Shown here one piece after another: positions 1 through 64,000 of a DNA stretch of 64,000 nt. Location of the stretch: the NCBI RefSeq assembly GCF_001886815.1, contig NZ_CP018099.1:2540501-2604500 (forward strand), written 5' to 3'. Both the position numbers and the translations under genes were made by a program. This DNA is from Caldithrix abyssi DSM 13497. GTDB lineage: Bacteria; Calditrichota; Calditrichia; Calditrichales; Calditrichaceae. How positions within the stretch are numbered: the stretch's first letter is position 1; every line of letters starts with the position of its first letter. Under the pieces are notes generated by a model. That model made no database searches and was not told where the DNA came from. It saw only the letters and a list, made by a program, of their open reading frames with translations.

Positions 1-11
1 GTGCGGGGCGT

Positions 12-817
12 GTCTCAATCCCCTCTGAATAACGGGGGAATTATTTGTTAATTATTATTTGATATTTGATATTTTATTTGGATTGTTTTAAGGTTGATAG
101 GCTAGAGCCAATGATTTTTTGTAATTCTTTACTCTCAGACAATAGAATTCTAATATCCTTTTCTTCAATAAAATTACTGCCTTCAATAATTTTTAGCCAT
201 ATTGTAGTCTCATTTAACTCTTTCAAACATATTCGTAATTTATGCACAAAATCCTTTCGACTTTCTGCACCACGTGCTTCACCATAATTGGCTGCAACAG
301 ACGTCGCACTCCGCAACAACTGAACCGAAAGATGCCTGCTTATATAATCTTCTGACATAATTTTACAAATATTTATTACTTTTACAGAAAAATCGATTAA
401 TCTCTTTTCTAAATCATCTGCTTTCATTTTACTGTCTTTATACTTTTACTATCTAAATAACGATTAACATTAAATTTAATTATTAAATAGAAAATAGCAA
501 ATATCCCGTCTTATTCCCCTCTGAATAACGAGGCAATTATTTGTTAATTATTATTTTATATTTAATATTTTCTATTTGACTAATACCAAAGTGAAAAAAC
601 AGCTCCTTACCACGCTACAAATTTTAAATAGCAAATAAAAAATAACAAATAGAAAATATTCCGTCTCAATCCCCTCTGAATAGCGGGGCCATTATTTGTT
701 ATCTATTATTTTATATTTGTTATTTAATTAAAATCTAAAGTGGTAAAACAGCTCCTTACATGCAGTAAATCTTAAATAGTAAATAAAAAATAACCAATAA
801 CAAATAGAAAATATTCC
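12..817. repeat. three truncated CRISPR repeats with AT-rich insert units
   Basis: Truncated copies of the CRISPR repeat occur at 12-37, 508-533 and 663-688. All stop at the same base: 26 of the 37 bases remain, ending in the GGGG/GAGG block, and the TACTTTCCGAC end is missing. Each is followed by a similar AT-rich arm (ATTATTTGTTAATTATTATT or close to it). Each unit ends, just before the next repeat, with an arm like AAATAGAAAATATTCC that is roughly complementary to the first arm. Units at 534-662 and 689-817 are each 129 bp and share a core containing CAGCTCCTTAC. The unit at 38-507 carries the four-helix bundle gene instead. The arms could form long AT-rich hairpins. Their position at the trailer end fits decayed repeats, but the regular insert does not. 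Confidence 0.8.
74..427 (-). CDS. four-helix bundle protein (23S rRNA IVS / S23 family)
   Basis: This 117-residue protein matches the small helical family encoded in 23S rRNA intervening sequences and related to the accessory Avd proteins of diversity-generating retroelements. Family signatures visible are an N-terminal helix, the stretch QLLRSATSVAANYGEA near residues 36-51, then SRKDFVHKLRICLKELNE. The biochemical role of the family is poorly known; it is thought to form basic pentamers that may bind nucleic acid. The gene is not in rRNA here. It lies between two truncated copies of the CRISPR repeat (12-37 and 508-533), inside AT-rich flanks that resemble the flanks of two gene-less neighbouring units. 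No other gene shares its transcript. Family assignment is confident; function is not. Confidence 0.85.
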   Translation of the reverse strand: MKADDLEKRLIDFSVKVINICKIMSEDYISRHLSVQLLRSATSVAANYGEARGAESRKDFVHKLRICLKELNETTIWLKIIEGSNFIEEKDIRILLSESKELQKIIGSSLSTLKQSK

Positions 818-1485
818 GTCTCAATCCCCTCTGAATAACGGGGTACTTTCCGACTGAAATCAGCGGAAAAAGACGGAGATTATGTTGTGATTACTTAGTC
901 TCAATCCCCTCTGAATAACGGGGTACTTTCCGACTGTCCTCAATGTGGACATGAAATCAACGTCGGATACTGTCTCAATCCCCTCTGAATAACGGGGTAC
1001 TTTCCGACAGGGCCCGTTGGAAAAGAACAGCCGTCTCCTCAAAAGAGGAGTGGTCTCAATCCCCTCTGAATAACGGGGTACTTTCCGACTAGAAAGCGAT
1101 GGGATGAAGATCATCCAGGTATCCGATGACGAAGTCTCAATCCCCTCTGAATAACGGGGTACTTTCCGACGATTAACCAGTCCATAATTAACCAATAACT
1201 CACCATATAAAGTCTCAATCCCCTCTGAATAACGGGGTACTTTCCGACATGGCTACGTGATCATTGCCTATCGATTCCGTAACGGTACCAGTCTCAATCC
1301 CCTCTGAATAACGGGGTACTTTCCGACACCAATTCATGGATGCCACTGAAATAAATCTTTGGGAAATCATGTCTCAATCCCCTCTGAATAACGGGGTACT
1401 TTCCGACAAGCACAAGGGGCTTTTAAATGGTATACCATTCTTGGTCAGGTCTCAATCCCCTCTGAATAACGGGGTACTTTCCGAC
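818..1485 (-). CRISPR. CRISPR array, nine 37-bp repeats, eight spacers
   Basis: Nine repeats start at 818, 898, 972, 1053, 1134, 1212, 1291, 1371 and 1449. On the plus strand each begins GTCTCAATCCCCTCTG and ends GGGGTACTTTCCGAC, and the nine appear identical. Spacers are 37-44 bp and all differ. On the minus strand the repeat ends in ATTGAGAC, the usual form of the 8-base crRNA handle in type I and III systems. Together with decayed repeats on the left, this indicates minus-strand transcription with the leader on the right. A CCCC...GGGG pair gives a short 4-bp stem inside the repeat. No cas gene is present in the window, so the subtype cannot be set. Confidence 0.95.
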
Positions 1486-1814
1486 TCCTCCACTTTTCAG
1501 CCCTTGATACACAAGGCCTCGCGGGGCGCTTTTTCAAAACCTGTTTGTTCTGAATGTAAACTTTCTACCATATCTGACCTAAAATCAACCTAAATTATTG
1601 TTTTTTAGAAGGCCAAAACCTCTCAGTACCGTTATTATCTGTTTTTACTTTATTTAGCTGTTTTCGCCCCCTTCCGCTCCCTAAATCTGTTTTAAGTTAA
1701 CTTTTTCTTTTCTTTTTTGCAAATCAAATTGGAAAAGTGGACAACCATCCCGCACTTTAACCCCCTGATAGGCCCTTTTTTTATCTCCCTGCTCTGCCCC
1801 GCGCTTTTCTCCAT
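1486..1814 (-). promoter_or_regulatory. probable CRISPR leader region
   Basis: This 329-bp stretch has no gene. It lies next to the intact end of the array and, read on the minus strand, contains a purine/A-rich tract (about 1700-1745) and ends in a non-repeat sequence directly before the first repeat. That is the expected place and composition for a leader. It also separates the array from the 3' end of the kinase/DUF92 gene. No clear promoter hexamers were assigned. Confidence 0.5.
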
Positions 1815-3308
1815 TTACAAAACATGAAAATAATAAATGATTACCATTAAGATGATGGCCATTAAATTGGATGCGACGTTAACCATATCGTTGCCGATAA
1901 TCTTTGATCCTGAGATCAGAGATGTTTCTCGATCACAATGCATCTTTTTTTCCGTGTATTTGCCGCAAACCGAGCATTGATATTGCCCCTGCACCGTGGC
2001 GCCGATTAAACTATCCAGCAAATTGCCCAGCAAGCCAAGCAGTAATAGCCACAAAATGACCCGGCCGTTCAATTCCGTAAAAAACAGGCCGCTCAACAGA
2101 ATAAGCGCGCTACCTAAAAAACCGCCCGCCGTCCCCAGTAAAGAAACAGCGCCGGAAATGCCGGGTTTTACCTTACGAAAGGTGGTAATCAATCTTGGAT
2201 TCGATTTAGAGAGCACGCCGATTTCAGTGCTCCAGGTATCGGACGTGGCCACCATTAATGAAAGCAAATACAACTGGTACCACATGCGATCCGGAAACAG
2301 GGCGTTTAAAATAACCAGCGCGCCCCCAATCCCGCCATTGGCCAGCACCTGCGCATAATCCCGAACGCCGGATTTTTCGAACGTATCTTTAAATTGATTC
2401 TTGGTATTTTTGCCTAACTTTGAAAGCAGGGAGGACAGGATGAAAAAGGTTAAGATGGGCACGCTCCAGGCCCAGCCGCCAAACCCAAAAATGACGGTAG
2501 CCAGCAAAAAAACCATGGCGCTGCCGCTAAGCGATAAAAATCTAAAACGATAGCTTAAAATAGCCGTAATTAAGGCTAAAATTTCACCGCTTAAAAAGCG
2601 ATTTAATTGCGCTTCATTAAAATTCACCAGCAAAAAGGCCAGCACCGCCCCGCTAAACGGAACAAAAAAATTATCGGAACCCTTAGAAGAAAGCGCTTCT
2701 ACCACCGTAACCAGTGCGGCCAGGGCAATCACTTGTAAAACAAGTAGCCGATCTACCTCAAAGCTAAATTTTAAGATCAAATAAATTAATGCAAAGCTTG
2801 AAATAAACATGGCGATCGATCCGAGCAGAGATTTCTGATCGGCAACCAGGGTAAATGATGTGCTTTTTCCCCACCTCTGCCCCACCAGTGCGGCCAGCGC
2901 ATCCGCTATGGCAAACAGGGCGATGCCCAGCAAAATAAAACGCCGGTCGATGTTCCAGAAAATCAGGATCAGAATCATATAAACCAGCGGGAAATACACC
3001 GTGCCAAAGGAATACCTGCCGCTATGGATGCTTTTAAGTAAGCCTTTTTTAACGGCCACCCAATTAACTGTCAGGAACAAAAGGGATAGTAAAAGCAACA
3101 ATAACGGCGTTGAAAAATACAGCGGAGCCAGCGCCGCTAAAACTCCGATCCCCATGTGAGAAAACTTACGCACTACTTCATGAGAAAGGTCTAATATTTT
3201 TTTTAACCAAACGCTGATGAGTAATATGAGTAAAATCAACAAAAAAGCCCCGACCGCCAGGATCAGGTCGGCGGGCTGCGGGGCTGTTAAAAAAGAGTTC
3301 CAGTCCAT
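1815..3308 (-). CDS. prenol/phytol kinase-like + DUF92 fusion membrane protein
   Basis: This 497-residue, highly hydrophobic protein has two parts. Residues about 25-205 resemble the dolichol/phytol kinase and phosphatidate cytidylyltransferase superfamily (EVVRKFSHMGIG near 44; FAIADALAALVGQRWGK near 135-152). Residues about 235-490 resemble DUF92/TMEM19 (NGGIGGALVI, SDTWSTEIGVLS, GTAGGFLGSALI, DSLIGATVQG) and include a CSVCGKYTEKKMHC pair. In plants and cyanobacteria VTE5 phosphorylates phytol and VTE6 (DUF92) phosphorylates phytyl phosphate, so the fusion could make a prenyl diphosphate from a prenol. That role is inferred. A TTG start three codons upstream (3317) is possible, but the AAGGA site is too close to it; ATG at 3308 fits better. 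The gene lies 17 bp after leuS and is probably cotranscribed. Confidence 0.75.
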   Translation of the reverse strand: MDWNSFLTAPQPADLILAVGAFLLILLILLISVWLKKILDLSHEVVRKFSHMGIGVLAALAPLYFSTPLLLLLLSLLFLTVNWVAVKKGLLKSIHSGRYSFGTVYFPLVYMILILIFWNIDRRFILLGIALFAIADALAALVGQRWGKSTSFTLVADQKSLLGSIAMFISSFALIYLILKFSFEVDRLLVLQVIALAALVTVVEALSSKGSDNFFVPFSGAVLAFLLVNFNEAQLNRFLSGEILALITAILSYRFRFLSLSGSAMVFLLATVIFGFGGWAWSVPILTFFILSSLLSKLGKNTKNQFKDTFEKSGVRDYAQVLANGGIGGALVILNALFPDRMWYQLYLLSLMVATSDTWSTEIGVLSKSNPRLITTFRKVKPGISGAVSLLGTAGGFLGSALILLSGLFFTELNGRVILWLLLLGLLGNLLDSLIGATVQGQYQCSVCGKYTEKKMHCDRETSLISGSKIIGNDMVNVASNLMAIILMVIIYYFHVL

Positions 3309-3325
3309 CGAAAGCAAAATTCCTT

Positions 3326-5959
3326 TTAACCAACCACAATATTAACAAGCTTTTTCGGAACGGCAATAACTTTTCGAACCGTTTTGCCGGCAATGCGTTT
3401 TTGCACCTCTTCAAGCTGCAACGCTTTTTCTTCCAGAATTTTTTTATTGGAAGCTTCTTCGGGCGGCAGCGCCATTCTGGAGCGCACTTTACCATTAATC
3501 TGAATGACGATTTCGATGCTTTCTTTAACAAGATAATCCGCGTTGTACGTCGGCCAGGGCTCGTAAGCCAGGGTACGGTCGTGTCCCAATCGTTGCCACA
3601 ACTCTTCGGCGATATGCGGCGCAAATGGGCTTAAAAGCAGAACAAAAGTTTCCAGCACGCTTTTGGGTCTTGTTTTCCATTTATAAGCCTCGTTTACAAA
3701 GATCATCATCTGGGCGATGGCCGTATTAAAGGCCATCTCTTCCAGATCGTCCGAAACCTTTTTGATCGTTTCGTGCAACACGCGCAATTGTTCGGCCGTT
3801 GGCTCCATATCGCCGACCAGCTCGTGCAGTTCATCGGTTTCTTCGTTAACCACCAGGCGCCAGACGCGATTCAAAAAGCGATGCACGCCTTCCACACCTT
3901 TCATGCTCCATGATTTGGTGTCTTTCAACGGGCCCATGAACATTTCGTACAAACGCAGGGAATCGGCGCCAAACTTTTCGATAATTTCATCGGGATTGAT
4001 TACGTTGCCGCGGCTCTTACTCATTTTATAGGCGCGGGCTTCCACCACAATTTTCGGATCGCTTTTAAGAACAAAGACATCGCCTTTTTTTACCACCTCG
4101 TCTTCACGCAATTTACGTCGATTCAAAGGTTCGCCGCTTTTAACGTGTTTGCCGTCTCTGGTAACCAGTTCGGCCGACACCGGTTGATTGTTCTGGTCAA
4201 GAAATAAAGTGTATTCGGTTTCTCCCAGAATCATTCCCTGATGCACTAATTTTTTGAAAGGTTCTTTAGTGGAGACGACGCCAATATCATAAAGCACCTT
4301 ATGCCAGAAGCGGGCGTACAAAAGATGCAAAACGGCATGTTCCGTGCCGCCCACATACAAATCCACCGGCATCCAGTACTTCTCTTTTTGGGGATCCACC
4401 AGTTTTTCATCGTTATGCGGATCGATGTAACGCAGGTAGTACCAGCAAGATCCGGCCCATTGCGGCATGGTGTTCAGTTCGCGGCGATAACGTTTACCGT
4501 CAATGGTTACGTATTTCCATTCGTCCGGTGCCCGCGAAAGCGGCGGCTGGGGTTCCTCGTCTTCCTTAGAAGGCCGCGGTTTAAAGTCTTCCATGGGCGG
4601 CAGTTCGACCGGCAGCTCCTCTTCCGGCACCAGGCGGATTTCGCCGTCTTCCCCGATTAAAACAGGAAAGGGTTCGCCCCAGTAGCGCTGGCGGCTGAAC
4701 AACCAGTCGCGCAACTTATAATTGACTTTATATCTGCCAATGCCCTTTTTCTCCAGCCATTCCGTAATTTTTTTCTTAGCTTCCGAAGCTTTTAAACCGT
4801 TGATGCTTAATTCGTCATTGGCCGAATTAACCACAATGCCCTCGCCGGTAAAAGCTTCTTTGGAAATATCGCCGCCAGAGATAACTTCGCGAATCGGTAA
4901 ATGGTATTTTTTCGCAAAGGCGTAATCGCGCTCATCATGCGCCGGCACGGCCATAATAGCGCCGGTTCCGTAGCTGATCAAAACATAATCGGCCACCCAG
5001 ATAGGAATCTTTTCGTTATTGACCGGATTGATGGCGTAACCGCCTGTAAAAACGCCGGTTTTGTCTTTCTGCAATTCCGTGCGTTCCAGATCGCTCTTTT
5101 GCGCGGCCTGCTTCTGGTAGGCCTGTACCTGTGCGCGGTATTCTTCGGTGGTGATTTTTTCCACCAGCGGATGTTCCGGCGCCAGCACCATGTAGGTTGC
5201 GCCGAACAGGGTATCTGGTCGTGTTGTAAAGACTTCAATTTTTTCATCAAGGCCCACTACCGGAAATTCCACCTCCGCGCCTTCGGAACGGCCGATCCAG
5301 TTCTTTTGCATCTCTTTGGTGCTCTCCGGCCAGTCAACCAGTTCCAGGTCTTCCAGCAGCCGGTCGGCGTATTCAGTGATTTTAAGCACCCATTGTTTTA
5401 ACGGTCGGCGGTACACCGGATGGTTTCCGCGCTCGCTCCGGCCGTTGATTACTTCTTCATCGGCTAAAACCGTACCCAGCGCCGGGCACCAGTTAACCGG
5501 CACCTCGTCTAAATAGGCCAGCCCTTTTTTGTAAAGCTGAATAAAAATCCACTGCGTCCATTTGTAATATTTAGGATCGGTGGTGTTCACTTCCCTGTCC
5601 CAGTCGTACGAAAAACCAATGGCCTTCAATTGTTTTCGGAAGCGCTCGATATTTCGTTCGGTGGTAATGCGCGGATGGGTGCCGGTTTCGATGGCGTACT
5701 GCTCTGCCGGCAGCCCAAAGGCGTCCCAGCCCATGGGATGCAACACATTAAAGCCTTTCATCCGTTTGTAGCGGGCCATGATGTCGGTGGCCGTGTAGCC
5801 TTCTGGATGGCCCACGTGCAGCCCTGCCCCGCTGGGATAGGGAAACATATCCAGCACATAGTATTTCGGCTGATCGAATTTATCTTCGGTTTTAAAAGTT
5901 TTTTGTTCTTCCCAGAATTTTTGCCATTTTTTTTCAATTTTCCCGAACGGATAAGCCAT
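3326..5959 (-). CDS. leuS: leucine--tRNA ligase
   Basis: Cytoplasmic class I aminoacyl-tRNA synthetase charging tRNA-Leu, 877 residues, normal for bacterial LeuRS. The HIGH-type motif is HVGH at residues 48-51 within a [15 protein letters not shown] context, and the KMSKS motif appears as YKMSKSRGN in the C-terminal half. The editing (CP1) insertion between them shows the [20 protein letters not shown] signature. The C-terminal end has the usual INGKVRSRM segment. Start ATG at 5959 follows AAGGAG at 9 bases. The gene is first of a two-gene run with the downstream kinase/DUF92 fusion. Nothing unusual is seen in the catalytic motifs. Confidence 0.98.
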
Positions 5960-6119
5960 TGCAGCAAACTCCTTCTCTTACAAATCCATTAAACTGTTAC
6001 TGTCTATTTAAAGGTTGCTAAAGTATTAAAAAAAACAAACGGTTGCAAGAAGGAAACAAAATAAAATGAAGGGATGAATATTGGGATAAGATTGAAGGCG
6101 TGTAAGAGACAGGCGCAAA

Positions 6120-7721
6120 TCAAAAGAACAAACCGTAAATACCAAAAATTAGCGCAACCAGAAAAACGGAAAGCACCAGTTGAGTAAGGTTGCCGGCGCT
6201 TAACAGAGCGCGATTGGCGTCAAAGGAAAAGGAAAAAACAGTTCGCGTGGTCTGATCTTTTTGCTCGCCGCTTAACCAGCTAACCATGAATAGAACGGCG
6301 CTCGAAAAAATAAAAAGCAAAATGGCAAAATGAAGAAAATTAATTTGCACCAGCCATTGAAGAGCTCCGAGATTTAGAGGCCTGGCGCGCAATGCCATTT
6401 CCAGCGCCAGACGCAATGCCCCGAATATGCCTCCCGCGATCAGGGCGTAAAACGCGCCCCGGGCGTTAATTTTGTTACTGAAAACGCCAAATAAAAAAAC
6501 GGCGGCGATAGGCGGCGCAATGTAAGCCTGTAAGCTTTGCAGATAAAGGTAGACCTGTTGATTAAACAGACGCGTCAACGGAATCCACAAAATGGCCGTG
6601 ATTACAATAATCGTAGTCGCCAGCCGGCCCACCAGCACCAGTTTCCGTTCGCTGGCCTGCGGATCGTACAGGCGATAAAAATCCATGGTAAACAGCGTGG
6701 CCGTGCTGTTAAATACGCTGGCCAACGAAGACATCAGGGCCGCCAGAAAACCAGCCAGAACAATGCCCCGCAATCCAACCGGTAAAAATCGACCGGAAAA
6801 GAGCAGCGAAATGACCTCATCCGTTTTAATTCCCGGAAACATGACTACCGCCACCATGCCCGGTAGTATCATTAAACCGGCCGGTAATAATTTCAAAAAA
6901 CCGGTAAAAATGGTGGCCGTACGCGCCTGCTCCAGATCTTTGGCGCTCAAAACTCTCTGGACGATGTACTGGTCGGTGCACCAGTACCAGACGGCCAGAA
7001 TGGGAGCGCCAAATACAATGCCCGTCCAGGGAAAATGCGGATCGCGTGCGGAACGAATGACATCAAAGTAATGATCAGGCAGGCCGGCCAGCAACGGCCC
7101 AAAACCGCCAATTTTGTTCAGGCCCACCGTGGTAAGAATGAAAGAGCCGGCCAGAAGAACCCCCATCTGAAAGACGTGCGTATTCATCACGGCGCGCAAA
7201 CCGCCGACAATGGTGTAAATGCCGGTAATAACCACCATCACCAGCGCCGAGGTGTAAATGTCCCAGCCTAACATGGCGTTGAGCAACAATCCGCCGGCAA
7301 ACAAGGTGATGGCAATTTTGGTTAAAACGTAAGCAAAAATAGAAACAGCGGTTAAATAGATGCGCGTTGGCCGGTTGAAACGCATTTCCAGAAACTCAGG
7401 GATGGTGTAAATTTTCGCCTTTAGAAAGAGCGGCGCAAAAAACCAACCCAGCGCCAGCAGGGCAATAATCGCCATCCATTCAAAGTGGCCCACAACCAGT
7501 CCGTTCTGCGCGCCGGAACTGGCCAGACCCACCAGATGTTCTGAAGAGATATTGGTGACAAACAAAGAGGCGCCAATGGTCAGCCAGCCCATTTTTCGAC
7601 CGGCAAGAAAATATTCAGAGGCGTATTCATCCTGACCGCGACTGCTCCAGAAGCCGATTACAAACAGGATAAGCGTATAGGCAATTACAATTCCTAAATC
7701 GATGGCGTTTAACGTGGCCAA
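6120..7721 (-). CDS. sodium:solute symporter (SSS/SGLT family)
   Basis: A 533-residue inner-membrane protein with about 13-14 predicted helices. The SSS family signatures are clear: FFLAGRKMGW-type segment (here YFLAGRKMGWLTIGASLF), then TNISSEHLVGLASSGA, and WYWCTDQYIVQRVLSAKD. These resemble the sugar branch of the family (SGLT/vSGLT). The start is TTG; no closer ATG exists before the first membrane helix, and a GGTG ribosome site lies just upstream. The gene begins 22 bp after the stop of a secreted GH16 glucanase, so it probably imports sugars released by that enzyme. The exact substrate is not readable from sequence. Confidence 0.93.
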   Translation of the reverse strand: MATLNAIDLGIVIAYTLILFVIGFWSSRGQDEYASEYFLAGRKMGWLTIGASLFVTNISSEHLVGLASSGAQNGLVVGHFEWMAIIALLALGWFFAPLFLKAKIYTIPEFLEMRFNRPTRIYLTAVSIFAYVLTKIAITLFAGGLLLNAMLGWDIYTSALVMVVITGIYTIVGGLRAVMNTHVFQMGVLLAGSFILTTVGLNKIGGFGPLLAGLPDHYFDVIRSARDPHFPWTGIVFGAPILAVWYWCTDQYIVQRVLSAKDLEQARTATIFTGFLKLLPAGLMILPGMVAVVMFPGIKTDEVISLLFSGRFLPVGLRGIVLAGFLAALMSSLASVFNSTATLFTMDFYRLYDPQASERKLVLVGRLATTIIVITAILWIPLTRLFNQQVYLYLQSLQAYIAPPIAAVFLFGVFSNKINARGAFYALIAGGIFGALRLALEMALRARPLNLGALQWLVQINFLHFAILLFIFSSAVLFMVSWLSGEQKDQTTRTVFSFSFDANRALLSAGNLTQLVLSVFLVALIFGIYGLFF

Positions 7722-7743
7722 AACAACACCTTTTCCGCTTCAT

Positions 7744-9537
7744 TTATTTAAGCACAATAAACTTTTGTCGGGCGACCATGCGTTGTTCCTGTTTTAAAAC
7801 GCAAACATAAAGTCCGCTTCCCCATCCGGAAACATCCAGGCTGGAACGATAGATGCCTCCGTTCAATGTTCCGCGCTTTAGAACCAGCACTCTTTTTCCG
7901 CTCACATCGTAAAAGCTCAGTTCGGTTTCTCCGCTGCGGGGCAATTCAAATTCCAGCTGCAGGCGCGGATTGGCAGGATTGGGAAAAACTCTTAAAGCCG
8001 ATTGGCGCGGAATGCGCGGCTCATTCGTTTTCTCGTGCAAATCGGAAGCTGATTTTTCTATTTTCAGAGCGCTGCAGGTGGCCTTTCCGGCAAGCGGCTT
8101 AAAATACAGATCTAATTGTTGATCTTTCACTTCCACATTATCGATCGTTACCACATAGGCGGCAAAACTGCCCACTCTTTCGTAAATGTCGAGGCCCTCA
8201 ATGATCTTCTGATCTTCGGCGAACACATCAAAGCGACGCTGGCCGGCGGCATTAAATTCGCTTTCGGCAAAAAAGAAGGTAAGCCTGTATGATCCGTCAG
8301 GCAAACGCACACGATAAAAATTCAGCCCTCTCAATTCTGAGCGGTAAAGAGTGTCGTTTTGCGCGCCTCGAAAATTGGCGGACAAAGGGTGGATCACTTT
8401 GCTGCCGCCTTCATGACCATAAGGCCTGTCCACATTAAAAACGTAATCTGCCTGGTAGGTTGCGCTCCCCTGCTCACTGCCCAGATTGATAACCAGCGGC
8501 AGCGTCACGCCGTTTTTTATGGCAATCGATTCAACTTTAATCCGGTTAGCCGCCGCTGATCGATCGCTAATATTGGTGGCAATTACATGATAAATGACCT
8601 GCGGATCCCTTTCCGAAACCTCTAAAACTACGGTGCGCTCGTCGTTTAGTAACCGGGCATTTTTGACGGTTAGTCCGGGAATAATGTAATTGCTGGCCGT
8701 TTCGGCAGCCTGTCGCTTAATAGATTCGGAAAAATTCAAAACAATACGGTCGTCCAGAAACCAGGCGCGGGCAATATAGGGCGCCGTTACATCTTCATCG
8801 TGAATGGCTCCGCCCTGGTAGCCAGTGCTGGTCGGCATGGTTAAACAAAGGATGAGGTAGCCGTCTTTCAATACGGCATTTTCTTCAATAAATTGACTGT
8901 TGTTGCCGTCCCAGCTATGCGTGGCTTTTTGCCAGCGCGACGTATTAAAAGCGTTAAAATCATCCTGCCACAATAAAGTGAAATCCTGATTTTCTCCAGG
9001 CGTATAGCGGTACACACGCACCAGGTCGTAATAGGCGTAGGCAGGAAGCTGATTTTCATTTAACGTGCCGGCCCACGATTCGGACGCCGGCGGCCAGATG
9101 TTCATCATTAGTTTCTGCGCGCGAAACAGAGTGGAAATGTGATCGCCCGTCTGTCGGAAAACTTCTACGCTATCCACGTACCAGGCCACGTAGTTCGGCG
9201 TCCATTCTATGGCGTAAAGGTGAAAATCCTGATGGGGATTGAATGGCACATCCTGATAATAAACATGATTGGTTACGCCGGCGGTGATGGTATTAAACTG
9301 AATCTGATCGTTGTAGCGTCCTAAAATTTCAATATCGATCTCGTTCCATTCGTCGATGGAGTTAATTTCATGATAGGTAAAAAATGAACTGAGCATGCCG
9401 CTCACCGGCGCCGATTTCATGCGCACCTCAAAGCGGCCGTAGGTAAATGTTTCTAAAGTCCGATATTCTGCACCGCGGTAAGGCTTTTGCGCCCAAAGGA
9501 TTAACGGCGCCAGAATAACAAGAATTAAGCGTTTCAT
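7744..9537 (-). CDS. secreted GH16 beta-glucanase with malectin and C-terminal sorting domain
   Basis: From ATG 9537 (after AAGGTAG) the protein has 597 residues; an upstream in-frame start at 9573 would hide the signal peptide. Domains in order: signal peptide (1-17), GH16 catalytic domain (about 20-245), an Ig-like segment (about 250-335), a malectin-like carbohydrate-binding domain (about 340-495) and a C-terminal beta domain (about 520-597). The GH16 motif is EIDIE at 66-70 followed by LG and later QFNT, the arrangement typical of lichenases (beta-1,3-1,4-glucanases). The C-terminus (FPNPANPRLQLEFELP..., GGIYRSSLDVSGWGSGLYV) resembles type 9 secretion sorting or FlgD-like domains, implying export and surface display or release. 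It sits upstream of a sugar symporter in a likely glucan-use operon. Confidence 0.88.
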   Translation of the reverse strand: MKRLILVILAPLILWAQKPYRGAEYRTLETFTYGRFEVRMKSAPVSGMLSSFFTYHEINSIDEWNEIDIEILGRYNDQIQFNTITAGVTNHVYYQDVPFNPHQDFHLYAIEWTPNYVAWYVDSVEVFRQTGDHISTLFRAQKLMMNIWPPASESWAGTLNENQLPAYAYYDLVRVYRYTPGENQDFTLLWQDDFNAFNTSRWQKATHSWDGNNSQFIEENAVLKDGYLILCLTMPTSTGYQGGAIHDEDVTAPYIARAWFLDDRIVLNFSESIKRQAAETASNYIIPGLTVKNARLLNDERTVVLEVSERDPQVIYHVIATNISDRSAAANRIKVESIAIKNGVTLPLVINLGSEQGSATYQADYVFNVDRPYGHEGGSKVIHPLSANFRGAQNDTLYRSELRGLNFYRVRLPDGSYRLTFFFAESEFNAAGQRRFDVFAEDQKIIEGLDIYERVGSFAAYVVTIDNVEVKDQQLDLYFKPLAGKATCSALKIEKSASDLHEKTNEPRIPRQSALRVFPNPANPRLQLEFELPRSGETELSFYDVSGKRVLVLKRGTLNGGIYRSSLDVSGWGSGLYVCVLKQEQRMVARQKFIVLK

Positions 9538-10783
9538 AAACGGTTCTACCTTTTTTATTTTATCATTATTCAATTACCATGCCAGTTAAATTAATAGTTT
9601 TTTTAACATCAAAACACATTAATTTCATTAAAAAAACGCTCCCTTTTCACGGCTAACTATGAGGTGATTATTATTGAATTGATAACGCCGGTTATTGTTC
9701 TGATAATTAAACACTCCCTTCGACTTCGCTCCCTTCGACTACGCTCAGGGAGCGGGAATACGGTTGCTGAGCGTAGTCGAAGCAACCGTTGATTGTGAAG
9801 TACCTTCCATCGAATGCGCTCCCCTTCGACTCCGCTCAGGGCAAGCCTTCGGCTCCGCTCAGGGCAAGCCTTCGACTCCGCTCCCTTCGACTGCGCTCAG
9901 GGAGCGGGAATACGGTTGCTGAGCGTAGCCGAAGCAACCGTTGATTGTGAAGTACCTTCCATCGAATGCGCTCCCCCTCGACTTCACTCAGGGCAAGCCT
10001 TCGACTTCGCTCCCTTCGACTGCGCTCAGGGAGCGGGAATACGGTTGCTGAGCGTAGCCGAAGCAACCGTTGATTGTGAAGTACCTTCCATCGAATGCGC
10101 TCCCCCTCGACTTCACTCAGGGCAAGCCTTCGACTTCGCTCCCTTCGGCTCCGCTCAGGGAGCGGGAATACGGTTGCTGAGCGTAGCCGAAAATCGGTTG
10201 CTGAGCGTAGTCGAAGCAACCGTTGATTGTAAAGGCCCTTCCATCTACTACGCTCAGGGAGCGGTAAAGAAAGAAAAAGATTCCACGTCTCCCGCCGGGG
10301 CTGGAGACGTGAAATGACAGGCCGGTGCAAACACTTTGAACCATGATTGGCTTGATTTTGGGATTAAAAGGATTTTCTTTTCTACTCTCCCAAATTTCTC
10401 TTTAAAATGAAGAATAAATTCTTATTGGCGTAAAAAATCATGTAAATCCTTCAATCCTGTTAATCAAGGTTCAAAAATTACCCCTAAACTCCTAAACTCC
10501 TAACCTTTATCACGCGTCACGCCTTCTCAAAACCTTTTTACCTTAAAAATGCCATACCTTTACAGAATGTATTTTAAACTCAGCCAGGCGGCAGCTAAAA
10601 ACCGATGCAAAAGAGCGCCGGAATCCACTCCGGGAAGCCCATTTTTACCACATTTTTACGAATTTTTCTCTTTTTAAGAAAATAACCATTCCGATGGACA
10701 TTTTTTTTTTGTAAATTATCGTTCCATTGCTTTCAAATTATGGAAAGTAAAATTGGCGATAAGGAATTCTTTACGGAGGAATC
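9538..10783. repeat. gene-free repeat region; left copy of inverted repeat flanking the purine cluster
   Basis: No gene is supported here. From about 9713 to 10272 it is filled with variants of short palindromic words such as CTTCGACTACGCTCAGGGAG and GGTTGCTGAGCGTAGTCGAA, arranged in repeated blocks of about 120-130 bp that include CAACCGTTGATTGTGAAG. From about 10330 to 10478 lies one copy of the GAACCTTGATTAA hairpin unit (reversed). The segment of about 10040-10478 matches 27867-28306 in the opposite orientation. The remaining 10480-10783 is AT-rich upstream sequence of ygeY. ORFs crossing the repeats are artefacts of their composition. Confidence 0.85.
10722..10745. promoter_or_regulatory. 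candidate operator upstream of ygeY
   Basis: An inverted repeat TTCCAT-N12-ATGGAA lies about 40 bp before the ygeY start. A second small palindrome, CCAT-TCCG-ATGG, is at 10686-10697. Both lie in the likely promoter region of the purine cluster and could bind a dimeric regulator. No regulator gene is adjacent, and short palindromes occur by chance in AT-rich DNA, so this is weak. Confidence 0.25.
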
Positions 10784-11995
10784 ATGACTGAAGCATTGAA
10801 ACAAAGCGTACGGAACGATCGGGCTGAACTGGAAAAGCTTTTACAACGATTGATCCAGATTCGCAGTTACAGCGGAGAAGAAAAAGAGATCGTCGAATTC
10901 ATCCAGCAAACCATGCAGGCTTATGGATTTGACGAAGTATTGGTGGATAGCCTGGGCAGCATCGTGGGGCGAATTGGCGACGGGCCAGTTAAAATCATGT
11001 TCGATGCGCACATCGACACGGTGCAGGTAACCGATTCAGAAAACTGGAACTATCCGCCGTTCGAAGGTAAAATCATCGACGGCAAAATTTACGGTCGCGG
11101 TACGGTGGATGAAAAACCGGCCATGGCCGGCTATCTGATCGCCGGCAAAGCGATTAAAGAACAGTACAAAGGCAAAGCGCTGCCCTTTACCCTGTACGTG
11201 GTGGGATCGGTGATGGAAGAAGATTGCGACGGCTATCCCCTGCTGCATTTGATAGAAAAAGATGGCATCCGTCCGGATTATGTGCTGTTGGGCGAGCCCA
11301 CCGACCTTAAAATTTATCGTGGGCAGCGCGGACGCATGGAAATCGAAGTGTCCACCTTCGGTAAATCGGCGCATGGCGCACACAACCAGCACGGCATTAA
11401 CGCCATTTACAAAATGAGTAAAATCGTCGATCAGATCGAACAATTAGATAAACAGCTGGAGCCGGTAGAACCATTGGGTAAAGGCTCCATAACGGTAAGC
11501 GAAATTTCCAGCAAAGGGCCGTCTCTTTGTTCGGTTCCGGATTTTTGTCGCATTCACATTGACCGCCGTCTGACGTTACATGAGGATAAAGAGACAGCGC
11601 TCGATCAATTGCGAGAAATCGCTCAAAAGCTCAACATTCAGGCCGAAATTCGAATTCCCCATTACAGGGGAAAAAGCTGGAAAGGAACGGAATTTGAACA
11701 GGAAGCCTACTTCCCCACCTGGCTTTTGAAAGAAGATCATCCACTGCTCAAAGCGGCCCGGAGCGCGGCACAGAAGGTATTTGGTCGGGAAGTTAGCACG
11801 GGCGTGTGGAGTTTTTCCACCAATGGCGTGGCCACCGCCGGAAGATTAAATATCCCCACTTTTGGCTTTGCGCCCGGCCGGGAAGAGCTTTCACATTCCG
11901 ACCGCGAAGAACTTTCGCTGGACGATCTGGCAAAAGCCGCTGAATTTTACGCCGTTTTTCCCTTTGTTCTTGCAGAAACAATCAATAAAAAATAG
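10784..11995 (+). CDS. ygeY: YgeY-type M20 metallohydrolase
   Basis: A 403-residue cytoplasmic M20 family hydrolase of the YgeY group, named in annotation as a selenium-metabolism-linked hydrolase but now tied to anaerobic purine or urate breakdown clusters. Metal and catalytic residues are visible: H76 and D78 (FDAHIDTV), D109 (GRGTVDEK), E145-E146 (MEEDCDG), E171 (LGEPTDLKIYRGQRGR) and a late SHSD. The dimerisation insert (SAHGAHNQHG) is present. M20 enzymes cleave amide bonds in N-acyl or N-carbamoyl compounds; the exact substrate is unknown. Start ATG follows GGAGGAATC. It is the first gene of the cluster and is 12 bp before ygeW. Confidence 0.93.
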   Translation: MTEALKQSVRNDRAELEKLLQRLIQIRSYSGEEKEIVEFIQQTMQAYGFDEVLVDSLGSIVGRIGDGPVKIMFDAHIDTVQVTDSENWNYPPFEGKIIDGKIYGRGTVDEKPAMAGYLIAGKAIKEQYKGKALPFTLYVVGSVMEEDCDGYPLLHLIEKDGIRPDYVLLGEPTDLKIYRGQRGRMEIEVSTFGKSAHGAHNQHGINAIYKMSKIVDQIEQLDKQLEPVEPLGKGSITVSEISSKGPSLCSVPDFCRIHIDRRLTLHEDKETALDQLREIAQKLNIQAEIRIPHYRGKSWKGTEFEQEAYFPTWLLKEDHPLLKAARSAAQKVFGREVSTGVWSFSTNGVATAGRLNIPTFGFAPGREELSHSDREELSLDDLAKAAEFYAVFPFVLAETINKK

Positions 11996-12007
11996 AAGGA
12001 GAAATCC

Positions 12008-12985
12008 ATGGAAACCAGATTAAAAGGAAAGCATTTCATCACCACTCAGGATTGGAGCGTTCAGGAATTAAAAACGTTGTTTACCCTGGCCAGGCAATTA
12101 AAGGTTGAATACGCGGCCGGTAAATTCCACAAAATTTTAGAAGGCAAATCACTGGGCATGATCTTTTTTGATCCGTCCACACGCACGCGCACCTCTTTTG
12201 AAGTAGCCATGACGCAGTTAGGCGGCCACAGCATCTTTTTTGCGCCGAATACCATGCAAATTTCCCACGGCGAAGGCGCCAAAGATACGGCCAAAGTGCT
12301 TTCCGGCTATCTGCAGGGTATTGCCGTTCGCTTTTGTAAATACGGCGAGGGCAACCGCTATTTGAACGAATTGCGTGAGCACAGCAAAGTGCCGATTGTT
12401 AACATGCAATGCGATGTTTACCATCCGGCGCAGATTCTGGCCGATTACCTGACCATTACCGAACATTTTGGCGAAAACACACGCGGACTTAAGATCGGCG
12501 TTAGCTGGACCTCCGCGCCCAATTACGTCCGTCCACTTTCGGTGCCCCAGAGTTTGATTTTATTGATGACGCGCTTTGGGCTGGATGTGACCCTGGCGCA
12601 CCCGCCGGAATTCGAGCTGATGCCGCACATCGTCGATCAGGCCAGGAAAAATGCGGAAGAAGCCGGCGTCAAGTTTGAAATCAGCCATAAGATGGAAGAT
12701 GCTTTTGAAGATGCAGACATTGTTGTGCCCAAATCGTGGGGGCCGCTGGTTCACACTCAGGACGAAGCAGAAGGTTTAAAGCTAATCGAAAAGTATCCCG
12801 ACTGGATTGCCGACGCAAAACGAATGGCGCTGACCAAACCGCATTCTCTGTACATGCATCCCCTGCCCGCCGATCGGGGCAAGGAAGTAACGCCAGAGGT
12901 GATCGACGGGCCGCATTCGGTGGTTTATCAGGAAGCCGAAAATCGTCTGCATGTACAAAAAGCGTTACTTTCACTAATCATGTAA
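12008..12985 (+). CDS. ygeW: knotted carbamoyltransferase YgeW
   Basis: A 325-residue member of the aspartate/ornithine carbamoyltransferase fold, closest to the YgeW class. The carbamoyl-phosphate motif FDPSTRTRTSFEVA spans residues about 54-67, the HPAQ motif is at 139-142, and HPLPADR is at 284-290. YgeW proteins have a knotted active-site strand and an unproven substrate; in purine clusters they are thought to act phosphorolytically on a ureido compound to yield carbamoyl phosphate. That direction is inferred. From memory this protein is shorter than the E. coli homologue (about 396 residues), lacking extra insertions but with all core motifs. Start ATG 12008 follows AAGGAG. It is 12 bp from ygeY and 9 bp from the next gene. 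Confidence 0.92.
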   Translation: METRLKGKHFITTQDWSVQELKTLFTLARQLKVEYAAGKFHKILEGKSLGMIFFDPSTRTRTSFEVAMTQLGGHSIFFAPNTMQISHGEGAKDTAKVLSGYLQGIAVRFCKYGEGNRYLNELREHSKVPIVNMQCDVYHPAQILADYLTITEHFGENTRGLKIGVSWTSAPNYVRPLSVPQSLILLMTRFGLDVTLAHPPEFELMPHIVDQARKNAEEAGVKFEISHKMEDAFEDADIVVPKSWGPLVHTQDEAEGLKLIEKYPDWIADAKRMALTKPHSLYMHPLPADRGKEVTPEVIDGPHSVVYQEAENRLHVQKALLSLIM

Positions 12986-12994
12986 AGCGCAGTC

Positions 12995-14272
12995 ATGGAA
13001 AATCGATATTTTTACCGATGCACTCAGTGCGGGCGGGAGTACGCCGCCCGCCATATTGAAACGCAGTTTGTTTACCTGTGTCCGCACTGCGGCCGCGCTG
13101 AACCAAACGCTCCGTTAACGGGCGTTCTGGAAGTGATTTACGATTACAAACAAATTGCGGGCGTCCTTTCCATGCAGCGTTTTTTGACGTTCCGTCCGGG
13201 CGTTCCCTGGCAGTACCCGCAGCTCTGGCCGCTTGAGTACGATCCCGCAACCCTGCAGCTTAAAGGCCTTGAACCGCGTCTGCTGCACAATTTAACTCTG
13301 CCCTCCAATCAGTTGCTGGAATTGGAATGGGAGGGACGCGCCTTTAGCGTTCTGGATGAAACGCGCAATCCCACGTTTTCTTTTAAAGATCGGGCCAGCA
13401 TTCTGGTTGTGTTAAAGGCCATCCAGATGGGCGTCAAAGAAATCGCCGCCGCATCCACCGGCAACGCCGGTTCTTCGCTGGCCGGCATTTGCGCCAGAAG
13501 CGGACTTAAGGCGCAAATCTGGGCGCCGCAGGCCATCCCGCAGGCTAAACTGTTGCAAATCAAGGCCTACGGCGCAATCATCCACCTGGTGCAGGGCGAT
13601 TATGATCTGGCCTTTGACCAGTCCATTGAGATCAGCCGTCAAAATCAATGGTATAATCGTAATACGGCTTACAATCCCCTGACCATTGAAGGTAAAAAAT
13701 CGGCGGCTTTCGATCTTTTTATTCAAACCAACGGTCGACTGCCGGACGTCATTTTTGTGCCTGTGGGCGACGGGGTGATCATCTCCGGTCTGTTTAAAGG
13801 CTTGCGGGATTTAAAAGCGCTGGGCTGGATTGAGCGCCTGCCGCGTCTGATTGCCGTGCAATCTTCCGGCAGCGATGCCCTGGTGCGTTACATGCAGGAG
13901 GGCAAATTTGTTTTTAAAAAAGCGAATACCCTTGCCGACAGTATTTCCGCCGGTGCGCCCCGCAACTTGTACCTGGCCGCCCGCTCCGTTCGTGAAAGCC
14001 AGGGCCAGGCCATTGCCGTGAGTGATGAAGCAATCGTTAAAGCCCAGATGATTCTGGCACGAAAATACGGTCTTTTGGCGGAACCGGCGGCCGCGGCTTC
14101 CTTTGCCGGTTTCTTAAAATTATTAGCCGAAGCTAAATTAGATCGTAGCGAACGCCCCCTGTTGCTGTTGACCGGTAACGGACTCAAAGACGTGGAAGCG
14201 CTAAAAAGGATTGGCGAGTTCGGAACCGCAAGGTTCAGCAACGGTACAAAGGAAACAGGCGACGTGCAATAA
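12995..14272 (+). CDS. threonine synthase-like PLP enzyme
   Basis: A 425-residue fold-type II PLP enzyme. The N-terminus has a zinc ribbon (C9, C12, C29, C32). The PLP lysine is K131 in NPTFSFKDRAS, the phosphate loop is STGNAGS at 154-160, and a glycine-rich TGNGLKD motif is near the C-terminus. The closest family is threonine synthase, but no homoserine kinase or dehydrogenase is nearby. The gene is 9 bp after ygeW and inside a purine cluster where other bacteria carry YgeX (diaminopropionate ammonia-lyase). A beta-elimination of a diaminopropionate- or serine-like intermediate is therefore plausible but inferred. Little ribosome site is visible, suggesting translational coupling with ygeW. 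Confidence 0.85.
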   Translation: MENRYFYRCTQCGREYAARHIETQFVYLCPHCGRAEPNAPLTGVLEVIYDYKQIAGVLSMQRFLTFRPGVPWQYPQLWPLEYDPATLQLKGLEPRLLHNLTLPSNQLLELEWEGRAFSVLDETRNPTFSFKDRASILVVLKAIQMGVKEIAAASTGNAGSSLAGICARSGLKAQIWAPQAIPQAKLLQIKAYGAIIHLVQGDYDLAFDQSIEISRQNQWYNRNTAYNPLTIEGKKSAAFDLFIQTNGRLPDVIFVPVGDGVIISGLFKGLRDLKALGWIERLPRLIAVQSSGSDALVRYMQEGKFVFKKANTLADSISAGAPRNLYLAARSVRESQGQAIAVSDEAIVKAQMILARKYGLLAEPAAAASFAGFLKLLAEAKLDRSERPLLLLTGNGLKDVEALKRIGEFGTARFSNGTKETGDVQ

Positions 14273-14332
14273 CCGCCCTGGTAAAACGCCTGAAGATTGA
14301 AGCTTAAATTAAATAAAAATCAGGAGTAAGAA

Positions 14333-15805
14333 ATGGATAACTGGAACTGGGAAGTACAAAACGAAGATTATCTGAAGAGAACCATTAAACGTTGCCGGGA
14401 AAATAAAATCATCTTACCGACATTTGAACAATTAAAACATCCGGAGACCATTCCGGCCGAAATTCAGGAAGAATTGACGCACATTGATATGGAAGAGCTG
14501 CATCCTCTAAATCTTTTTCGCATTCACTGGCGCAATGATCCGGTAAGCGGAAAGATCGGCGACTACAATTATCTGGAAATCCCTCCGGAAATCACCGGCG
14601 TACGGGCGCGCATCATCGGCATGGTGGGCAAGCACTTCCCCACCGGCGCGCACAAGGTAGGGGCCACCTACGGCTGTCTGGCGCCCTATCTGGTGACCGG
14701 CCGCTTTGATCCGGAATATCACAAGGCCGTCTGGCCTTCCACCGGCAATTACTGTCGAGGCGGCGTGTTTAATTCTGCCCTGCTTTCCGTGCACTCCGTG
14801 GCCATTCTGCCCGAGGAGATGAGCCAGGAACGCTTTGACTGGCTGCGCGAAAAAGGAGCCGAGGTGTACGCCACTCCCGGATGCGAAAGCAATGTTAAGG
14901 AAATTTACGATAAATGTCATGAACTGGCCGCACAAAGCGATGAATATCTGATCCTCAATCAATTCGATCAGTTTGGCAACGCCGTCTGGCATTATGAGAT
15001 TACCGGCTACGCCATTCAGGAAATCTTTAAAAAAGAAAAGTCCGGCAGACAACGATTGAGCGGCTTTGTCAGCGCCACCGGTTCGGCCGGAACCATTGCC
15101 GCTGGCGACTATTTGCGAACCCAATTTCCGCTGATTAAGGTTTTAGGCGCAGAAGCCCTGCAGTGCCCTACCCTGTTGATGAACGGATTTGGCGGTCACC
15201 GTATTGAAGGCATTGGCGATAAACACGTGCCCTGGATTCATAATATTAAAAATCTGGATCTGGTGGCGGCCATTGACGATGAAGACGCCCTGCGCCTGCT
15301 CCGCCTGTTTAACGAACCCGCCGGACAGGAATGGCTGGCCGCTCAGGGCGTTTCGCAGGAAGTCATTGAAAAACTACCTCTTCTGGGCATCTCGTCCTGC
15401 GCCAACCTGCTGGCTTCTATCAAAATGGCCAAATATTACGAAATGAATGAAAATGACGTCATCTTTACCATTTTTACCGATTCGGTTGAAATGTACCATT
15501 CCAGGCTGGAAGAGATGAATCGCAACTGGGGGCCCTATTCCGAATTGCAGGCCGCTGTTGACTGGCACAGCGTCGTCTTAAAACAATCCATCGACTATCT
15601 GAAAGAACTGGATTACTACGCCCGAAAAACCATCCACAATCTGAAATACTTTACCTGGATCGAGCAGCAGGGCAAAGATGTGGAAGAATTGAACGCCCAA
15701 TGGTACGATGAAGATTACTGGCAAAAACGCTTTTCCATTGTTCCCAAATGGGATGCCATGATTCGCCGTTTCAATGAACAGGTAATGGGCGGAAATGGTT
15801 TTTGA
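14333..15805 (+). CDS. PLP-dependent lyase-like protein of purine clusters
   Basis: A 490-residue fold-type II PLP protein of the group annotated only as PLP-dependent protein beta subunit. The lysine is K108 in PTGAHKVGATYG, the phosphate loop is PSTGNYCRGG near 135-144, and a second glycine loop SATGSAGTIAAG lies near 245-256. It resembles TrpB-like or cystathionine-synthase-like enzymes more than threonine synthase. It has a well-placed CAGGAG site and ATG at 14333, 60 bp after the threonine synthase-like gene. Two different PLP enzymes side by side where YgeX would be expected suggests they share or replace the diaminopropionate step. Substrate unknown. Confidence 0.8.
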   Translation: MDNWNWEVQNEDYLKRTIKRCRENKIILPTFEQLKHPETIPAEIQEELTHIDMEELHPLNLFRIHWRNDPVSGKIGDYNYLEIPPEITGVRARIIGMVGKHFPTGAHKVGATYGCLAPYLVTGRFDPEYHKAVWPSTGNYCRGGVFNSALLSVHSVAILPEEMSQERFDWLREKGAEVYATPGCESNVKEIYDKCHELAAQSDEYLILNQFDQFGNAVWHYEITGYAIQEIFKKEKSGRQRLSGFVSATGSAGTIAAGDYLRTQFPLIKVLGAEALQCPTLLMNGFGGHRIEGIGDKHVPWIHNIKNLDLVAAIDDEDALRLLRLFNEPAGQEWLAAQGVSQEVIEKLPLLGISSCANLLASIKMAKYYEMNENDVIFTIFTDSVEMYHSRLEEMNRNWGPYSELQAAVDWHSVVLKQSIDYLKELDYYARKTIHNLKYFTWIEQQGKDVEELNAQWYDEDYWQKRFSIVPKWDAMIRRFNEQVMGGNGF

Positions 15806-15822
15806 GAGCATAACACATGACG

Positions 15823-17096
15823 GGAATTTTGAACCTTGATTAATGGGATTACAGGATTTGCATGATTTTTTGCGCTGGTGAAAGTTTTTGCTCAATTTTA
15901 AGGAAAAATTGTGAGGGCGGAAAAAGAATCATGGTAATCCCCAAATCAAGCAAATCCTGGTTCAGAGTTTTGAACCTTGATTAATGGGATTACAGGATTT
16001 TCATGATTTTTTACGCCGGTGAAAGTTTTTGCTCAATTTTAAGGAAAAATTGTGGGGGCGGAAAAAGAATCATGGTAATCTCCCAATCAGGCAAATCCTG
16101 GTTCAGAGTTTTGAACCTTGATTAATGGGATTAAAGGATTTGCATGATTTTTTACGGCGGTGAAAGTTTTCGCTCAATTTTAAGGAAAAATTGTGGGGGC
16201 GGAAAAAGAATCATGGTAATCTCCCCCAATCAGGCAAATCCTGGTTCAGAGTTTTGAACCTTGATTAATGGGATTACAGGATTTGCATGATTTTTTACGC
16301 CAGTGAAAGTTTTCGCTCAATTTTAGGGAAAATTGTGAGGACGGAAAAAGAATCATGGTAATCCCCCAATCAAGCAAATCCTGGTTCAGAATTTTGAACC
16401 TTGATTAATGGGATTACAGGATTTGCATGATTTTTTGCGCCTGTGAAAGTTTTCGCTCGATTTTAAGGAAAAATTGTGAGGGCGGAAAAAGAATCATGGT
16501 AATCCCCCAATCAGGCAAATCCTGGTTCAGAGTTTTGAACCTTGATTAATGGGATTAAAGGATTTGCATGATTTTTTACGCCTGTGAAAGTTTTCGCTCA
16601 ATTTTAGGGAAAATTGTGAGGACGGAAAAAGAATCATGGTAATCCCCCAATCAAGCAAATCCTGGTTCAGAATTTTGAACCTTGATTAATGGGATTACAG
16701 GATTTGCATGATTTTTTGCGCCGGTGAAAGTTTTAGCTCAATTTTAAGTAAAAATTTTGAGGGCGGAAAAAGAATCATGGTAATCCCCCAATCAGGCAAA
16801 TCCTGGTTCAGAGCTTTGAACCTTGATTAATGGGATTACAGGATTTTCATGATTTTTTACGCCGGTGAAAGTTTTCGCTCAATTTTAGGGAAAAATTGTG
16901 AGGGCGGAAAAAGAATCATGGTAATCCCACAATCAGGCAAATCCTGGTTCAGAGCTTTGAACCTTGATTAATGGGATTACAGGATTTTCATGATTTTTTG
17001 CGCTGGTGAAAGTTTTCGCTCAATTTTAAGTAAAAATTTTGAGGGCGGAAAAAGAATCATGGTAATCCCCCAATCAAGCAAATCCCGGTTCAGAGC
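15823..17096. repeat. nine tandem 141-bp hairpin-forming units
   Basis: Nine head-to-tail units begin (at GAACCTTGATTAATGGGATT) at 15831, 15972, 16113, 16256, 16396, 16537, 16677, 16818 and 16959, with spacing of 140-143 bp. Each unit starts with GAACCTTGATTAATGGGATT and ends with a roughly complementary arm finishing in CAAATCCTGGTTC. The middle contains a second palindrome, CTCAATTTT-AAGGA-AAAATTGTGAG. Each unit can thus fold into a long cruciform or RNA hairpin. Units differ from each other at a few bases. The array sits between two genes of one likely operon and has no coding potential. Confidence 0.95.
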
Positions 17097-17146
17097 GGGC
17101 ATCATTTCCACCGCCATGGCCGGTAACAAAAAGAGGTAAAATTAAA

Positions 17147-18604
17147 ATGCGAAACGTAAACATCATTCGCAACGTGTTCATTCCTATTGGAAACAACGAA
17201 TTGCAACTGGTCGATATCCATTTCGACGAAACCATCCATTCCATAGAAAAGCGGTTGCCTGAATCCGTTGCCTGGTCGGAGATAGCCGCGCCCGAGCAAC
17301 GGGCGTCGTTCATCCAAAAAGTTTCGGCGCGTCTGAAGGCGGTGCAAGCTCCGGAAATAGACGGCCAGTTTCTCGTTTTGATGCCGGGAGCCATCGATCC
17401 TCACGTTCACTTTAACACGCCCGGCTTCGAGTTTCGCGAAGATTTTGATCATGCCTCGCTGGCCGCATTGTGGGGAGGCGTTACGACCATTATCGATATG
17501 CCCTGCACTTCTCTGCCGCCGGTGACCTCGCTCCCTAACATGCGCCGTAAATTACAGGCCTTACAAAATCGAGCCTACTGCGATTACGCTTTTTGGGGAG
17601 GCATTTCGGGAACGGACTTCTCCGATGGTCAACGCCTTAAACAGAACATGAAAGAACTGGTAGAAGCCGGCGTGATGGGCTTTAAGGCCTATCTCATTTC
17701 GGGAATGGAAAAATTCACCGATCTTAATGCCGGGCAAATGAAACAGGCAGCGGAATGGATTAAAGATTTGAACGTTCCGCTGGCCGTTCATGCCGAGGAC
17801 AAAGAGCTGGTGGTCACGCGCCGCGGTCAATTTCAGGCGCAAGGCCAAAACGACTGGCAGGCCTATTGCTCGGCTCGCGACATCGAAGCCGAGGCCAGAG
17901 CGGTTTCGTTGATGGCCTCCATCGTCCGCCAGACTGGCGCCGCCGTTCACATCGTTCATTTAAGCTCCAAACGCGGGCTGGAAATCGTTCAAAATGCCCG
18001 AAATAACGACCTGCCCATGACCGCCGAAACCTGCCCGCACTATTTGTATTTTACGCAGCAGGACTTTAAACGTCCGCAGATCAGAAATTATTTAAAAACC
18101 GCTCCCCCCGTAAAATTTGCGGAAGATCGCGACGCGCTATGGCAGGGGCTGGCGGACGGCTCGCTGCTTTTTGTGACCACGGATCATGCCGGTTGCGATC
18201 CTAAAACGGAAAAGGTTTCCGAAAACTTCTGGCAGGTTTACGGCGGCATTCCCGGCGTGGAGCACCGCGTTCCCTTTTTATTCAGCGAGGGCTTTTTGAA
18301 AGGACGGTTAACCCTGGAACAATGCGTCAATCTGCTTTCCACCAATGCGGCCCATTTCTTTAAATTTAAAAACAAGGGCTCATTAGCCAGAGGAAAAGAC
18401 GCCGATTTCGCCCTGATCGATCTATGGCACGGCTGGACGGTAAAAGCAGATGCAATGCACAGTAAGGGAAAGTACACGCCCTTTGAAGGCGTTGAATTTA
18501 AAGCGCAGGTGATTAAAACATTTTTACGCGGCGTCCTGGCCGTGAACCGGGATGAAAACTATCAAACAACAACGCCCATTGGCAAGTTTGTTCCCCGCAA
18601 CTAA
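17147..18604 (+). CDS. hyuA: hydantoinase/allantoinase-like amidohydrolase
   Basis: A 485-residue cyclic-amide hydrolase of the dihydroorotase/allantoinase/hydantoinase superfamily. Metal ligands are H86 and H88 (DPHVHF), the carbamylated lysine K180 (MGFKAYL), a histidine in VHAED near 209, HLSS near 266 and the catalytic aspartate in TTDHAGCDP. These enzymes open ring amides such as hydantoins, dihydropyrimidines or allantoin. In E. coli the equivalent position is held by the D-phenylhydantoinase HyuA; purine-cluster homologues are proposed to open a urate-derived ring. The sequence is also close to allantoinase. ATG 17147 follows AAGAGG. It is separated from the upstream PLP gene by the tandem array and is 27 bp from ssnA. 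Confidence 0.88.
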   Translation: MRNVNIIRNVFIPIGNNELQLVDIHFDETIHSIEKRLPESVAWSEIAAPEQRASFIQKVSARLKAVQAPEIDGQFLVLMPGAIDPHVHFNTPGFEFREDFDHASLAALWGGVTTIIDMPCTSLPPVTSLPNMRRKLQALQNRAYCDYAFWGGISGTDFSDGQRLKQNMKELVEAGVMGFKAYLISGMEKFTDLNAGQMKQAAEWIKDLNVPLAVHAEDKELVVTRRGQFQAQGQNDWQAYCSARDIEAEARAVSLMASIVRQTGAAVHIVHLSSKRGLEIVQNARNNDLPMTAETCPHYLYFTQQDFKRPQIRNYLKTAPPVKFAEDRDALWQGLADGSLLFVTTDHAGCDPKTEKVSENFWQVYGGIPGVEHRVPFLFSEGFLKGRLTLEQCVNLLSTNAAHFFKFKNKGSLARGKDADFALIDLWHGWTVKADAMHSKGKYTPFEGVEFKAQVIKTFLRGVLAVNRDENYQTTTPIGKFVPRN

Positions 18605-18631
18605 AGGTGGTAAAACAAAATTGGAGTTAAT

Positions 18632-19972
18632 ATGGCCTCGGCTAAAATAATCGTTAAAAATGCCTGGATCTGCCAGCTCGATGAGCAGGATAATGTGCAG
18701 CCTGTTTTCGGCGATCTGGAAATTCGCAACGGAAAAATTACGCGTATTCAACCGCTATCAGCGCCGTCGTCCACCGCGCCGGACGACGGAAAGACGCTGG
18801 ATGCCGGCGGAAGGATGCTAACCGTTCCACAGGTCAATTTTCACGAACACATCTATTCGCGTCTGGCAAAAGGACTGCCCATCAGCGGGCCAATGAACAA
18901 TTTCGTTCAAATTCTGGAAAGCCTTTGGTGGAAGCTGGATCGGCTGCTCGATCTGGAAATGGTTCGGGCCAGCGCGCAAATGGCTGCCATTGAGTGCCTG
19001 CAGAATGGCGTGACCTACCTGTTCGATCACCACGCGTCGCCGTTTGAAGCAAAAGGCAGTTTAAAAACCATTGCCGACGCGCTTCAGGATTTCGGTCTGC
19101 GCTCTGTGATGGCGTTTGAAATTTCTGATCGAAACGGTACAAAAGCTACGCAGGAAGCCATTGAGGAAAACGTGGACTTTATTAAATACGCGGCAAATGA
19201 AGAGGCTAAAGGCATGATCGGGCTGCACGCCCTGTTTACGCTTTCTGATGAAACGTTGCAAACGGTTGCCGAACATCTAAGCGAACTAAAGGCGGGCATT
19301 CATGTTCACGTGGCCGAAGATCGGGCGGATGTTGATTTTAATCGCCAAAAATACAATAAATTAATCGCCGAACGCCTGAGGAGTTTTAACCTGCTTAACG
19401 ATCGTTCGCTGCTCATTCACGGCGTGCACCTAACCGCGGAAGATTACCGGATTATTCGTGAATCTGGCGCGGCGCTGGCTTACAATCCCGACTCCAATTT
19501 GAACAACGCCGTCGGGCTGCCCGATTATGGTAGCGTTCCGCAGGAAATTCCCGTTCTAATGGGCACGGACGGCATGCACGCCAATGTGGGCCGCTCTTTT
19601 AAGCAATGGTTTCTGCTGTTCAGGCATCAGGGAAATTCATTTGAACAGGCCTTTCAGCGCGTTCAAAAGATTTACAAAGATCAATTGCAGTTTGTGCGGC
19701 GCTATTTTCCCGATTTTACGCGTTTGCAGGCGGACCAGCGGGCAGATTTTGTCATCTGGGATTACCATCCGCCAACGCCGGTGACGGCGGATAACTTTTT
19801 CGGGCACTTTCTTTACGGCTTGCTGGAAAGTCCGCCGCACGCCGTTTTTCAGGCTGGCAGGCAATTGACGGAAGGACGCAAAATTTTACGCCAAAATTCA
19901 GACGAGATTTTTGCCCATATCCGTCAGCAGGGCAATCGTTTGTACGAGCGTTTTAAGGAAACGACAGTCTGA
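18632..19972 (+). CDS. ssnA: SsnA-type aminohydrolase
   Basis: A 446-residue metal-dependent hydrolase of the SsnA group, in the chlorohydrolase/guanine-deaminase branch. The metal motif reads HEH at 71-73 within VNFHEHIYSRLAKG, followed by histidines in HVHVAED near 225-230 and HGVHL, and the aspartate of MGTDGMHANVG near 311. SsnA is predicted to deaminate or open a purine-derived heterocycle. The ATG at 18632 follows TTGGAG. It lies between hyuA and the molybdenum hydroxylase genes, as in E. coli and clostridial clusters. The true substrate of this group is not firmly known. Confidence 0.9.
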   Translation: MASAKIIVKNAWICQLDEQDNVQPVFGDLEIRNGKITRIQPLSAPSSTAPDDGKTLDAGGRMLTVPQVNFHEHIYSRLAKGLPISGPMNNFVQILESLWWKLDRLLDLEMVRASAQMAAIECLQNGVTYLFDHHASPFEAKGSLKTIADALQDFGLRSVMAFEISDRNGTKATQEAIEENVDFIKYAANEEAKGMIGLHALFTLSDETLQTVAEHLSELKAGIHVHVAEDRADVDFNRQKYNKLIAERLRSFNLLNDRSLLIHGVHLTAEDYRIIRESGAALAYNPDSNLNNAVGLPDYGSVPQEIPVLMGTDGMHANVGRSFKQWFLLFRHQGNSFEQAFQRVQKIYKDQLQFVRRYFPDFTRLQADQRADFVIWDYHPPTPVTADNFFGHFLYGLLESPPHAVFQAGRQLTEGRKILRQNSDEIFAHIRQQGNRLYERFKETTV

Positions 19973-20157
19973 AAATTTTACTGTCAGCTTAAAAATGATT
20001 AAATTAAGCTATGGTTGAACAATACCATTTTTGATTGGCTGAATGGGTTGAGAGCCTGCACTGTGTGCTTGCACGGAGTGGTCTCTATTTAACTATTCAA
20101 CCATTCAACTATTTAACCGTTCAACATAATAAAAGACGAACCAATTTAAGGAACAAT

Positions 20158-22563
20158 ATGAAAAGAGATTTTTCCATAGTTGGCAAACCGGTTGTGCGGC
20201 TTGATGGACTGGAAAAGGTCACCGGGCAGGCAAAATTTGCGGACGATTACAACGTACCGGGACAGTTGTTCGGCGTAATGGTGCGCGTTCCTGTGGCCCA
20301 TGCCCGCATCCGTTCCATTGACTTCTCGTCTGTGGAAAATGATCCGTCGATTGTAACCATTTGCGCTGCCAAAGACGTGCCGGGCGCTCGAAAGGTAGGT
20401 GCCATTAAACAGGATCAGCCCATTTTTTGCGACGAAAAAATCGTAACGCCTGGCGATGTGGTGGCCATGCTGGTTGGTCCTTCGGAAGAGGCGCTTCTCA
20501 CATTGCGCGATAAGGTAAAGGTGGACTATGAGCCCTTACCTGTTTTAACCGATCCTTTAAAAGCGTTAGAGCCCGACGCGCCGCTGATTCATCCCGATCA
20601 AAAATCCAATCTAATTGTTCATCATCGGGTGCGCAAGGGAAATATTGAAAAAGGATTTGAAGAAAGCGACCATGTTCTGGAGCAGACCTACACAACGCCC
20701 TTCATCGAGCACGCCTACATTGAACCGGAAGCCGTAATTGCCATCCCCCGCGAAGGCAACAAAGGCATTCACATTATTGGCAGTATTCAAAATCTTTATA
20801 CCACGCGCAAAGTAGTGGCCGCCGTTCTGGGCTGGCCGCTGGCAAAGGTACGCGTTCAGCAGGCGGAACTGGGCGGGTCGTTTGGCGGTAAAGACGACAT
20901 CATGAATATTCTGGCCTCTCGTGCCGCTGTGGCGGCTCTAAAAACCGGAAAGCCCGTAAAAATTCGTTACACGCGCGAAGACTCCATTCTGGAATCCTAC
21001 AAACGACACGCCTATTACATGCGCTACAAGGTGGGCTTTACCAAACAGGGTAAAATAAAAGCGATGAAGATCGATATTGTGGCCGATGGCGGCGCCTACT
21101 CTTCTATGACGCCCTTTGTCACCTGGCGCTCCGTGGTACAGGCCACCGGACCTTACGAGGTGGAAAATGTGTGGACCGATGTTCGCGGCGTGTACACCAA
21201 CAATCCGTATGCCGGCGCCATGCGCGGCTTTGGCTCGCCACAGCCTATCTTTGCCCAGGAATCCATTATGGATGAAATCGCCATTCAACTGGGCAAACGG
21301 CCTGATGAAATCCGCGAAATTAACGGCTTTAAAGCAGGATCTGTAACCGCCACCGGACACCAATTGCTCGACCACGATGTTAATCTTTTAACCGTTCTAA
21401 AAACAGCCGTAGAAAAAAGCGATTTTTCTCGTAAATGGCAAAAATACCAGCAGCAAAACAAACGCCTGGCGCCCATGGTTTCGGCCGGTATTGCCGCCAA
21501 TCCCCAGAATCTGGTGCTTGGCAAAAGCGATTTGTTAGAACCGGAAGCGCAATTGCGTAAAGGGATTGGGCTGGCCGTCAGCTTCAGAGGTTGTTCGCTG
21601 GGCGCGGAAGGCATTGATGCGGTGGCCGCCTATTTGCTTTTGCAGCAGGATGGCTCTGCCCTGCTGCTTTCCGGTCTGGCCGAAAACGGTCAGGGAATGC
21701 GTACCACCTACGCTATTGTTGCTGCGGAGGTGTTGGGTATTGATCCGCAGGATATTTATTATCTGGATCAGGATACGCACCATGTGGGCGATAGCGGCCC
21801 AACGGTGGCTTCACGTGCGACCTTAATGGGCGGAGGCGCCACCAAAGCCGCCGCCGAAATTTTACGCCGTCGTCTGGAAGACGCCCTGCGCAAAAAATGG
21901 AATTTAACAAAAGACACCGAATTCATTTTTAAAGATCGCATCGTACGCGTAAAAGACGATCCGGATCGCGCCATGCCCTTTAGCGAGGTGTGTAATCTGG
22001 CTTATTCGCAGGGCGTCAATCTTTCTGCCATCGGCTGGTACGCCGGCCCTGAAGTTCACTGGGACGAGGAGTTCGGCCAGGGGCCGGCCTATTTTACCTA
22101 TGTGTACGGTTGTCATGTGGCCGAGGTAACGGTTAATATGATTACCGGAGAGGTGTATGTGGATCGCGTGGTTGCCGTTCATGATCCCGGCACCGTTATT
22201 AACCTTCTGGGCGCACAGGGACAGGTTTACGGCGGCGTAACCCAGGGAGCCGGTTATGGTTTATGGGAAGAGATCAGCGTGGACGAAGGGTTCATTCGTG
22301 AACTGAACTTCGATCAATATTTAATTCCCACCAGCAAAGATATCGGGCCCATTGAACCGATCTTTGTTCAGGGCAACGATCCACACGGGGCGTGGGGCGC
22401 AAAATCACTGGGCGAACCAACCCTGGAACTGACGGCGGCAGCCATTGCCAACGCCGTGCGCAATGCCACAGGTAAACGATTTTTCCATCTGCCCCTCAAT
22501 CTGGAAGAGATTCTATTGGAACACAAACTTTATCCCTGGTCTAAAAAACGAGGTAGTGTGTGA
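20158..22563 (+). CDS. xdhA: xanthine dehydrogenase family, molybdopterin subunit
   Basis: An 801-residue large subunit of a molybdenum hydroxylase. Cofactor-contact motifs are visible: GGSFGGKDD near residue 240, GAMRGFGSPQ near 355, and the catalytic glutamate in GAWGAKSLGEPTLE near 745. The open frame extends upstream to 20035, but that stretch is AT-rich repeat-like sequence; ATG 20158 has a TAAGGAACA site and starts at the conserved FSIVGKPVVRLDG. No in-frame TGA or selenocysteine signal is evident. The stop overlaps the next ATG by one base (TGATG). With the FAD and Fe-S subunits it forms an XdhABC-type enzyme, probably acting on purines or urate in either direction. Confidence 0.95.
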   Translation: MKRDFSIVGKPVVRLDGLEKVTGQAKFADDYNVPGQLFGVMVRVPVAHARIRSIDFSSVENDPSIVTICAAKDVPGARKVGAIKQDQPIFCDEKIVTPGDVVAMLVGPSEEALLTLRDKVKVDYEPLPVLTDPLKALEPDAPLIHPDQKSNLIVHHRVRKGNIEKGFEESDHVLEQTYTTPFIEHAYIEPEAVIAIPREGNKGIHIIGSIQNLYTTRKVVAAVLGWPLAKVRVQQAELGGSFGGKDDIMNILASRAAVAALKTGKPVKIRYTREDSILESYKRHAYYMRYKVGFTKQGKIKAMKIDIVADGGAYSSMTPFVTWRSVVQATGPYEVENVWTDVRGVYTNNPYAGAMRGFGSPQPIFAQESIMDEIAIQLGKRPDEIREINGFKAGSVTATGHQLLDHDVNLLTVLKTAVEKSDFSRKWQKYQQQNKRLAPMVSAGIAANPQNLVLGKSDLLEPEAQLRKGIGLAVSFRGCSLGAEGIDAVAAYLLLQQDGSALLLSGLAENGQGMRTTYAIVAAEVLGIDPQDIYYLDQDTHHVGDSGPTVASRATLMGGGATKAAAEILRRRLEDALRKKWNLTKDTEFIFKDRIVRVKDDPDRAMPFSEVCNLAYSQGVNLSAIGWYAGPEVHWDEEFGQGPAYFTYVYGCHVAEVTVNMITGEVYVDRVVAVHDPGTVINLLGAQGQVYGGVTQGAGYGLWEEISVDEGFIRELNFDQYLIPTSKDIGPIEPIFVQGNDPHGAWGAKSLGEPTLELTAAAIANAVRNATGKRFFHLPLNLEEILLEHKLYPWSKKRGSV

Positions 22564-23435
22564 TGATTCCTGAAATTGAATATTATAAAGCACAAAATTT
22601 AAAGGAAACACTGGAAGCGCTGGATCATTTCAACAGTGAGGCCCGCCTGATTGCCGGTGGAACGGACATTATTCCCGGCTTCCACATCAATTCCAGCCGT
22701 TTTCGCGACATTCATGTTTTAATCGATATTTCACAGGTGCCGGAACTAACCAACATCGAGTGGCAGGACGACGGTCTGCACATTGGCGGCGCGGCCACCT
22801 TTACTTCGATTGTCGAAAACAGCATCATTCAAGAAAAATACCCGCTGCTTGTCGCCTCCGCCGCACAAATAGGAAGCGTTCAAATACGTAATCGAGCTAC
22901 CATTGCTGGTAACTTTGTGAACAACGCGCCCTGTGCCGATTCCGTTCCTCCCTTGCTGGTGTATGATGCGCAAATCGTAGTTCAATCTCTTAAGGAAACA
23001 CGACGCCTGCCCCTGGCTGATTTTTTGCTGAAACCTTACAAAACTCAATTGCAACCGCAGGAAGTGGTAAAAGAAATCATTTTACCTGAATTGTTAGATG
23101 ATTACAGGGGTGAGTTTTACAAGCTGGGGCGCCGCAGAGGCGTTTCCATCAGCCGCATTACGCTGGCCGTGCTCTTGCGGCTGGAAGGCAACATCATTAG
23201 CGATATGCGTATTGCCTCTGGCGCTGTAACGCCCATCGGTAAACGCTTTCCGGAACTTGAAAATCTGGCAAAAGGCAAACCGGCCGAAGAAGAATTTTTA
23301 AGAGAACTGGCTGTTTCGCTGGGCCGGCAGGTACTGGATATTACCGGATTACGCTGGTCTTCGGCCTATAAATTGCCCGTATTGCAACAAGCGTTTTTTA
23401 ATATGATGCTTAAAATAATCTCAGGCAACAATTGA
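22563..23435 (+). CDS. xdhB: xanthine dehydrogenase family, FAD subunit
   Basis: A 290-residue FAD-binding subunit of the molybdenum hydroxylase. FAD motifs are LIAGGTDIIPGF near 34 and TIAGNFVNNAPCADSVPPLL near 114; the C-terminal CODH-type domain is complete. ATG at 22563 overlaps the xdhA stop by one base, so the two are translationally coupled; a GTG one codon upstream is the alternative. The subunit passes electrons from the Fe-S clusters to NAD or another carrier. Length and domain order are normal for separate-subunit enzymes. Confidence 0.95.
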   Translation: MIPEIEYYKAQNLKETLEALDHFNSEARLIAGGTDIIPGFHINSSRFRDIHVLIDISQVPELTNIEWQDDGLHIGGAATFTSIVENSIIQEKYPLLVASAAQIGSVQIRNRATIAGNFVNNAPCADSVPPLLVYDAQIVVQSLKETRRLPLADFLLKPYKTQLQPQEVVKEIILPELLDDYRGEFYKLGRRRGVSISRITLAVLLRLEGNIISDMRIASGAVTPIGKRFPELENLAKGKPAEEEFLRELAVSLGRQVLDITGLRWSSAYKLPVLQQAFFNMMLKIISGNN

Positions 23436-23460
23436 ACTTTATTTATGTAACGAGGGCAAA

Positions 23461-23943
23461 ATGAAGAAAATTAAAATAGAATTCACCGTAAACGGACAAA
23501 AGGTTCAAGTTTTTACTTCAGCCAATCGGCGTTTGTTGGATGTTTTGCGCGATGAGCTTGGTCTTACGGGCACCAAAGAGGGGTGCTCGGTGGGAGAATG
23601 CGGCGCGTGTACCATCATCATGAATGGGCAGGCCGTTCATTCCTGCCTGATTTTAGCGCCGCAGGCCCGTGGCGCAGAAATTATCACCGTGGAAGGGCTG
23701 GCCGAAGGCCAAACGCTCCATCCTTTGCAAAAGAACTTTCTGGAATACGGGGCTGTCCAGTGCGGCTTTTGTATTCCCGGCATGCTCATGTCTTCTTACG
23801 CGCTTTTAAAGAAAAATCCTCAGCCCGATGAGGAGACCATTAAAGAAGCCATCGCCGGGAATCTTTGCCGCTGCACCGGTTACAAGCAGATCATTCAGGC
23901 CATTGAGGCTACCGCAGAAGAAATGCAAGAGGAAAAAGGTTAA
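23461..23943 (+). CDS. xdhC: xanthine dehydrogenase family, 2Fe-2S subunit
   Basis: A 160-residue small subunit with two [2Fe-2S] clusters. The plant-ferredoxin-type cluster ligands are C42, C47, C50 and C62 (CSVGECGAC and SC); the helical C-terminal cluster ligands are C101, C104, C136 and C138 (CGFC and CRC). All eight are present. ATG at 23461 lies 25 bp after xdhB with a GAGGG site. This is the last plus-strand gene of the cluster, followed by a repeat block and the convergent ygfK. Confidence 0.96.
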   Translation: MKKIKIEFTVNGQKVQVFTSANRRLLDVLRDELGLTGTKEGCSVGECGACTIIMNGQAVHSCLILAPQARGAEIITVEGLAEGQTLHPLQKNFLEYGAVQCGFCIPGMLMSSYALLKKNPQPDEETIKEAIAGNLCRCTGYKQIIQAIEATAEEMQEEKG

Positions 23944-24538
23944 AGTTGTAAAAGTTTAGAGTTGCGGTGGTTACGCTCCCCTTCGACTTAGCTCAGGGCA
24001 AGCATTTGACTGCGCTCCCTTCGGCTACGCTCCCTTCGACTGCGCTCAGGGAGCGGGAGTATGGTTGCTGAGCGAAGTTGAAAAGCAGTTGCTGAGAGTA
24101 GTCAAAAATCGGTTGCTGAGCGTAGTCGAAGCAACCGTTGATTTTGAAGAACCTTCCATCGATTTCGCTCCCCTTTTTCACCGCTCCCTTCGGCTACGCT
24201 CAGGGAGCGGGAGTGCGGTTGCTGAGCGTAGTTGAAAAGCAGTTGCTGAGTACAGTCTAAAATCGGTTGCTGAGCGTAGTCGAAGCAACCGTTGATTGTG
24301 AAAGACCTTCCATCGATTTCGCTCCCCTTTTTCACCGCTCCCTTCGGCTACGCTCAGGGAGCGGGAGTACGGTTGCTGAGCGTAGCCGAAAATCGGTTGC
24401 TGAGTGAAGTTGAAAATCGGTTGCTGAGCGTAGTCGAAGCAACCGTTGATTTGTGAAAGACCTTCCATCGATTTCGCTCCCCTTCTTCACCGCTCCCTTC
24501 GACTACGCTCAGGGAGCGGGACATTGGTTGAGCGAAGT
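23944..24538. repeat. CTTCGACTACGCTCAG-type repeat block
   Basis: This gene-free gap between the convergent xdhC and ygfK is filled with the same short palindromic words as 9713-10272 (CTCCCTTCGACTGCGCTCAG, GGTTGCTGAGCGTAGTCGAA). Three larger units of roughly 150 bp recur, each ending in CAACCGTTGATT and CTTCCATCGATTTCGCTCC. Short ORFs across it encode only the translated repeat. It may act as a structured spacer between two converging transcripts. Confidence 0.9.
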
Positions 24539-27500
24539 CTAACCCTTCAGCAAATATGGGTGCTTTAAAGCCACTTCCCGCAGGACAGCCAGAAAGCGAT
24601 CAAAATATTCATCTTTTTGCTTCCAGTCCGCTTTAAGCAACTCCCCTTTTTGATCCAGCACAATTTCACCGTTTTGCCCCTTCAGACGCGCGGCAAAGCT
24701 CAACGTTCCGTTGCGCTGGCGCAGCCAGAAACCCTCGTTTTTACTGTCTTCAAAATCTTCTTTGGTCCAGAATACGGTAATTTTGTCTTTGTAAGGCTTA
24801 CCCTGGTAGGGACAAAAGGTCTCGCAATTGCCGCACTCATTACAAAAGCCATCAATGTGTAAAATCTGAGCGACATCCGTAAACGAGTCGTTTCCACCAT
24901 CCGCTACAGGAAGCGCCATGTTGGCTCTGTTCGGACACACCTCCACGCATTTGTCGCATACAAAATTACAACTTAAACAGCGTGCGGCTTCCTGCGCTGG
25001 ATCGGTTTGCAGGGCAACAACCATTCCTTTACGTTGTAAAAGATCGGCTTTCAGTTTCGATCGATCGATTAGCGTTTTAAGATCGGCGGCGGCAGTCGGT
25101 TTTTGTTGCTCTTTCAAGGCAATCAATTCGGCCGCTTTTTTGCCATCGGCAATGGATTCCACCACGGTGGAGGGACCGCGCAGAGCGTCTCCGCCTATAA
25201 AAACATTTTGTACGTTGGTTTCAACAATAACTTCTTCATTCTGCGTTTTTTTCAGAACAATGCCATTGTCTTTTAAAAACTGCTCATCCACCTGTTCGCC
25301 AATGGCTGTGATCACTGCATCAACGTTCAATTCTTCGAAGGCGTTTTCAATGGCTTTTACGCTTCGCCGTCCGTCTTCATCAATTTGGCCCAGAACCATC
25401 TTCTGGCAGGTTAGCCTCCCTTTTTCAAAACCAACCGGCAACAACAGCTCTTTAAAAATCACACCGTCTTTTAAGGCGGCTTCCAGTTCTTCTCGATCAG
25501 CCGGCATAAACTCTCTGGTTCGGCGGTAAACAATATAAACCTGCTCCACCCCGCTCAGGCGTTTAGCTGCGCGGGCGGCGTCCATGGCCGAATTTCCTCC
25601 GCCGATCACGGCCACTTTTTTACCTAATTGTAAGGTCTTTTTTTGTTTAAAATGGTGTAAAAATTCAAGCGCGTCGATGACAGGGCCGTTTTCCGGATGC
25701 AGGGACAATTTGCGCGATTTTCCGGCGCCAATGGCTAAAAATACGTATTTAAATCCCCGCTCTTTTAAGTTTATAACCGTAATATTCCGCGCTCCAAATT
25801 GAAAGTTTACGCCGTATTTTTCAACCAGTTCAACATCACGATCGATGGCATACTGCGGCAGACGAAAATCGGGAATGGTATTTTGCACCACACCGCCGGC
25901 CTTTTCTTCTTTTTCAAAAACAGTCACCTCGAATCCGCTGCGCGCCAGAAAATAGGCGGCCGAAAGACCGGCCGGTCCGGCGCCTACAATCGCCGCCTTA
26001 ATACCATTGGTCTGCTTCGGCGCTAAAGTTTTCCCGTAATTTTTAATGAAGGTTTCCCATGAATTTTCGGCGGCCACTTTTTTCATCTCGCGGATGTACA
26101 CCGGATCCTCGTAATCCCAGCGTGTGCAATGGTACATGCATTGATGATCGCAAATGTAACCGGTTATGTGCGGTAAAGGATTGGTCTCGATAATCACCTT
26201 AAAGGCATCCAGGTACCGTTCCTCTTCCACCAGGCGAATGTATTCGGCCACATCCTGATGAATGGGACAGGCCTCCCGGCAAGGCGACAGATAGCAGTCA
26301 AAAACAGGCAGCGCTTTTTTTATTTTAATACTGTCCACTTCCCTGCGTGCTTTGCGATAATAGTTGTCTTGCAGTGCGCTGGCAGCCAGAGCGTTCAATT
26401 TTTGGAGATTGATTTGACCGGCCTGCGTCCATTCCGGCCAGGAGTGCGCATCCACCTCTTCAGCCATCTGAAACAGGCGCGCGTAACCGCCGGGTTTTAA
26501 CAAATCGGTTACCATGGTTACCGGAAAGATTCCCGTTTCCAGAATATCTCGTACATTGTAAATGGAAGCGCCGCCGGAAAACGAGATATTGATCTTGCCG
26601 TCCAAATCGGTTGCCAGACGGCCGGCCAGATTGATGGTTAAGGGGAAAAGAGCCCGTCCGGACATGTACATTTCGTCGCCAGGCAAACGTCCCAGTTTAT
26701 TCTTTGTGCCCAGCGTATTGGAAAGCTTAATCCCAAAAACCCTGCCCTGTTCAGCGGCAATATGCTGCAGGCGTCGGATCATGGGAAGGGCGTCGGCGTA
26801 TTGCAAGTCGTGTTCAAAAGCTGATCGATCCAGTTCGATGTAGCGGTAACCCAGGTTGTTCAATATTTTTTGCACGCCTTCAAAGCCCAACAAAGTCGGA
26901 TTTAATTTGACGTAGGTGTGCAATTTTTTTTCGGATAACAAATAAGAACAAATTGCTTCGATTTCCTGCGGCGGGCAGCCGTGCATGGTCGAAACGGTTA
27001 CCGAATTGGTAATTTGCGGTGAAATAGTTTCAAGCGTTTCTACAACGTGTTCTAAAACGACACGATCGCCTTGCGGAGACAGGGCGATTAGTTTTTCGGC
27101 AATCCCCTGTTTCTTTAACCAGATTAGCATCTGCTTTTTATAGTCGTTAAACGTTTCAGATTTAGAGGCATCGATTAAGTGATTAATGAAGCGATCCATC
27201 TTTGGACTTTGAATGCCCTTTAGATCGTACCCTACGCTCATGTTAAAAATAAAAGCCGGAGAAACAGCAGCCTGATCATTGAAAACAGCCTGGAGCAAAT
27301 GCAGGGCAAACCATGCTTTCACATATTCATCGAACGATTGCTCCAGCTGCAATTCCTGCGACCATTCCACATTGTAGCCTTCGTCCTGCGCTTCGATGCA
27401 GGGACGCGGAATTTGCAATTGATCCAATTTTTGCACCGTTTTTAATTCAAAGAAGCGTCCCCCTGCCAGATAAGCGACCACGATATTTTGCGCCATCTGT

Positions 27501-27688
27501 GTGTGAGGACCGGCCGCGGGTCCCAGGGGTGTTTCGAGCGTATGTTCAAACAGTTTTATCCGCCTGTCGTTGTGTTTAAAAAAGAATTTTTCCGCCGGAT
27601 AGGAAAAGATGGTGCGCTTTTTAGCAAATTCGTCGATCAACCAGTTCAAAAATTCTTCAAACGGAATGGGCCGCATCACATCAGACAT
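24539..27688 (-). CDS. ygfK: YgfK-like FAD/NAD(P)/Fe-S oxidoreductase
   Basis: A 1049-residue multidomain protein of the YgfK group (annotated as putative selenate reductase subunit). The N-terminal half resembles a dihydropyrimidine/dihydroorotate dehydrogenase barrel (THTQ, TVSTMHGCPP). Then come a glutamate-synthase-small-subunit-like Fe-S helical domain (CYLSPCREACPIH), an FAD fold (AAIVGAGPAGLSAAY), an NAD(P) fold (VAVIGGGNSAMDAAR), and C-terminal clusters (CLSCNFVCDKCVEVCP, CNECGNCETFCP). The start chosen is the second of two adjacent ATGs, 6 bases after AGGAG; 27691 is the alternative, and the frame open to 27766 is unlikely. It probably moves electrons from NAD(P)H for ring reduction. 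It faces the xdh genes tail-to-tail and belongs to the same pathway. Confidence 0.92.
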   Translation of the reverse strand: MSDVMRPIPFEEFLNWLIDEFAKKRTIFSYPAEKFFFKHNDRRIKLFEHTLETPLGPAAGPHTQMAQNIVVAYLAGGRFFELKTVQKLDQLQIPRPCIEAQDEGYNVEWSQELQLEQSFDEYVKAWFALHLLQAVFNDQAAVSPAFIFNMSVGYDLKGIQSPKMDRFINHLIDASKSETFNDYKKQMLIWLKKQGIAEKLIALSPQGDRVVLEHVVETLETISPQITNSVTVSTMHGCPPQEIEAICSYLLSEKKLHTYVKLNPTLLGFEGVQKILNNLGYRYIELDRSAFEHDLQYADALPMIRRLQHIAAEQGRVFGIKLSNTLGTKNKLGRLPGDEMYMSGRALFPLTINLAGRLATDLDGKINISFSGGASIYNVRDILETGIFPVTMVTDLLKPGGYARLFQMAEEVDAHSWPEWTQAGQINLQKLNALAASALQDNYYRKARREVDSIKIKKALPVFDCYLSPCREACPIHQDVAEYIRLVEEERYLDAFKVIIETNPLPHITGYICDHQCMYHCTRWDYEDPVYIREMKKVAAENSWETFIKNYGKTLAPKQTNGIKAAIVGAGPAGLSAAYFLARSGFEVTVFEKEEKAGGVVQNTIPDFRLPQYAIDRDVELVEKYGVNFQFGARNITVINLKERGFKYVFLAIGAGKSRKLSLHPENGPVIDALEFLHHFKQKKTLQLGKKVAVIGGGNSAMDAARAAKRLSGVEQVYIVYRRTREFMPADREELEAALKDGVIFKELLLPVGFEKGRLTCQKMVLGQIDEDGRRSVKAIENAFEELNVDAVITAIGEQVDEQFLKDNGIVLKKTQNEEVIVETNVQNVFIGGDALRGPSTVVESIADGKKAAELIALKEQQKPTAAADLKTLIDRSKLKADLLQRKGMVVALQTDPAQEAARCLSCNFVCDKCVEVCPNRANMALPVADGGNDSFTDVAQILHIDGFCNECGNCETFCPYQGKPYKDKITVFWTKEDFEDSKNEGFWLRQRNGTLSFAARLKGQNGEIVLDQKGELLKADWKQKDEYFDRFLAVLREVALKHPYLLKG

Positions 27689-28380
27689 CATATACTCCTG
27701 TAAATCCAACCAAAATTTCGCAATTTCGTAAAATTGCCTGAAGTTAAAGATAAAAATTTTTTTCATTTAGAACAAACAATAAAACAATAGTCGAGATCTG
27801 CAAAGTACGCCAGGCACTTGGTAGCATAACAAGGTGTAAGGCTACATGTTTAGTGGTTTAGGGGGGATTTTTGAACCTTGATTAACAGGATTGAAGGATT
27901 TACATGATTTTTTACGCCAATAAGATTTTATTCTACAATTTAAAAAGAAATTTGGGAGAGCAGAAAAGAAAATCCTTTTATTCCCGAAATTAAGCCAATC
28001 ACGGTTCAAAGTGTTTGCACCGGCCTGTCATTTCACGTCTCCAGCCCCGGGGTGAGACAAGAAATCTTTTTCCTTCCTTACCGCTCCCTGGGCGTAGTAG
28101 ATAGAAGGGCCTTTACAATCAACGGTTGCTTCGGCTACGCTCAGCAACCGCTTTTCAACTTCTCTAAACAACCATACTCCCGCTCCCTGAGCGAAGCCGA
28201 AGGGAGCGCAGTCGAAGGCTTGCCCTGAGCGTAGTCGAAGGGGGGCGCAGTCGATGGAAGGTTCTTCACAATCAACGGTTGCTTCGACTACGCTCAGCAA
28301 CCACTCAACGAACGGCAGCGCCGCCCTGCTGCACACCCTCTCTCAAACTTTTAATTTGAGAGAGGGGTGGAGGGCAAATA
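27689..28380. repeat. right copy of flanking inverted repeat plus hairpins
   Basis: No gene is supported. At 27867-28020 is one GAACCTTGATTAACAGGATT hairpin unit of about 150 bp; at about 28080-28310 are CTTCGACTACGCTCAG-type words. Together 27867-28306 is the reverse complement, with few differences, of about 10040-10478. A perfect 12-bp stem CCCTCTCTCAAA...TTTGAGAGAGGG lies at 28336-28366, 14 bp after the gcvH stop, but lacks a T-run on the gcvH side. The remaining bases next to ygfK hold its promoter. Confidence 0.85.
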
Positions 28381-28758
28381 TTAACTAATCTTTTCTTTGT
28401 AAGTTTCGGCATCCATTAAATCGTTAACTTCGCCAGGATCAGACAATTTAATCTTAACCATCCAGCCTTCACCGTATGGGTCTTTGTTGATCGTTTCCGG
28501 CTCGGCGCCTAATTTTTCGTTAACTTCGATAATTTCGCCGGAGAGCGGCGCAAACAAATCGGCAACAGCTTTAACGGCTTCAATGGTGCCGAAGGTATCG
28601 CCTTTGGAAACGGTGGCGCCAACCTCGGGGAGTTCTACAAAAACAACATCGCCCAGTTCGCCCTGAGCATAATCGGTAATGCCAACAATAGCCACATCGC
28701 CCTCGATTTTGGCCCACTCATGGTCTTCGGTGTATTTCAGATTTTCCGGTACGTTCAT
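28381..28758 (-). CDS. gcvH: glycine cleavage system H protein (lipoyl carrier)
   Basis: A 125-residue lipoyl-domain protein. The lipoylated lysine is K63 in GTIEAVKAVADLFAP; the start region NLKYTEDHEWAKIEG is the family hallmark. It carries the aminomethyl group in glycine cleavage, or can serve in lipoate transfer. ATG 28758 follows GGAGGTTCAA; an upstream in-frame TTG overlaps that ribosome site and is unlikely. It is 28 bp after accC and has no gcvT or gcvP beside it, so it may be coexpressed with biotin carboxylase for other reasons. Confidence 0.95.
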   Translation of the reverse strand: MNVPENLKYTEDHEWAKIEGDVAIVGITDYAQGELGDVVFVELPEVGATVSKGDTFGTIEAVKAVADLFAPLSGEIIEVNEKLGAEPETINKDPYGEGWMVKIKLSDPGEVNDLMDAETYKEKIS

Positions 28759-28786
28759 TTGAACCTCCAATTTTAAATTTTAAAAA

Positions 28787-30145
28787 CTACTTTTCCACTT
28801 CTTCCAAAAGATTGACGCGATCCAGGAATCCCGTGTCAAAATGGCCGGATAAAAATTCCGGACGATTGATTAATTTCAGGTGAAAGGGAATGGTCGTTTT
28901 CACGCCTTCAATGACAAATTCTTCCAGCGCGCGGTTCATGCGCTGAATGGCTTCCTTGCGGTCCCGTCCAAACGCAATGAGTTTGGCGATCAGCGAATCG
29001 TAATAAGGCGGAATGGAATATCCCTGATAAACATGGCTATCCACGCGGATACCCGGGCCGCCTGGCAGGTGAAAGAATTCAACTTTTCCCGGATTGGGCA
29101 TAAAGTTCTTTTCCCAGTCTTCGGCATTAATGCGGCATTCGATGGCGTGTCCCGTAATTTTGACCTGCTCCTGAGTCAGGTCTAATTTCTCGCCGGCTGC
29201 CACCAGAATCTGTTCTTTCAACAGGTCTGCATTGGTTACCATTTCCGTTACGGGATGCTCCACCTGAATCCGCGTATTCATTTCCATAAAATAGAAATTT
29301 TTATCTTTATCTAATAGAAATTCGATGGTGCCTGCGCTGACATAGCCGACCCCCTGCGCACCTTGAACCGCTACCTGTCCCATTCTTTGTCGCAGTTCTT
29401 CATCCACAACGGGCGAAGGCGCCTCTTCAATTAGTTTTTGGTGCCGGCGCTGGATGCTGCATTCGCGTTCGCCCAGATGAATAACATTGCCATGAGAATC
29501 GGCCATCACCTGAATCTCAATATGGCGCGGTTCTTCAATAAATTTTTCGATGTACATGGATGGATCGCCGAACGCGCCGCGGGCTTCGGCCTGGGCCATC
29601 TGAAAGTTGCTTTCGAACTCATCTTCAGAACGGATAATGCGCATGCCCCGGCCGCCGCCGCCGGAAACCGCTTTTAAAATAATCGGATAACCGACTTCCC
29701 CGGCGATTTTGATTCCCTGTTCCAGAGATTCAACCACGCCTTCACTGCCCGGCACAACCGGCACACCGGATTTTTTCATCAATTCTTTAGCTTTCGATTT
29801 ATTTCCCATATCGCGAATAACGCGCGCCGGCGGACCGATAAAAGTCAAGTTACTCGATTCGCACATCTCCGCAAAGTCGGCGTTCTCAGCCAGAAAACCA
29901 TACCCCGGATGGATGGCATCTGCGCCGGTAATTTCAGCGGCCGCAATGATGCGCACGGGATTCAAATAACTTTCATTGCTCTGAGCAGAACCAATACACA
30001 CCGCTTCATCGGCCAGACGAACGTGTAAAGAATCGCCGTCGGCTTCCGAATGCACGGCAACGGTTTGAATGCCCATCTCTCTGCAGGCGCGAATGATGCG
30101 CAGGGCAATTTCACCTCGATTTGCGATTAAAATCTTTTTAAACAA
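28787..30145 (-). CDS. accC: acetyl-CoA carboxylase, biotin carboxylase subunit
   Basis: A 452-residue ATP-grasp enzyme carboxylating the biotin on AccB, the first step of fatty acid synthesis. Signatures are the N-terminal [22 protein letters not shown], the glycine-rich ATP loop [10 protein letters not shown] and [16 protein letters not shown] near the catalytic glutamates. Length is standard. Its start lies 8 bp after a TPR-like protein gene and is preceded by GGAGG. Unusually accB is not adjacent; it lies 3.2 kb away beyond a two-component pair, in the same direction. Being a biotin-dependent carboxylase subunit of another enzyme is possible, but sequence and length favour AccC. Confidence 0.95.
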
Positions 30146-30153
30146 ACCTCCTC

Positions 30154-30684
30154 CTATCTCTTAATCACCTTTTCGATATCTTGCAATGTATTTTGTAGTT
30201 GAATGATTTTTTCTGCTTTCTCCTCTATTTGCTTCCGTAATCTTCTATTTTCTTTCTCCAGCTCGTTTATGCGTTTTTCTAATCGAAAACTTAAATATAG
30301 AACTTTTAGCCAATTATTACAAGCTAAAGCATATCGACTTTCGGGATATTTTATTAAAAATTTCTCAAACGCCTTTCGCGCTTCTTCGTAATCATAAAAT
30401 GGGTTGTTCTTTAACGCGATGACATGCAAATACGCCAATCGAAAGGCGATGTCGTCGGCATACGGTGAAAGCGGATATCGTTTTTCGAAAAGCCGCGCGT
30501 ATTTTTCGGCCCTGACAAAATCCCCTGCGCGCAGCAGGCTGTCAATGGTTAGCACAACTTGTTTTTCCGGGAGCGCCTTTTTTTCTTTGGTTGACTCCAA
30601 TCCCTGCTGAAAGGCGCATTGACTGAAGAGCCAAAATAGCGTTATCCCGAACAACAGTTTAATTTTTCCGCTGATCGACCACAT
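30154..30684 (-). CDS. TPR-like probable envelope protein with C-terminal coiled coil
   Basis: A 176-residue protein with an N-terminal hydrophobic segment (about 9-22) ending at C23 (WLFSQC), a possible but imperfect lipobox. The middle (about 40-125) reads like tetratricopeptide repeats of the BamD/YbgF type ([38 protein letters not shown]). The end (about 135-176) is a charged coiled coil. ATG 30684 follows AGGAAG and overlaps the upstream regulator by 26 bases. A sensor-associated or envelope scaffold role is possible; no precise function can be given. Confidence 0.75.
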
Positions 30685-31594
30685 AATTACTTCCTGACTT
30701 TGACTTGGCCAGTTTTTTTATCTCCGATGCCACGCGCGAAATCTCCGCCACACTGCTTAAAGAGCGATGTTCATTGGTTACAACAGCCAGCGAAATGGAC
30801 ATTAGTGGAAAGGTTTCCCTTTCTCCCCTGCGATTTTTGGCCGTAATATAGCCCTGTTTTAAGTCGTCTTCGCTGTAGAATTGCTTGACTCCCTGAGGAA
30901 AGGTCTGCACAATCGCCCCACACAAAAGATCGACTTTATCGGGCGTGGTTAAAAAGACAAAATCGTCGCCGCCCACATGCCCTAAAAAATCTTCCTGGTT
31001 TCCTTTTTCTTTTAAGATGTTACGAAGCAGGTCGGCTGTAAATTGAATGACTCGATCTCCCTCCACAAATCCGTAAGCATCGTTAAAAGCCTTAAAGTGA
31101 TCAAGATCGCAATAAACCACGGCAAACTTCAGGCCGGCGTCGATGCGCCGCTGCAGTTCTTTCTGAATGGCGTTATTGCCCGGCAGGTGGGTTAATGGAT
31201 TGGTATCCAGTGTTTTATGGTAACGTTTTAAAACGGCCTCAATGCGTTTGGAAATTTCCAGCGGCTCCATTTCTTTGGTTACATAATCGTCTACGCCCTG
31301 TTCAAAGCTCTGCAATTTATCGCCCAGATCATCGGACGAAGTGAGCATGATGATCGGAATATTTTGATACGCGGGCAATTCCCTTAACTGCTTGCTTACT
31401 TCGATACCAGACATGCCGGGCATTTTTAGATCGAGTAAAATCAGATCGGGGATTTGTTTTTCCAGAAAGCGAAATGTCTCCTGGCCGCTGCGCGCCGTGG
31501 AAACCTGATGCCCAAATCCCTCCACAATCATCCGCCACAAAAAGAGATCGTTTTCGTCGTTATCTACAATCAAAATATGGAATCGGTCAACCAT
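30659..31594 (-). CDS. response regulator with receiver and GGDEF-type domains
   Basis: A 311-residue two-domain regulator. Residues about 5-120 are a receiver domain with acidic pair DND, phosphoacceptor aspartate in LLDLKMPGMSG, threonine in MLTSSDD and lysine in VTKEME. Residues about 135-300 are a diguanylate cyclase-like domain with the signature GGDDF in place of GGDEF; the fourth residue is Asp instead of Glu, so activity is uncertain. No RxxD inhibitory site was seen at the usual spacing. ATG 31594 follows AGGAGG and overlaps the kinase stop by 8 bases, so the kinase is its likely partner. Confidence 0.9.
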   Translation of the reverse strand: MVDRFHILIVDNDENDLFLWRMIVEGFGHQVSTARSGQETFRFLEKQIPDLILLDLKMPGMSGIEVSKQLRELPAYQNIPIIMLTSSDDLGDKLQSFEQGVDDYVTKEMEPLEISKRIEAVLKRYHKTLDTNPLTHLPGNNAIQKELQRRIDAGLKFAVVYCDLDHFKAFNDAYGFVEGDRVIQFTADLLRNILKEKGNQEDFLGHVGGDDFVFLTTPDKVDLLCGAIVQTFPQGVKQFYSEDDLKQGYITAKNRRGERETFPLMSISLAVVTNEHRSLSSVAEISRVASEIKKLAKSKSGSNYVVDQRKN

Positions 31595-33152
31595 TTAACC
31601 ATCCTCCTTCTTCGGCGATTCTACGATTTTTAGGCAAAATTACCGTGAAAACACTTCCCCGCCCCAAAACGCTTTTAACCTTGATCTGGCCTCCGTGGGC
31701 GCGGACTATTTGCGATGCAATGTACAAACCAAGACCGGTTCCCTTAACGCTAATTTTTTCGGAATTGGAAGCGCGGTACATCTTTTCAAAGATGTAAGGA
31801 ATTTCCTTTTCCGGAATACCAATTCCCTGATCTTTAACCGAAAGACGAATCAGCGCAAACCGTTCACTGAGCTTCACTTCAATGGCTTTGCCTCGATCGG
31901 AAAATTTTACAGCATTACTTAAAAGATTTTGAACCACTTCTTTAAATTTTTCCACATCCAGCTCCGCCTCAATAGTTTTTGAGGAAAAGTTGATGTTTAC
32001 CTTTAAATCCTTTTCCTTAATCACGGGTGAAAGATTGATCAACAGTTCCGTAACCACTTTAACCACATTAATGCGCTGATATTTTAGCTGAATATTCCCC
32101 AGATCGTACGAGGCGCTTTGCAAAATAGTGGTAATTAAACTTTGCAGGGTCTGGTAATTGCCTTTAATAATTTCCAGAAAACGCTTTTGCGTGGGGTTCA
32201 TTTGATCTTTTAAAGAATTTTCCAGCAGCAGCGTAGCCTGTTTAATCGAGCCGAGAGGACTTTTCATTTCATGCGTAAATTGCGACAGAATGGCCGACTT
32301 AAACCGATCGGCCTCTTTTAAGTGTAAACTAAGCTCTTCAAAGGCAGAACTCAACTCGCCGATTTCATCATTCGGTTTATTGGGAATGGACAGGGAAAAG
32401 TCCTGAATGGCCATCCGCTGAATGCCGTCCTTCAGGGCTTCAATGGGCCGGGTGATCTTTCTGGCAATGAAAAAAGCCGTTAGTAACGAAACGAATAACA
32501 GGCCCAGTTCAATGAACAGAATGGAAGATTGAATGTTTTCCACAATTCTGGCCATGGTTAACGTACGCTGGATACTCTGGTTGCCAATTTGCCTATTCAA
32601 TTGGATCAAATCCTGCCGCAGAGCTTTTAAGGCGCTTAAAACATAGGTTTCGCGCAAATACCGGGCGTTTTTAAAATCTCTCTTACGGATGAATTCAACG
32701 GATTTTTTAATATTACGATCTAATTCCAGCCATTTGTTATCTGTCTGACGTATTAACCGGTAGGAAACTGAATCGGTTTGTAAAAGGTTAACGTGTAAAA
32801 CAGCTTTCAGAATTTTTTTAGGCCAGCGGTTAAAATCTTTTGCGGATGAGGATTGTTTTAAGTTGGATTTTACTTTTTCCCACGAGGCAGAAAACTTTTG
32901 CCTGGCTCTTTCCAGATTAATGATTTTTTGCGAGGTATTGGAAGGTATAAAAATTAAAATGTAATTGGCGTTTAAAGTTTCCAGCTCCTGCAATTGTTGC
33001 GAGAGATAAATGATGCTTTTAATATCATGCCGGGCGTGATCTTTAATGGATGCGGATATCTGCTTGATTTCGAAAAGCAGGCCCAGCAGGGCCACAGAGA
33101 ATAAGAGGATAAGAAACAGATAGCTGAACAGTATTTTGTATTTTAATTTCAA
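31587..33152 (-). CDS. membrane sensor histidine kinase
   Basis: A 521-residue kinase. A first membrane helix (about 7-27) is followed by a largely helical periplasmic sensor (about 30-200), a second helix (about 212-232), a HAMP linker, and the H-box HEMKSPLGSIKQATLLLE with histidine near 294. ATPase boxes are complete: NLLSNAVKFSD, DQGIGIPE, GTGLGLYIASQIV. It overlaps the receiver-GGDEF gene and heads the run kinase, regulator, TPR-like protein, accC, gcvH. The signal sensed is unknown. ATG 33152 lies 187 bp from accB, beyond a terminator. Confidence 0.93.
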   Translation of the reverse strand: MKLKYKILFSYLFLILLFSVALLGLLFEIKQISASIKDHARHDIKSIIYLSQQLQELETLNANYILIFIPSNTSQKIINLERARQKFSASWEKVKSNLKQSSSAKDFNRWPKKILKAVLHVNLLQTDSVSYRLIRQTDNKWLELDRNIKKSVEFIRKRDFKNARYLRETYVLSALKALRQDLIQLNRQIGNQSIQRTLTMARIVENIQSSILFIELGLLFVSLLTAFFIARKITRPIEALKDGIQRMAIQDFSLSIPNKPNDEIGELSSAFEELSLHLKEADRFKSAILSQFTHEMKSPLGSIKQATLLLENSLKDQMNPTQKRFLEIIKGNYQTLQSLITTILQSASYDLGNIQLKYQRINVVKVVTELLINLSPVIKEKDLKVNINFSSKTIEAELDVEKFKEVVQNLLSNAVKFSDRGKAIEVKLSERFALIRLSVKDQGIGIPEKEIPYIFEKMYRASNSEKISVKGTGLGLYIASQIVRAHGGQIKVKSVLGRGSVFTVILPKNRRIAEEGGWLNG

Positions 33153-33283
33153 CGAGTGTTTCTTTTTATGGTTAAGTTGATTTATGGAGAAAAGTTTAAA
33201 AATATTTATAAAGCAAAGAGTTTATGGAACGTTTAAACCACCTATTTTTTTGCTAAAATCCGTGTTGTTTCCAAAAACTCCGC

Positions 33284-33320
33284 TAAAAATAAGGCAGACG
33301 GAACAACCATTCCGCCTGCT
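33284..33320 (-). terminator. intrinsic terminator after accB
   Basis: On the minus strand an imperfect stem (AGCAGGCGGAA with TTCCGTCTGCC) is followed by TTATTTTT. It lies just after the accB stop, which indicates that accB ends here and the kinase run has its own promoter. Confidence 0.7.
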
Positions 33321-33339
33321 CAAAACAACTCACTTACCA

Positions 33340-33852
33340 TTACGCCTTTTCGATCAGAAACAGCACCTGATTAAACTCAACCGGCTGCGCGTTTTCCACC
33401 AGAATTTCAACGATTTTACCGTTGACTTCCGATTCGATTTCATTCATCAATTTCATGGCTTCTATGATGCACAGGGTCTGCCCTACGGCCACGGTCTGCC
33501 CCACTTCCACGTAAGGATCGGCATCCGGCGATGGCGCGCGATAAAAGGTGCCAACCATGGGCGAGCGCACCTCAACGATATTTTTTCCTCTTTCCGGTTC
33601 GGCCTGGGCTTCGGCAGACGGAGCTGCCGCCGGGGCGGCGGGTTGTTCCTGAACCGCTGGCAGAGCTTGCTGAGCGGGCATCATGGGCATCGACTGATGA
33701 GTTGCCATGGTTGGGATGACAACCGTTTCGCCATTTTTAGAAGGGAAACGTTTGGTGATGCGTAATTTTTTCCCCTCTTCTTCTATTTCAATTTCACTAA
33801 TATCCGAAGTTTCAACGATTTTAATTAATTGTTTTAACTCTTTTAAATCCAT
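33340..33852 (-). CDS. accB: acetyl-CoA carboxylase biotin carboxyl carrier protein
   Basis: A 170-residue carrier. Biotin is attached to K134 in the [10 protein letters not shown] motif of the C-terminal domain (about 93-170). The N-terminal helical part (1-45) is joined by a Pro/Ala/Gln-rich linker (about 50-88), the usual AccB architecture. ATG 33852 has a GGAGG site. It is 112 bp after a nitrilase-like gene, ends in a terminator, and is split from accC by 3.2 kb. Confidence 0.96.
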
Positions 33853-33964
33853 CTTGCCTCCTTAAATTATTTTTCATCAGGCCTTTTAAATTCAATTAAA
33901 ATTTTAATATATAGTTTAAAAACCAAGTGCGCAATTAAATTTAGCGCACAGTCTTTTTCATTTT

Positions 33965-34825
33965 TTAATATTGTCTGTTTTGTTCGGCAATACGCTTGAA
34001 TTCGTAGAGCAGCAGATCAAAATTTTCTTCTTTTAACAGTTGCGTATTTACACGCGCGTGTTTTAGTTCCAGCAGGTCTATTTTACAGTGTAAATTAAAT
34101 TCCTTAAAATAGGGCGCCTGAATTAACGATTTACCGGAAGGGTGGATAATTTCCGATCCGCCCCAGAAAGGCACGCCGTCTTCCACGCCCACCCGATTGG
34201 CGAAAACGATAAACGAGGTGGTAAACACCGCCATGGAGCGATTTAGCGTTTCCCATACGCGCACATTTTGCGGTTTGTCGTCTTCGCTGACGCCGCGCGC
34301 CACGCCTGCCGCCGAAACAATGATGATGGATGCGCCGTCGTGGGCTAAAATCAGGCCGGAGGTGGGATGCCACATATCTTCGCAAATCAGCAAACCTAAT
34401 TTGCCGATGGGCGTGTCAAAGGCACGAATTCTGGTTCCCGAACTAAAATAGCGCTTTTCTTCGAACAGACTGTAAGTGGGTAAATAGACTTTGCGATGCC
34501 TGGCGATCACTTCACCCTGGTAAAAGATGACTTGCGTGTTGAAGAATTCGTATTTATCGCTGAGTTCAACCAGGCCCACATCAATGGCAATGTGCTGACT
34601 TAAGTCGCGTAAATGATTCAATTTGGCGTCATCAATGTGTAAGGCGACTTCCACCACCGCATCGCGTAAAAAATAGCCGGTTAATGAAAGTTCCGGAAAG
34701 ACGATTAATTTACTTTTATGCTCAATCGCTTCTTCAATTGCCTGATAATGTTTTTCAAGATTTTTTTCCAGCTCACCCAGCACGCAGTTTTGCTGAGCAA
34801 TGGTCAATTTGAGCGTTTCGGCCAT
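33965..34825 (-). CDS. nitrilase superfamily carbon-nitrogen hydrolase
   Basis: A 286-residue CN-hydrolase with the full catalytic triad: E45 (FPELSLTGY), K112 (RKVYLP) and C148 (LLICEDMWHP). The sequence resembles the glutaminase-like nitrilase domain of NAD synthetases and beta-ureidopropionase-like amidases. No synthetase domain follows. It could release ammonia from an amide or carbamoyl group. It starts 16 bp after the UPF0210 gene and closes a four-gene run with eutN, ACT and UPF0210 genes. Confidence 0.88.
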   Translation of the reverse strand: MAETLKLTIAQQNCVLGELEKNLEKHYQAIEEAIEHKSKLIVFPELSLTGYFLRDAVVEVALHIDDAKLNHLRDLSQHIAIDVGLVELSDKYEFFNTQVIFYQGEVIARHRKVYLPTYSLFEEKRYFSSGTRIRAFDTPIGKLGLLICEDMWHPTSGLILAHDGASIIIVSAAGVARGVSEDDKPQNVRVWETLNRSMAVFTTSFIVFANRVGVEDGVPFWGGSEIIHPSGKSLIQAPYFKEFNLHCKIDLLELKHARVNTQLLKEENFDLLLYEFKRIAEQNRQY

Positions 34826-34841
34826 TGGTTACTCCGGACTT

Positions 34842-36206
34842 CTAGTTTCTTAAACCTCGGGAAGGCGCAGGATACTGCCCGCCTCGATTTACAAAAATTT
34901 TATTGCTCAGATTAGAAACCGGCATAATGGGCGCTTTGCCTAACAGGCCTCCGTAATCCACCACATCGCCGGCCTGCTTACCGGGAACGGGAATAATGCG
35001 CACGGCGGTCGTTTTATTGTTCATGATGCCAATGGCGCATTCGTCCAGTATGATTCCGGAGATGGTTTCTGCGCTGGTTTCGCCGGGGACGGCGATCATG
35101 TCCAGCCCAACGCTGCACACGCTGGTCATGGCTTCCAATTTTTCGATGGTAATGTGCCCTTTTTCGGCGGCGGCGATCATGCCCGCGTCTTCGCTCACCG
35201 GGATAAAGGCGCCGCTCATGCCGCCCACGTGCGATGAGGCCATCATACCGCCCCTTTTAACCGAATCGGTTAACAAAGCCAGAGCGGCAGTGGTGCCGGG
35301 CGCGCCCACATCTTCAAAACCCATGGCCTTTAAAATGTCGGCCACCGAATCGCCTTCCATGGGAGTAGGCGCCAGCGAAATATCCACGATCCCAAAGCGC
35401 ACATTTTGCAGTTCGGCCACGCGCTTGCCGATAAATTCACCGGCGCGCGTTATTTTAAAGGCCATGCGCCGAATGCGATCGCTCAACTGCGCCATATCCA
35501 GCTCATCTGGCGCTTCCTTAACGGCGCGCAAAATAACGCCGGGGCCGCTAATGCCCACGTTTACCACCACTTCCGGTTCTGAAACGCCATGAAACGCTCC
35601 GGCAATAAAGGGATTGTCTTCCGGCACATTGGCAAAAACAACCAGTTTAGCGCAACCAATGGCGTCCTGATCAGCCGTTAATAAAGCGGTTTCTTTGACT
35701 ACCTGGCCCATCATCTTTACGGCCCGCATGTTAATACCCGCTCTGGTGGTGGCCACATTTACCGATGAACAAACGTGTCTGGTTTTGGCCAGCGCTTCGG
35801 GAATGGATTGAATGAAGGCCAGTTCGCCGTGGGAACAACCTTTTTGCACCAGGGCAGAATAGCCGCCTAAAAAGTCGATGCCCAGTTCATCGGCGGCTTT
35901 GTCCAGTACTTCGGCTACTTCTACCATGTCCTCTTTGCGAAAACCGTCGGTGATGATGGAAATGGGCGTTACCGAAATTCTTTTATTAGCAATGGAAATG
36001 CCAAAATCCGCTTCAATCTTTTGAGCGGCTTTTACATGTTCACCGGCCACGCGCATCAATTTATCATAAATATTTTTTTTCAATCGATTAAGATCGTCGG
36101 CGACGCAGTCCCGTAAATTAATACCCAGCGTTACGGTGCGGATGTCGAAATGTTCGACCTCCGTCATGCGTATGGTTTCTAATATCTCTTCTATGGCAAT
36201 TGGCAT
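34842..36206 (-). CDS. UPF0210 / DUF711 family protein
   Basis: A 454-residue protein of UPF0210 (PFL-like family). Hallmarks are [12 protein letters not shown] near the start, [47 protein letters not shown] and [14 protein letters not shown]. Members usually pair with a small ACT-domain protein, as here (2-bp gap), suggesting ligand-controlled activity. The reaction catalysed is not established. Length is normal for the family. Confidence 0.9.
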
Positions 36207-36208
36207 GG

Positions 36209-36667
36209 TTAAATCCTGTGCATGGCGTTAAAAATTTCTTCGTGTTGAACAATAACTTTCAGATCTAAAGCCTCACCCGCTTCAAGCAAATCATGTTTAA
36301 TGGCGTCGAATGCGGCGCTGGCGCTGGAAATATCCACCAGCAACATGATGGTAAAAAATTCTTGCATCAATTTTTGTGTCAGGTCCAGAATATCGCAATT
36401 ATTTTTAGCAAGCACCTCTGTCATTTTGGCCAGAATGCCGACTCTGTTTTTACCAAAGGCGGTAATAATAATGCGTTCGCCGGTCGTTTTTCTGCGCGCA
36501 GATTTTACCGACCTCCACTCCTCCACCGGCGCTTCGCTTTTACTTTTTTGCAAACGGTCGATGGTAGCCGTAACCACCTTTTCAACGGCCTGTGGAGTGG
36601 CCGTTTGCCCCAACTGCTTTATGGCTTCTTCGGCAATTTTTTTAATGTCTTTCTCATTTAATTCCAT
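36209..36667 (-). CDS. ACT domain protein (UPF0237-like) with N-terminal extension
   Basis: From ATG 36667 the protein has 152 residues. The C-terminal part (about 58-148) is an ACT-type domain ([34 protein letters not shown]) that usually binds amino acids. The first 55 residues, not present in the short UPF0237 proteins, look helical with a cluster of charged residues. The frame stays open upstream to 36751 but overlaps eutN; ATG 36667 has a GGGAA site and starts [10 protein letters not shown]. It is the probable regulatory partner of the downstream UPF0210 protein. Confidence 0.85.
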
Positions 36668-36686
36668 ATTCGTTTCCCTGTCTTGT

Positions 36687-36980
36687 TTATTGTTCATAGA
36701 AGGATGGATCCACATCCATCCGATCGACGATCCCCACCACGGCCGCTTCAATGCTCAAATCGGAAGGATTTTCGGGGCAGATTGCCCTGCGCGCTGCGTG
36801 CCCGTAAGCGCAGATAACGGTTTCTCCCACGCCGGCGCCCAGCACATCGGCCACGATAACTACATCTGTAAGCGGTTCACTCTTTAAATTAATGGGGTTC
36901 ACAATTAAAAAACGTAAATTTTTCAGATTATCCGTTTTCTTTGTTGACCACACCGAACCAACAACTTTACCTAAAAACAA
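36687..36980 (-). CDS. eutN: EutN/CcmL-family microcompartment vertex protein
   Basis: A 97-residue protein with the EutN/CcmL fold signature: start FLGKVVGSVWSTKK, then LRFLIVNPIN, DVLGAGVGETVICAYGHAARRA, ending in AAVVGIVDRMDV. These pentamers cap the corners of bacterial microcompartment shells. No hexameric shell gene (BMC domain) or compartment enzyme is in the window. ATG 36980 follows GGGAAGG. It leads the eutN, ACT, UPF0210, nitrilase run. Its role outside a shell is unclear. Confidence 0.9.
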   Translation of the reverse strand: MFLGKVVGSVWSTKKTDNLKNLRFLIVNPINLKSEPLTDVVIVADVLGAGVGETVICAYGHAARRAICPENPSDLSIEAAVVGIVDRMDVDPSFYEQ

Positions 36981-37092
36981 TGTTTACCTTCCCCGAAATT
37001 CTTTTTCTTTAATAGATAGCAATCTAACACTTTTGTAAAATATTTTCAACATTACCGATGATTTTTATGTACCTTCCTGCGCTTTAAGCTTG

Positions 37093-38499
37093 TTAAGCCT
37101 TAAGAGACTTTACAAATTCCGACGGTTGGGTGCGCGCCACATAGGTCTCCCAGTAGTATCTAAAAAGATAAGCTCCCATATAACTGCCAATGGTCATGAA
37201 AATCACATCCGTAATATCGCCCGTGCGCGTGGGCAGGAACAACTGACTGATCTCAATAATGGAGGAGATGGCCAGGCCAGCAAAAATTGCTCTTAAAAAC
37301 ATTTGATGTTCTGCGCCATGTGATCTGGCATGATAGGCAATGGCAAAACCCAGAGGCATCAGCCAGAAAAACGATTCCAGCAAATCGTAGATATTCCAGA
37401 GCGAAGTCACTTTGTAATAAGCGTAGAACGGCACCAGATAACGAACCTTTAAATTCAAGGCCAGGACGTCTGGCTGTGAACTAAAATTAAAGGGGCTAAA
37501 TCCTTTGTAAAAAACGTAAATCAAATAAATTAAAAAGGGCGCAATAAAGTGATGGAATTGGAGCTCTTTACCGTTGGTGAACCAGCGTTCTTTTTTAACC
37601 AGTAAAAAAAGCAACGCGCCGCTCCAGGCCCCCAGATAACCGCTAATGATATCGTTGACATCGCTAAAGCGCGACTTGATGAAAAACTGAGTTACTTCCA
37701 GAGCCGGGAAATAGACGATTAATAATCCCAGAATTAATAAGCGGCCATATCGCGTGCCACGCCAGTACTGATAGTAGGAATATAACACAAGGTATCCAAA
37801 GACGGCATAAAACAATATATTGCCCACAAAATCAATTATAGAAAAGCCAAAACGTTCCAGATGTTTAACATGTGCGCCCAGCATAAGTCCCAATGGCTTA
37901 AAACCGAAAGGTTCAATATTGGTGTAGGCAATGGCTTTTTTAAGGTCCGAAACGGTAATGGTCACATTAAACGGCAACATGGAGGCAAAAAACTGAATCA
38001 GAATAATTAGAATCAGAATAAGCGTAATGGGCTCATTTTCCAGAATATGATGCAATATTTTTTTAAGACGCTCTTCCAATTCTTTGAAATAAATTCTGGC
38101 CAGAACAACGCCAATAAAGGTTCCCAGCGTGTTGGTGATCAGATCGGTTACAGAAGGCGTGCGGTAGCGAAAGCCGATTTGCAGAACTTCGATGCACAGA
38201 CTGAGCAAAAAGCCCAACAGCACCACGCGCCCCAAACGCACCTTTCGATTCAAATGAATGAAATACAGCGCAATAAAAAAACCAAAGGGCATAAACAAAA
38301 TGACATTGCCCACCAGGTCGGTAAGCGGATTCAATTTACCTCTGGCAATGAAGGGAATGAGCTCAACGCGGTGTAGATTGCGGATGATCTTCCACGGCTC
38401 TAAATAGGGTTTAAAAGGGATTAAAGTATTGTAAACGATGAAAAGAATGGTTACAATGCTCAGAATTTTCAAATTGTGCAGGGTTCTGTTTTCTTCCAT
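37093..38499 (-). CDS. membrane protein with two VanZ-like domains
   Basis: A 468-residue polytopic protein. Two halves each carry a VanZ-like pattern: LTDLVGNVILFMPFGFFIAL with SLCIEVLQIGFRYRTPSVTDLITNTLG in the first, and the second in FIDFVGNILFYAVFGYLVL with FSDVNDIISGYLGAW. A third, partial pattern (IIEISQLFLPTRTGDITDVI) lies at the C-terminus. VanZ proteins confer low-level teicoplanin resistance in enterococci, but most homologues have no known function. ATG 38499 is preferred to an upstream GTG at 38511 because of AAAGG spacing. No operon partner is clear. Confidence 0.85.
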   Translation of the reverse strand: MEENRTLHNLKILSIVTILFIVYNTLIPFKPYLEPWKIIRNLHRVELIPFIARGKLNPLTDLVGNVILFMPFGFFIALYFIHLNRKVRLGRVVLLGFLLSLCIEVLQIGFRYRTPSVTDLITNTLGTFIGVVLARIYFKELEERLKKILHHILENEPITLILILIILIQFFASMLPFNVTITVSDLKKAIAYTNIEPFGFKPLGLMLGAHVKHLERFGFSIIDFVGNILFYAVFGYLVLYSYYQYWRGTRYGRLLILGLLIVYFPALEVTQFFIKSRFSDVNDIISGYLGAWSGALLFLLVKKERWFTNGKELQFHHFIAPFLIYLIYVFYKGFSPFNFSSQPDVLALNLKVRYLVPFYAYYKVTSLWNIYDLLESFFWLMPLGFAIAYHARSHGAEHQMFLRAIFAGLAISSIIEISQLFLPTRTGDITDVIFMTIGSYMGAYLFRYYWETYVARTQPSEFVKSLKA

Positions 38500-38590
38500 G
38501 ATAGAATTCACCTTTATTCCAACTTTTTTCCTGAAAGCAATTGGACAATTTTAACTCAAAGGATCGGAATTATTTGTGTTCAAGGTCAAA

Positions 38591-39136
38591 TTATTTTTGC
38601 AGATCTGTGAACATTTTTTTCAGTTTCCGTTTTTCCTGGGCAATGCGAAAAAAGGAATGCACCGGCTCCACTCCGGCGCCGATTAACAGTCCGCTAATAA
38701 TCAGCCCCCAGGTTGTATTCTGCGGTAAAATATGAAGCGGCGCAAGAACATTCAATTGTAAAGCAAAAGCCAGTAGAACGCCCATTCCAAAACCTAAAAA
38801 TTGCATAAGGGCAGAAATGGTGTACTTACGAACATTGGCGCTCAGCCTGTTTTCGTCGTAGGCAATGCCCAGTCCATCCAGCTTTTGTGAAACAGCCCGG
38901 ATTATCCTATTAAAGAGGCCGGTCAAAAGGCCAAATTTGTCGTTCAAAAAAGCAGCAAGAATTTTTAAATATTCCAGTAAACGATTTAAAATGGTGGCAA
39001 ACAGCAACAACAAAAAATAGATTCTGATCAATTCAAGCGTGTAAATTCCTGTTTGCCCATCACCAGTTTGGGCAAACGAAACGCTTGCCATTCCAAATAA
39101 CATGGTTAAAACATAAACGAGTCGTTTGCTAAACAT
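38591..39136 (-). CDS. membrane protein paralogous to amidase anchor
   Basis: A 181-residue protein with a signal peptide (MFSKRLVYVLTMLFGMASVSFA) and three likely helices (about 32-55, 105-128, 140-160). The C-terminal part, ISGLLIGAGVEPVHSFF, matches the neighbouring amidase, which reads LSGIFISGGSEPIHQLI. The gene overlaps the amidase stop by 8 bases, so the two are coupled and probably form one complex. No known family name is recognised. A phage-lysis or cell-wall remodelling partner role is conceivable but unproven. Confidence 0.75.
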   Translation of the reverse strand: MFSKRLVYVLTMLFGMASVSFAQTGDGQTGIYTLELIRIYFLLLLFATILNRLLEYLKILAAFLNDKFGLLTGLFNRIIRAVSQKLDGLGIAYDENRLSANVRKYTISALMQFLGFGMGVLLAFALQLNVLAPLHILPQNTTWGLIISGLLIGAGVEPVHSFFRIAQEKRKLKKMFTDLQK

Positions 39137-40196
39137 AAATGTACCGTTGTTTTTTAAATTGTTCCAGGTCTTTCAAGATCGTATCGTCCTGTTTCCAGCT
39201 TTTTAGTAATTGGGTCGATCTGGCCACCAGGCGTTCCATGGGGAAATTTTCACCCGGGCAAATAATTTTTCCGCGGCGGACATCGCTGTGTCGCACCACA
39301 TTTTTTTCTTCGATATCGTACAAATAGCGCCACAGGGCAAGCAAACGTGCGCCTGCTTCAATCTGCTGTTCAGAAGGCTTATTTTTTCCGGAGCTCCTGT
39401 TGCGAAAATTACCGACAAAACACAAGCCCAGTGAATTGGCATTGCTTACGCGCGGGCCTTTGGCCACATGCCAGCCAATGGAATCCCACCGGCAATAGTT
39501 GTGAATGACGCCATCATAGGTGATGACCGAATGAAACGAAGGATCGAGCCGATAAGCGCCCCGTGCATTTTTGCGCTCCTGCTTTTCTTTGTTTACCACA
39601 TCTTCAAAACTGGCTTTGGTGGAAGTGCCGGAATGGTGAATGACGATATAAGTAGGATTGGCCTTACGCAGTCCATGCCCCGGCCTGTCCGGGTAAAGTC
39701 CGCCCTGATAGGTAATGCCAATTTTTTGGCCCGGTCGTTGAAGATTAACGCTGCTCAGGCGACCGATTTCCTGCATTTTTTTGAGGTTGGTCGCCGCAAG
39801 CTGTTCTTTATGCCCTTTTAAAAAATTAATCAATTGATGAATCGGTTCGCTGCCTCCGGAAATAAATATTCCTGAAAGCAGAATATCAAACCATCTTGAA
39901 TGTACGGAATCGACCAGTTTTAACTCCTTTAATATCCCGAGACCGGAAAAATAACAGATGGCCGTACCAATGATAATTCCGGCCGTCTGAACCAGCAGGA
40001 CTTTCTTTAAAGTGCGCTGGCTTTGTTCATCATAAGAAAAAGGAATATCCGCCAGACGCATTAGCAGGTTTTTTTTACCGCTGGCAACGCCTATCAGCGT
40101 CAGGAACTTATCAAAAAATTCAATGACCCGTTCCAGTAATAACGATGCGGTTAAAAATTTAAGCAGGACGGAGATGTATAGATCTATTTCATTCAT
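39129..40196 (-). CDS. membrane-anchored N-acetylmuramoyl-L-alanine amidase (Amidase_2)
   Basis: A 355-residue protein. The first 140 residues hold two or three membrane helices with the GGSEPIH motif. Residues about 180-330 form an Amidase_2/PGRP-type zinc domain: PTYIVIHHSGTSTKASFEDV, GWHVAKGPRVSNANSLGLCFVGNF, and VVRHSDVRRGKIICPGENF. Zinc ligands would be the histidine of IHHSG, a later histidine of RHSD, and the C of CPG. It should cleave the amide between muramic acid and L-alanine in peptidoglycan. An N-terminal membrane anchor on this fold is unusual. It is followed by its small paralogue. Confidence 0.85.
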   Translation of the reverse strand: MNEIDLYISVLLKFLTASLLLERVIEFFDKFLTLIGVASGKKNLLMRLADIPFSYDEQSQRTLKKVLLVQTAGIIIGTAICYFSGLGILKELKLVDSVHSRWFDILLSGIFISGGSEPIHQLINFLKGHKEQLAATNLKKMQEIGRLSSVNLQRPGQKIGITYQGGLYPDRPGHGLRKANPTYIVIHHSGTSTKASFEDVVNKEKQERKNARGAYRLDPSFHSVITYDGVIHNYCRWDSIGWHVAKGPRVSNANSLGLCFVGNFRNRSSGKNKPSEQQIEAGARLLALWRYLYDIEEKNVVRHSDVRRGKIICPGENFPMERLVARSTQLLKSWKQDDTILKDLEQFKKQRYIYV

Positions 40197-40282
40197 CGGA
40201 TACGTATTACCTCAAGCGTGAATTCAGTCCATCAATTACTATGGCAAATATAATAAATCCTTTTGAATAAACAAACTGCTCT

Positions 40283-40885
40283 TTAAAAATCGAGATATTT
40301 CACCAGGTCATCCCGGCTGGTAAGATGCACCAACCAGCCCTTGTAAACCATTTCGGAAATGGCGTTTTTCATTTCCTCGATATCGATCCGGTAGCGGTGA
40401 CAGAAATGCCAGATATCCGTTGATGCCACGCTGATTTCCAGCAGGAAACGTTCTTCTAAAGTTAACTGCTCGTCAATTTCAACTTTCAGCATTAACTCGT
40501 TTTGCAAATACTCCATCCCTTTGGGCTTAATATGTCGTACCGAAAACCAGTAATTGGGTTGATCCACCAGGTCGCAAATGGGGAAAGAGGGCGTTTCGCG
40601 AATGAACTCTCTTAAAAAATCCACGCTGACCAGATACCCTTCTTCTTCGCCCTCTGCCCATAGATCGTCCCACACCGCGCGGTCGTTTTCTTTCAGCCAT
40701 TCAAAAAAAGCGATCTCGCTCTCCGGCAGTTTGACCAGCGTGTTGCCACGAAAATGATCGATGATGCGTTCAATTTCATCCGCCCGAAGATTCTGCAATT
40801 CGCCTTCGCTAAACTGGATGAACTGCCTTTTGGCCTTTTGAATCTCTTTTTTCTTTATGATTGATTTTAAATCCATTTTAACCAT
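40283..40885 (-). CDS. hypothetical protein
   Basis: A 200-residue acidic soluble protein with no recognised family. It has a basic N-terminal helix (KKKEIQKAKRQ), no signal peptide and no membrane segment. A conserved-looking middle (YLVSVDFLREFIRETPSFPICDLVDQPNYWFSVRHIKPKGMEYLQ) and C-terminal helices follow. A start at the third in-frame codon later (40876, MDLKS) is equally possible. Codon use matches neighbours, so it is likely a real gene. Confidence 0.65.
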   Translation of the reverse strand: MVKMDLKSIIKKKEIQKAKRQFIQFSEGELQNLRADEIERIIDHFRGNTLVKLPESEIAFFEWLKENDRAVWDDLWAEGEEEGYLVSVDFLREFIRETPSFPICDLVDQPNYWFSVRHIKPKGMEYLQNELMLKVEIDEQLTLEERFLLEISVASTDIWHFCHRYRIDIEEMKNAISEMVYKGWLVHLTSRDDLVKYLDF

Positions 40886-41154
40886 CTTATTGTTTTACGT
40901 ACAACGGCTAAATTTAATAAAGCCTGCGGTGTGATCAAAATTTAATACTTTGCGTAAGAAAGCGGGAATCGGTCGGAGAAAACAAAAGACGTAACCATCC
41001 ATAAAAAAGAGTACAATCAGCAATGTGGATTCGCTGCCTACCTTTTTTGTTAACATTGTTTCAGAAGGTTCTTTCGAATCATTCTGAGGATTCCGACGCA
41101 GCAAGAGACCGAAATCTTTATCTCTTCAAAGATCTCCGATGGTTATACACATGA
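40886..41154. other. gene-free gap
   Basis: No gene or clear signal is seen in these 269 bases. The part near 41060-41120 (CATTCTGAGGATTCCGACGC) looks like dispersed intergenic repeat material, but only one copy is in this window. Confidence 0.4.
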
Positions 41155-41639
41155 CTACTTTACGGCCTCCACAAAAAGGCTTTGTTCTGGCCGATTGTCC
41201 AGACGATCAATATCCGGAACACGTCCCTGTTTGAACGAACAGCGGTAAACCTTCTTAAAACCAGCTTCTCTTAGATACTTTTCCAATTTAAAAATATGTT
41301 CGATTAAATGGGAGGCGTAAATAAAATGCACGGACTCGTTTTCAAACGGCAATCCATATTCCAGATTGTGATGAATAAAAGTAAAATTTTTAAGTGTGTC
41401 GCAATACTGCTCTTCCGAAAACCATTTTTTTTGCTGAAAAAGGATGTAAGCCATTTGATGATCGGTCGCGGCTTACCGGCGACAATGGTTTTCAGGCTGG
41501 AATCAATATTTATCCAATCCGGCAAAACATTTAATCCGCTGCCAAGGTTGACTTTCACTACCTCTTGGTTAACGCGGATTTTACGCTGGCGTTTTAAATA
41601 GCAAAGCAAGTTGTTGACGGCGTCTTCGAGGTGAATCAT
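41155..41639 (-). pseudogene. decayed SAM-dependent methyltransferase
   Basis: Two overlapping frames on the minus strand together read as one class I methyltransferase. The upstream frame gives the SAM-binding start VKVNLGSGLNVLPDWINID. After a frameshift near 41415-41465, close to a run of eight A, the second frame gives HHNLEYGLPFENESVHFIYASHLIEHI and the C-terminus KYLREAGFKKVYRCSF...SLFVEAVK. The central part expected between these (usually about 80-100 residues, with the LKPGG-type loop and following strand) is missing. A frameshift plus an internal deletion point to a dead gene. A remote chance is that the two pieces are expressed separately. Confidence 0.75.
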
Positions 41640-41854
41640 AGTTAAGACCTCTATTTTGAATTACATTGGAAGTAATTTAAAAATAAATATTAAAACTAAC
41701 AAAATCACAGTTAAAGGATGGCTTCCTGGCCGCGCCTCACTTTGCTCTTACCACATTAAATCAACTTTAATTTGTCTAACAAAAAACATTAGAATTTTTT
41801 TAAATTTTGGATTTGACTCTTTAAAATAAATTCAATAAATTATGAATCTTCAAT
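41640..41854. other. gene-free upstream region of tRNA-Pro
   Basis: AT-rich stretch with no gene. It should hold the promoter of the plus-strand tRNA gene that starts at 41855; no hexamers are assigned with confidence. Confidence 0.35.
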
Positions 41855-41934
<80 letters not shown>

Positions 41935-42117
41935 ATTTACTCTTCTTGCATTACTTTTCATCAATTTTAACTAATTCAACAATTAAATGTTATGTATGCT
42001 TTACAAGGGATAACGCTTTTTAAGGTTAAGCGATTAAGGATTTATTCCGCGCTACTTCCCTTTTAAATAATGATGTTTACGGAGCTTTTTAAGTAGTTTT
42101 AGCCTTTTAAAATGGAT

Positions 42118-42798
42118 TTACGGATAGAAATGAAAGCCCACCCAAAAAACTTTCTCCACTCCGTTAAACCCTTTTGAGAAATTCCAGCTTACAGCATAAT
42201 TTTCCGTAAGATTTTTTTTGAGCCCAACGACCAGATTGGCTACGGCTTCTTTTTTTGGGGATGCTAAAAATTTACTGGAATACGTTCCGTAGCCATAAAC
42301 CATATTAAAGATTAAACTGGACACACGCTGTTCAACGGACGCTTCGAGCCAGTAGTCGGATCGGTTCAAATTGTTTTTTGTGCTGGCCTGAGGCGGAACG
42401 TAAAACAGCGCCAGTTTAAGAATTTTGCAGGAAATATCCATGAAAATTTCAATTTCAAAATCAGCGGCGTCGTTAAACGATTCAAATAGGTCGTACGAAT
42501 AGAAGGTGACGCCCGTATTGATCTCTATCTTTTTTACAGGAATATTTAAAGCCACAAAGGGATCCGTCTCAATTTCTTTGTTTTCGTCAAAATTTACGCT
42601 GGAGACCCACAAACCGGCGCGAACATACTTATGAATCAGTGTTGCCGTTCCCTGCAGGGCCGGTCCGTTGAATTGTTTGACACCGCGCCAAACATAAGTG
42701 GTAACGCCGCTAAAATCGAAAGAGGAGACGACCTGCGTACACAGCGAACTTTGTAATATTATCAAAAGAATGAAAGTTTGTATTATAAAATACTTCAT
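42118..42798 (-). CDS. TorF-like putative outer-membrane protein
   Basis: A 226-residue protein with a signal peptide (about 1-20) and alternating beta-strand pattern, of the putative porin type often found beside ammonium transporters. The start of the mature part (FDFSGVTTYVWRGVKQFNGPALQGTATL) is the family hallmark, and the C-terminus ends in an aromatic-rich strand (VFWVGFHFYP). It lies 36 bp after amtB. A role in passage of nitrogen compounds across the outer membrane is suggested only by context. Confidence 0.75.
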   Translation of the reverse strand: MKYFIIQTFILLIILQSSLCTQVVSSFDFSGVTTYVWRGVKQFNGPALQGTATLIHKYVRAGLWVSSVNFDENKEIETDPFVALNIPVKKIEINTGVTFYSYDLFESFNDAADFEIEIFMDISCKILKLALFYVPPQASTKNNLNRSDYWLEASVEQRVSSLIFNMVYGYGTYSSKFLASPKKEAVANLVVGLKKNLTENYAVSWNFSKGFNGVEKVFWVGFHFYP

Positions 42799-42834
42799 TT
42801 TTTTCCTTTATATTTACTCAGCCATCTTTACCGT

Positions 42835-44181
42835 TTAACGCGTTGTGAATATTTGAAAACCGCTATAGGCTTCCATGCCGTGTTCGCCGATATCCAGGCC
42901 GCGCAATTCCTCTTCGGCTGTTACGCGCAAACCGATCGTCTTTTTAATAATTAAGAATAGAATAATTCCGAGACCAAAGGCCCAGATAAAGGCCACGCTT
43001 GCTCCTAAAATCTGCACGTTTAAAAGTTTCCAGCCCCCACCGTAAAAAAGTCCGCCATCGACTGCAAAAAAACCGACAAAAATGGTGCCAAGCGCGCCAC
43101 ATACGCCGTGGACGCTAATTGCGCCGACCGGGTCATCTATCTTTAACACCCTATCGAAAAACAAAACGCTTAATACCACAACCACGCCGGCGATCGCCCC
43201 TATGATCATAGAACCTAACGGAGTAACCGTTGCACAACCGGCTGTAATAGCCACCAGTCCTGCCAACGCGCCATTTAATGTCATCGATCCATCTGGTTTT
43301 TTTTCTTTCATCCACGCTGTAACCATGGCGCTCAGGGCGCCGGCAGCAGCAGCTAAATTGGTTGTCACTGCAATGCGTCCGATATTTCCATCGCCAAAAG
43401 TGGTGCTCCCCGCATTAAAACCAAACCACCCAAACCACAAAATGAAGACGCCGAGAGCAGCCAGGGCAATGTTATGTCCTGGAATGGCTTGCGCTTTGCC
43501 ATCAGGCGCATACTTACCAATACGCGGTCCGACCATAATAGCGCCCGCTAATGCCAGCCAGCCCCCGATTGAGTGTACAACCGTAGAACCGGCGAAATCA
43601 ATGAAACCTAATTTTTCCAGCCAACCTGCGCCGTCTAACAACGAACCCCACACCCATGAGCCGAAAACGGGATAGATGAATGCACTGATAAATAGACTAT
43701 ATGAGAGATAACCGATAAACCTGGTTCGTTCAGCCATTGCTCCGGAAACGATGGTAGCTGCCGTGCCGGCAAAGACAATCTGAAACATAAAAAAAGTCCA
43801 GATCCAATCCCCGTTTAACTGCCTCAAATCTAAAAGGGCAAAGTGCGAGGTGCCTACCAATCCGTTACTTTTACCAAACATCAGGCCAAATCCGATAAGA
43901 AAAAATGCAAGTGAACTTATTGAAAAATCCATTAAGTTTTTCATCATGATATTCACCGTATTTTTAGCCTGGGTAAAACCGCTTTCTACCATTGCAAATC
44001 CAGCCTGCATAAAAAAAACAAGAAAAGCGGCCATACTTGTCCATACGATGTTCAGGTTATTTTGTAAATGCTCCGATACCTGTTCAATAGTTTCTTTTTC
44101 ATTAGGCTCAACGGCATAACTTTTTTTTGCGCTACCCACCGATATTAATAGTATTATAAGTATTAAAACAAACGTACGCAT
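42835..44181 (-). CDS. amtB: ammonium transporter
   Basis: A 448-residue Amt/Rh channel. A cleavable signal peptide (about 1-23) precedes a short periplasmic helix and eleven membrane helices. The twin-histidine pore is visible as HSIGGWLALAG and SVHGVCGALGTI; AFFLIGFGLMFG and the ammonium-recognition region WTFFMFQIVFAGTAATIVSGA are typical. ATG 44181 follows AGGAGAGAT; the frame extends to 44223 but that would add a basic tail ahead of the signal peptide and overlap glnB. GlnB/GlnK upstream (34-bp gap) is its expected regulator. Confidence 0.96.
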   Translation of the reverse strand: MRTFVLILIILLISVGSAKKSYAVEPNEKETIEQVSEHLQNNLNIVWTSMAAFLVFFMQAGFAMVESGFTQAKNTVNIMMKNLMDFSISSLAFFLIGFGLMFGKSNGLVGTSHFALLDLRQLNGDWIWTFFMFQIVFAGTAATIVSGAMAERTRFIGYLSYSLFISAFIYPVFGSWVWGSLLDGAGWLEKLGFIDFAGSTVVHSIGGWLALAGAIMVGPRIGKYAPDGKAQAIPGHNIALAALGVFILWFGWFGFNAGSTTFGDGNIGRIAVTTNLAAAAGALSAMVTAWMKEKKPDGSMTLNGALAGLVAITAGCATVTPLGSMIIGAIAGVVVVLSVLFFDRVLKIDDPVGAISVHGVCGALGTIFVGFFAVDGGLFYGGGWKLLNVQILGASVAFIWAFGLGIILFLIIKKTIGLRVTAEEELRGLDIGEHGMEAYSGFQIFTTR

Positions 44182-44215
44182 TTTATCTCTCCTGTTTTTG
44201 CATTTTTTTATTCTT

Positions 44216-44557
44216 TTAGCCAATTGCCTTTAGTCCCCGCTCACCCGTACGGATGCGAATACACTCTTCCAATCGTATTACAAAAATTTTCCCATCGCCT
44301 ATGCGACCGGTTCGCGCACCTTCAATGATTCCTTCAATGGTAGGTTCAACAAAGTCTTCGTTTACGGCAACCTCCAGCCGCACCTTTTTTAACAGGTTTA
44401 CTTCAATCTGCGCTCCTCGATAAGTTTCGGAATAACCTTTCTGTTCACCACAACCAAGGGCGTTGGTGACAGACATCTTAAAAATCTCTCGCCGATAAAG
44501 GGCTTGCTTTACTGCATTTAAACGCTCAGGTTGAATATAGGCAATCACTAATTTCAA
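44216..44557 (-). CDS. glnB: nitrogen regulatory protein P-II
   Basis: A 113-residue PII protein. Its T-loop contains Y46 in [12 protein letters not shown] (equivalent of the uridylylated tyrosine), the B-loop reads [11 protein letters not shown], and the C-loop [13 protein letters not shown] is complete. It signals nitrogen and energy status and, next to amtB, most likely acts as the GlnK type that blocks the channel when ammonium is high. It has a GAGGAGG site and a candidate sigma-54 promoter about 55 bp upstream. Confidence 0.96.
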
Positions 44558-45058
44558 AATGAATCCTCCTCTGTTTTGAATGCTATTGTAAAATGTGTCG
44601 CCTCTTTTAAGTCAATTCACGTGCCAAAAAAAAGATTTTAATTTAACATTTTGAATTTAAATGAGTTGGGGAAGATGAAATACAGTTCTAAGAAGTTTAC
44701 ATTTTTGTATGTTATTAAAATTGTTGCTACATCTATGTTGGAAATCAGTTTAAAATATATGAAAAAATATTGCAGATAGACAGCGTCAGAGGTGGAAAAT
44801 AACGTAAATCCATGATCCAAACATCACGATAAAAAGACCATTATTCTTTTAGCCAATATCACTGTGCCCATTATTTTTTAAAGATGGCCGGCTATATTCG
44901 AAATAATTACAATTTTGTTTGCTTTATTTTTTTGACGAACAAATTTGTATTTTTAAAAATTGGGAGGTAGCCAAACCGAATTTTTGCGAAATCTTCGTGA
45001 AAAAGTTTTTGATTTAAAAATACCTTACGCATACGCAGACTGAGAAAAGAGTGTTGAA
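44558..45058. other. gene-free region upstream of glnB
   Basis: No supported gene. The part next to glnB holds the candidate sigma-54 promoter; the rest is AT-rich (well above the window average). An in-frame run of 64 codons at 44907-45101 on the minus strand overlaps the terminator hairpin, lacks any family match and is not called. Confidence 0.45.
44611..44627 (-). promoter_or_regulatory. candidate sigma-54 promoter of glnB-amtB-porin operon
   Basis: On the minus strand the sequence TTGGCACGTGAATTGAC matches the -24/-12 consensus TGGCAC-N5-TTGC(A/T) with one change at the -12 element (GA instead of GC). The spacing is exact. It lies about 55 bp before the glnB start, a typical distance, and nitrogen genes are the classical sigma-54 targets. 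No enhancer site was identified. Confidence 0.6.
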
Positions 45059-45099
45059 TAAAAAAAGAGAAGGCGAGCTTTTTTAGAGCGCACCTTCTC
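45059..45099 (-). terminator. intrinsic terminator after YqaA-like gene
   Basis: On the minus strand a hairpin with arms GAGAAGG and CCTTCTC (plus inner pairs) is followed by a run of about seven T. It lies 84 bp beyond the stop of the YqaA-like gene and should end the GT2-pcm-yqaA transcript. Confidence 0.8.
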
Positions 45100-45182
45100 A
45101 CCGTGAAGATAGTTATCCGGGGCCTATGTATTGAACAATTCTGGAGGCACTAACGGTACTTATTTTATCATTGCAAACAATC

Positions 45183-45815
45183 TTATAGCGAATATTTTAC
45201 AAGTATAAATCCGCCGATTAAAAGTAACACAAAAGCCAGGCTCAACCAGCCCAGATGCTTTTCAATAAATTTGCGGATGGGTTCGCCAAAATGCCACAAC
45301 AACCATGAAACCAGAAAGAAACGCGCCGCGCGACTAATTCCGGAGGCGATCAGGAAAATGGGAAAGTTGATTTTAAAGGCGCCGGCAGAAACGGTAATCA
45401 CCTTGTACGGAATGGGCGTAAATCCGGCCGTAAATACCACCCAAAAATTCCATTTTTCATAGAGCTCACGTACGTTTAAAAACTGATGTTCATTAAAGCC
45501 GGGCACGTTATTAAAAAAGAAGAGGGCCAGTCTGGAATAGGCATCACTGCCATCCCACCACAGCCAGTGCCCGATGCCGTAACCAATAATGCCGCCAATG
45601 ACGGAAGCGACAGAAGCAATAATGGCAAACCTCAACGCTTTTTGACGGGCGCCCAGAACTAGGGCGATTAAAAAAGCATCCGGAGGGATGGGGAAAAAAG
45701 ATGATTCGGCCAGCGCCCAAAAAAAGAGCACAACGCCGGCGTAAGGCGTTGCTGCCCACTGCATGAGCCAGTCGTACATTTTTCTTATTATTCCGATAGA
45801 ATTCGTTTTTACCAT
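45183..45815 (-). CDS. YqaA/DedA-like inner membrane protein
   Basis: A 210-residue protein with about five membrane helices. The DedA/VTT signatures are present: FFWALAESSFFPIPPDAFLIALVLG and GYGIGHWLWW, then FTAGFTPIPYKVITVSAGAF. The YqaA branch is favoured. Members are linked to lipid scrambling and undecaprenyl phosphate recycling. ATG 45815 follows AAGGAG by 7 bases and overlaps the pcm end by 7 bases; longer starts (45845) run deep into pcm. It is the last gene of the operon. Confidence 0.88.
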   Translation of the reverse strand: MVKTNSIGIIRKMYDWLMQWAATPYAGVVLFFWALAESSFFPIPPDAFLIALVLGARQKALRFAIIASVASVIGGIIGYGIGHWLWWDGSDAYSRLALFFFNNVPGFNEHQFLNVRELYEKWNFWVVFTAGFTPIPYKVITVSAGAFKINFPIFLIASGISRAARFFLVSWLLWHFGEPIRKFIEKHLGWLSLAFVLLLIGGFILVKYSL

Positions 45816-46444
45816 CCATGCGCTCCTTTTAAAGGTACAAAACATAATTTTCCAAGTTCGATTTTCTCGATTTGCTTACCTCGCTTTTTAAACAACGTAA
45901 GCGTCTGATCTTCCCCCTTACCGATCGGAACAATTAATCTTCCATTCTCATTCAATTGGTCAAACAAGTGCTCAGGGCTGGCGGGCGATGCGGCTGTAAC
46001 GATAATTGCGTCAAATGGGGCGCGTTCCGGCCATCCTTTTGAACCGTCACCGATTTTCAGCGCAAAGCGGTAGGTGTAGTTCATTTCTTTTAAGCGTTGC
46101 TCTGCCTGCAAAGCGAGAGCTCTTATGGTTTCAATGGTGTAAACCTGGCAGCCCAGCTCACAAAGAATGGCCGCCTGATAGCCGGAGCCCGTGCCAATTT
46201 CCAGCACCTTTTCTCCCGGCTTCAATTCAAGGGCCTGGGTCATACGGGCAACGGTTGAAGGATGCGAAATGGTCTGTCCGAACCCTATGGGCAGGGCCCG
46301 ATCTTCGTATGCCTGCAATTCCATGCCTCTGGCTACAAACAAATGCCTTGGCACTTTTTGAATGGCTTGCAGAACACGCTGGTTCGAAATGCCCTCGCGC
46401 CGCAAATAGGCTATTAATTCCTTTATTTTTTTGTCGTAAATCAT
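45809..46444 (-). CDS. pcm: protein-L-isoaspartate O-methyltransferase
   Basis: A 211-residue SAM-dependent repair enzyme that methylates isoaspartyl residues in damaged proteins. Visible signatures are RHLFVARGMELQAYEDRALPIGFGQTISHPSTVARM, the SAM loop EIGTGSGYQAAIL, and DAIIVTAASP. Length is standard. Its ATG overlaps the upstream glycosyltransferase stop (ATGA), so the two are coupled. Confidence 0.95.
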   Translation of the reverse strand: MIYDKKIKELIAYLRREGISNQRVLQAIQKVPRHLFVARGMELQAYEDRALPIGFGQTISHPSTVARMTQALELKPGEKVLEIGTGSGYQAAILCELGCQVYTIETIRALALQAEQRLKEMNYTYRFALKIGDGSKGWPERAPFDAIIVTAASPASPEHLFDQLNENGRLIVPIGKGEDQTLTLFKKRGKQIEKIELGKLCFVPLKGAHGW

Positions 46445-47127
46445 CGGCTGAGTATTTCCTTTATTATAATCTGGATAAAACGCACCGTGTCGCTGAAATG
46501 TTTGATATTTGACTTCTGTCCGTTGTAAATGGTTGGAATGGGGATAAAGCCGATTTTATACCCCTGTTTGGCGGATTTAATAATCAATTCGGTCTCAACC
46601 TGAAAACCTTTTTCTTTTAATTGGATGTTCTCGATCAACCGCCGCCTGAGCAAACGAAAGCCGCACTGACTGTCCACAATGCGTTCGCCGGTGATCCACG
46701 AAACGATTAAAGAAGACACGGTGTTGGAAAAAATACGCAACAGGGGCATCTTCCCCACGCGCCCTACTCTATTGCCAATCAGTAAGTCGAAAGGCTGCGT
46801 TTGTGCTTTCTTTAAAAAATCGGGGATGCTCTGTACCGGATGTTGACCATCGGCATCCATCAACAGAAGAAATGGCGTATCGTTATTATTCAAGAAAAGT
46901 TCAAGCCCTTTGCGAATGGCCATACCCTTGCCACGGTTGCGTTCATAGCGGTAAATGTGGACGTTCAAATTGGGAAACTCAGGAAATGAATAGCTCTTTT
47001 TCGATCCGTCGTCTATGATGTAAATTTTTTGCGGTTTGTGGATCAGCAAATCGATTTGTTTAAGCAGAACGGGCAGTTCATTATGAGCGTTGTAAGCGGG
47101 TATGACAATATCATACGGGATCGGCAT
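46441..47127 (-). CDS. family 2 glycosyltransferase
   Basis: A 228-residue GT2 enzyme of the dolichol-phosphate mannosyltransferase-like group. The nucleotide-binding start is DIVIPAYNAHNELPVLL, the metal motif is LMDADGQHP, and the QCGFRLLRR segment follows. No membrane helix is present at the C-terminus, so it is probably membrane-associated rather than integral. It likely moves a sugar from a nucleotide donor to a lipid or glycan. First gene of the GT2-pcm-yqaA run. Confidence 0.9.
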   Translation of the reverse strand: MPIPYDIVIPAYNAHNELPVLLKQIDLLIHKPQKIYIIDDGSKKSYSFPEFPNLNVHIYRYERNRGKGMAIRKGLELFLNNNDTPFLLLMDADGQHPVQSIPDFLKKAQTQPFDLLIGNRVGRVGKMPLLRIFSNTVSSLIVSWITGERIVDSQCGFRLLRRRLIENIQLKEKGFQVETELIIKSAKQGYKIGFIPIPTIYNGQKSNIKHFSDTVRFIQIIIKEILSR

Positions 47128-47194
47128 TCATATCCTAACTAACTTCATTTCTTTCGTAAGTAAATTACTTCAGAATTCATAAAAGAGCAAAAAG

Positions 47195-47221
47195 AAAGGG
47201 GATTGTTTCCAATCCCCTTTT
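47195..47221 (-). terminator. terminator after tRNA-Pro(GGG)
   Basis: The stem AAAGGGGATTG / CAATCCCCTTT with a TTTC loop is followed on the minus strand by TTTCTTTTT. It starts 4 bases after the tRNA 3' end and should terminate it. Confidence 0.85.
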
Positions 47222-47224
47222 CGG

Positions 47225-47298
<74 letters not shown>

Positions 47299-47342
47299 AT
47301 CATTTTATAATTTAATGTCTATCATTTTCTCATGCAAATTTT

Positions 47343-47582
47343 TTAAATACCCATGTTGCTTAAAACAACCATGATCTCATTGAGCGATTGACTGAACTTC
47401 GGATGTTCAATTTCAAAGCGCGTAATAAATTCCGGCAGTACGTTTAATGCCTTTTTTAATTTGGCCGGATCCTCGCTCTCCAAATCGTCGAGCAAAGCAT
47501 GGACTTTTTCTTTATCGTCAATTTTCTCAGGAATCGATTGGCGCACTTCGCTCGTTAATTTTTTCAGTCGTTGCTTTGACAT
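47343..47582 (-). CDS. small DUF4404-like protein
   Basis: A 79-residue soluble helical protein. The pattern (VHALLDDLESEDPAKLKKALNVLPEFITRFEIEHPKFSQSLNEIMVVLSNMGI) resembles DUF4404, whose ending LSNMGI is typical. Function unknown. It has a GGAGG site before ATG 47582 and stands alone between tRNA-Pro and dacB. Confidence 0.75.
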   Translation of the reverse strand: MSKQRLKKLTSEVRQSIPEKIDDKEKVHALLDDLESEDPAKLKKALNVLPEFITRFEIEHPKFSQSLNEIMVVLSNMGI

Positions 47583-47700
47583 TGAACAGACCTCCCGTCT
47601 AAATTCTCAGATTTCACTATCATTATACTCAAAATTTTAAATCAGGTTTCTGCCGTTTCGAACAATTAAATCGAGTCTGATCATTGAATTAAACCAGTTT

Positions 47701-49194
47701 TCAAGGCGTCATGGAAAATTCGGTCAATAATATGGCAATCTTATCCTGAATGAGATTGATTTTGGGCGTTGGAACCGAATAATTGTTAAACATCAGTACA
47801 AATAGTAAAGGATTTTTTCCCTCCGGGTTCACATAGCCGGACAGAGCTCTCACGTGTCCCACATAGCCGGTTTTAGCATGGACCTTCCCCTGAGCACGCG
47901 TACCGATCATTCTGTCACTTATGGTGCCGTCAATTCCGGCCGCGGGCAGGGAATTCAAATAATATTGGAAATCGGGATGGTAATACATGTAACGTAATAA
48001 AGTGGCAGTAGCAATGGGCGCCACAAAATTTTTACGGGACAAACCGGAACCATCCACATTGATAAAATGCTCGTCGGCAACGCCAATAGAGTTTAAAAAT
48101 TCGCGTACTACAGCGGCCCCGGCTTCGAACGAGCCTTCTCCTTTAAAAACAGCGCCCATCGTTTTTAAGAGTTGTTCGGTATAAAAATTGTGGCTGCGCT
48201 TATTGATAACCTTTATTATCTCCGAAAGGGGCGGAGAGTGAAAAGAAAACAGCATCTTTAATGAATCTTCAGGGAACGTCTCTTCCTCATTCAACAGCCG
48301 TACCCCGGAGGAGAGTTCGATGCCCTGTTGTTCGAACGTTTGCGCCAGAATATCCAGAAAAAATTGATCCACATTTTCGACCGTAATTGACTCCCGAACT
48401 GTGTCCGCATTAACGCTCATGGCGCCTTCGATAACAATGGTGTTTTTACCCTGAAGACGAGAAATTTTAAGTTCAGCTTGGCCAGGCCGGTCAACCGTTA
48501 TGGCCTTGTTGATGATCTTTACTTTTGAGTATTCTGGAAAAAGACGAACCTGCACCGTTTTACCTGCCAGAGAATCCGGAAAGATTGCCAGGTCCACACA
48601 ATTGTCATTATAGGCAAGGGCAGAAATTTTAGCGGCGTACCAGAAGGATTCATCATCCCAGTTCCAGCCTTCGGCTAATTTCGGCGCTTTGAATAAGCGC
48701 GCATCTCCAATAATCTGTCCTTTTATTTCCCGGATACCTCTGGATTTTAAAGAATCGGCCCATTGTTTAAAAACAGCCAGTCGATCTCCGCCATAAAAAC
48801 GACCCGAAATTGAAGGATCACCAGAACCTTTAATCAATAAGTTTCCGTACAAGATACTATCTTTGATGCTACCGGTGTAAGTGATTTGCGTCGTAAATTT
48901 AAAAGCGGGACCTAATTTTATCAGAGCCGCCGCCGTCGTAAACAGCTTCATATTCGAGGCCGGTATCATCAGTTTAAATGGATTTCTGGCATATAATACC
49001 CTGCCATCTTTTAAGGCTTCGATATATATGCCAATGTGGGCGTTATGTAGCGAAGGGTCGCTTATTAAAAAATTGATTTGTTCATTTAGTTTATTAACTT
49101 TTTGATCATATTTTGTAAGCCAGAGCGAAGAGGTGCAGCTGGACAAATAGAAATTACTAATTAAAAAAAGAAAAACGATTAAAATCTTTTGCAT
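47701..49194 (-). CDS. dacB: D-alanyl-D-alanine carboxypeptidase/endopeptidase (PBP4 type), probable lipoprotein
   Basis: From ATG 49194 the protein has 497 residues. It starts with a signal peptide ending at C20 in YLSSC, a good lipobox. Serine active-site motifs are S80-x-x-K83 (PASNMKLFTT), SHN (NKRSHNFYTEQLL) and KTG (HAKTGYVGHV). This is the peptidase S13 family, which trims or cuts peptidoglycan cross-links. A longer start at 49224 would disrupt the signal peptide. A terminator for HU lies immediately upstream, so dacB has its own promoter in a very short space. Confidence 0.93.
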   Translation of the reverse strand: MQKILIVFLFLISNFYLSSCTSSLWLTKYDQKVNKLNEQINFLISDPSLHNAHIGIYIEALKDGRVLYARNPFKLMIPASNMKLFTTAAALIKLGPAFKFTTQITYTGSIKDSILYGNLLIKGSGDPSISGRFYGGDRLAVFKQWADSLKSRGIREIKGQIIGDARLFKAPKLAEGWNWDDESFWYAAKISALAYNDNCVDLAIFPDSLAGKTVQVRLFPEYSKVKIINKAITVDRPGQAELKISRLQGKNTIVIEGAMSVNADTVRESITVENVDQFFLDILAQTFEQQGIELSSGVRLLNEEETFPEDSLKMLFSFHSPPLSEIIKVINKRSHNFYTEQLLKTMGAVFKGEGSFEAGAAVVREFLNSIGVADEHFINVDGSGLSRKNFVAPIATATLLRYMYYHPDFQYYLNSLPAAGIDGTISDRMIGTRAQGKVHAKTGYVGHVRALSGYVNPEGKNPLLFVLMFNNYSVPTPKINLIQDKIAILLTEFSMTP

Positions 49195-49222
49195 CTTAAA
49201 GCCCTTATTCCCAAAAGAATAC

Positions 49223-49253
49223 AAAAAAAGGCGAAAACCGAAGCTTCCGCCTT
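49223..49253 (-). terminator. terminator after HU gene
   Basis: On the minus strand AAGGCG...CGCCTT (14-base loop able to pair further as GAAGC/GCTTC) is followed by a run of T. It lies 26 bases beyond the HU stop. Confidence 0.8.
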
Positions 49254-49278
49254 CTTATTTTAATTCTTCAACAATAAA

Positions 49279-49554
49279 TTACAATGCTTCTTTCAAACCT
49301 TTGCCTGCGCGGAAAACAGGAACTTTGCGAGCAGGAATCTGTATTTCGGCACCAGTCTGAGGATTGCGTCCTTTACGAGCGGCTCTTTCAGAAACGGTAA
49401 ACGTCCCAAAGCCAACCAGAGAAACGCTTTCGCCTTTGGCCAGGCTTTCTTTAACGGCGCTAATAAAGGCCTTTAATGCGTCTTCTGCTGCTCGTTTGGA
49501 GATATTCGCATCTTCTGCAATTTTGTTTACCAGTTCTTGTTTAGTCATTTTCAT
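49279..49554 (-). CDS. hup: HU family DNA-binding protein
   Basis: A 91-residue histone-like protein. The typical HU pattern is complete: [27 protein letters not shown], then the [25 protein letters not shown] arm region and [19 protein letters not shown]. It bends and packages DNA as a dimer. The ATG at 49554 lies 3 bases after AGGAGG; the ATG two codons on (49548, MTKQEL) has better spacing and may be the real start. Confidence 0.97.
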
Positions 49555-49775
49555 AGTCCTCCTACATTAATTAAAAACTTTAAAACTAAAATAACTGTTA
49601 ACTGAAATCTAATTTCAGCAGATTTATCAATAAAATCAAGTCTTTTCTTAATTTTTTTTTAATATTTTTAGTGCGATTTAGTTGCGTAAAGGCAGGCTGT
49701 TGAATAAAATTGTCAAATCCTTAATATTTTATTACATTTGCCCATTTAGGAAACACAAAAGAAGGAGTATAAACG

Positions 49776-52133
49776 GTGACACGTAAATCTAAATTAACCA
49801 CCATCTCGCGCGTTGAAGAATTGATGTTGCAAAAAACGAAAAAACAATTAGTTTATTCGCCGATCGAAAAAATTGGCACCATTGTCGTCGATAACTTTCC
49901 GGAGCTGGGTAAATTGACCGCCCTGCGCTTTTTGGAGTGGGCGCAAAACAATGAAGGCTCCACCATTTCGCTGCCAACCGGAAAAACACCGGAACATTTT
50001 ATTAAATGGGTTGACTATCTGCTACATAACTGGAACGACAAAAAGGCTCAGAAAATTCTCGAAGAACATGGCGTGGATCCCAAGCGAAAGCCGGACATGC
50101 GTAGTTTTTATTTTATTCAAATTGATGAGTTTTACCCCATCAATTCAACTCAGCACAACAGCTTTTTTTACTACGTAAACAAATTTTACATTCGCGGCTT
50201 CGGACTGGATGCGCAAAAAGCTCTGCTCATTAATCCCAACGAAATTGGCATCCGGCCGCATGAAACATTGGACGAGATCTGGCCGAACCACATTGTTGAT
50301 CTGAGCTTGCGTTTCTCCTATCCTAAGGACGCCTTGCAAAAACGTCAGCAAGAGGTATTGCGCGCCGTTGACCAGTTTTGTACCGATTACGAATCGAGAA
50401 TTCGCGAATTGGGCGGTATCGGTTTCTTTTTAGGCGGGATCGGGCCGGATGGACACATCGGCTTTAATGTTCGCGGTTCCAACCACTACTCTACAACGCG
50501 TTTAACGCAAACCAATTACGAAACGCAGGCGGCAGCCGCTTCCGACCTGGGCGGCATCGAAATTTCACGTAATCGGCTGGTTATTACCATCGGTCTGCAA
50601 ACCATTACGTTCAACCCCAATACTACGGCCATTATTATCGCAGCCGGCGAGGCCAAAGCCAAAGTGGTCAAAGACGCCATTCAGTCCGAAAAATCGAACC
50701 AGGTGCCGGCTTCCGCCTTACACGATTTGCCCAACGCCCGTTTTTACATTACACGCGGCGCGGCCAAACTATTAACCGAGCGGCGCTATCTGGAATTAAA
50801 GGAAGCGAAAGAGATAAGTCGCCAGAACATCTATCATATTGTTACAGACCTGGCTCTGCAAAAGAAAAAACGATTGAAGGATTTAAGCAAGCGCGATTTT
50901 CAATCCATTCGCTCGTCAAAATTACTTTTAGAACGCTTTGGGGAGAAAGCCCTGCACTTCCCTGCCGAAATAGAAGCCAGTTACACTAAGTACATTAACA
51001 ATGCTTTGCAAATTCCCAAACATCAGGTTATCTTGCACACGGCTCCGCATCACGATGATATTATGCTGGGCTATTTGCCTTATGTGGTACGCCTGATGCG
51101 TGAACCGACCAATACGCACTATTTTAACTATTTAACCAGCGGCTTTAACGCGGTAACCAATAGCTACATGTTGCATCAGCTCGAAATCACCCAGTCATTT
51201 TTCAATCGCCCGGAATTTCAGACTCTGTTCGAAGAAAACTATTTTGATCCTACCAATCCGGAATACAGAAATCGCGACGTATTTCAATACCTCGACGGCC
51301 TGGCAGCAAACGACGAGGACGCCATGAACGAAGGAAACGCGCGGCGACTTTTACGCAACCTGGTGGAAATTTTTGAAGAAGATTCCATCGAAAACTTGAA
51401 AAATCGCATTAACGAGCTGGCCAATTATTTCAGGACGCAATATCCCGGGAAAAAAGACCTACCGTACATCCAGCAGCTGAAAGGCATGGTGCGTGAATGG
51501 GAGGCCGATATTTTGTGGGGTTATTTTGGCTTTACGTGCGAATCGGTCATTCACTCACGCCTGGGGTTTTACAAAGGCGAGATTTTTACCGAAGAGCCCA
51601 CCATCGATCGCGACGTGGCGCCCATCTTGCAAAATCTACGCAGGATCAAGCCAACCGTGGTCAGCGTGGCCTTCGATCCCGAAGGTAGCGGCCCGGATAC
51701 GCACTATAAGGTTTTGCAGGCGGTTTCCACCGCTCTTAAATTGTACAGCGAAGAAACCGGCAAGAAGGATATCACCATCTGGGGCTACCGCAATGTCTGG
51801 TACCGCTTTCATCCCAGCGAGGCCAATTTGTACATCCCTGTAACGCACAATACCAGAGCAATTCTGGATCATGCCTTTATGAACGCCTTTGGATCGCAAA
51901 AAGCGGCGTCCTTTCCCAGCTATGAATATGACGGCCCCTTTTCCGGTCTGGCGCAAAAAATTCAGGTTGAACAATACCAATACATGAAGTCGTTGTTAGG
52001 AAGAGACTTCTTTTATGAAAACAAAGATTCGCGTATTCGCTCGACGCGCGGCTTTGTTTTTCTGAAAGTCATGTCGCTCGACGAATTCCACCAACATGCC
52101 AGAGATTTAAAGCGTACCACCGAAAATATTTAA
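49776..52133 (+). CDS. nagB: NagB (glucosamine-6-phosphate deaminase) fused to PIG-L deacetylase-like domain
   Basis: A 785-residue bifunctional protein. Residues about 15-345 match glucosamine-6-phosphate isomerase/deaminase (SLPTGKTPEHFIKW, QIDEFYPI, GGIGPDGHIGFNVRGS). Residues about 415-700 resemble LmbE/PIG-L zinc deacetylases, with the metal motif as PHHDDIMLG and a later FDPEGSGPDTHYK. The first half would turn glucosamine-6-P into fructose-6-P and ammonia; the second could remove an N-acetyl group, so the protein could cover two steps of amino-sugar use. The start is GTG at 49776 with AAGGAG 8 bases before. It is followed 12 bp later by yjbQ. Such fusions occur in Bacteroidota. Confidence 0.9.
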   Translation: MTRKSKLTTISRVEELMLQKTKKQLVYSPIEKIGTIVVDNFPELGKLTALRFLEWAQNNEGSTISLPTGKTPEHFIKWVDYLLHNWNDKKAQKILEEHGVDPKRKPDMRSFYFIQIDEFYPINSTQHNSFFYYVNKFYIRGFGLDAQKALLINPNEIGIRPHETLDEIWPNHIVDLSLRFSYPKDALQKRQQEVLRAVDQFCTDYESRIRELGGIGFFLGGIGPDGHIGFNVRGSNHYSTTRLTQTNYETQAAAASDLGGIEISRNRLVITIGLQTITFNPNTTAIIIAAGEAKAKVVKDAIQSEKSNQVPASALHDLPNARFYITRGAAKLLTERRYLELKEAKEISRQNIYHIVTDLALQKKKRLKDLSKRDFQSIRSSKLLLERFGEKALHFPAEIEASYTKYINNALQIPKHQVILHTAPHHDDIMLGYLPYVVRLMREPTNTHYFNYLTSGFNAVTNSYMLHQLEITQSFFNRPEFQTLFEENYFDPTNPEYRNRDVFQYLDGLAANDEDAMNEGNARRLLRNLVEIFEEDSIENLKNRINELANYFRTQYPGKKDLPYIQQLKGMVREWEADILWGYFGFTCESVIHSRLGFYKGEIFTEEPTIDRDVAPILQNLRRIKPTVVSVAFDPEGSGPDTHYKVLQAVSTALKLYSEETGKKDITIWGYRNVWYRFHPSEANLYIPVTHNTRAILDHAFMNAFGSQKAASFPSYEYDGPFSGLAQKIQVEQYQYMKSLLGRDFFYENKDSRIRSTRGFVFLKVMSLDEFHQHARDLKRTTENI

Positions 52134-52145
52134 AAGGAGGCAGCA

Positions 52146-52565
52146 ATGAAATCCTTTAGAAAAGAGTTGTGGTTCAATACCAAAACGCGCCGAGACTACA
52201 TCAACATTACCCCGGAAGTTGAAAAATGCGTCCAAGAATCCGGCATTAAAGAGGGGCTGTGTCTGGTTAACGCCATGCACATTACGGCCAGCGTTTACAT
52301 AAACGACAATGAACGCGGTTTGATTCAGGATTACGACGACTGGCTGGAAAAACTGGCGCCGCATGAACCGATTTCTCACTATCGACACAATTTAACCGGC
52401 GAAGACAACGGCGACGCCCATCTTAAACGGCAGATAATGGGCCGCGAAGTGGTGGTGGCCGTTACCGACGGTAAACTGGATTTTGGTCCGTGGGAACAGA
52501 TTTTTTACGCTGAATTTGACGGCCGCCGCCCTAAACGCGTGCTGGTTAAAATTATTGGAGAATAA
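52146..52565 (+). CDS. yjbQ: YjbQ/UPF0047 family (secondary thiamine-phosphate synthase)
   Basis: A 139-residue member of UPF0047. Signatures are [36 protein letters not shown] and [44 protein letters not shown]. The family has weak thiamine-phosphate synthase activity, and its real role is debated. ATG 52146 follows AAAGGAGG. It forms a two-gene operon with the NagB fusion, ending in a terminator. Confidence 0.95.
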
Positions 52566-52607
52566 AACTGGTTAAAAACGACCATTATCTTTTACTACTT
52601 TTCACCG

Positions 52608-52637
52608 GCTGGCGGAACTTAATTTCCGCCAGCTTTT
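52608..52637 (+). terminator. terminator after yjbQ
   Basis: The hairpin GCTGGCGGAA-CTTAAT-TTCCGCCAGC is followed by TTTT. It lies 43 bp after the yjbQ stop in the right orientation. Confidence 0.8.
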
Positions 52638-53122
52638 AACATTTTATGCGCTCCTTCACATACCTGTTTTGATTTTAAAAAATGATTAAATAGACAAATG
52701 ATTAAATAGACAAGGCCTTAAAAGCCGCTACCAAAAACGAACCGCCAAGAGCGCAAAGAATGTTTTAAATTAAAAATAGTTTCAATGGCCCTCACGCCCT
52801 GTACCCTCACTCCAGACAAAAGATTAGGAATGACCGTACTTGTAAGGGCGAAGGATTTCCATCCCCACTTTATCCAGAGCGCTTTTTTTATATGACTAAA
52901 GATTAATGCTTACCAGAGTTGAATTGTTCTTGGAAATCCTTCGCCCCTACGTAAACGGTGGTAGGAATTCACCACATTTGCAGAAACATTTTTGAAATGA
53001 CAGACTAACAATTCAACTAATCAACCATTCAACTAATTAACTATTCAACCAATCCATCACGACAGGGCGGGACTAGATCTTCCAGAGGAAGTATCCTAAA
53101 AAGCAATGAGTTGCAAAAATAG
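52638..53122. repeat. gene-free region with inverted dispersed repeat (left copy)
   Basis: No gene is seen. The stretch 52895-53053 matches 56473-56621 in reverse orientation with high similarity, including GGTGGTAGGAATTCA, CATTTGCAGAAACATTTTTG and an ATTCAACTAATTAACTATTC tail. A short direct repeat of AAATGATTAAATAGACAA occurs near 52680. The same ATTCAACCATTCAACTATT words appear upstream of xdhA at about 20079-20125. Confidence 0.75.
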
Positions 53123-53157
53123 AAAAAGTTTGCGGACTAACTGAATCCGCAAACTTT
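53123..53157 (-). terminator. terminator after nhaD
   Basis: The 12-bp stem AAAGTTTGCGGA/TCCGCAAACTTT, then TTCTATTTTT on the minus strand, 60 bp after the nhaD stop. It ends the arsC-like/nhaD transcript. Confidence 0.85.
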
Positions 53158-53216
53158 GAAAAACAAAGCAGAAGAATCGCAATCTAACTTAAGTAAGTCC
53201 CTATCAACATCCACTC

Positions 53217-54761
53217 TTATCTTAAGAAAATCAGCGAAGACAGAATGAACGTCGGAATCAAAAAGGGAATGGAATACTTGATCATATACCCAAAAAAGCT
53301 GGGCATGGGTACTCCCGCCTCTTCGGCGATCGACTTGACCATAAAATTAGGAGCGTTACCAATGTAGGTATTGGCGCCCATAAATACGGCCCCGGTTGAG
53401 ATGGCCGTTAAATATTTTATAAATTCAGGAAACTGTGTGGTTACCGTACCGTTTGCAAAAGCGGCGCGCAGTTCAGTCTCATGAATGCCCAATTTGCCCA
53501 GGGCGCTGTTAAAGAACGTTAAATAGGTCGGCGCATTATCCAGAAAACTGGAAAGAGTTCCCGTTATCCAGAAATAGTGCCAGGGTTCCTTTACCGCTCT
53601 AATCAAACCGGCCATGGCGCCGTGCTCGCCGGCCTGCAAAATGGCCAGCGCCGGAATGATGGTCATAAAAATGCCGGCAAAGAGGTAGGCCACCTCTTTA
53701 ATCGGAAACCAGTTGAATTCATTGCCCTGGCGAATTTCTTGTTTTGTCAGCTTAAGAGACAGCAGGCCCATAAGAATAATCCAGAAATCACGCACCACGT
53801 TTTGCACCGTCATGTGAACGCCAAACACGGTAAAATGTCCCAGGTGGGCGACACCGCTGAAAATGACGCCCAGCACCACGCCCAACAGAAAGATAAAATT
53901 AAAAGCGCCTTCAACCTTAATCGGTTCTTTTTCGCCGTCGGTAGGCATGAACTGTTTGTCCTGACGGTAATAGTAGGAATCCATCAGAAAAAAACAAACC
54001 AGTAAAATAGAGGCCACAAACGACATTTCAGGGAATAAATTTAACGTCCAGAAAAAACTGACGCCATGCAAAAAACCCAGGAACAGAGGCGGATCGCCCA
54101 GCGGCGTTAATGAACCGCCGATATTGGCGACCAGGAAGATGAAAAAGACCACCAGGTGCACTCTGTGCTTGCGATGTTTATTGGCTCTTAATAAGGGACG
54201 GATCATCACCATGGCCGCTCCGGTGGTGCCAATCCAGGAGGCCAGTAGCGTGCCAATCAAGATGAGCAGCAGGTTGACGGGCGGACTGCCCTTCATCGTT
54301 CCCCGCACGTAAATTCCGCCGGCAATGGTAAACAGTCCCCATAATAGAATAATAAAGGGGATGTAATCAATTAAATAGATGTGTAAAATGCTTTCAAAAG
54401 CGATCATTTTGTAAACAAATAAAAAAGGAATGGCAAAAATCAATGCCCAGGCTGCAGAAACTTTGGGGAAATGGTGATGCCAGAAACGCGGAGCCACCAG
54501 CGGGAAGATAGCAATGGAAAGCAGGATTCCAACAAAGGGAATAATCGTCCACAGAGGCAATTCGCTTCCCAGATTATGCTCTTCCTTTGCTTTAATAGCC
54601 TGATCGCCATTGTGTTCACTGCTTTCTACCTTTTTATGTTCAACAACTTGCTGCGTGCCTGTCGTATCCGACGCAAATGATTTAGCTGGTATGGAAAAAG
54701 AAAAGAATAAAAAAAGCAGGATCAAAATTCCCGACAGTGAAACCATCCTTTTAGTATTCAT
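53217..54761 (-). CDS. nhaD: NhaD-type sodium:proton antiporter
   Basis: A 514-residue inner-membrane protein with a signal-like first helix, then a charged stretch (HKKVESSEHNGDQAIKAKEEH) and about 12 helices. Family signatures are SWIGTTGAAMVMIRPLLRAN, FLVANIGGSLTPLGDPPLFLGFLHGV, and TGAVFMGANTYIGNAPNFMVKSIAEE. NhaD exchanges Na+ or Li+ for protons and is common in marine bacteria. ATG 54761 follows AGGAGGTATTAAG; an upstream start at 54791 would overlap that site. The arsenate-reductase-like gene lies 70 bp upstream in the same direction. Confidence 0.92.
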   Translation of the reverse strand: MNTKRMVSLSGILILLFLFFSFSIPAKSFASDTTGTQQVVEHKKVESSEHNGDQAIKAKEEHNLGSELPLWTIIPFVGILLSIAIFPLVAPRFWHHHFPKVSAAWALIFAIPFLFVYKMIAFESILHIYLIDYIPFIILLWGLFTIAGGIYVRGTMKGSPPVNLLLILIGTLLASWIGTTGAAMVMIRPLLRANKHRKHRVHLVVFFIFLVANIGGSLTPLGDPPLFLGFLHGVSFFWTLNLFPEMSFVASILLVCFFLMDSYYYRQDKQFMPTDGEKEPIKVEGAFNFIFLLGVVLGVIFSGVAHLGHFTVFGVHMTVQNVVRDFWIILMGLLSLKLTKQEIRQGNEFNWFPIKEVAYLFAGIFMTIIPALAILQAGEHGAMAGLIRAVKEPWHYFWITGTLSSFLDNAPTYLTFFNSALGKLGIHETELRAAFANGTVTTQFPEFIKYLTAISTGAVFMGANTYIGNAPNFMVKSIAEEAGVPMPSFFGYMIKYSIPFLIPTFILSSLIFLR

Positions 54762-54831
54762 CTTAATACCTCCGGTGTAAAGTTGTATCATCCGTTAATC
54801 ATTCGACCTGAAAGTTTATGACTTAATAAAC

Positions 54832-55257
54832 TCAGGCGGGAATTAATCGATGCCGGGCGATAAACTCATTCAACCATTCATTGATCTCGTCTCGTAATTC
54901 GCGAAAGGCATTCATCTTTTCGATTTCGCCGCCTTTTATTTTGGCCGGATCATCAAAGGTTTTATGAATTTTGGTGGCTCCGATTAATATGGTATCCGCC
55001 CGCTGGCGCGCCTCTTCGGTAGTGGTAATGATAATATCCCACTTGGTATGAATGAATTCATTGACCGATCTTGACTTTTCTTTAGAGATATCAATCCCTA
55101 TTTCCATCAGAACTTTTTGAACGTAAGGGTTAATTTTTTTGGGACGCAAACCAGCGCTGTAAACATCGATTCGATTAAATGAAATGTGCTTAATGAGCGC
55201 GGCAATCATGACGCTGATGCAGGAGTTATGGGTGCCTAAAACTAAGACTTTTTTCAT
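54832..55257 (-). CDS. arsenate reductase/LMW phosphatase-like protein lacking catalytic cysteine
   Basis: A 141-residue protein with the LMW-PTP/ArsC fold. In place of the usual C-x5-R loop (CTHNSARSQ in arsenate reductases) it reads GTHNSCISV at residues 8-16: the nucleophilic Cys is Gly8 and the loop Arg is Ile14. A cysteine appears at 13. The acid-loop motif FDDPAKIKG and the ending AFRELRDEINEWL are kept. Catalysis by the known mechanism looks impossible, so it may bind a ligand or regulate. It is 70 bp before nhaD, probably cotranscribed. The gene shows no frameshift and ordinary codon use. Confidence 0.8.
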   Translation of the reverse strand: MKKVLVLGTHNSCISVMIAALIKHISFNRIDVYSAGLRPKKINPYVQKVLMEIGIDISKEKSRSVNEFIHTKWDIIITTTEEARQRADTILIGATKIHKTFDDPAKIKGGEIEKMNAFRELRDEINEWLNEFIARHRLIPA

Positions 55258-56763
55258 GGTTCCCTCTCATAAACTATAATCATCTGAAACCTGATATTTC
55301 AATAATCATATAAAATTACAAAATCTTTAATTATAATGCTATCTTTTTTTAGGCCTGAAAATTTGCTTATTATGACAGCTGGCAACTCTTCCCTTCTTCG
55401 GGGAGCTTAGAATACTGCCCATGTAGGATCTATCCAGGCATTGCGGAATGCGAAAATTTTTGTGCCGCCAAAATGGTTGAATAGTTAATTAGTTGAATGG
55501 TCGTCTGCCTATCATTCCGATTCTATCCAATGGCGAGGGGCAATAGTGTAAGAGTATAAGAGGTTATAGGTTTTAAGGTAGTTTTTGAACCTTGATTAAT
55601 ATGATTACAGGATTAACTTGATTTTTTTCACCCGTGAAAGTTTACTCTCAAATTTAAGGCGAAATTTTGCAGGCACAAAAAGCAAATCATGGAAATCCCG
55701 AAATCAAGTAAATCATGGTTCAAATTGATTGGCCGCCGGCCTGTCACTCCTCTTCCCGCCTTTGCATGAAACTGACCAACGCAGGAATCACTTACATCGT
55801 TGGAAATAATCTGCCATGCGAAACTTCCCCCTCTCCCAGACTTTTATTCTGGGAGAGAGAGAATTAAAGGGGGTGAGGGCCACTCCGGGCATTTCCTGCC
55901 ATCGTTGGGCAAAAAAAGTGGATGAGTATAAGAGTTTATAGGTTTTAAGGTAGTTTTTGAACCTTGATTAATATGATTACAGGATTAACTTGATTTTTTT
56001 CACCCGTGAAAGTTTACTCTCAAATTTAAGGCGAAATTTTGTAGGCATAAAAAGCAAATCATGGAAATCCCGAAATCAAGTAAATCATGGTTCAAATTGA
56101 ATGGCCGCCGGCCTGTCACTCCTCTTCCCGCCTTTGCACGAAACTGACCAACGCAGGAATCACTTACACCGTTGGAAATAATCTGCCATGCGAAACTTCC
56201 CCCTCTCCCAGACTTTTATTCTGGGAGAGGGGGAATTAAAGGGGGTGAGGGCCACTTCGGGCATTTCCTGCCACCGTTGGGCAAAAAAGGTGGATGAGTA
56301 TAAGAGTTTATAGGTTTTAAGGTAGTTTTTGAACCTTGATTAATATGATATGCGAGAAAATTATTTTGCGCGCCTTGCGGTTGATTTTGGTTGCGGCTTG
56401 GCTGCCTTGGAATACTGCCCATGTAGGATCTATCCAGGCATTGCGGAATGCGAAAATTTTTGTGCCGCCAAAATGGTTGAATAGTTAATTAGTTGAATGG
56501 TTGAATAGTTAGTCTGTCATTTCAAAAATGTTTCTGCAAATGTGATGAATTCCTACCACCTTTTACGTAGGGCGAAGGAATTTACATGAACAATTCGCCA
56601 ACGGCAAGCATTAATCTTTAGACAAAATAAGCCTTACTGAAAAAATGCAGACGGAAATCCCTGGCCCTTACGGTTCATTTTTGCGTTTGGTTAACAGCAA
56701 TATTTTTTATCTGCGGCTTTTTTTAAGCAGAAAACAAGTCAGCCCCCGGCGCGACAAAAGAGA
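55258..56763. repeat. gene-free repeat region with 372-bp tandem duplication
   Basis: No gene is supported. A block starting AGTATAAGAG at 55553 is repeated at 55925 and, partly, at 56297: exact spacing of 372 bp. Each block holds one GAACCTTGATTAATATGATT hairpin unit and a CTCTCCCAGA...TCTGGGAGAG stem (55831-55857 and 56203-56229). A second sequence, ATGTAGGATCTATCCAGGCA followed by CAAAATGGTTGAATAGTTAA, occurs at about 55420-55497 and again at about 56419-56496, bracketing the tandem part. The reverse copy of the 52895-53053 element is at 56473-56621. Confidence 0.85.
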
Positions 56764-57882
56764 TCAGACCAGATCTCCCGATTCCCGGTAAAGGTCAAAG
56801 AATTGGTTCTTTTCCAGTAATGTATTGATCTCTTCCCGCTCCGAAGTCAAGTCAAAAAAATCAATTCCAATAACTTCTCTTGACAAATAATCGATAATCT
56901 GGCTGAGCAACATGGCTAACATCAGGACGTATTTATCATTAAAATTGTTCACCTTTGAGAAGTCAATTTTTAATTCAGGCAAGATTTCTAAACACAGGTT
57001 TTCGATTTCATCAAAAATAGGTTTAAGCTTGTGGATGGCCTTTTTAAGAGCGGCCTGTAAATTTTTGCTGCCCGCTCTTTGAATCAGCTCGCTAAATTTC
57101 TCGGTAAAATAGCGCTCATACGTATTTACAAGCGATTTTTCTTCGGGAGTCCATTCCGGATTTTCACTCACCGGTTGAGCATCCAGATCAAATAGTTTGG
57201 GCTCGATAAAAAAGGTTCCTTCCTTCCAGCTCAAAATTTCATCGAGCGCTTCATCCTCTTCTTTTCCGTCAAAATCCAGGTGTAAAAGCTGTCCTTTTTC
57301 ATACACAAAAACCGCGGTATCATCGCCTTTTTTAAAGACAATCCGCCCGCTTAATGCATTTTGCTCGGCAAAGTTCAGGATGCGGATGATGCCGTATTGG
57401 GCAATTTCGCCCCGGGGATGGATTTTTTTAAGAAATTGCACTTCGGTCTCTTGCAGGGCCTTGTTGGTTTTGCTCAGTCTGTGGCTGAGCATGTGGGTGA
57501 GAGAAAGCGTAATATCTGGATTATTTAAGATCAGACGATCAAAGTCGGATTTTAACAAGCGCCACAAAGAGACGTCACTTTCAGCCACCACCGTTGCCGA
57601 TCTCGGCTCGCCGGTAATCAGGGCCATTTCGCCAAAATAATCGCCGTCCTGCAGCCGGGCAAGGATGATTGGCTCGCCTTCATCTTCCGGCTGCGTTTCC
57701 ACGCGAACCGTACCCTGTTTGATAATATAAAAACAGTCTCCCAGATCACCTTCGCGAATGATGACATCGCCTTTTTTAAAATAAACATCATCCAGTTTAT
57801 CCTGGATGAGCTTCAGGTCTTCTTCCTTAATCGAAGAAAAGAGGGGCACGCGCTTCAGCTGGTGAAAGATAATATTATCCAT
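56764..57882 (-). CDS. cyclic nucleotide-binding domain + PATAN (DUF4388) protein
   Basis: A 372-residue protein. Residues about 8-130 form a Crp-type cNMP-binding domain with the cassette FGEMALITGEPRSATV. Residues about 150-250 match PATAN/DUF4388 (GIIRILNFAEQNALSGRIVFKKG, GQLLHLDFDGKEEDEALDEILSWKEGTFFIEPK). The last 110 residues are helical and unassigned. No DNA-binding domain is seen. It shares its first two domains with the upstream gene, overlaps it by 8 bases, and probably arose by duplication. A role in second-messenger or polarity signalling is likely. Confidence 0.87.
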   Translation of the reverse strand: MDNIIFHQLKRVPLFSSIKEEDLKLIQDKLDDVYFKKGDVIIREGDLGDCFYIIKQGTVRVETQPEDEGEPIILARLQDGDYFGEMALITGEPRSATVVAESDVSLWRLLKSDFDRLILNNPDITLSLTHMLSHRLSKTNKALQETEVQFLKKIHPRGEIAQYGIIRILNFAEQNALSGRIVFKKGDDTAVFVYEKGQLLHLDFDGKEEDEALDEILSWKEGTFFIEPKLFDLDAQPVSENPEWTPEEKSLVNTYERYFTEKFSELIQRAGSKNLQAALKKAIHKLKPIFDEIENLCLEILPELKIDFSKVNNFNDKYVLMLAMLLSQIIDYLSREVIGIDFFDLTSEREEINTLLEKNQFFDLYRESGDLV

Positions 57883-58981
57883 TTTGATTAAAATGTTCGA
57901 TTAGTTGCACAATTTCGCTTACCTCATGACTGCCGGTTATTTCGACCGCATGCGCTTCCCTAATTGGTTTCAGTAGTTCCGGCTTTAAATTCGGCTCGCC
58001 AATAAAAATAATCGGTTTTTCGTTTTGCGCTCTCACCTGTTCAATGAGCTTAACACCGTCGCCATCAGGGAGCTTGATGTCCGATACGATGAGATCAACG
58101 CTTTCCACATCCATCAGGTTCAGTCCGTCCGTAATTTTGCGGGCTTTAAAGACCCTGTATCCCAAGCTGATCAGGGCGCGTTCGATAATCTTTTGAACAA
58201 CGATGGAATTGCTCAGAATCAATACGTTCTGGATTTTAGGTTCTTCTTTATGTTCTGGCGATTCTTCCACCAATTCGTCAAATTTTAAAGGTTTTAGTTC
58301 GATCCGGAACTGGCCATCATCCCAGCCGAGCATGGTGTCCAGCGCCTGATCTTCGCTTAAATTGCCAAGAGTCACCTTTTGCAATTGACCGGCTCTAAAT
58401 TCCAGCTCTCCTTTTTGTGAGTCGTGTTCTAACTTTAAGATGCCGGTTAAAGAGTTGGCCTCGCAAAAACGGATTAAATCGACCAGCGGCACTTCTTTTA
58501 AATTGCCGCGGGGACCTTCCTGAGAGGTTTCCATTTTATTTACATTGGGAATATGAGACGCCTTTGCCAGGGTTTCGCGCAGCCGCTGGCTCATTATTTT
58601 TCCGATGCTAATGGAAATGGAGGGGAATTTTTCCAGGATCACGTCAAAATCGTTTTTATGAAGGGCAAACATTTCAGATTCTTCGGTGGTTATGACCGAA
58701 GCGGAACGCGGTTCTCCGGTCAGTAAAGCCATTTCACCGAAGTAATCTCCAGCTTGCAAGGTGGCCACAATTTTTTCATTACCCTGGTCATCATAGATGC
58801 AAATTTTAACCTTGCCGTTAATGATGATATACATTTCATCGCCGGGATCGCCAATTTTACAAACCGTTTCGTTGGGCCCAAAGGTTTTAAATTTCAAGCG
58901 TTGAATAATAAAATCAATGCTTTCTTTGCCCAGGGTGTGAAAAATAGGAACGGATTTTAATATTTTGCTTAATTGAATCAT
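57875..58981 (-). CDS. cNMP-binding + PATAN (DUF4388) + receiver domain protein
   Basis: A 368-residue protein from ATG 58981 (after GAGGGGAGC); longer starts up to 59062 lack a site and run into the preceding small gene. Order: cNMP-binding domain (about 5-125, FGEMALLTGEPRSASV), PATAN/DUF4388 (about 155-240, LVDLIRFCEANSLTGILKLEHDSQKGELEFRAGQ), then a receiver domain (about 245-360, VESVDLIVSDIKLPDGDGVKLIEQV with the phosphoacceptor aspartate in SDIKLPDG). It could integrate a nucleotide signal and a phosphorelay. No kinase is adjacent. Confidence 0.88.
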   Translation of the reverse strand: MIQLSKILKSVPIFHTLGKESIDFIIQRLKFKTFGPNETVCKIGDPGDEMYIIINGKVKICIYDDQGNEKIVATLQAGDYFGEMALLTGEPRSASVITTEESEMFALHKNDFDVILEKFPSISISIGKIMSQRLRETLAKASHIPNVNKMETSQEGPRGNLKEVPLVDLIRFCEANSLTGILKLEHDSQKGELEFRAGQLQKVTLGNLSEDQALDTMLGWDDGQFRIELKPLKFDELVEESPEHKEEPKIQNVLILSNSIVVQKIIERALISLGYRVFKARKITDGLNLMDVESVDLIVSDIKLPDGDGVKLIEQVRAQNEKPIIFIGEPNLKPELLKPIREAHAVEITGSHEVSEIVQLIEHFNQNG

Positions 58982-58995
58982 CCGGATGCTCCCCT

Positions 58996-59184
58996 CTAAA
59001 TCATCTTCTTTAAATAAAAATAAAGGTAAAGCACGATTAAAAAGACAATTAGCGTCCACCATAAAGAGCGTACTTTACGTCTGGGTAAACGCTCAAACTG
59101 AATGCGCTTTTTATCTTTAGCGTGCAGCCGAGACTCTAAATCGAATTCTTTGTGTTTTCTTAACCCCCAGAATCGCATAATCAA
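58996..59184 (-). CDS. small membrane protein
   Basis: A 62-residue protein with a basic cytoplasmic head (KHKEFDLESRLHAKDKKRI) and one C-terminal membrane helix (about 42-58). It ends 14 bp before the cNMP-PATAN-receiver gene on the same strand, which supports it as real and possibly a membrane anchor for that system. No family is recognised. Confidence 0.55.
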   Translation of the reverse strand: MIMRFWGLRKHKEFDLESRLHAKDKKRIQFERLPRRKVRSLWWTLIVFLIVLYLYFYLKKMI

Positions 59185-59240
59185 CCAAAATCTTAAGTTT
59201 AAATTTAATAAAACTTACTTAAAAGGCCCGTTTCAGTCAA

Positions 59241-59276
59241 AAAAAAATGGGCCGCTTAACAGCGACCCATTTTTTC
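59241..59276 (-). terminator. terminator after OPT transporter
   Basis: The stem ATGGGTCGC/GCGGCCCAT (one mismatch) is flanked by A and T runs, so it works on the minus strand 5 bp after the OPT stop. Confidence 0.8.
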
Positions 59277-59280
59277 ACAT

Positions 59281-61302
59281 CTATTCTTCTACTTTTGCTC
59301 TCTTGGCATCCCAGTACATAAAAATCAATAATAACAGGAACATAAAGAAGCCTAAAATTTCGGCAGGAGGCGATTCCACCCAGTGTTCGGTGCCGATGGC
59401 TTTCATGATATTCCATCCGTCCAGACCGGTAATCGACTGTCCGATAAAAACAATAATTGCAGCCATCACTCCCATAATTGCGCCGCCGGCGATAAAACCA
59501 GAAGCAATTAAGGTGCCCTTTTCGCGGCGGGCTGCCAGCAGTTTTTCATCGCTGGTACTTTTGGAGACCAGATGGGCGATAATGCCGCCGGCCAGAATAG
59601 GCGTATTTAAATGTAGCGGCAAATACATGCCCAGGGCGAAGGCCAGCGGAGGAATTCCGATGAATTCCAGCACAATGGCTAATAAAACGCCGGCAATGTA
59701 CAAAATCCAGGGTGCGGGCTGGCCGGTCATCAAGGGTTTTAAAACGGCGGCCATGGCCGAAGCTTGCGGCGCTTCCAGACCGCCAGGGCCAAAACCGAAG
59801 GTACGATGCAGCAGAAAGATTACGGCGCCCACCGATGCGGCAGCCAGAATGGTTCCTAAAAATTTAAACCGTTCCTGGGTGCGTGGCGTGGTGCCCAGCC
59901 AATAGCCGATCTTCAAATCGGTAATAAAACCGCCAGCCATCGAAAGAGCGGTACAAACCACACCGCCGATGATCAGCGCGGCCAGCATGCCGTCTTCACC
60001 GTGCAGCCCAACGCCCACCAGAATGACCGAAGAGATGATCAGCGTCATCAAGGTCATGCCGGAAACGGGATTGGTGCCGACAATGGCGATGGCGCGTGCG
60101 GCGACTGTAGTAAACAGAAATGAGATCACCGTTACAATGGCCAGACCGACCAGAGCATGAATCAGGTTGCCTTTAACGACCAGGAGTAAAAAGAAAACAA
60201 AAATGCCCAGCAATACGCTGACAATCGACAACGCCAGCCATTTCATTTTGATGTCCAGCTGGGTTCTCTTCTGGCTGTTGGCTTCTTCGTCAGAGCTGTG
60301 CGCTTTTCCGGTGATTTCCATAATGGCCAGCTTAAAAGCGCCGGTAATAATTTTGTGCGATTTAATCACCCCGATCAGACCTGCTGCGGCAATACCGCCG
60401 ATTCCGATATGGCGTACGTAGTGATTAAAAATCTCTATGGGCAGCATGTCCGAAATGGGTTTGGCTGCGTTCAAAATGGGCATGGGATTAAATTGACCGA
60501 TATAATAGATGGTCGGCAGAATGACCCACCAGGCTAAAAACGAACCGCTGGCAATGATCAACGCATATTTTAAACCAACGATGTAGCCCAGGCCCATCAC
60601 AGCGGCGCCAATATTCATGCGGAATTCCAGACGGGTGGCGTCGGCCAGCTGTCGGCCCCAGTCAAAAACTCGGGTGGAAACCACTTCTTTCCAGAAGCCA
60701 AGACCGGATACCAGAAAGTCGTAAATTCCTCCCACAATAAGGGCGTTAACCAATATTTTGGCCTGACGTCCGCCCGCTTCTCCGGCGACCAGCACTTCGG
60801 TGGTAGCCGTCGCTTCGGGAAAGGGGAATTCTCCATGCATGTCTTTGACAAAATAACGTCTGAAGGGAATTAAAAAGAGGATTCCCAAAAACCCGCCAAA
60901 AAGAGAGGCCAAAAACACCTGCAGAAAGGTCGCTTCCAGCCCGAGAATGTACAAACCCGGAATGGTAAAAATAGCGCCGGCCACAATTACGCCCGAACTG
61001 GCGCCAATGGATTGTACGATCACATTTTCCGAAAGGGCGTTTTTACGTTTGGTTAAAGCCGAGTACCCAACAGCCAGAATGGCAATGGGAATGGCGGCTT
61101 CAAAAACCTGTCCGATTTTTAACCCCAGATAGGCGGCCGCGGCGGAAAAAACCACAGCATAAAACATGCCCCAGAATAACGAGTATCCCGTAATTTCAGG
61201 AAGCGGCATATCATCCGGAACAACCGGCTTGTACACTTCCCCTTCCTTTAATTTTCGATAGGCATTTTCCGGAAGGCCCATTCCTTTTTTTGAAACGTCC
61301 AT
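59281..61302 (-). CDS. OPT family oligopeptide transporter
   Basis: A 673-residue polytopic protein with about 14-16 helices. OPT signatures are ITGYSLFWGMFYAVVFSAAAAYLGLKIGQVFEAAIPIAILAVG split over helices, FPFPEATATTEVLVAGE, and EFIGIPPLAFALGMYLPLHLNTPILAGG. Members move peptides, siderophores or metal chelates using protons. Bacterial ones with this pattern are annotated as oligopeptide transporters, but substrates are unproven. ATG 61302 has an AGGAG site. It stands alone with its own terminator. Confidence 0.93.
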   Translation of the reverse strand: MDVSKKGMGLPENAYRKLKEGEVYKPVVPDDMPLPEITGYSLFWGMFYAVVFSAAAAYLGLKIGQVFEAAIPIAILAVGYSALTKRKNALSENVIVQSIGASSGVIVAGAIFTIPGLYILGLEATFLQVFLASLFGGFLGILFLIPFRRYFVKDMHGEFPFPEATATTEVLVAGEAGGRQAKILVNALIVGGIYDFLVSGLGFWKEVVSTRVFDWGRQLADATRLEFRMNIGAAVMGLGYIVGLKYALIIASGSFLAWWVILPTIYYIGQFNPMPILNAAKPISDMLPIEIFNHYVRHIGIGGIAAAGLIGVIKSHKIITGAFKLAIMEITGKAHSSDEEANSQKRTQLDIKMKWLALSIVSVLLGIFVFFLLLVVKGNLIHALVGLAIVTVISFLFTTVAARAIAIVGTNPVSGMTLMTLIISSVILVGVGLHGEDGMLAALIIGGVVCTALSMAGGFITDLKIGYWLGTTPRTQERFKFLGTILAAASVGAVIFLLHRTFGFGPGGLEAPQASAMAAVLKPLMTGQPAPWILYIAGVLLAIVLEFIGIPPLAFALGMYLPLHLNTPILAGGIIAHLVSKSTSDEKLLAARREKGTLIASGFIAGGAIMGVMAAIIVFIGQSITGLDGWNIMKAIGTEHWVESPPAEILGFFMFLLLLIFMYWDAKRAKVEE

Positions 61303-61433
61303 ACCAACTCCTCTTGTTGTTTAACCGTATAGTCCTACAAGAAAAAGAAGATACTCAAACATTTTTTACAAGTAAAGATGTTTTTTAAAAAAAATGAATT
61401 TTCTGTCCGTCTCCAGGAAAAAATTCGGTTTTG

Positions 61434-62219
61434 TTAAAAAGAAGAGGCCCAACGCAATATCATTCGTCCCAGAATGACCAATAAAATCAAAGCGATAAAC
61501 ACTTTTTTTAATTTAACGGGTATTCTGGCCTGATATTTTGTGCCCAGTATCGAGGCCGGGATGGCTCCCAGAAATAAAAGTAAGGCGCGGTCAAAATGAA
61601 TCAGCCCAACGCCCCAGAAGGAATGCTCTGCGCTTTGTGCAAAGGCCAGAGGAATCAACGCAAAAAAGGCGTTTAAAAACATAATCGCATTGGTCAGGGG
61701 CACCACATGTCCTTCTTTTACCAATCTACTTTTAAAAAGCAGCGGCGTGATGATAATTCCCCCTCCCACCCCGGTCGTGCCGGAGATCAGTCCGCTGGAA
61801 ACGCCGATCAACGACATCCAGTACCAGCGTGATTTTTGTTTTGGCGCGCTGTGTCTTGACTGGTAGCCAATGAACATCTGGATCAGAACGTAAATCAGAA
61901 ATAAAATAAAAATGGCTAACAAAATTTGTTCGGAAAGAAACGTTACTAAAAATCCGCCAAAACCTGAACTTACGGCCGAAAAAATCAACAGGTAAAATAC
62001 CAGCGTCCAGTCAATTTCGTTGCGGCGCGCAAAACGAACGGTATTTAAAAGGGTAATAAAAGCGATGGTCGCCAGACTGGTGGCGATGGCCTCGCTGTGC
62101 GGTAAGCGAAAAACGACGTTCAGAGCTGGCACTAAAATAATGCCTCCGCCCAGGCCTAATACCGAACTGATGCCCCCCACGAGCATGCCAACGATCAGGA
62201 CAGTAATTAAAAGCGTCAA
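61434..62219 (-). CDS. TauE/SafE family permease
   Basis: A 261-residue membrane protein with eight likely helices. TauE/SafE signatures are GGISSVLGLGGGIILVPAL near the start and SGLISGTTGVGGGIIITPLL in the second half. Members export sulfite or sulfonates, or take up sulfur anions; this one cannot be assigned. It begins 22 bp after a histidine kinase gene on the same strand and so is probably cotranscribed with it. Confidence 0.9.
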   Translation of the reverse strand: MTLLITVLIVGMLVGGISSVLGLGGGIILVPALNVVFRLPHSEAIATSLATIAFITLLNTVRFARRNEIDWTLVFYLLIFSAVSSGFGGFLVTFLSEQILLAIFILFLIYVLIQMFIGYQSRHSAPKQKSRWYWMSLIGVSSGLISGTTGVGGGIIITPLLFKSRLVKEGHVVPLTNAIMFLNAFFALIPLAFAQSAEHSFWGVGLIHFDRALLLFLGAIPASILGTKYQARIPVKLKKVFIALILLVILGRMILRWASSF

Positions 62220-62241
62220 AACTCAATTCCTTTTACTTAGC

Positions 62242-63993
62242 TTAAAGAGCTGGCAGATAGATATGAAACGTACTTCCCTTTCCCGGAGCGCTTTCCACAT
62301 CGATTTGCCCGCCGTGCTCCTTAATGATCTGGTAAACAATGGAAAGTCCGAGGCCGGTTCCCTGGCTTTTGGTCGTAAAAAAGGGATTAAAAATCAATTC
62401 AAGGACATCGGGCGGTATGCCCACACCGGTGTCGGAAATGGAAATTTTGATGAATTTATCCGAAAGCAAATTGGGATTTCGTTTGCGCCTATCTAAAATG
62501 GGCTGCGTGTTAAGAGCGTTTTGAGCTTCAATTCTCAAAACGCCGCCGTCTGGCATGGCATCGATGGCGTTAATAAAGAGATTTAACAAAACCTGTTGAA
62601 TCTGGTTGGGATCAACAAATACATCGGCCAGATCCTCCGCGTAAAAGGTTTCCACTTTAATCCGTTTTTCTCTGAAACGCGTTTGGATCAGGGGAAAGAC
62701 CTCGTTGATCACCTTTTTGATGGAACACTGCTTAGGATCCGGACGGACGGGACGGGCATAAGAAAAGAAAGCTTTCAATAACTTTTCCAGCCGATTTACC
62801 TGACGTAAAATGCGCGACAGGTACTCCAGCTTAGAGGGCTCATCTTGCAGTTCATCTTCCAGCGACTGGGCCATGGCCTTGATTCCCGCCAGAGGATTGC
62901 GTATTTCGTGGGCGATTCCGGCGCTTAAAACGCCCAGCGAGGCCATGCGATCCATGCGAATGATTTCGGCCTGGATTCGTTTGGTTTGCGTAATTTCCGA
63001 AAAGACCATGATGTATTCTGTTTTTTTCTTGTTCTGGTCATAGGGATAAATGGAAAGACCGATGTAAACATTGGACAACAAGGTGCGTTCCAGTTCAATT
63101 TCCTGACGAATAATGGGCAGGGGATTTTCTTTGATTAAAGCTAAAATTTCACGAATGTTTTTTTCGTTCAGGATGTCTTTTAAGTAGCGGATCTTTTTTA
63201 ACGGTGCCTTGACATTCAAAATTTGTACGGCGCTCGGATTGAGAAATTTGATCCGCTGTTCATTGTCAAAAACAACCACGCCAAAATGCACCGCTTTTAA
63301 TATGTTCTGGATTAATTCAAATTTTTCAAATTGATCCTGGCTGAAAAGATTGATCGGCAAATGCTTAAAATGCTCGTGGCTGTCGCTTTGAATTAAATAT
63401 TGCTCCAGATTAAAAGCCAGCCGCTGAGCGGCAATCATAGCAAAGGAAAGGTCATTTTCGGAAAATGACTCACGATAAATTTTATTGATCAAAATAAGCG
63501 CTCCGAAGGGGCGGTGAAAAAGATTGATGGGCGCAAATAGCAGGCTGATAATCTTGAAGCCAAGATATTCTTCCAGTTCCTGGATCAGCGGATCAACCAG
63601 GTCTGTCTTTTCGAAGACCAGGGTTTTGTTTTGCTTTAAGAGCCAGTGCGTATGACTTTTTTCCAGAGAAAAATAGACCAATCTTTCCAGTTTGTTGGGA
63701 CGCGACCGCTCCTGCAGCAGGAGTCTGTTTTCTTCTTCCTCATAAAAGCCAAAATAAGCGGTTTCCACGGCCAGCGTCAGTTCGATTTTTTTAAGCAGGG
63801 GCGACTGCAAAAACTGCTTTACTTCTTCAAAATTATCATATTCATGGATGCGGTCAATATCCAGAAGCTCGTCGATATAGCTGATTAATTTTTGTTCGCC
63901 TTCTAATAATTCTTTGTAGGTCTCGATCCTTCGATGGATGAGAGAAAGCCTGATTCCGGCTCTGGCCAGGGTGATCAGGCTGAACTTATCCAC
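62242..63993 (-). CDS. GAF/PAS sensor histidine kinase (5' end at window edge)
   Basis: A 583-residue soluble kinase as far as the window shows. Residues about 75-205 form a GAF-like domain, about 220-330 a PAS domain (VVVFDNEQRIKFLNPSAVQIL), then the H-box LSAGIAHEIRNPLAGIKAMAQ and ATPase boxes LFINAIDAMPDGG, DTGVGIPP and GTGLGLSIVYQII. No membrane helix is seen. The apparent start is GTG at 63993, but no stop lies in the 7 bases beyond it, so the gene may continue off the window. It precedes the TauE/SafE gene by 22 bp. Its cognate regulator is not in the window. Confidence 0.9.
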   Translation of the reverse strand: MDKFSLITLARAGIRLSLIHRRIETYKELLEGEQKLISYIDELLDIDRIHEYDNFEEVKQFLQSPLLKKIELTLAVETAYFGFYEEEENRLLLQERSRPNKLERLVYFSLEKSHTHWLLKQNKTLVFEKTDLVDPLIQELEEYLGFKIISLLFAPINLFHRPFGALILINKIYRESFSENDLSFAMIAAQRLAFNLEQYLIQSDSHEHFKHLPINLFSQDQFEKFELIQNILKAVHFGVVVFDNEQRIKFLNPSAVQILNVKAPLKKIRYLKDILNEKNIREILALIKENPLPIIRQEIELERTLLSNVYIGLSIYPYDQNKKKTEYIMVFSEITQTKRIQAEIIRMDRMASLGVLSAGIAHEIRNPLAGIKAMAQSLEDELQDEPSKLEYLSRILRQVNRLEKLLKAFFSYARPVRPDPKQCSIKKVINEVFPLIQTRFREKRIKVETFYAEDLADVFVDPNQIQQVLLNLFINAIDAMPDGGVLRIEAQNALNTQPILDRRKRNPNLLSDKFIKISISDTGVGIPPDVLELIFNPFFTTKSQGTGLGLSIVYQIIKEHGGQIDVESAPGKGSTFHIYLPAL

Positions 63994-64000
63994 CGGATCG

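What the first reader, a model, noticed from the sequence alone, without database searches (positions are those of the whole stretch)
15823..17096. Nine 141-bp hairpin units inside a likely operon
The array splits the purine operon between its fourth and fifth genes. Each unit has outer and inner complementary arms and would form a strong RNA structure nine times in a row. This could block or stabilise the transcript, giving different levels of the two halves, or reflect expansion of a mobile hairpin element that elsewhere in the window occurs singly (10330-10478, 27867-28020) or within 372-bp repeats (55580).
Basis: partly seen in the sequence, partly recalled or inferred. Interest (0 to 1): 0.62.

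Follow-up and report, generated by a model that had tools for sequence, protein, structure and literature searches.

The report
Nuclease-linked hairpin repeats amplified in tandem
A run of nine hairpin repeats inside a purine-breakdown operon belongs to a large family of DNA hairpins that, in this and dozens of unrelated bacteria, surround the gene of one small uncharacterised nuclease, which suggests an undescribed kind of selfish or mobile repeat system.

Summary
Nine abutting 140-143 bp near-palindromes fill window 15828-17092, between the fourth and fifth genes of a purine-degradation cluster. They belong to a genome-wide family: at least 57 copies in 29 intergenic clusters.

Each arm is four GATT boxes 8-9 nt apart, capped by GAACC and inverted in the other arm. 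Boxes are 99% conserved; spacers and loop about 80%. Strong folding shows no strand preference and no compensatory change, so the constraint looks like sequence recognition on DNA rather than an RNA structure.

The unexpected link: the genome's only GxxExxY (PF13366/TIGR04256) nuclease gene lies inside another array of the same hairpins. Across 69 genomes, 80 of 134 GxxExxY genes sit between matching inverted arms, against 16 of 763 control genes. Arm motif tracks nuclease subfamily, and a common arm motif is multi-copy almost only in genomes with the gene. The modelled fold is Cas4/RecB-like with a complete active-site motif.

Best reading: the array is a tandem amplification of gene-less hairpins from a nuclease-linked palindromic element, REP/RAYT-like in logic but with an unrelated enzyme. 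The association is shown; nuclease-driven spread is inferred. The transcript-control idea finds no support but needs RNA data.

The parts
15828..17092 (+). array of nine abutting near-palindromic units (core boundaries by profile)
   Evidence: TRF; unit split; profile
15828..15964 (+). unit 1. Left arm: GAACC 15831-15835 and GATT boxes at 15838, 15847, 15855, 15864. Right arm: AATC boxes at 15927, 15936, 15944, 15953 and GGTTC 15959-15963
   Evidence: alignment A2 and conservation of boxes against spacers
15969..16105 (+). unit 2
16110..16248 (+). unit 3
16253..16388 (+). unit 4 (only 2 differences from unit 6)
16393..16529 (+). unit 5
16534..16669 (+). unit 6 (only 2 differences from unit 4)
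16674..16810 (+). unit 7
16815..16951 (+). unit 8
16956..17092 (+). unit 9
10337..10475 (-). single dispersed copy of the same family
   Evidence: E 4e-26
27870..28008 (+). single dispersed copy of the same family
   Evidence: E 2e-24
55584..55722 (+). dispersed copy inside a 372-bp repeat
55956..56094 (+). dispersed copy inside a 372-bp repeat; a further left end starts at 56329
14333..15805 (+). upstream gene: PLP-dependent enzyme, probably YgeX-like
   Evidence: PF00291; adjacency to the amidohydrolase kept in relatives; the YgeX name is from my own knowledge
17147..18604 (+). downstream gene: amidohydrolase, hydantoinase/allantoinase-like
   Evidence: PF01979; conserved in relatives

Best explanation
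The array is a local tandem amplification of gene-less (non-autonomous) copies of a palindromic repetitive element. The gene-bearing form of this element class carries, between the same kind of inverted arms, a gene for a GxxExxY protein, a minimal Cas4/RecB-like PD-(D/E)XK nuclease. Shown: the family's dispersal and arm grammar; homology over the full length between the window units and the hairpins enclosing the genome's only GxxExxY gene; statistical nesting of GxxExxY genes in cognate inverted arms across many bacteria; covariation of arm motif with nuclease subfamily; concentration of the commonest arm motif in genomes that have the gene. Inferred: the nuclease binds the phased boxes, probably on an extruded cruciform or single-stranded hairpin, and nicks or processes it so that repair or replication copies the hairpin elsewhere. 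Tandem expansion then arises by unequal exchange or template slippage between abutting units. The purine operon is a tolerant landing site; any effect on its transcript is secondary.
For: (a) 57 copies in 29 intergenic clusters of one closed genome. (b) The only PF13366 gene of the genome is enclosed by tandem copies of the same hairpin on both sides; those units are 58-70% identical over their full length, loop included, to one copy from each dispersed cluster. (c) GxxExxY genes lie between matching inverted arms in 36/69 cases in the class against 7/426 control ORFs (p 1e-28), and in 44/65 against 9/337 in other lineages (p 1e-33); mismatched flank pairs reach the threshold in about 2%. (d) Arm similarity follows protein identity between different GTDB families, r 0.355, null maximum 0.108 in 2000 permutations. 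(e) CCRCARAGNCRCARAG occurs 5 or more times in 29/86 genomes with the gene and in 1/204 without (p 2e-16). (f) Boxes are 0.99 conserved against about 0.80 in spacers; identity within arms peaks at lag 9. (g) The model (pLDDT 94.8) matches Cas4 4ic1; D67, E77-x-K79, Q91-x3-Y95 are invariant in 30 members. (h) A congener lacks the array at the same junction.
Against: No activity, binding or movement has been observed, and no target-site duplication or clean empty site was found. Covariation can come from co-inheritance alone. G078 has 28 window-type arm sites but no detectable GxxExxY gene, and G265 (68% complete) has 10 CCRCARAG sites and no gene. In G029 a strict arm pattern finds essentially only the pair around the gene. 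About 40% of GxxExxY genes fall below the nesting threshold. The enclosing units are only about 66% identical to the array units, so the array need not be mobilised by this particular gene.
Confidence: 0.62

Rival explanations
1. The array acts as an RNA structure that attenuates, cleaves or stabilises the operon transcript, giving unequal expression of the two halves.
For: It lies inside a co-directional cluster and single units fold well as RNA.
Against: No terminator-like site; no strand preference over 57 copies; no compensatory change; copies occur in every arrangement of neighbouring genes; absent in a congener with the same gene order.
Confidence: 0.1
2. Ordinary MITE-like or ERIC-like repeats moved by an unidentified transposase. 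The GxxExxY gene is a passenger that inserted into, or was caught by, such repeats.
For: Size and palindromy resemble ERIC-type elements; nesting does not prove that the protein acts on the arms.
Against: The same gene family is nested in arms of different sequence in many lineages, and the arms follow the subfamily. A passenger should not do this repeatedly. Arms often start or end within about 30 nt of the nuclease domain.
Confidence: 0.17
3. The hairpins are protective or regulatory sites for the nuclease, for example in a self-marking or defence role, and are not its mobile substrate.
For: Cas4-like fold and weak Cas4b matches; multi-copy motifs mainly in genomes with the gene.
Against: Strongly unequal copy numbers, tandem amplification and composite flank duplications look like spread, not like evenly placed marker sites.
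Confidence: 0.08
4. REP/BIME-type repeats mobilised by RAYT (Y1) transposases.
For: Three PF01797 genes are present in the genome.
Against: None of the three has a copy of this hairpin within 1.5 kb, and their flanks show no matching arms (scores 8-9.5).
Confidence: 0.03

Closest known systems
REP/REPIN-BIME repeats with RAYT transposases (PMC3116915, PMC2817692)
   Same: Short dispersed extragenic palindromes, an enzyme gene enclosed by inverted copies of the cognate repeat, many copies without the gene.
   Different: The enzyme here is a PD-(D/E)XK nuclease, not a Y1/HUH transposase; the unit is about 140 bp rather than 20-40 bp; the arms are arrays of 4-5 nt boxes phased at 8-9 nt.
ERIC/IRU and similar repeat units of enterobacteria (RU-1, 127 bp; PMC2759123)
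   Same: Imperfect palindromes of similar length, intergenic, dispersed, resembling MITEs.
   Different: No sequence relation was tested; the arm grammar and the nuclease association are, to my knowledge, not described for ERIC.
23S rRNA intervening sequences with IVP (PF05635) genes
   Same: A hairpin with or without a small gene. In this genome IVP genes outside rRNA also lie between inverted periodic arms.
   Different: Different protein fold family, different arm motifs with a period that looks nearer 8 nt, and none of the IVP loci has the window-family hairpin within 1.5 kb.
GxxExxY / PDDEXK_3 family (TIGR04256, PF13366)
   Same: The nuclease gene at the cognate locus is a clear member (E 5e-43).
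   Different: The family is named from sequence only; a search of 5.39 million open papers found it in two, in passing, and no link to repeats.
Cas4 / RecB-like nucleases
   Same: Fold and D...ExK...QxxxY residues.
   Different: Much shorter (127 aa); none of the cysteines of the Cas4 iron-sulphur cluster is among the invariant residues; no CRISPR link examined.

Membership tests
REP/RAYT system | cognate Y1 (PF01797) transposase gene flanked by the repeats | tested here: not met
   three PF01797 genes, none with this hairpin or matching arms nearby
REP/RAYT system | repeat unit of about 20-40 bp | tested here: not met
   unit 140-143 bp
MITE (DDE transposon derivative) | terminal inverted repeats | tested here: met
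   GAACC/GGTTC ends and box arrays in both arms
MITE (DDE transposon derivative) | target-site duplication | tested here: inconclusive
   flanks of many copies are themselves conserved, and no alignable empty site was found
MITE (DDE transposon derivative) | a parent transposon with the same ends | tested here: inconclusive
   the only enclosed gene seen is GxxExxY, not a transposase; other genes near the copies were not classified
GxxExxY-associated palindromic element (proposed here) | arms of boxes phased at about 9 nt, inverted | tested here: met
   GATT spacing 9, 8, 9 in the window unit; lag-9 peak in arms around GxxExxY genes
GxxExxY-associated palindromic element (proposed here) | homologous hairpins enclose a GxxExxY gene in the same genome | tested here: met
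   L084 units, profile E down to 3e-22; gene at 1486-1869
GxxExxY-associated palindromic element (proposed here) | the protein acts on the arms | not testable with these tools
   needs binding and nuclease assays
Rfam RNA family | covariance-model match at the gathering score | tested here: not met
   only two tRNAs in the window
Cas4/RecB-like PD-(D/E)XK nuclease (the GxxExxY protein) | D...ExK and QxxxY residues and fold | tested here: met
   invariant D67, E77, K79, Q91, Y95; Foldseek E 1.8e-4 and Z 9.8 to 4ic1; activity not tested

The most novel reading that the evidence does not exclude
GxxExxY proteins are sequence-specific nucleases that recognise box arrays phased at about 9 nt in palindromic DNA and drive its copying. 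They would form a class of minimal mobile element, unrelated to HUH or DDE transposases, spread across many bacterial lineages and responsible for much of the unexplained periodic hairpin repeats of environmental genomes. The window array would be an amplified non-autonomous derivative.
Probability: 0.42. Interest if true: 0.9.

Novelty: new variant of a known kind. Interest (0 to 1): 0.76.

Why it matters
Long periodic hairpin repeats (CACAGAG.., ACGAAG.., GGATT..) occur in many environmental bacterial genomes, and no paper found here gives them a maker. Linking them to one small, easily expressed nuclease family makes their origin directly testable. It would also give a function to a family (PF13366/TIGR04256) named only from sequence motifs, and would add a Cas4-like nuclease to the enzymes associated with repeat spread.

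Tried and rejected
RAYT genes as the source: three present, none flanked. IVP genes were meant as a negative control but proved to have their own, different inverted arms, so ORFs in the same loci were used instead; the top-scoring 'controls' included what read as RAYTs, IVPs and a transposase with terminal repeats, which validates the score (identified by reading the sequences, not by a search). RNA covariation: 0 of 19 pairs with a double change. A DNA search with one unit of the family in 60 genomes found only weak partial matches in one congener, since arms diverge fast. A scan of genome contigs with the amidohydrolase gave nothing useful. The whole genome was not available as a file. An expected all-or-none link between motif and gene failed in G078. 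VIA-align also lists several restriction enzymes and Wolbachia CinB/CidB nuclease domains at Z 6-8, which is within the background of middling Z.

Full report
WHAT IS THERE. Window 15828-17092 holds nine abutting near-palindromic units of 140-143 bp. They fill the gap between a PLP enzyme (14333-15805) and an amidohydrolase (17147-18604) of a co-directional purine-degradation cluster. Units differ at 2-12 positions; units 4 and 6 differ at 2, all other pairs at 5 or more, which indicates local duplication of a block. The window lies in a closed 4,978,541-bp genome, probably Caldithrix abyssi; that name is my inference from size and content, not a tool result.

A GENOME-WIDE FAMILY. An iterated profile finds 57 copies in the stretches fetched, in 29 clusters, and an arm pattern finds 118 sites in the genome with none for the reversed control. 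No long, clearly coding ORF is overlapped; three clusters overlap only short predicted ORFs of 103-138 aa. Some copies repeat with their flanks at periods of about 260-420 bp. The array here and one of five units at genome position 4920447-4921155 contain the core alone.

THE UNIT. Thirty aligned copies (one or two per cluster, two of them from the GxxExxY locus) show four GATT boxes in the left arm, 9, 8 and 9 nt apart after an outer GAACC, and the mirror arrangement AATC x4 + GGTTC on the right. Box columns are 0.986-0.987 identical, arm spacers 0.78-0.83, loop 0.79 (p 3e-10, boxes against spacers). The consensus helix pairs only at the boxes and the outer ends, with no double change among 19 pairs. 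Both strands fold about equally well: the sense strand is better in 21 of 57. I read this as selection for a sequence read on DNA by a protein, not for an RNA helix. This is inference.

THE NUCLEASE LINK. The genome has one GxxExxY/PDDEXK_3 gene. It lies inside an array of the same hairpins: full units upstream, half-units next to the gene, and further units downstream, with profile E-values down to 3e-22. To test whether this is general I scored, for each gene, the best local match between 260 nt upstream and the reverse complement of 260 nt downstream. At score 15 or more: 36 of 69 GxxExxY genes against 7 of 426 other ORFs in the same loci within the class, and 44 of 65 against 9 of 337 outside it. 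Upstream flanks paired with the wrong downstream flank reach 15 in 1.9-2.5%. The few high controls include what read as RAYT genes, IVP genes, a transposase with terminal repeats, and direct neighbours of GxxExxY genes, so the score finds mobile-element layouts.

SPECIFICITY. Arm motifs differ between nuclease subfamilies: CACAGAG or CGCAAAG repeats with GPGLLESxYE proteins, ACGGAT or ACCGAT with GFLEKVYEN, ACGAATT or GCAGATT with GFLEAVYQE, ACAGGAT with GFGFLESVYEK, and GAACC-TGATT with GFQEVIYQ, the type of this genome. Between genomes of different families, arm similarity correlates with protein identity (r 0.355; largest of 2000 permutations 0.108), and the nearest protein neighbour has an arm score of 12.4 against 7.6 on average. 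Co-inheritance alone could give this, but it shows that arms and gene form one unit. Independently, the pattern CCRCARAGNCRCARAG occurs five or more times in 29 of 86 genomes with a GxxExxY gene and in 1 of 204 without. So multi-copy hairpins of that type occur mainly where the gene is. Exceptions: G078 has 28 window-type arm sites and no detected gene, and G265, 68% complete, has 10 CCRCARAG sites and none.

THE PROTEIN. Thirty aligned members share D67, E77-x-K79 and Q91-x3-Y95 without exception. The model has pLDDT 94.8; its best match is the Cas4 protein SSO0001 (E 1.8e-4; Z 9.8, rmsd 3.5 over 101 residues), with another Cas4, MGME1, lambda exonuclease and Holliday-junction resolvases lower. 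That SSO0001 is a Cas4 is from my own knowledge. PADLOC gives weak Cas4b matches. Nuclease activity is therefore likely, but unproven.

THE OPERON. Eight relatives keep this gene pair adjacent or nearly so. The nearest, G001 (amidohydrolase 71% identical), has a spacer of about 30 bp; G002 has about 290 bp with other repeat remnants; G039 has about 1 kb that I read by eye as a two-gene toxin-antitoxin-like insert. The junction therefore tolerates insertions of different kinds, and the array is specific to this lineage among those examined. No terminator-like or promoter-like site was found in the region.

MECHANISM. Most likely: the nuclease recognises the phased boxes when the palindrome is extruded or single-stranded, cuts or trims it, and repair or replication restores an extra copy there or elsewhere. 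Shown: family, grammar, nesting, covariation, co-occurrence. Inferred: recognition, cutting, copying. Not tested: any activity, any movement, any effect on the operon.

NOVELTY. The layout works like REP/RAYT (enzyme gene between inverted copies, gene-less copies dispersed), but the membership test fails on enzyme and unit size. I found no description of GxxExxY in connection with repeats in open-access papers, which does not exclude subscription journals or preprints. I file it as a new variant of a known kind, with a real chance that it deserves a class of its own.

Noticed in passing
window 107-406 (-) and 485-843: An IVP (PF05635, four-helix bundle) gene lies between inverted periodic arms, next to 155-bp tandem units with the same arm letters and no gene. 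Seven of nine IVP genes in this genome are nested like this (score 18 or more), so a second small protein family may have its own hairpin class.
   Followed up: partly
flanks of dispersed copies, e.g. window 55545-55583 and 55723-55760: Many copies share conserved sequence outside the palindrome (left GTATAAGAGTTTAGAGGTTTTGAGGTAGTT, right AAATTGATTGGCCGCCGGCCTGTCATTCC), so in this genome the core often travels inside a larger composite; the nine-unit array lacks it.
   Followed up: partly
window 9717-10191 and 24028-24521: Tandem repeats of 129-154 bp built from CTTCGACTACGCTCAGG and its complement, another palindromic repeat family in the same window.
   Followed up: no
window 20087-20125, 53007-53054 and 56472-56510: Short arrays of ATTCAACT-type 8-mers, resembling single arms of the IVP-type hairpins.
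   Followed up: no
G000:C1:2539775-2540142 (just before the window) and 2622494-2624340: Hairpin arms of the GAACACGGATGG type, which elsewhere go with the GFLEKVYEN nuclease subfamily, although this genome has no such gene.
   Followed up: no
L282, L283, L284 (genome G078): Window-type arms heavily amplified, including head-to-tail 44-bp duplications of one arm, in a genome with no detectable GxxExxY gene.
   Followed up: partly
L053 6515-7480 (genome G039): The YgeX-HydA junction holds about 1 kb with what reads as a small DNA-binding protein and a PIN-like protein in place of hairpins (read by eye).
   Followed up: no
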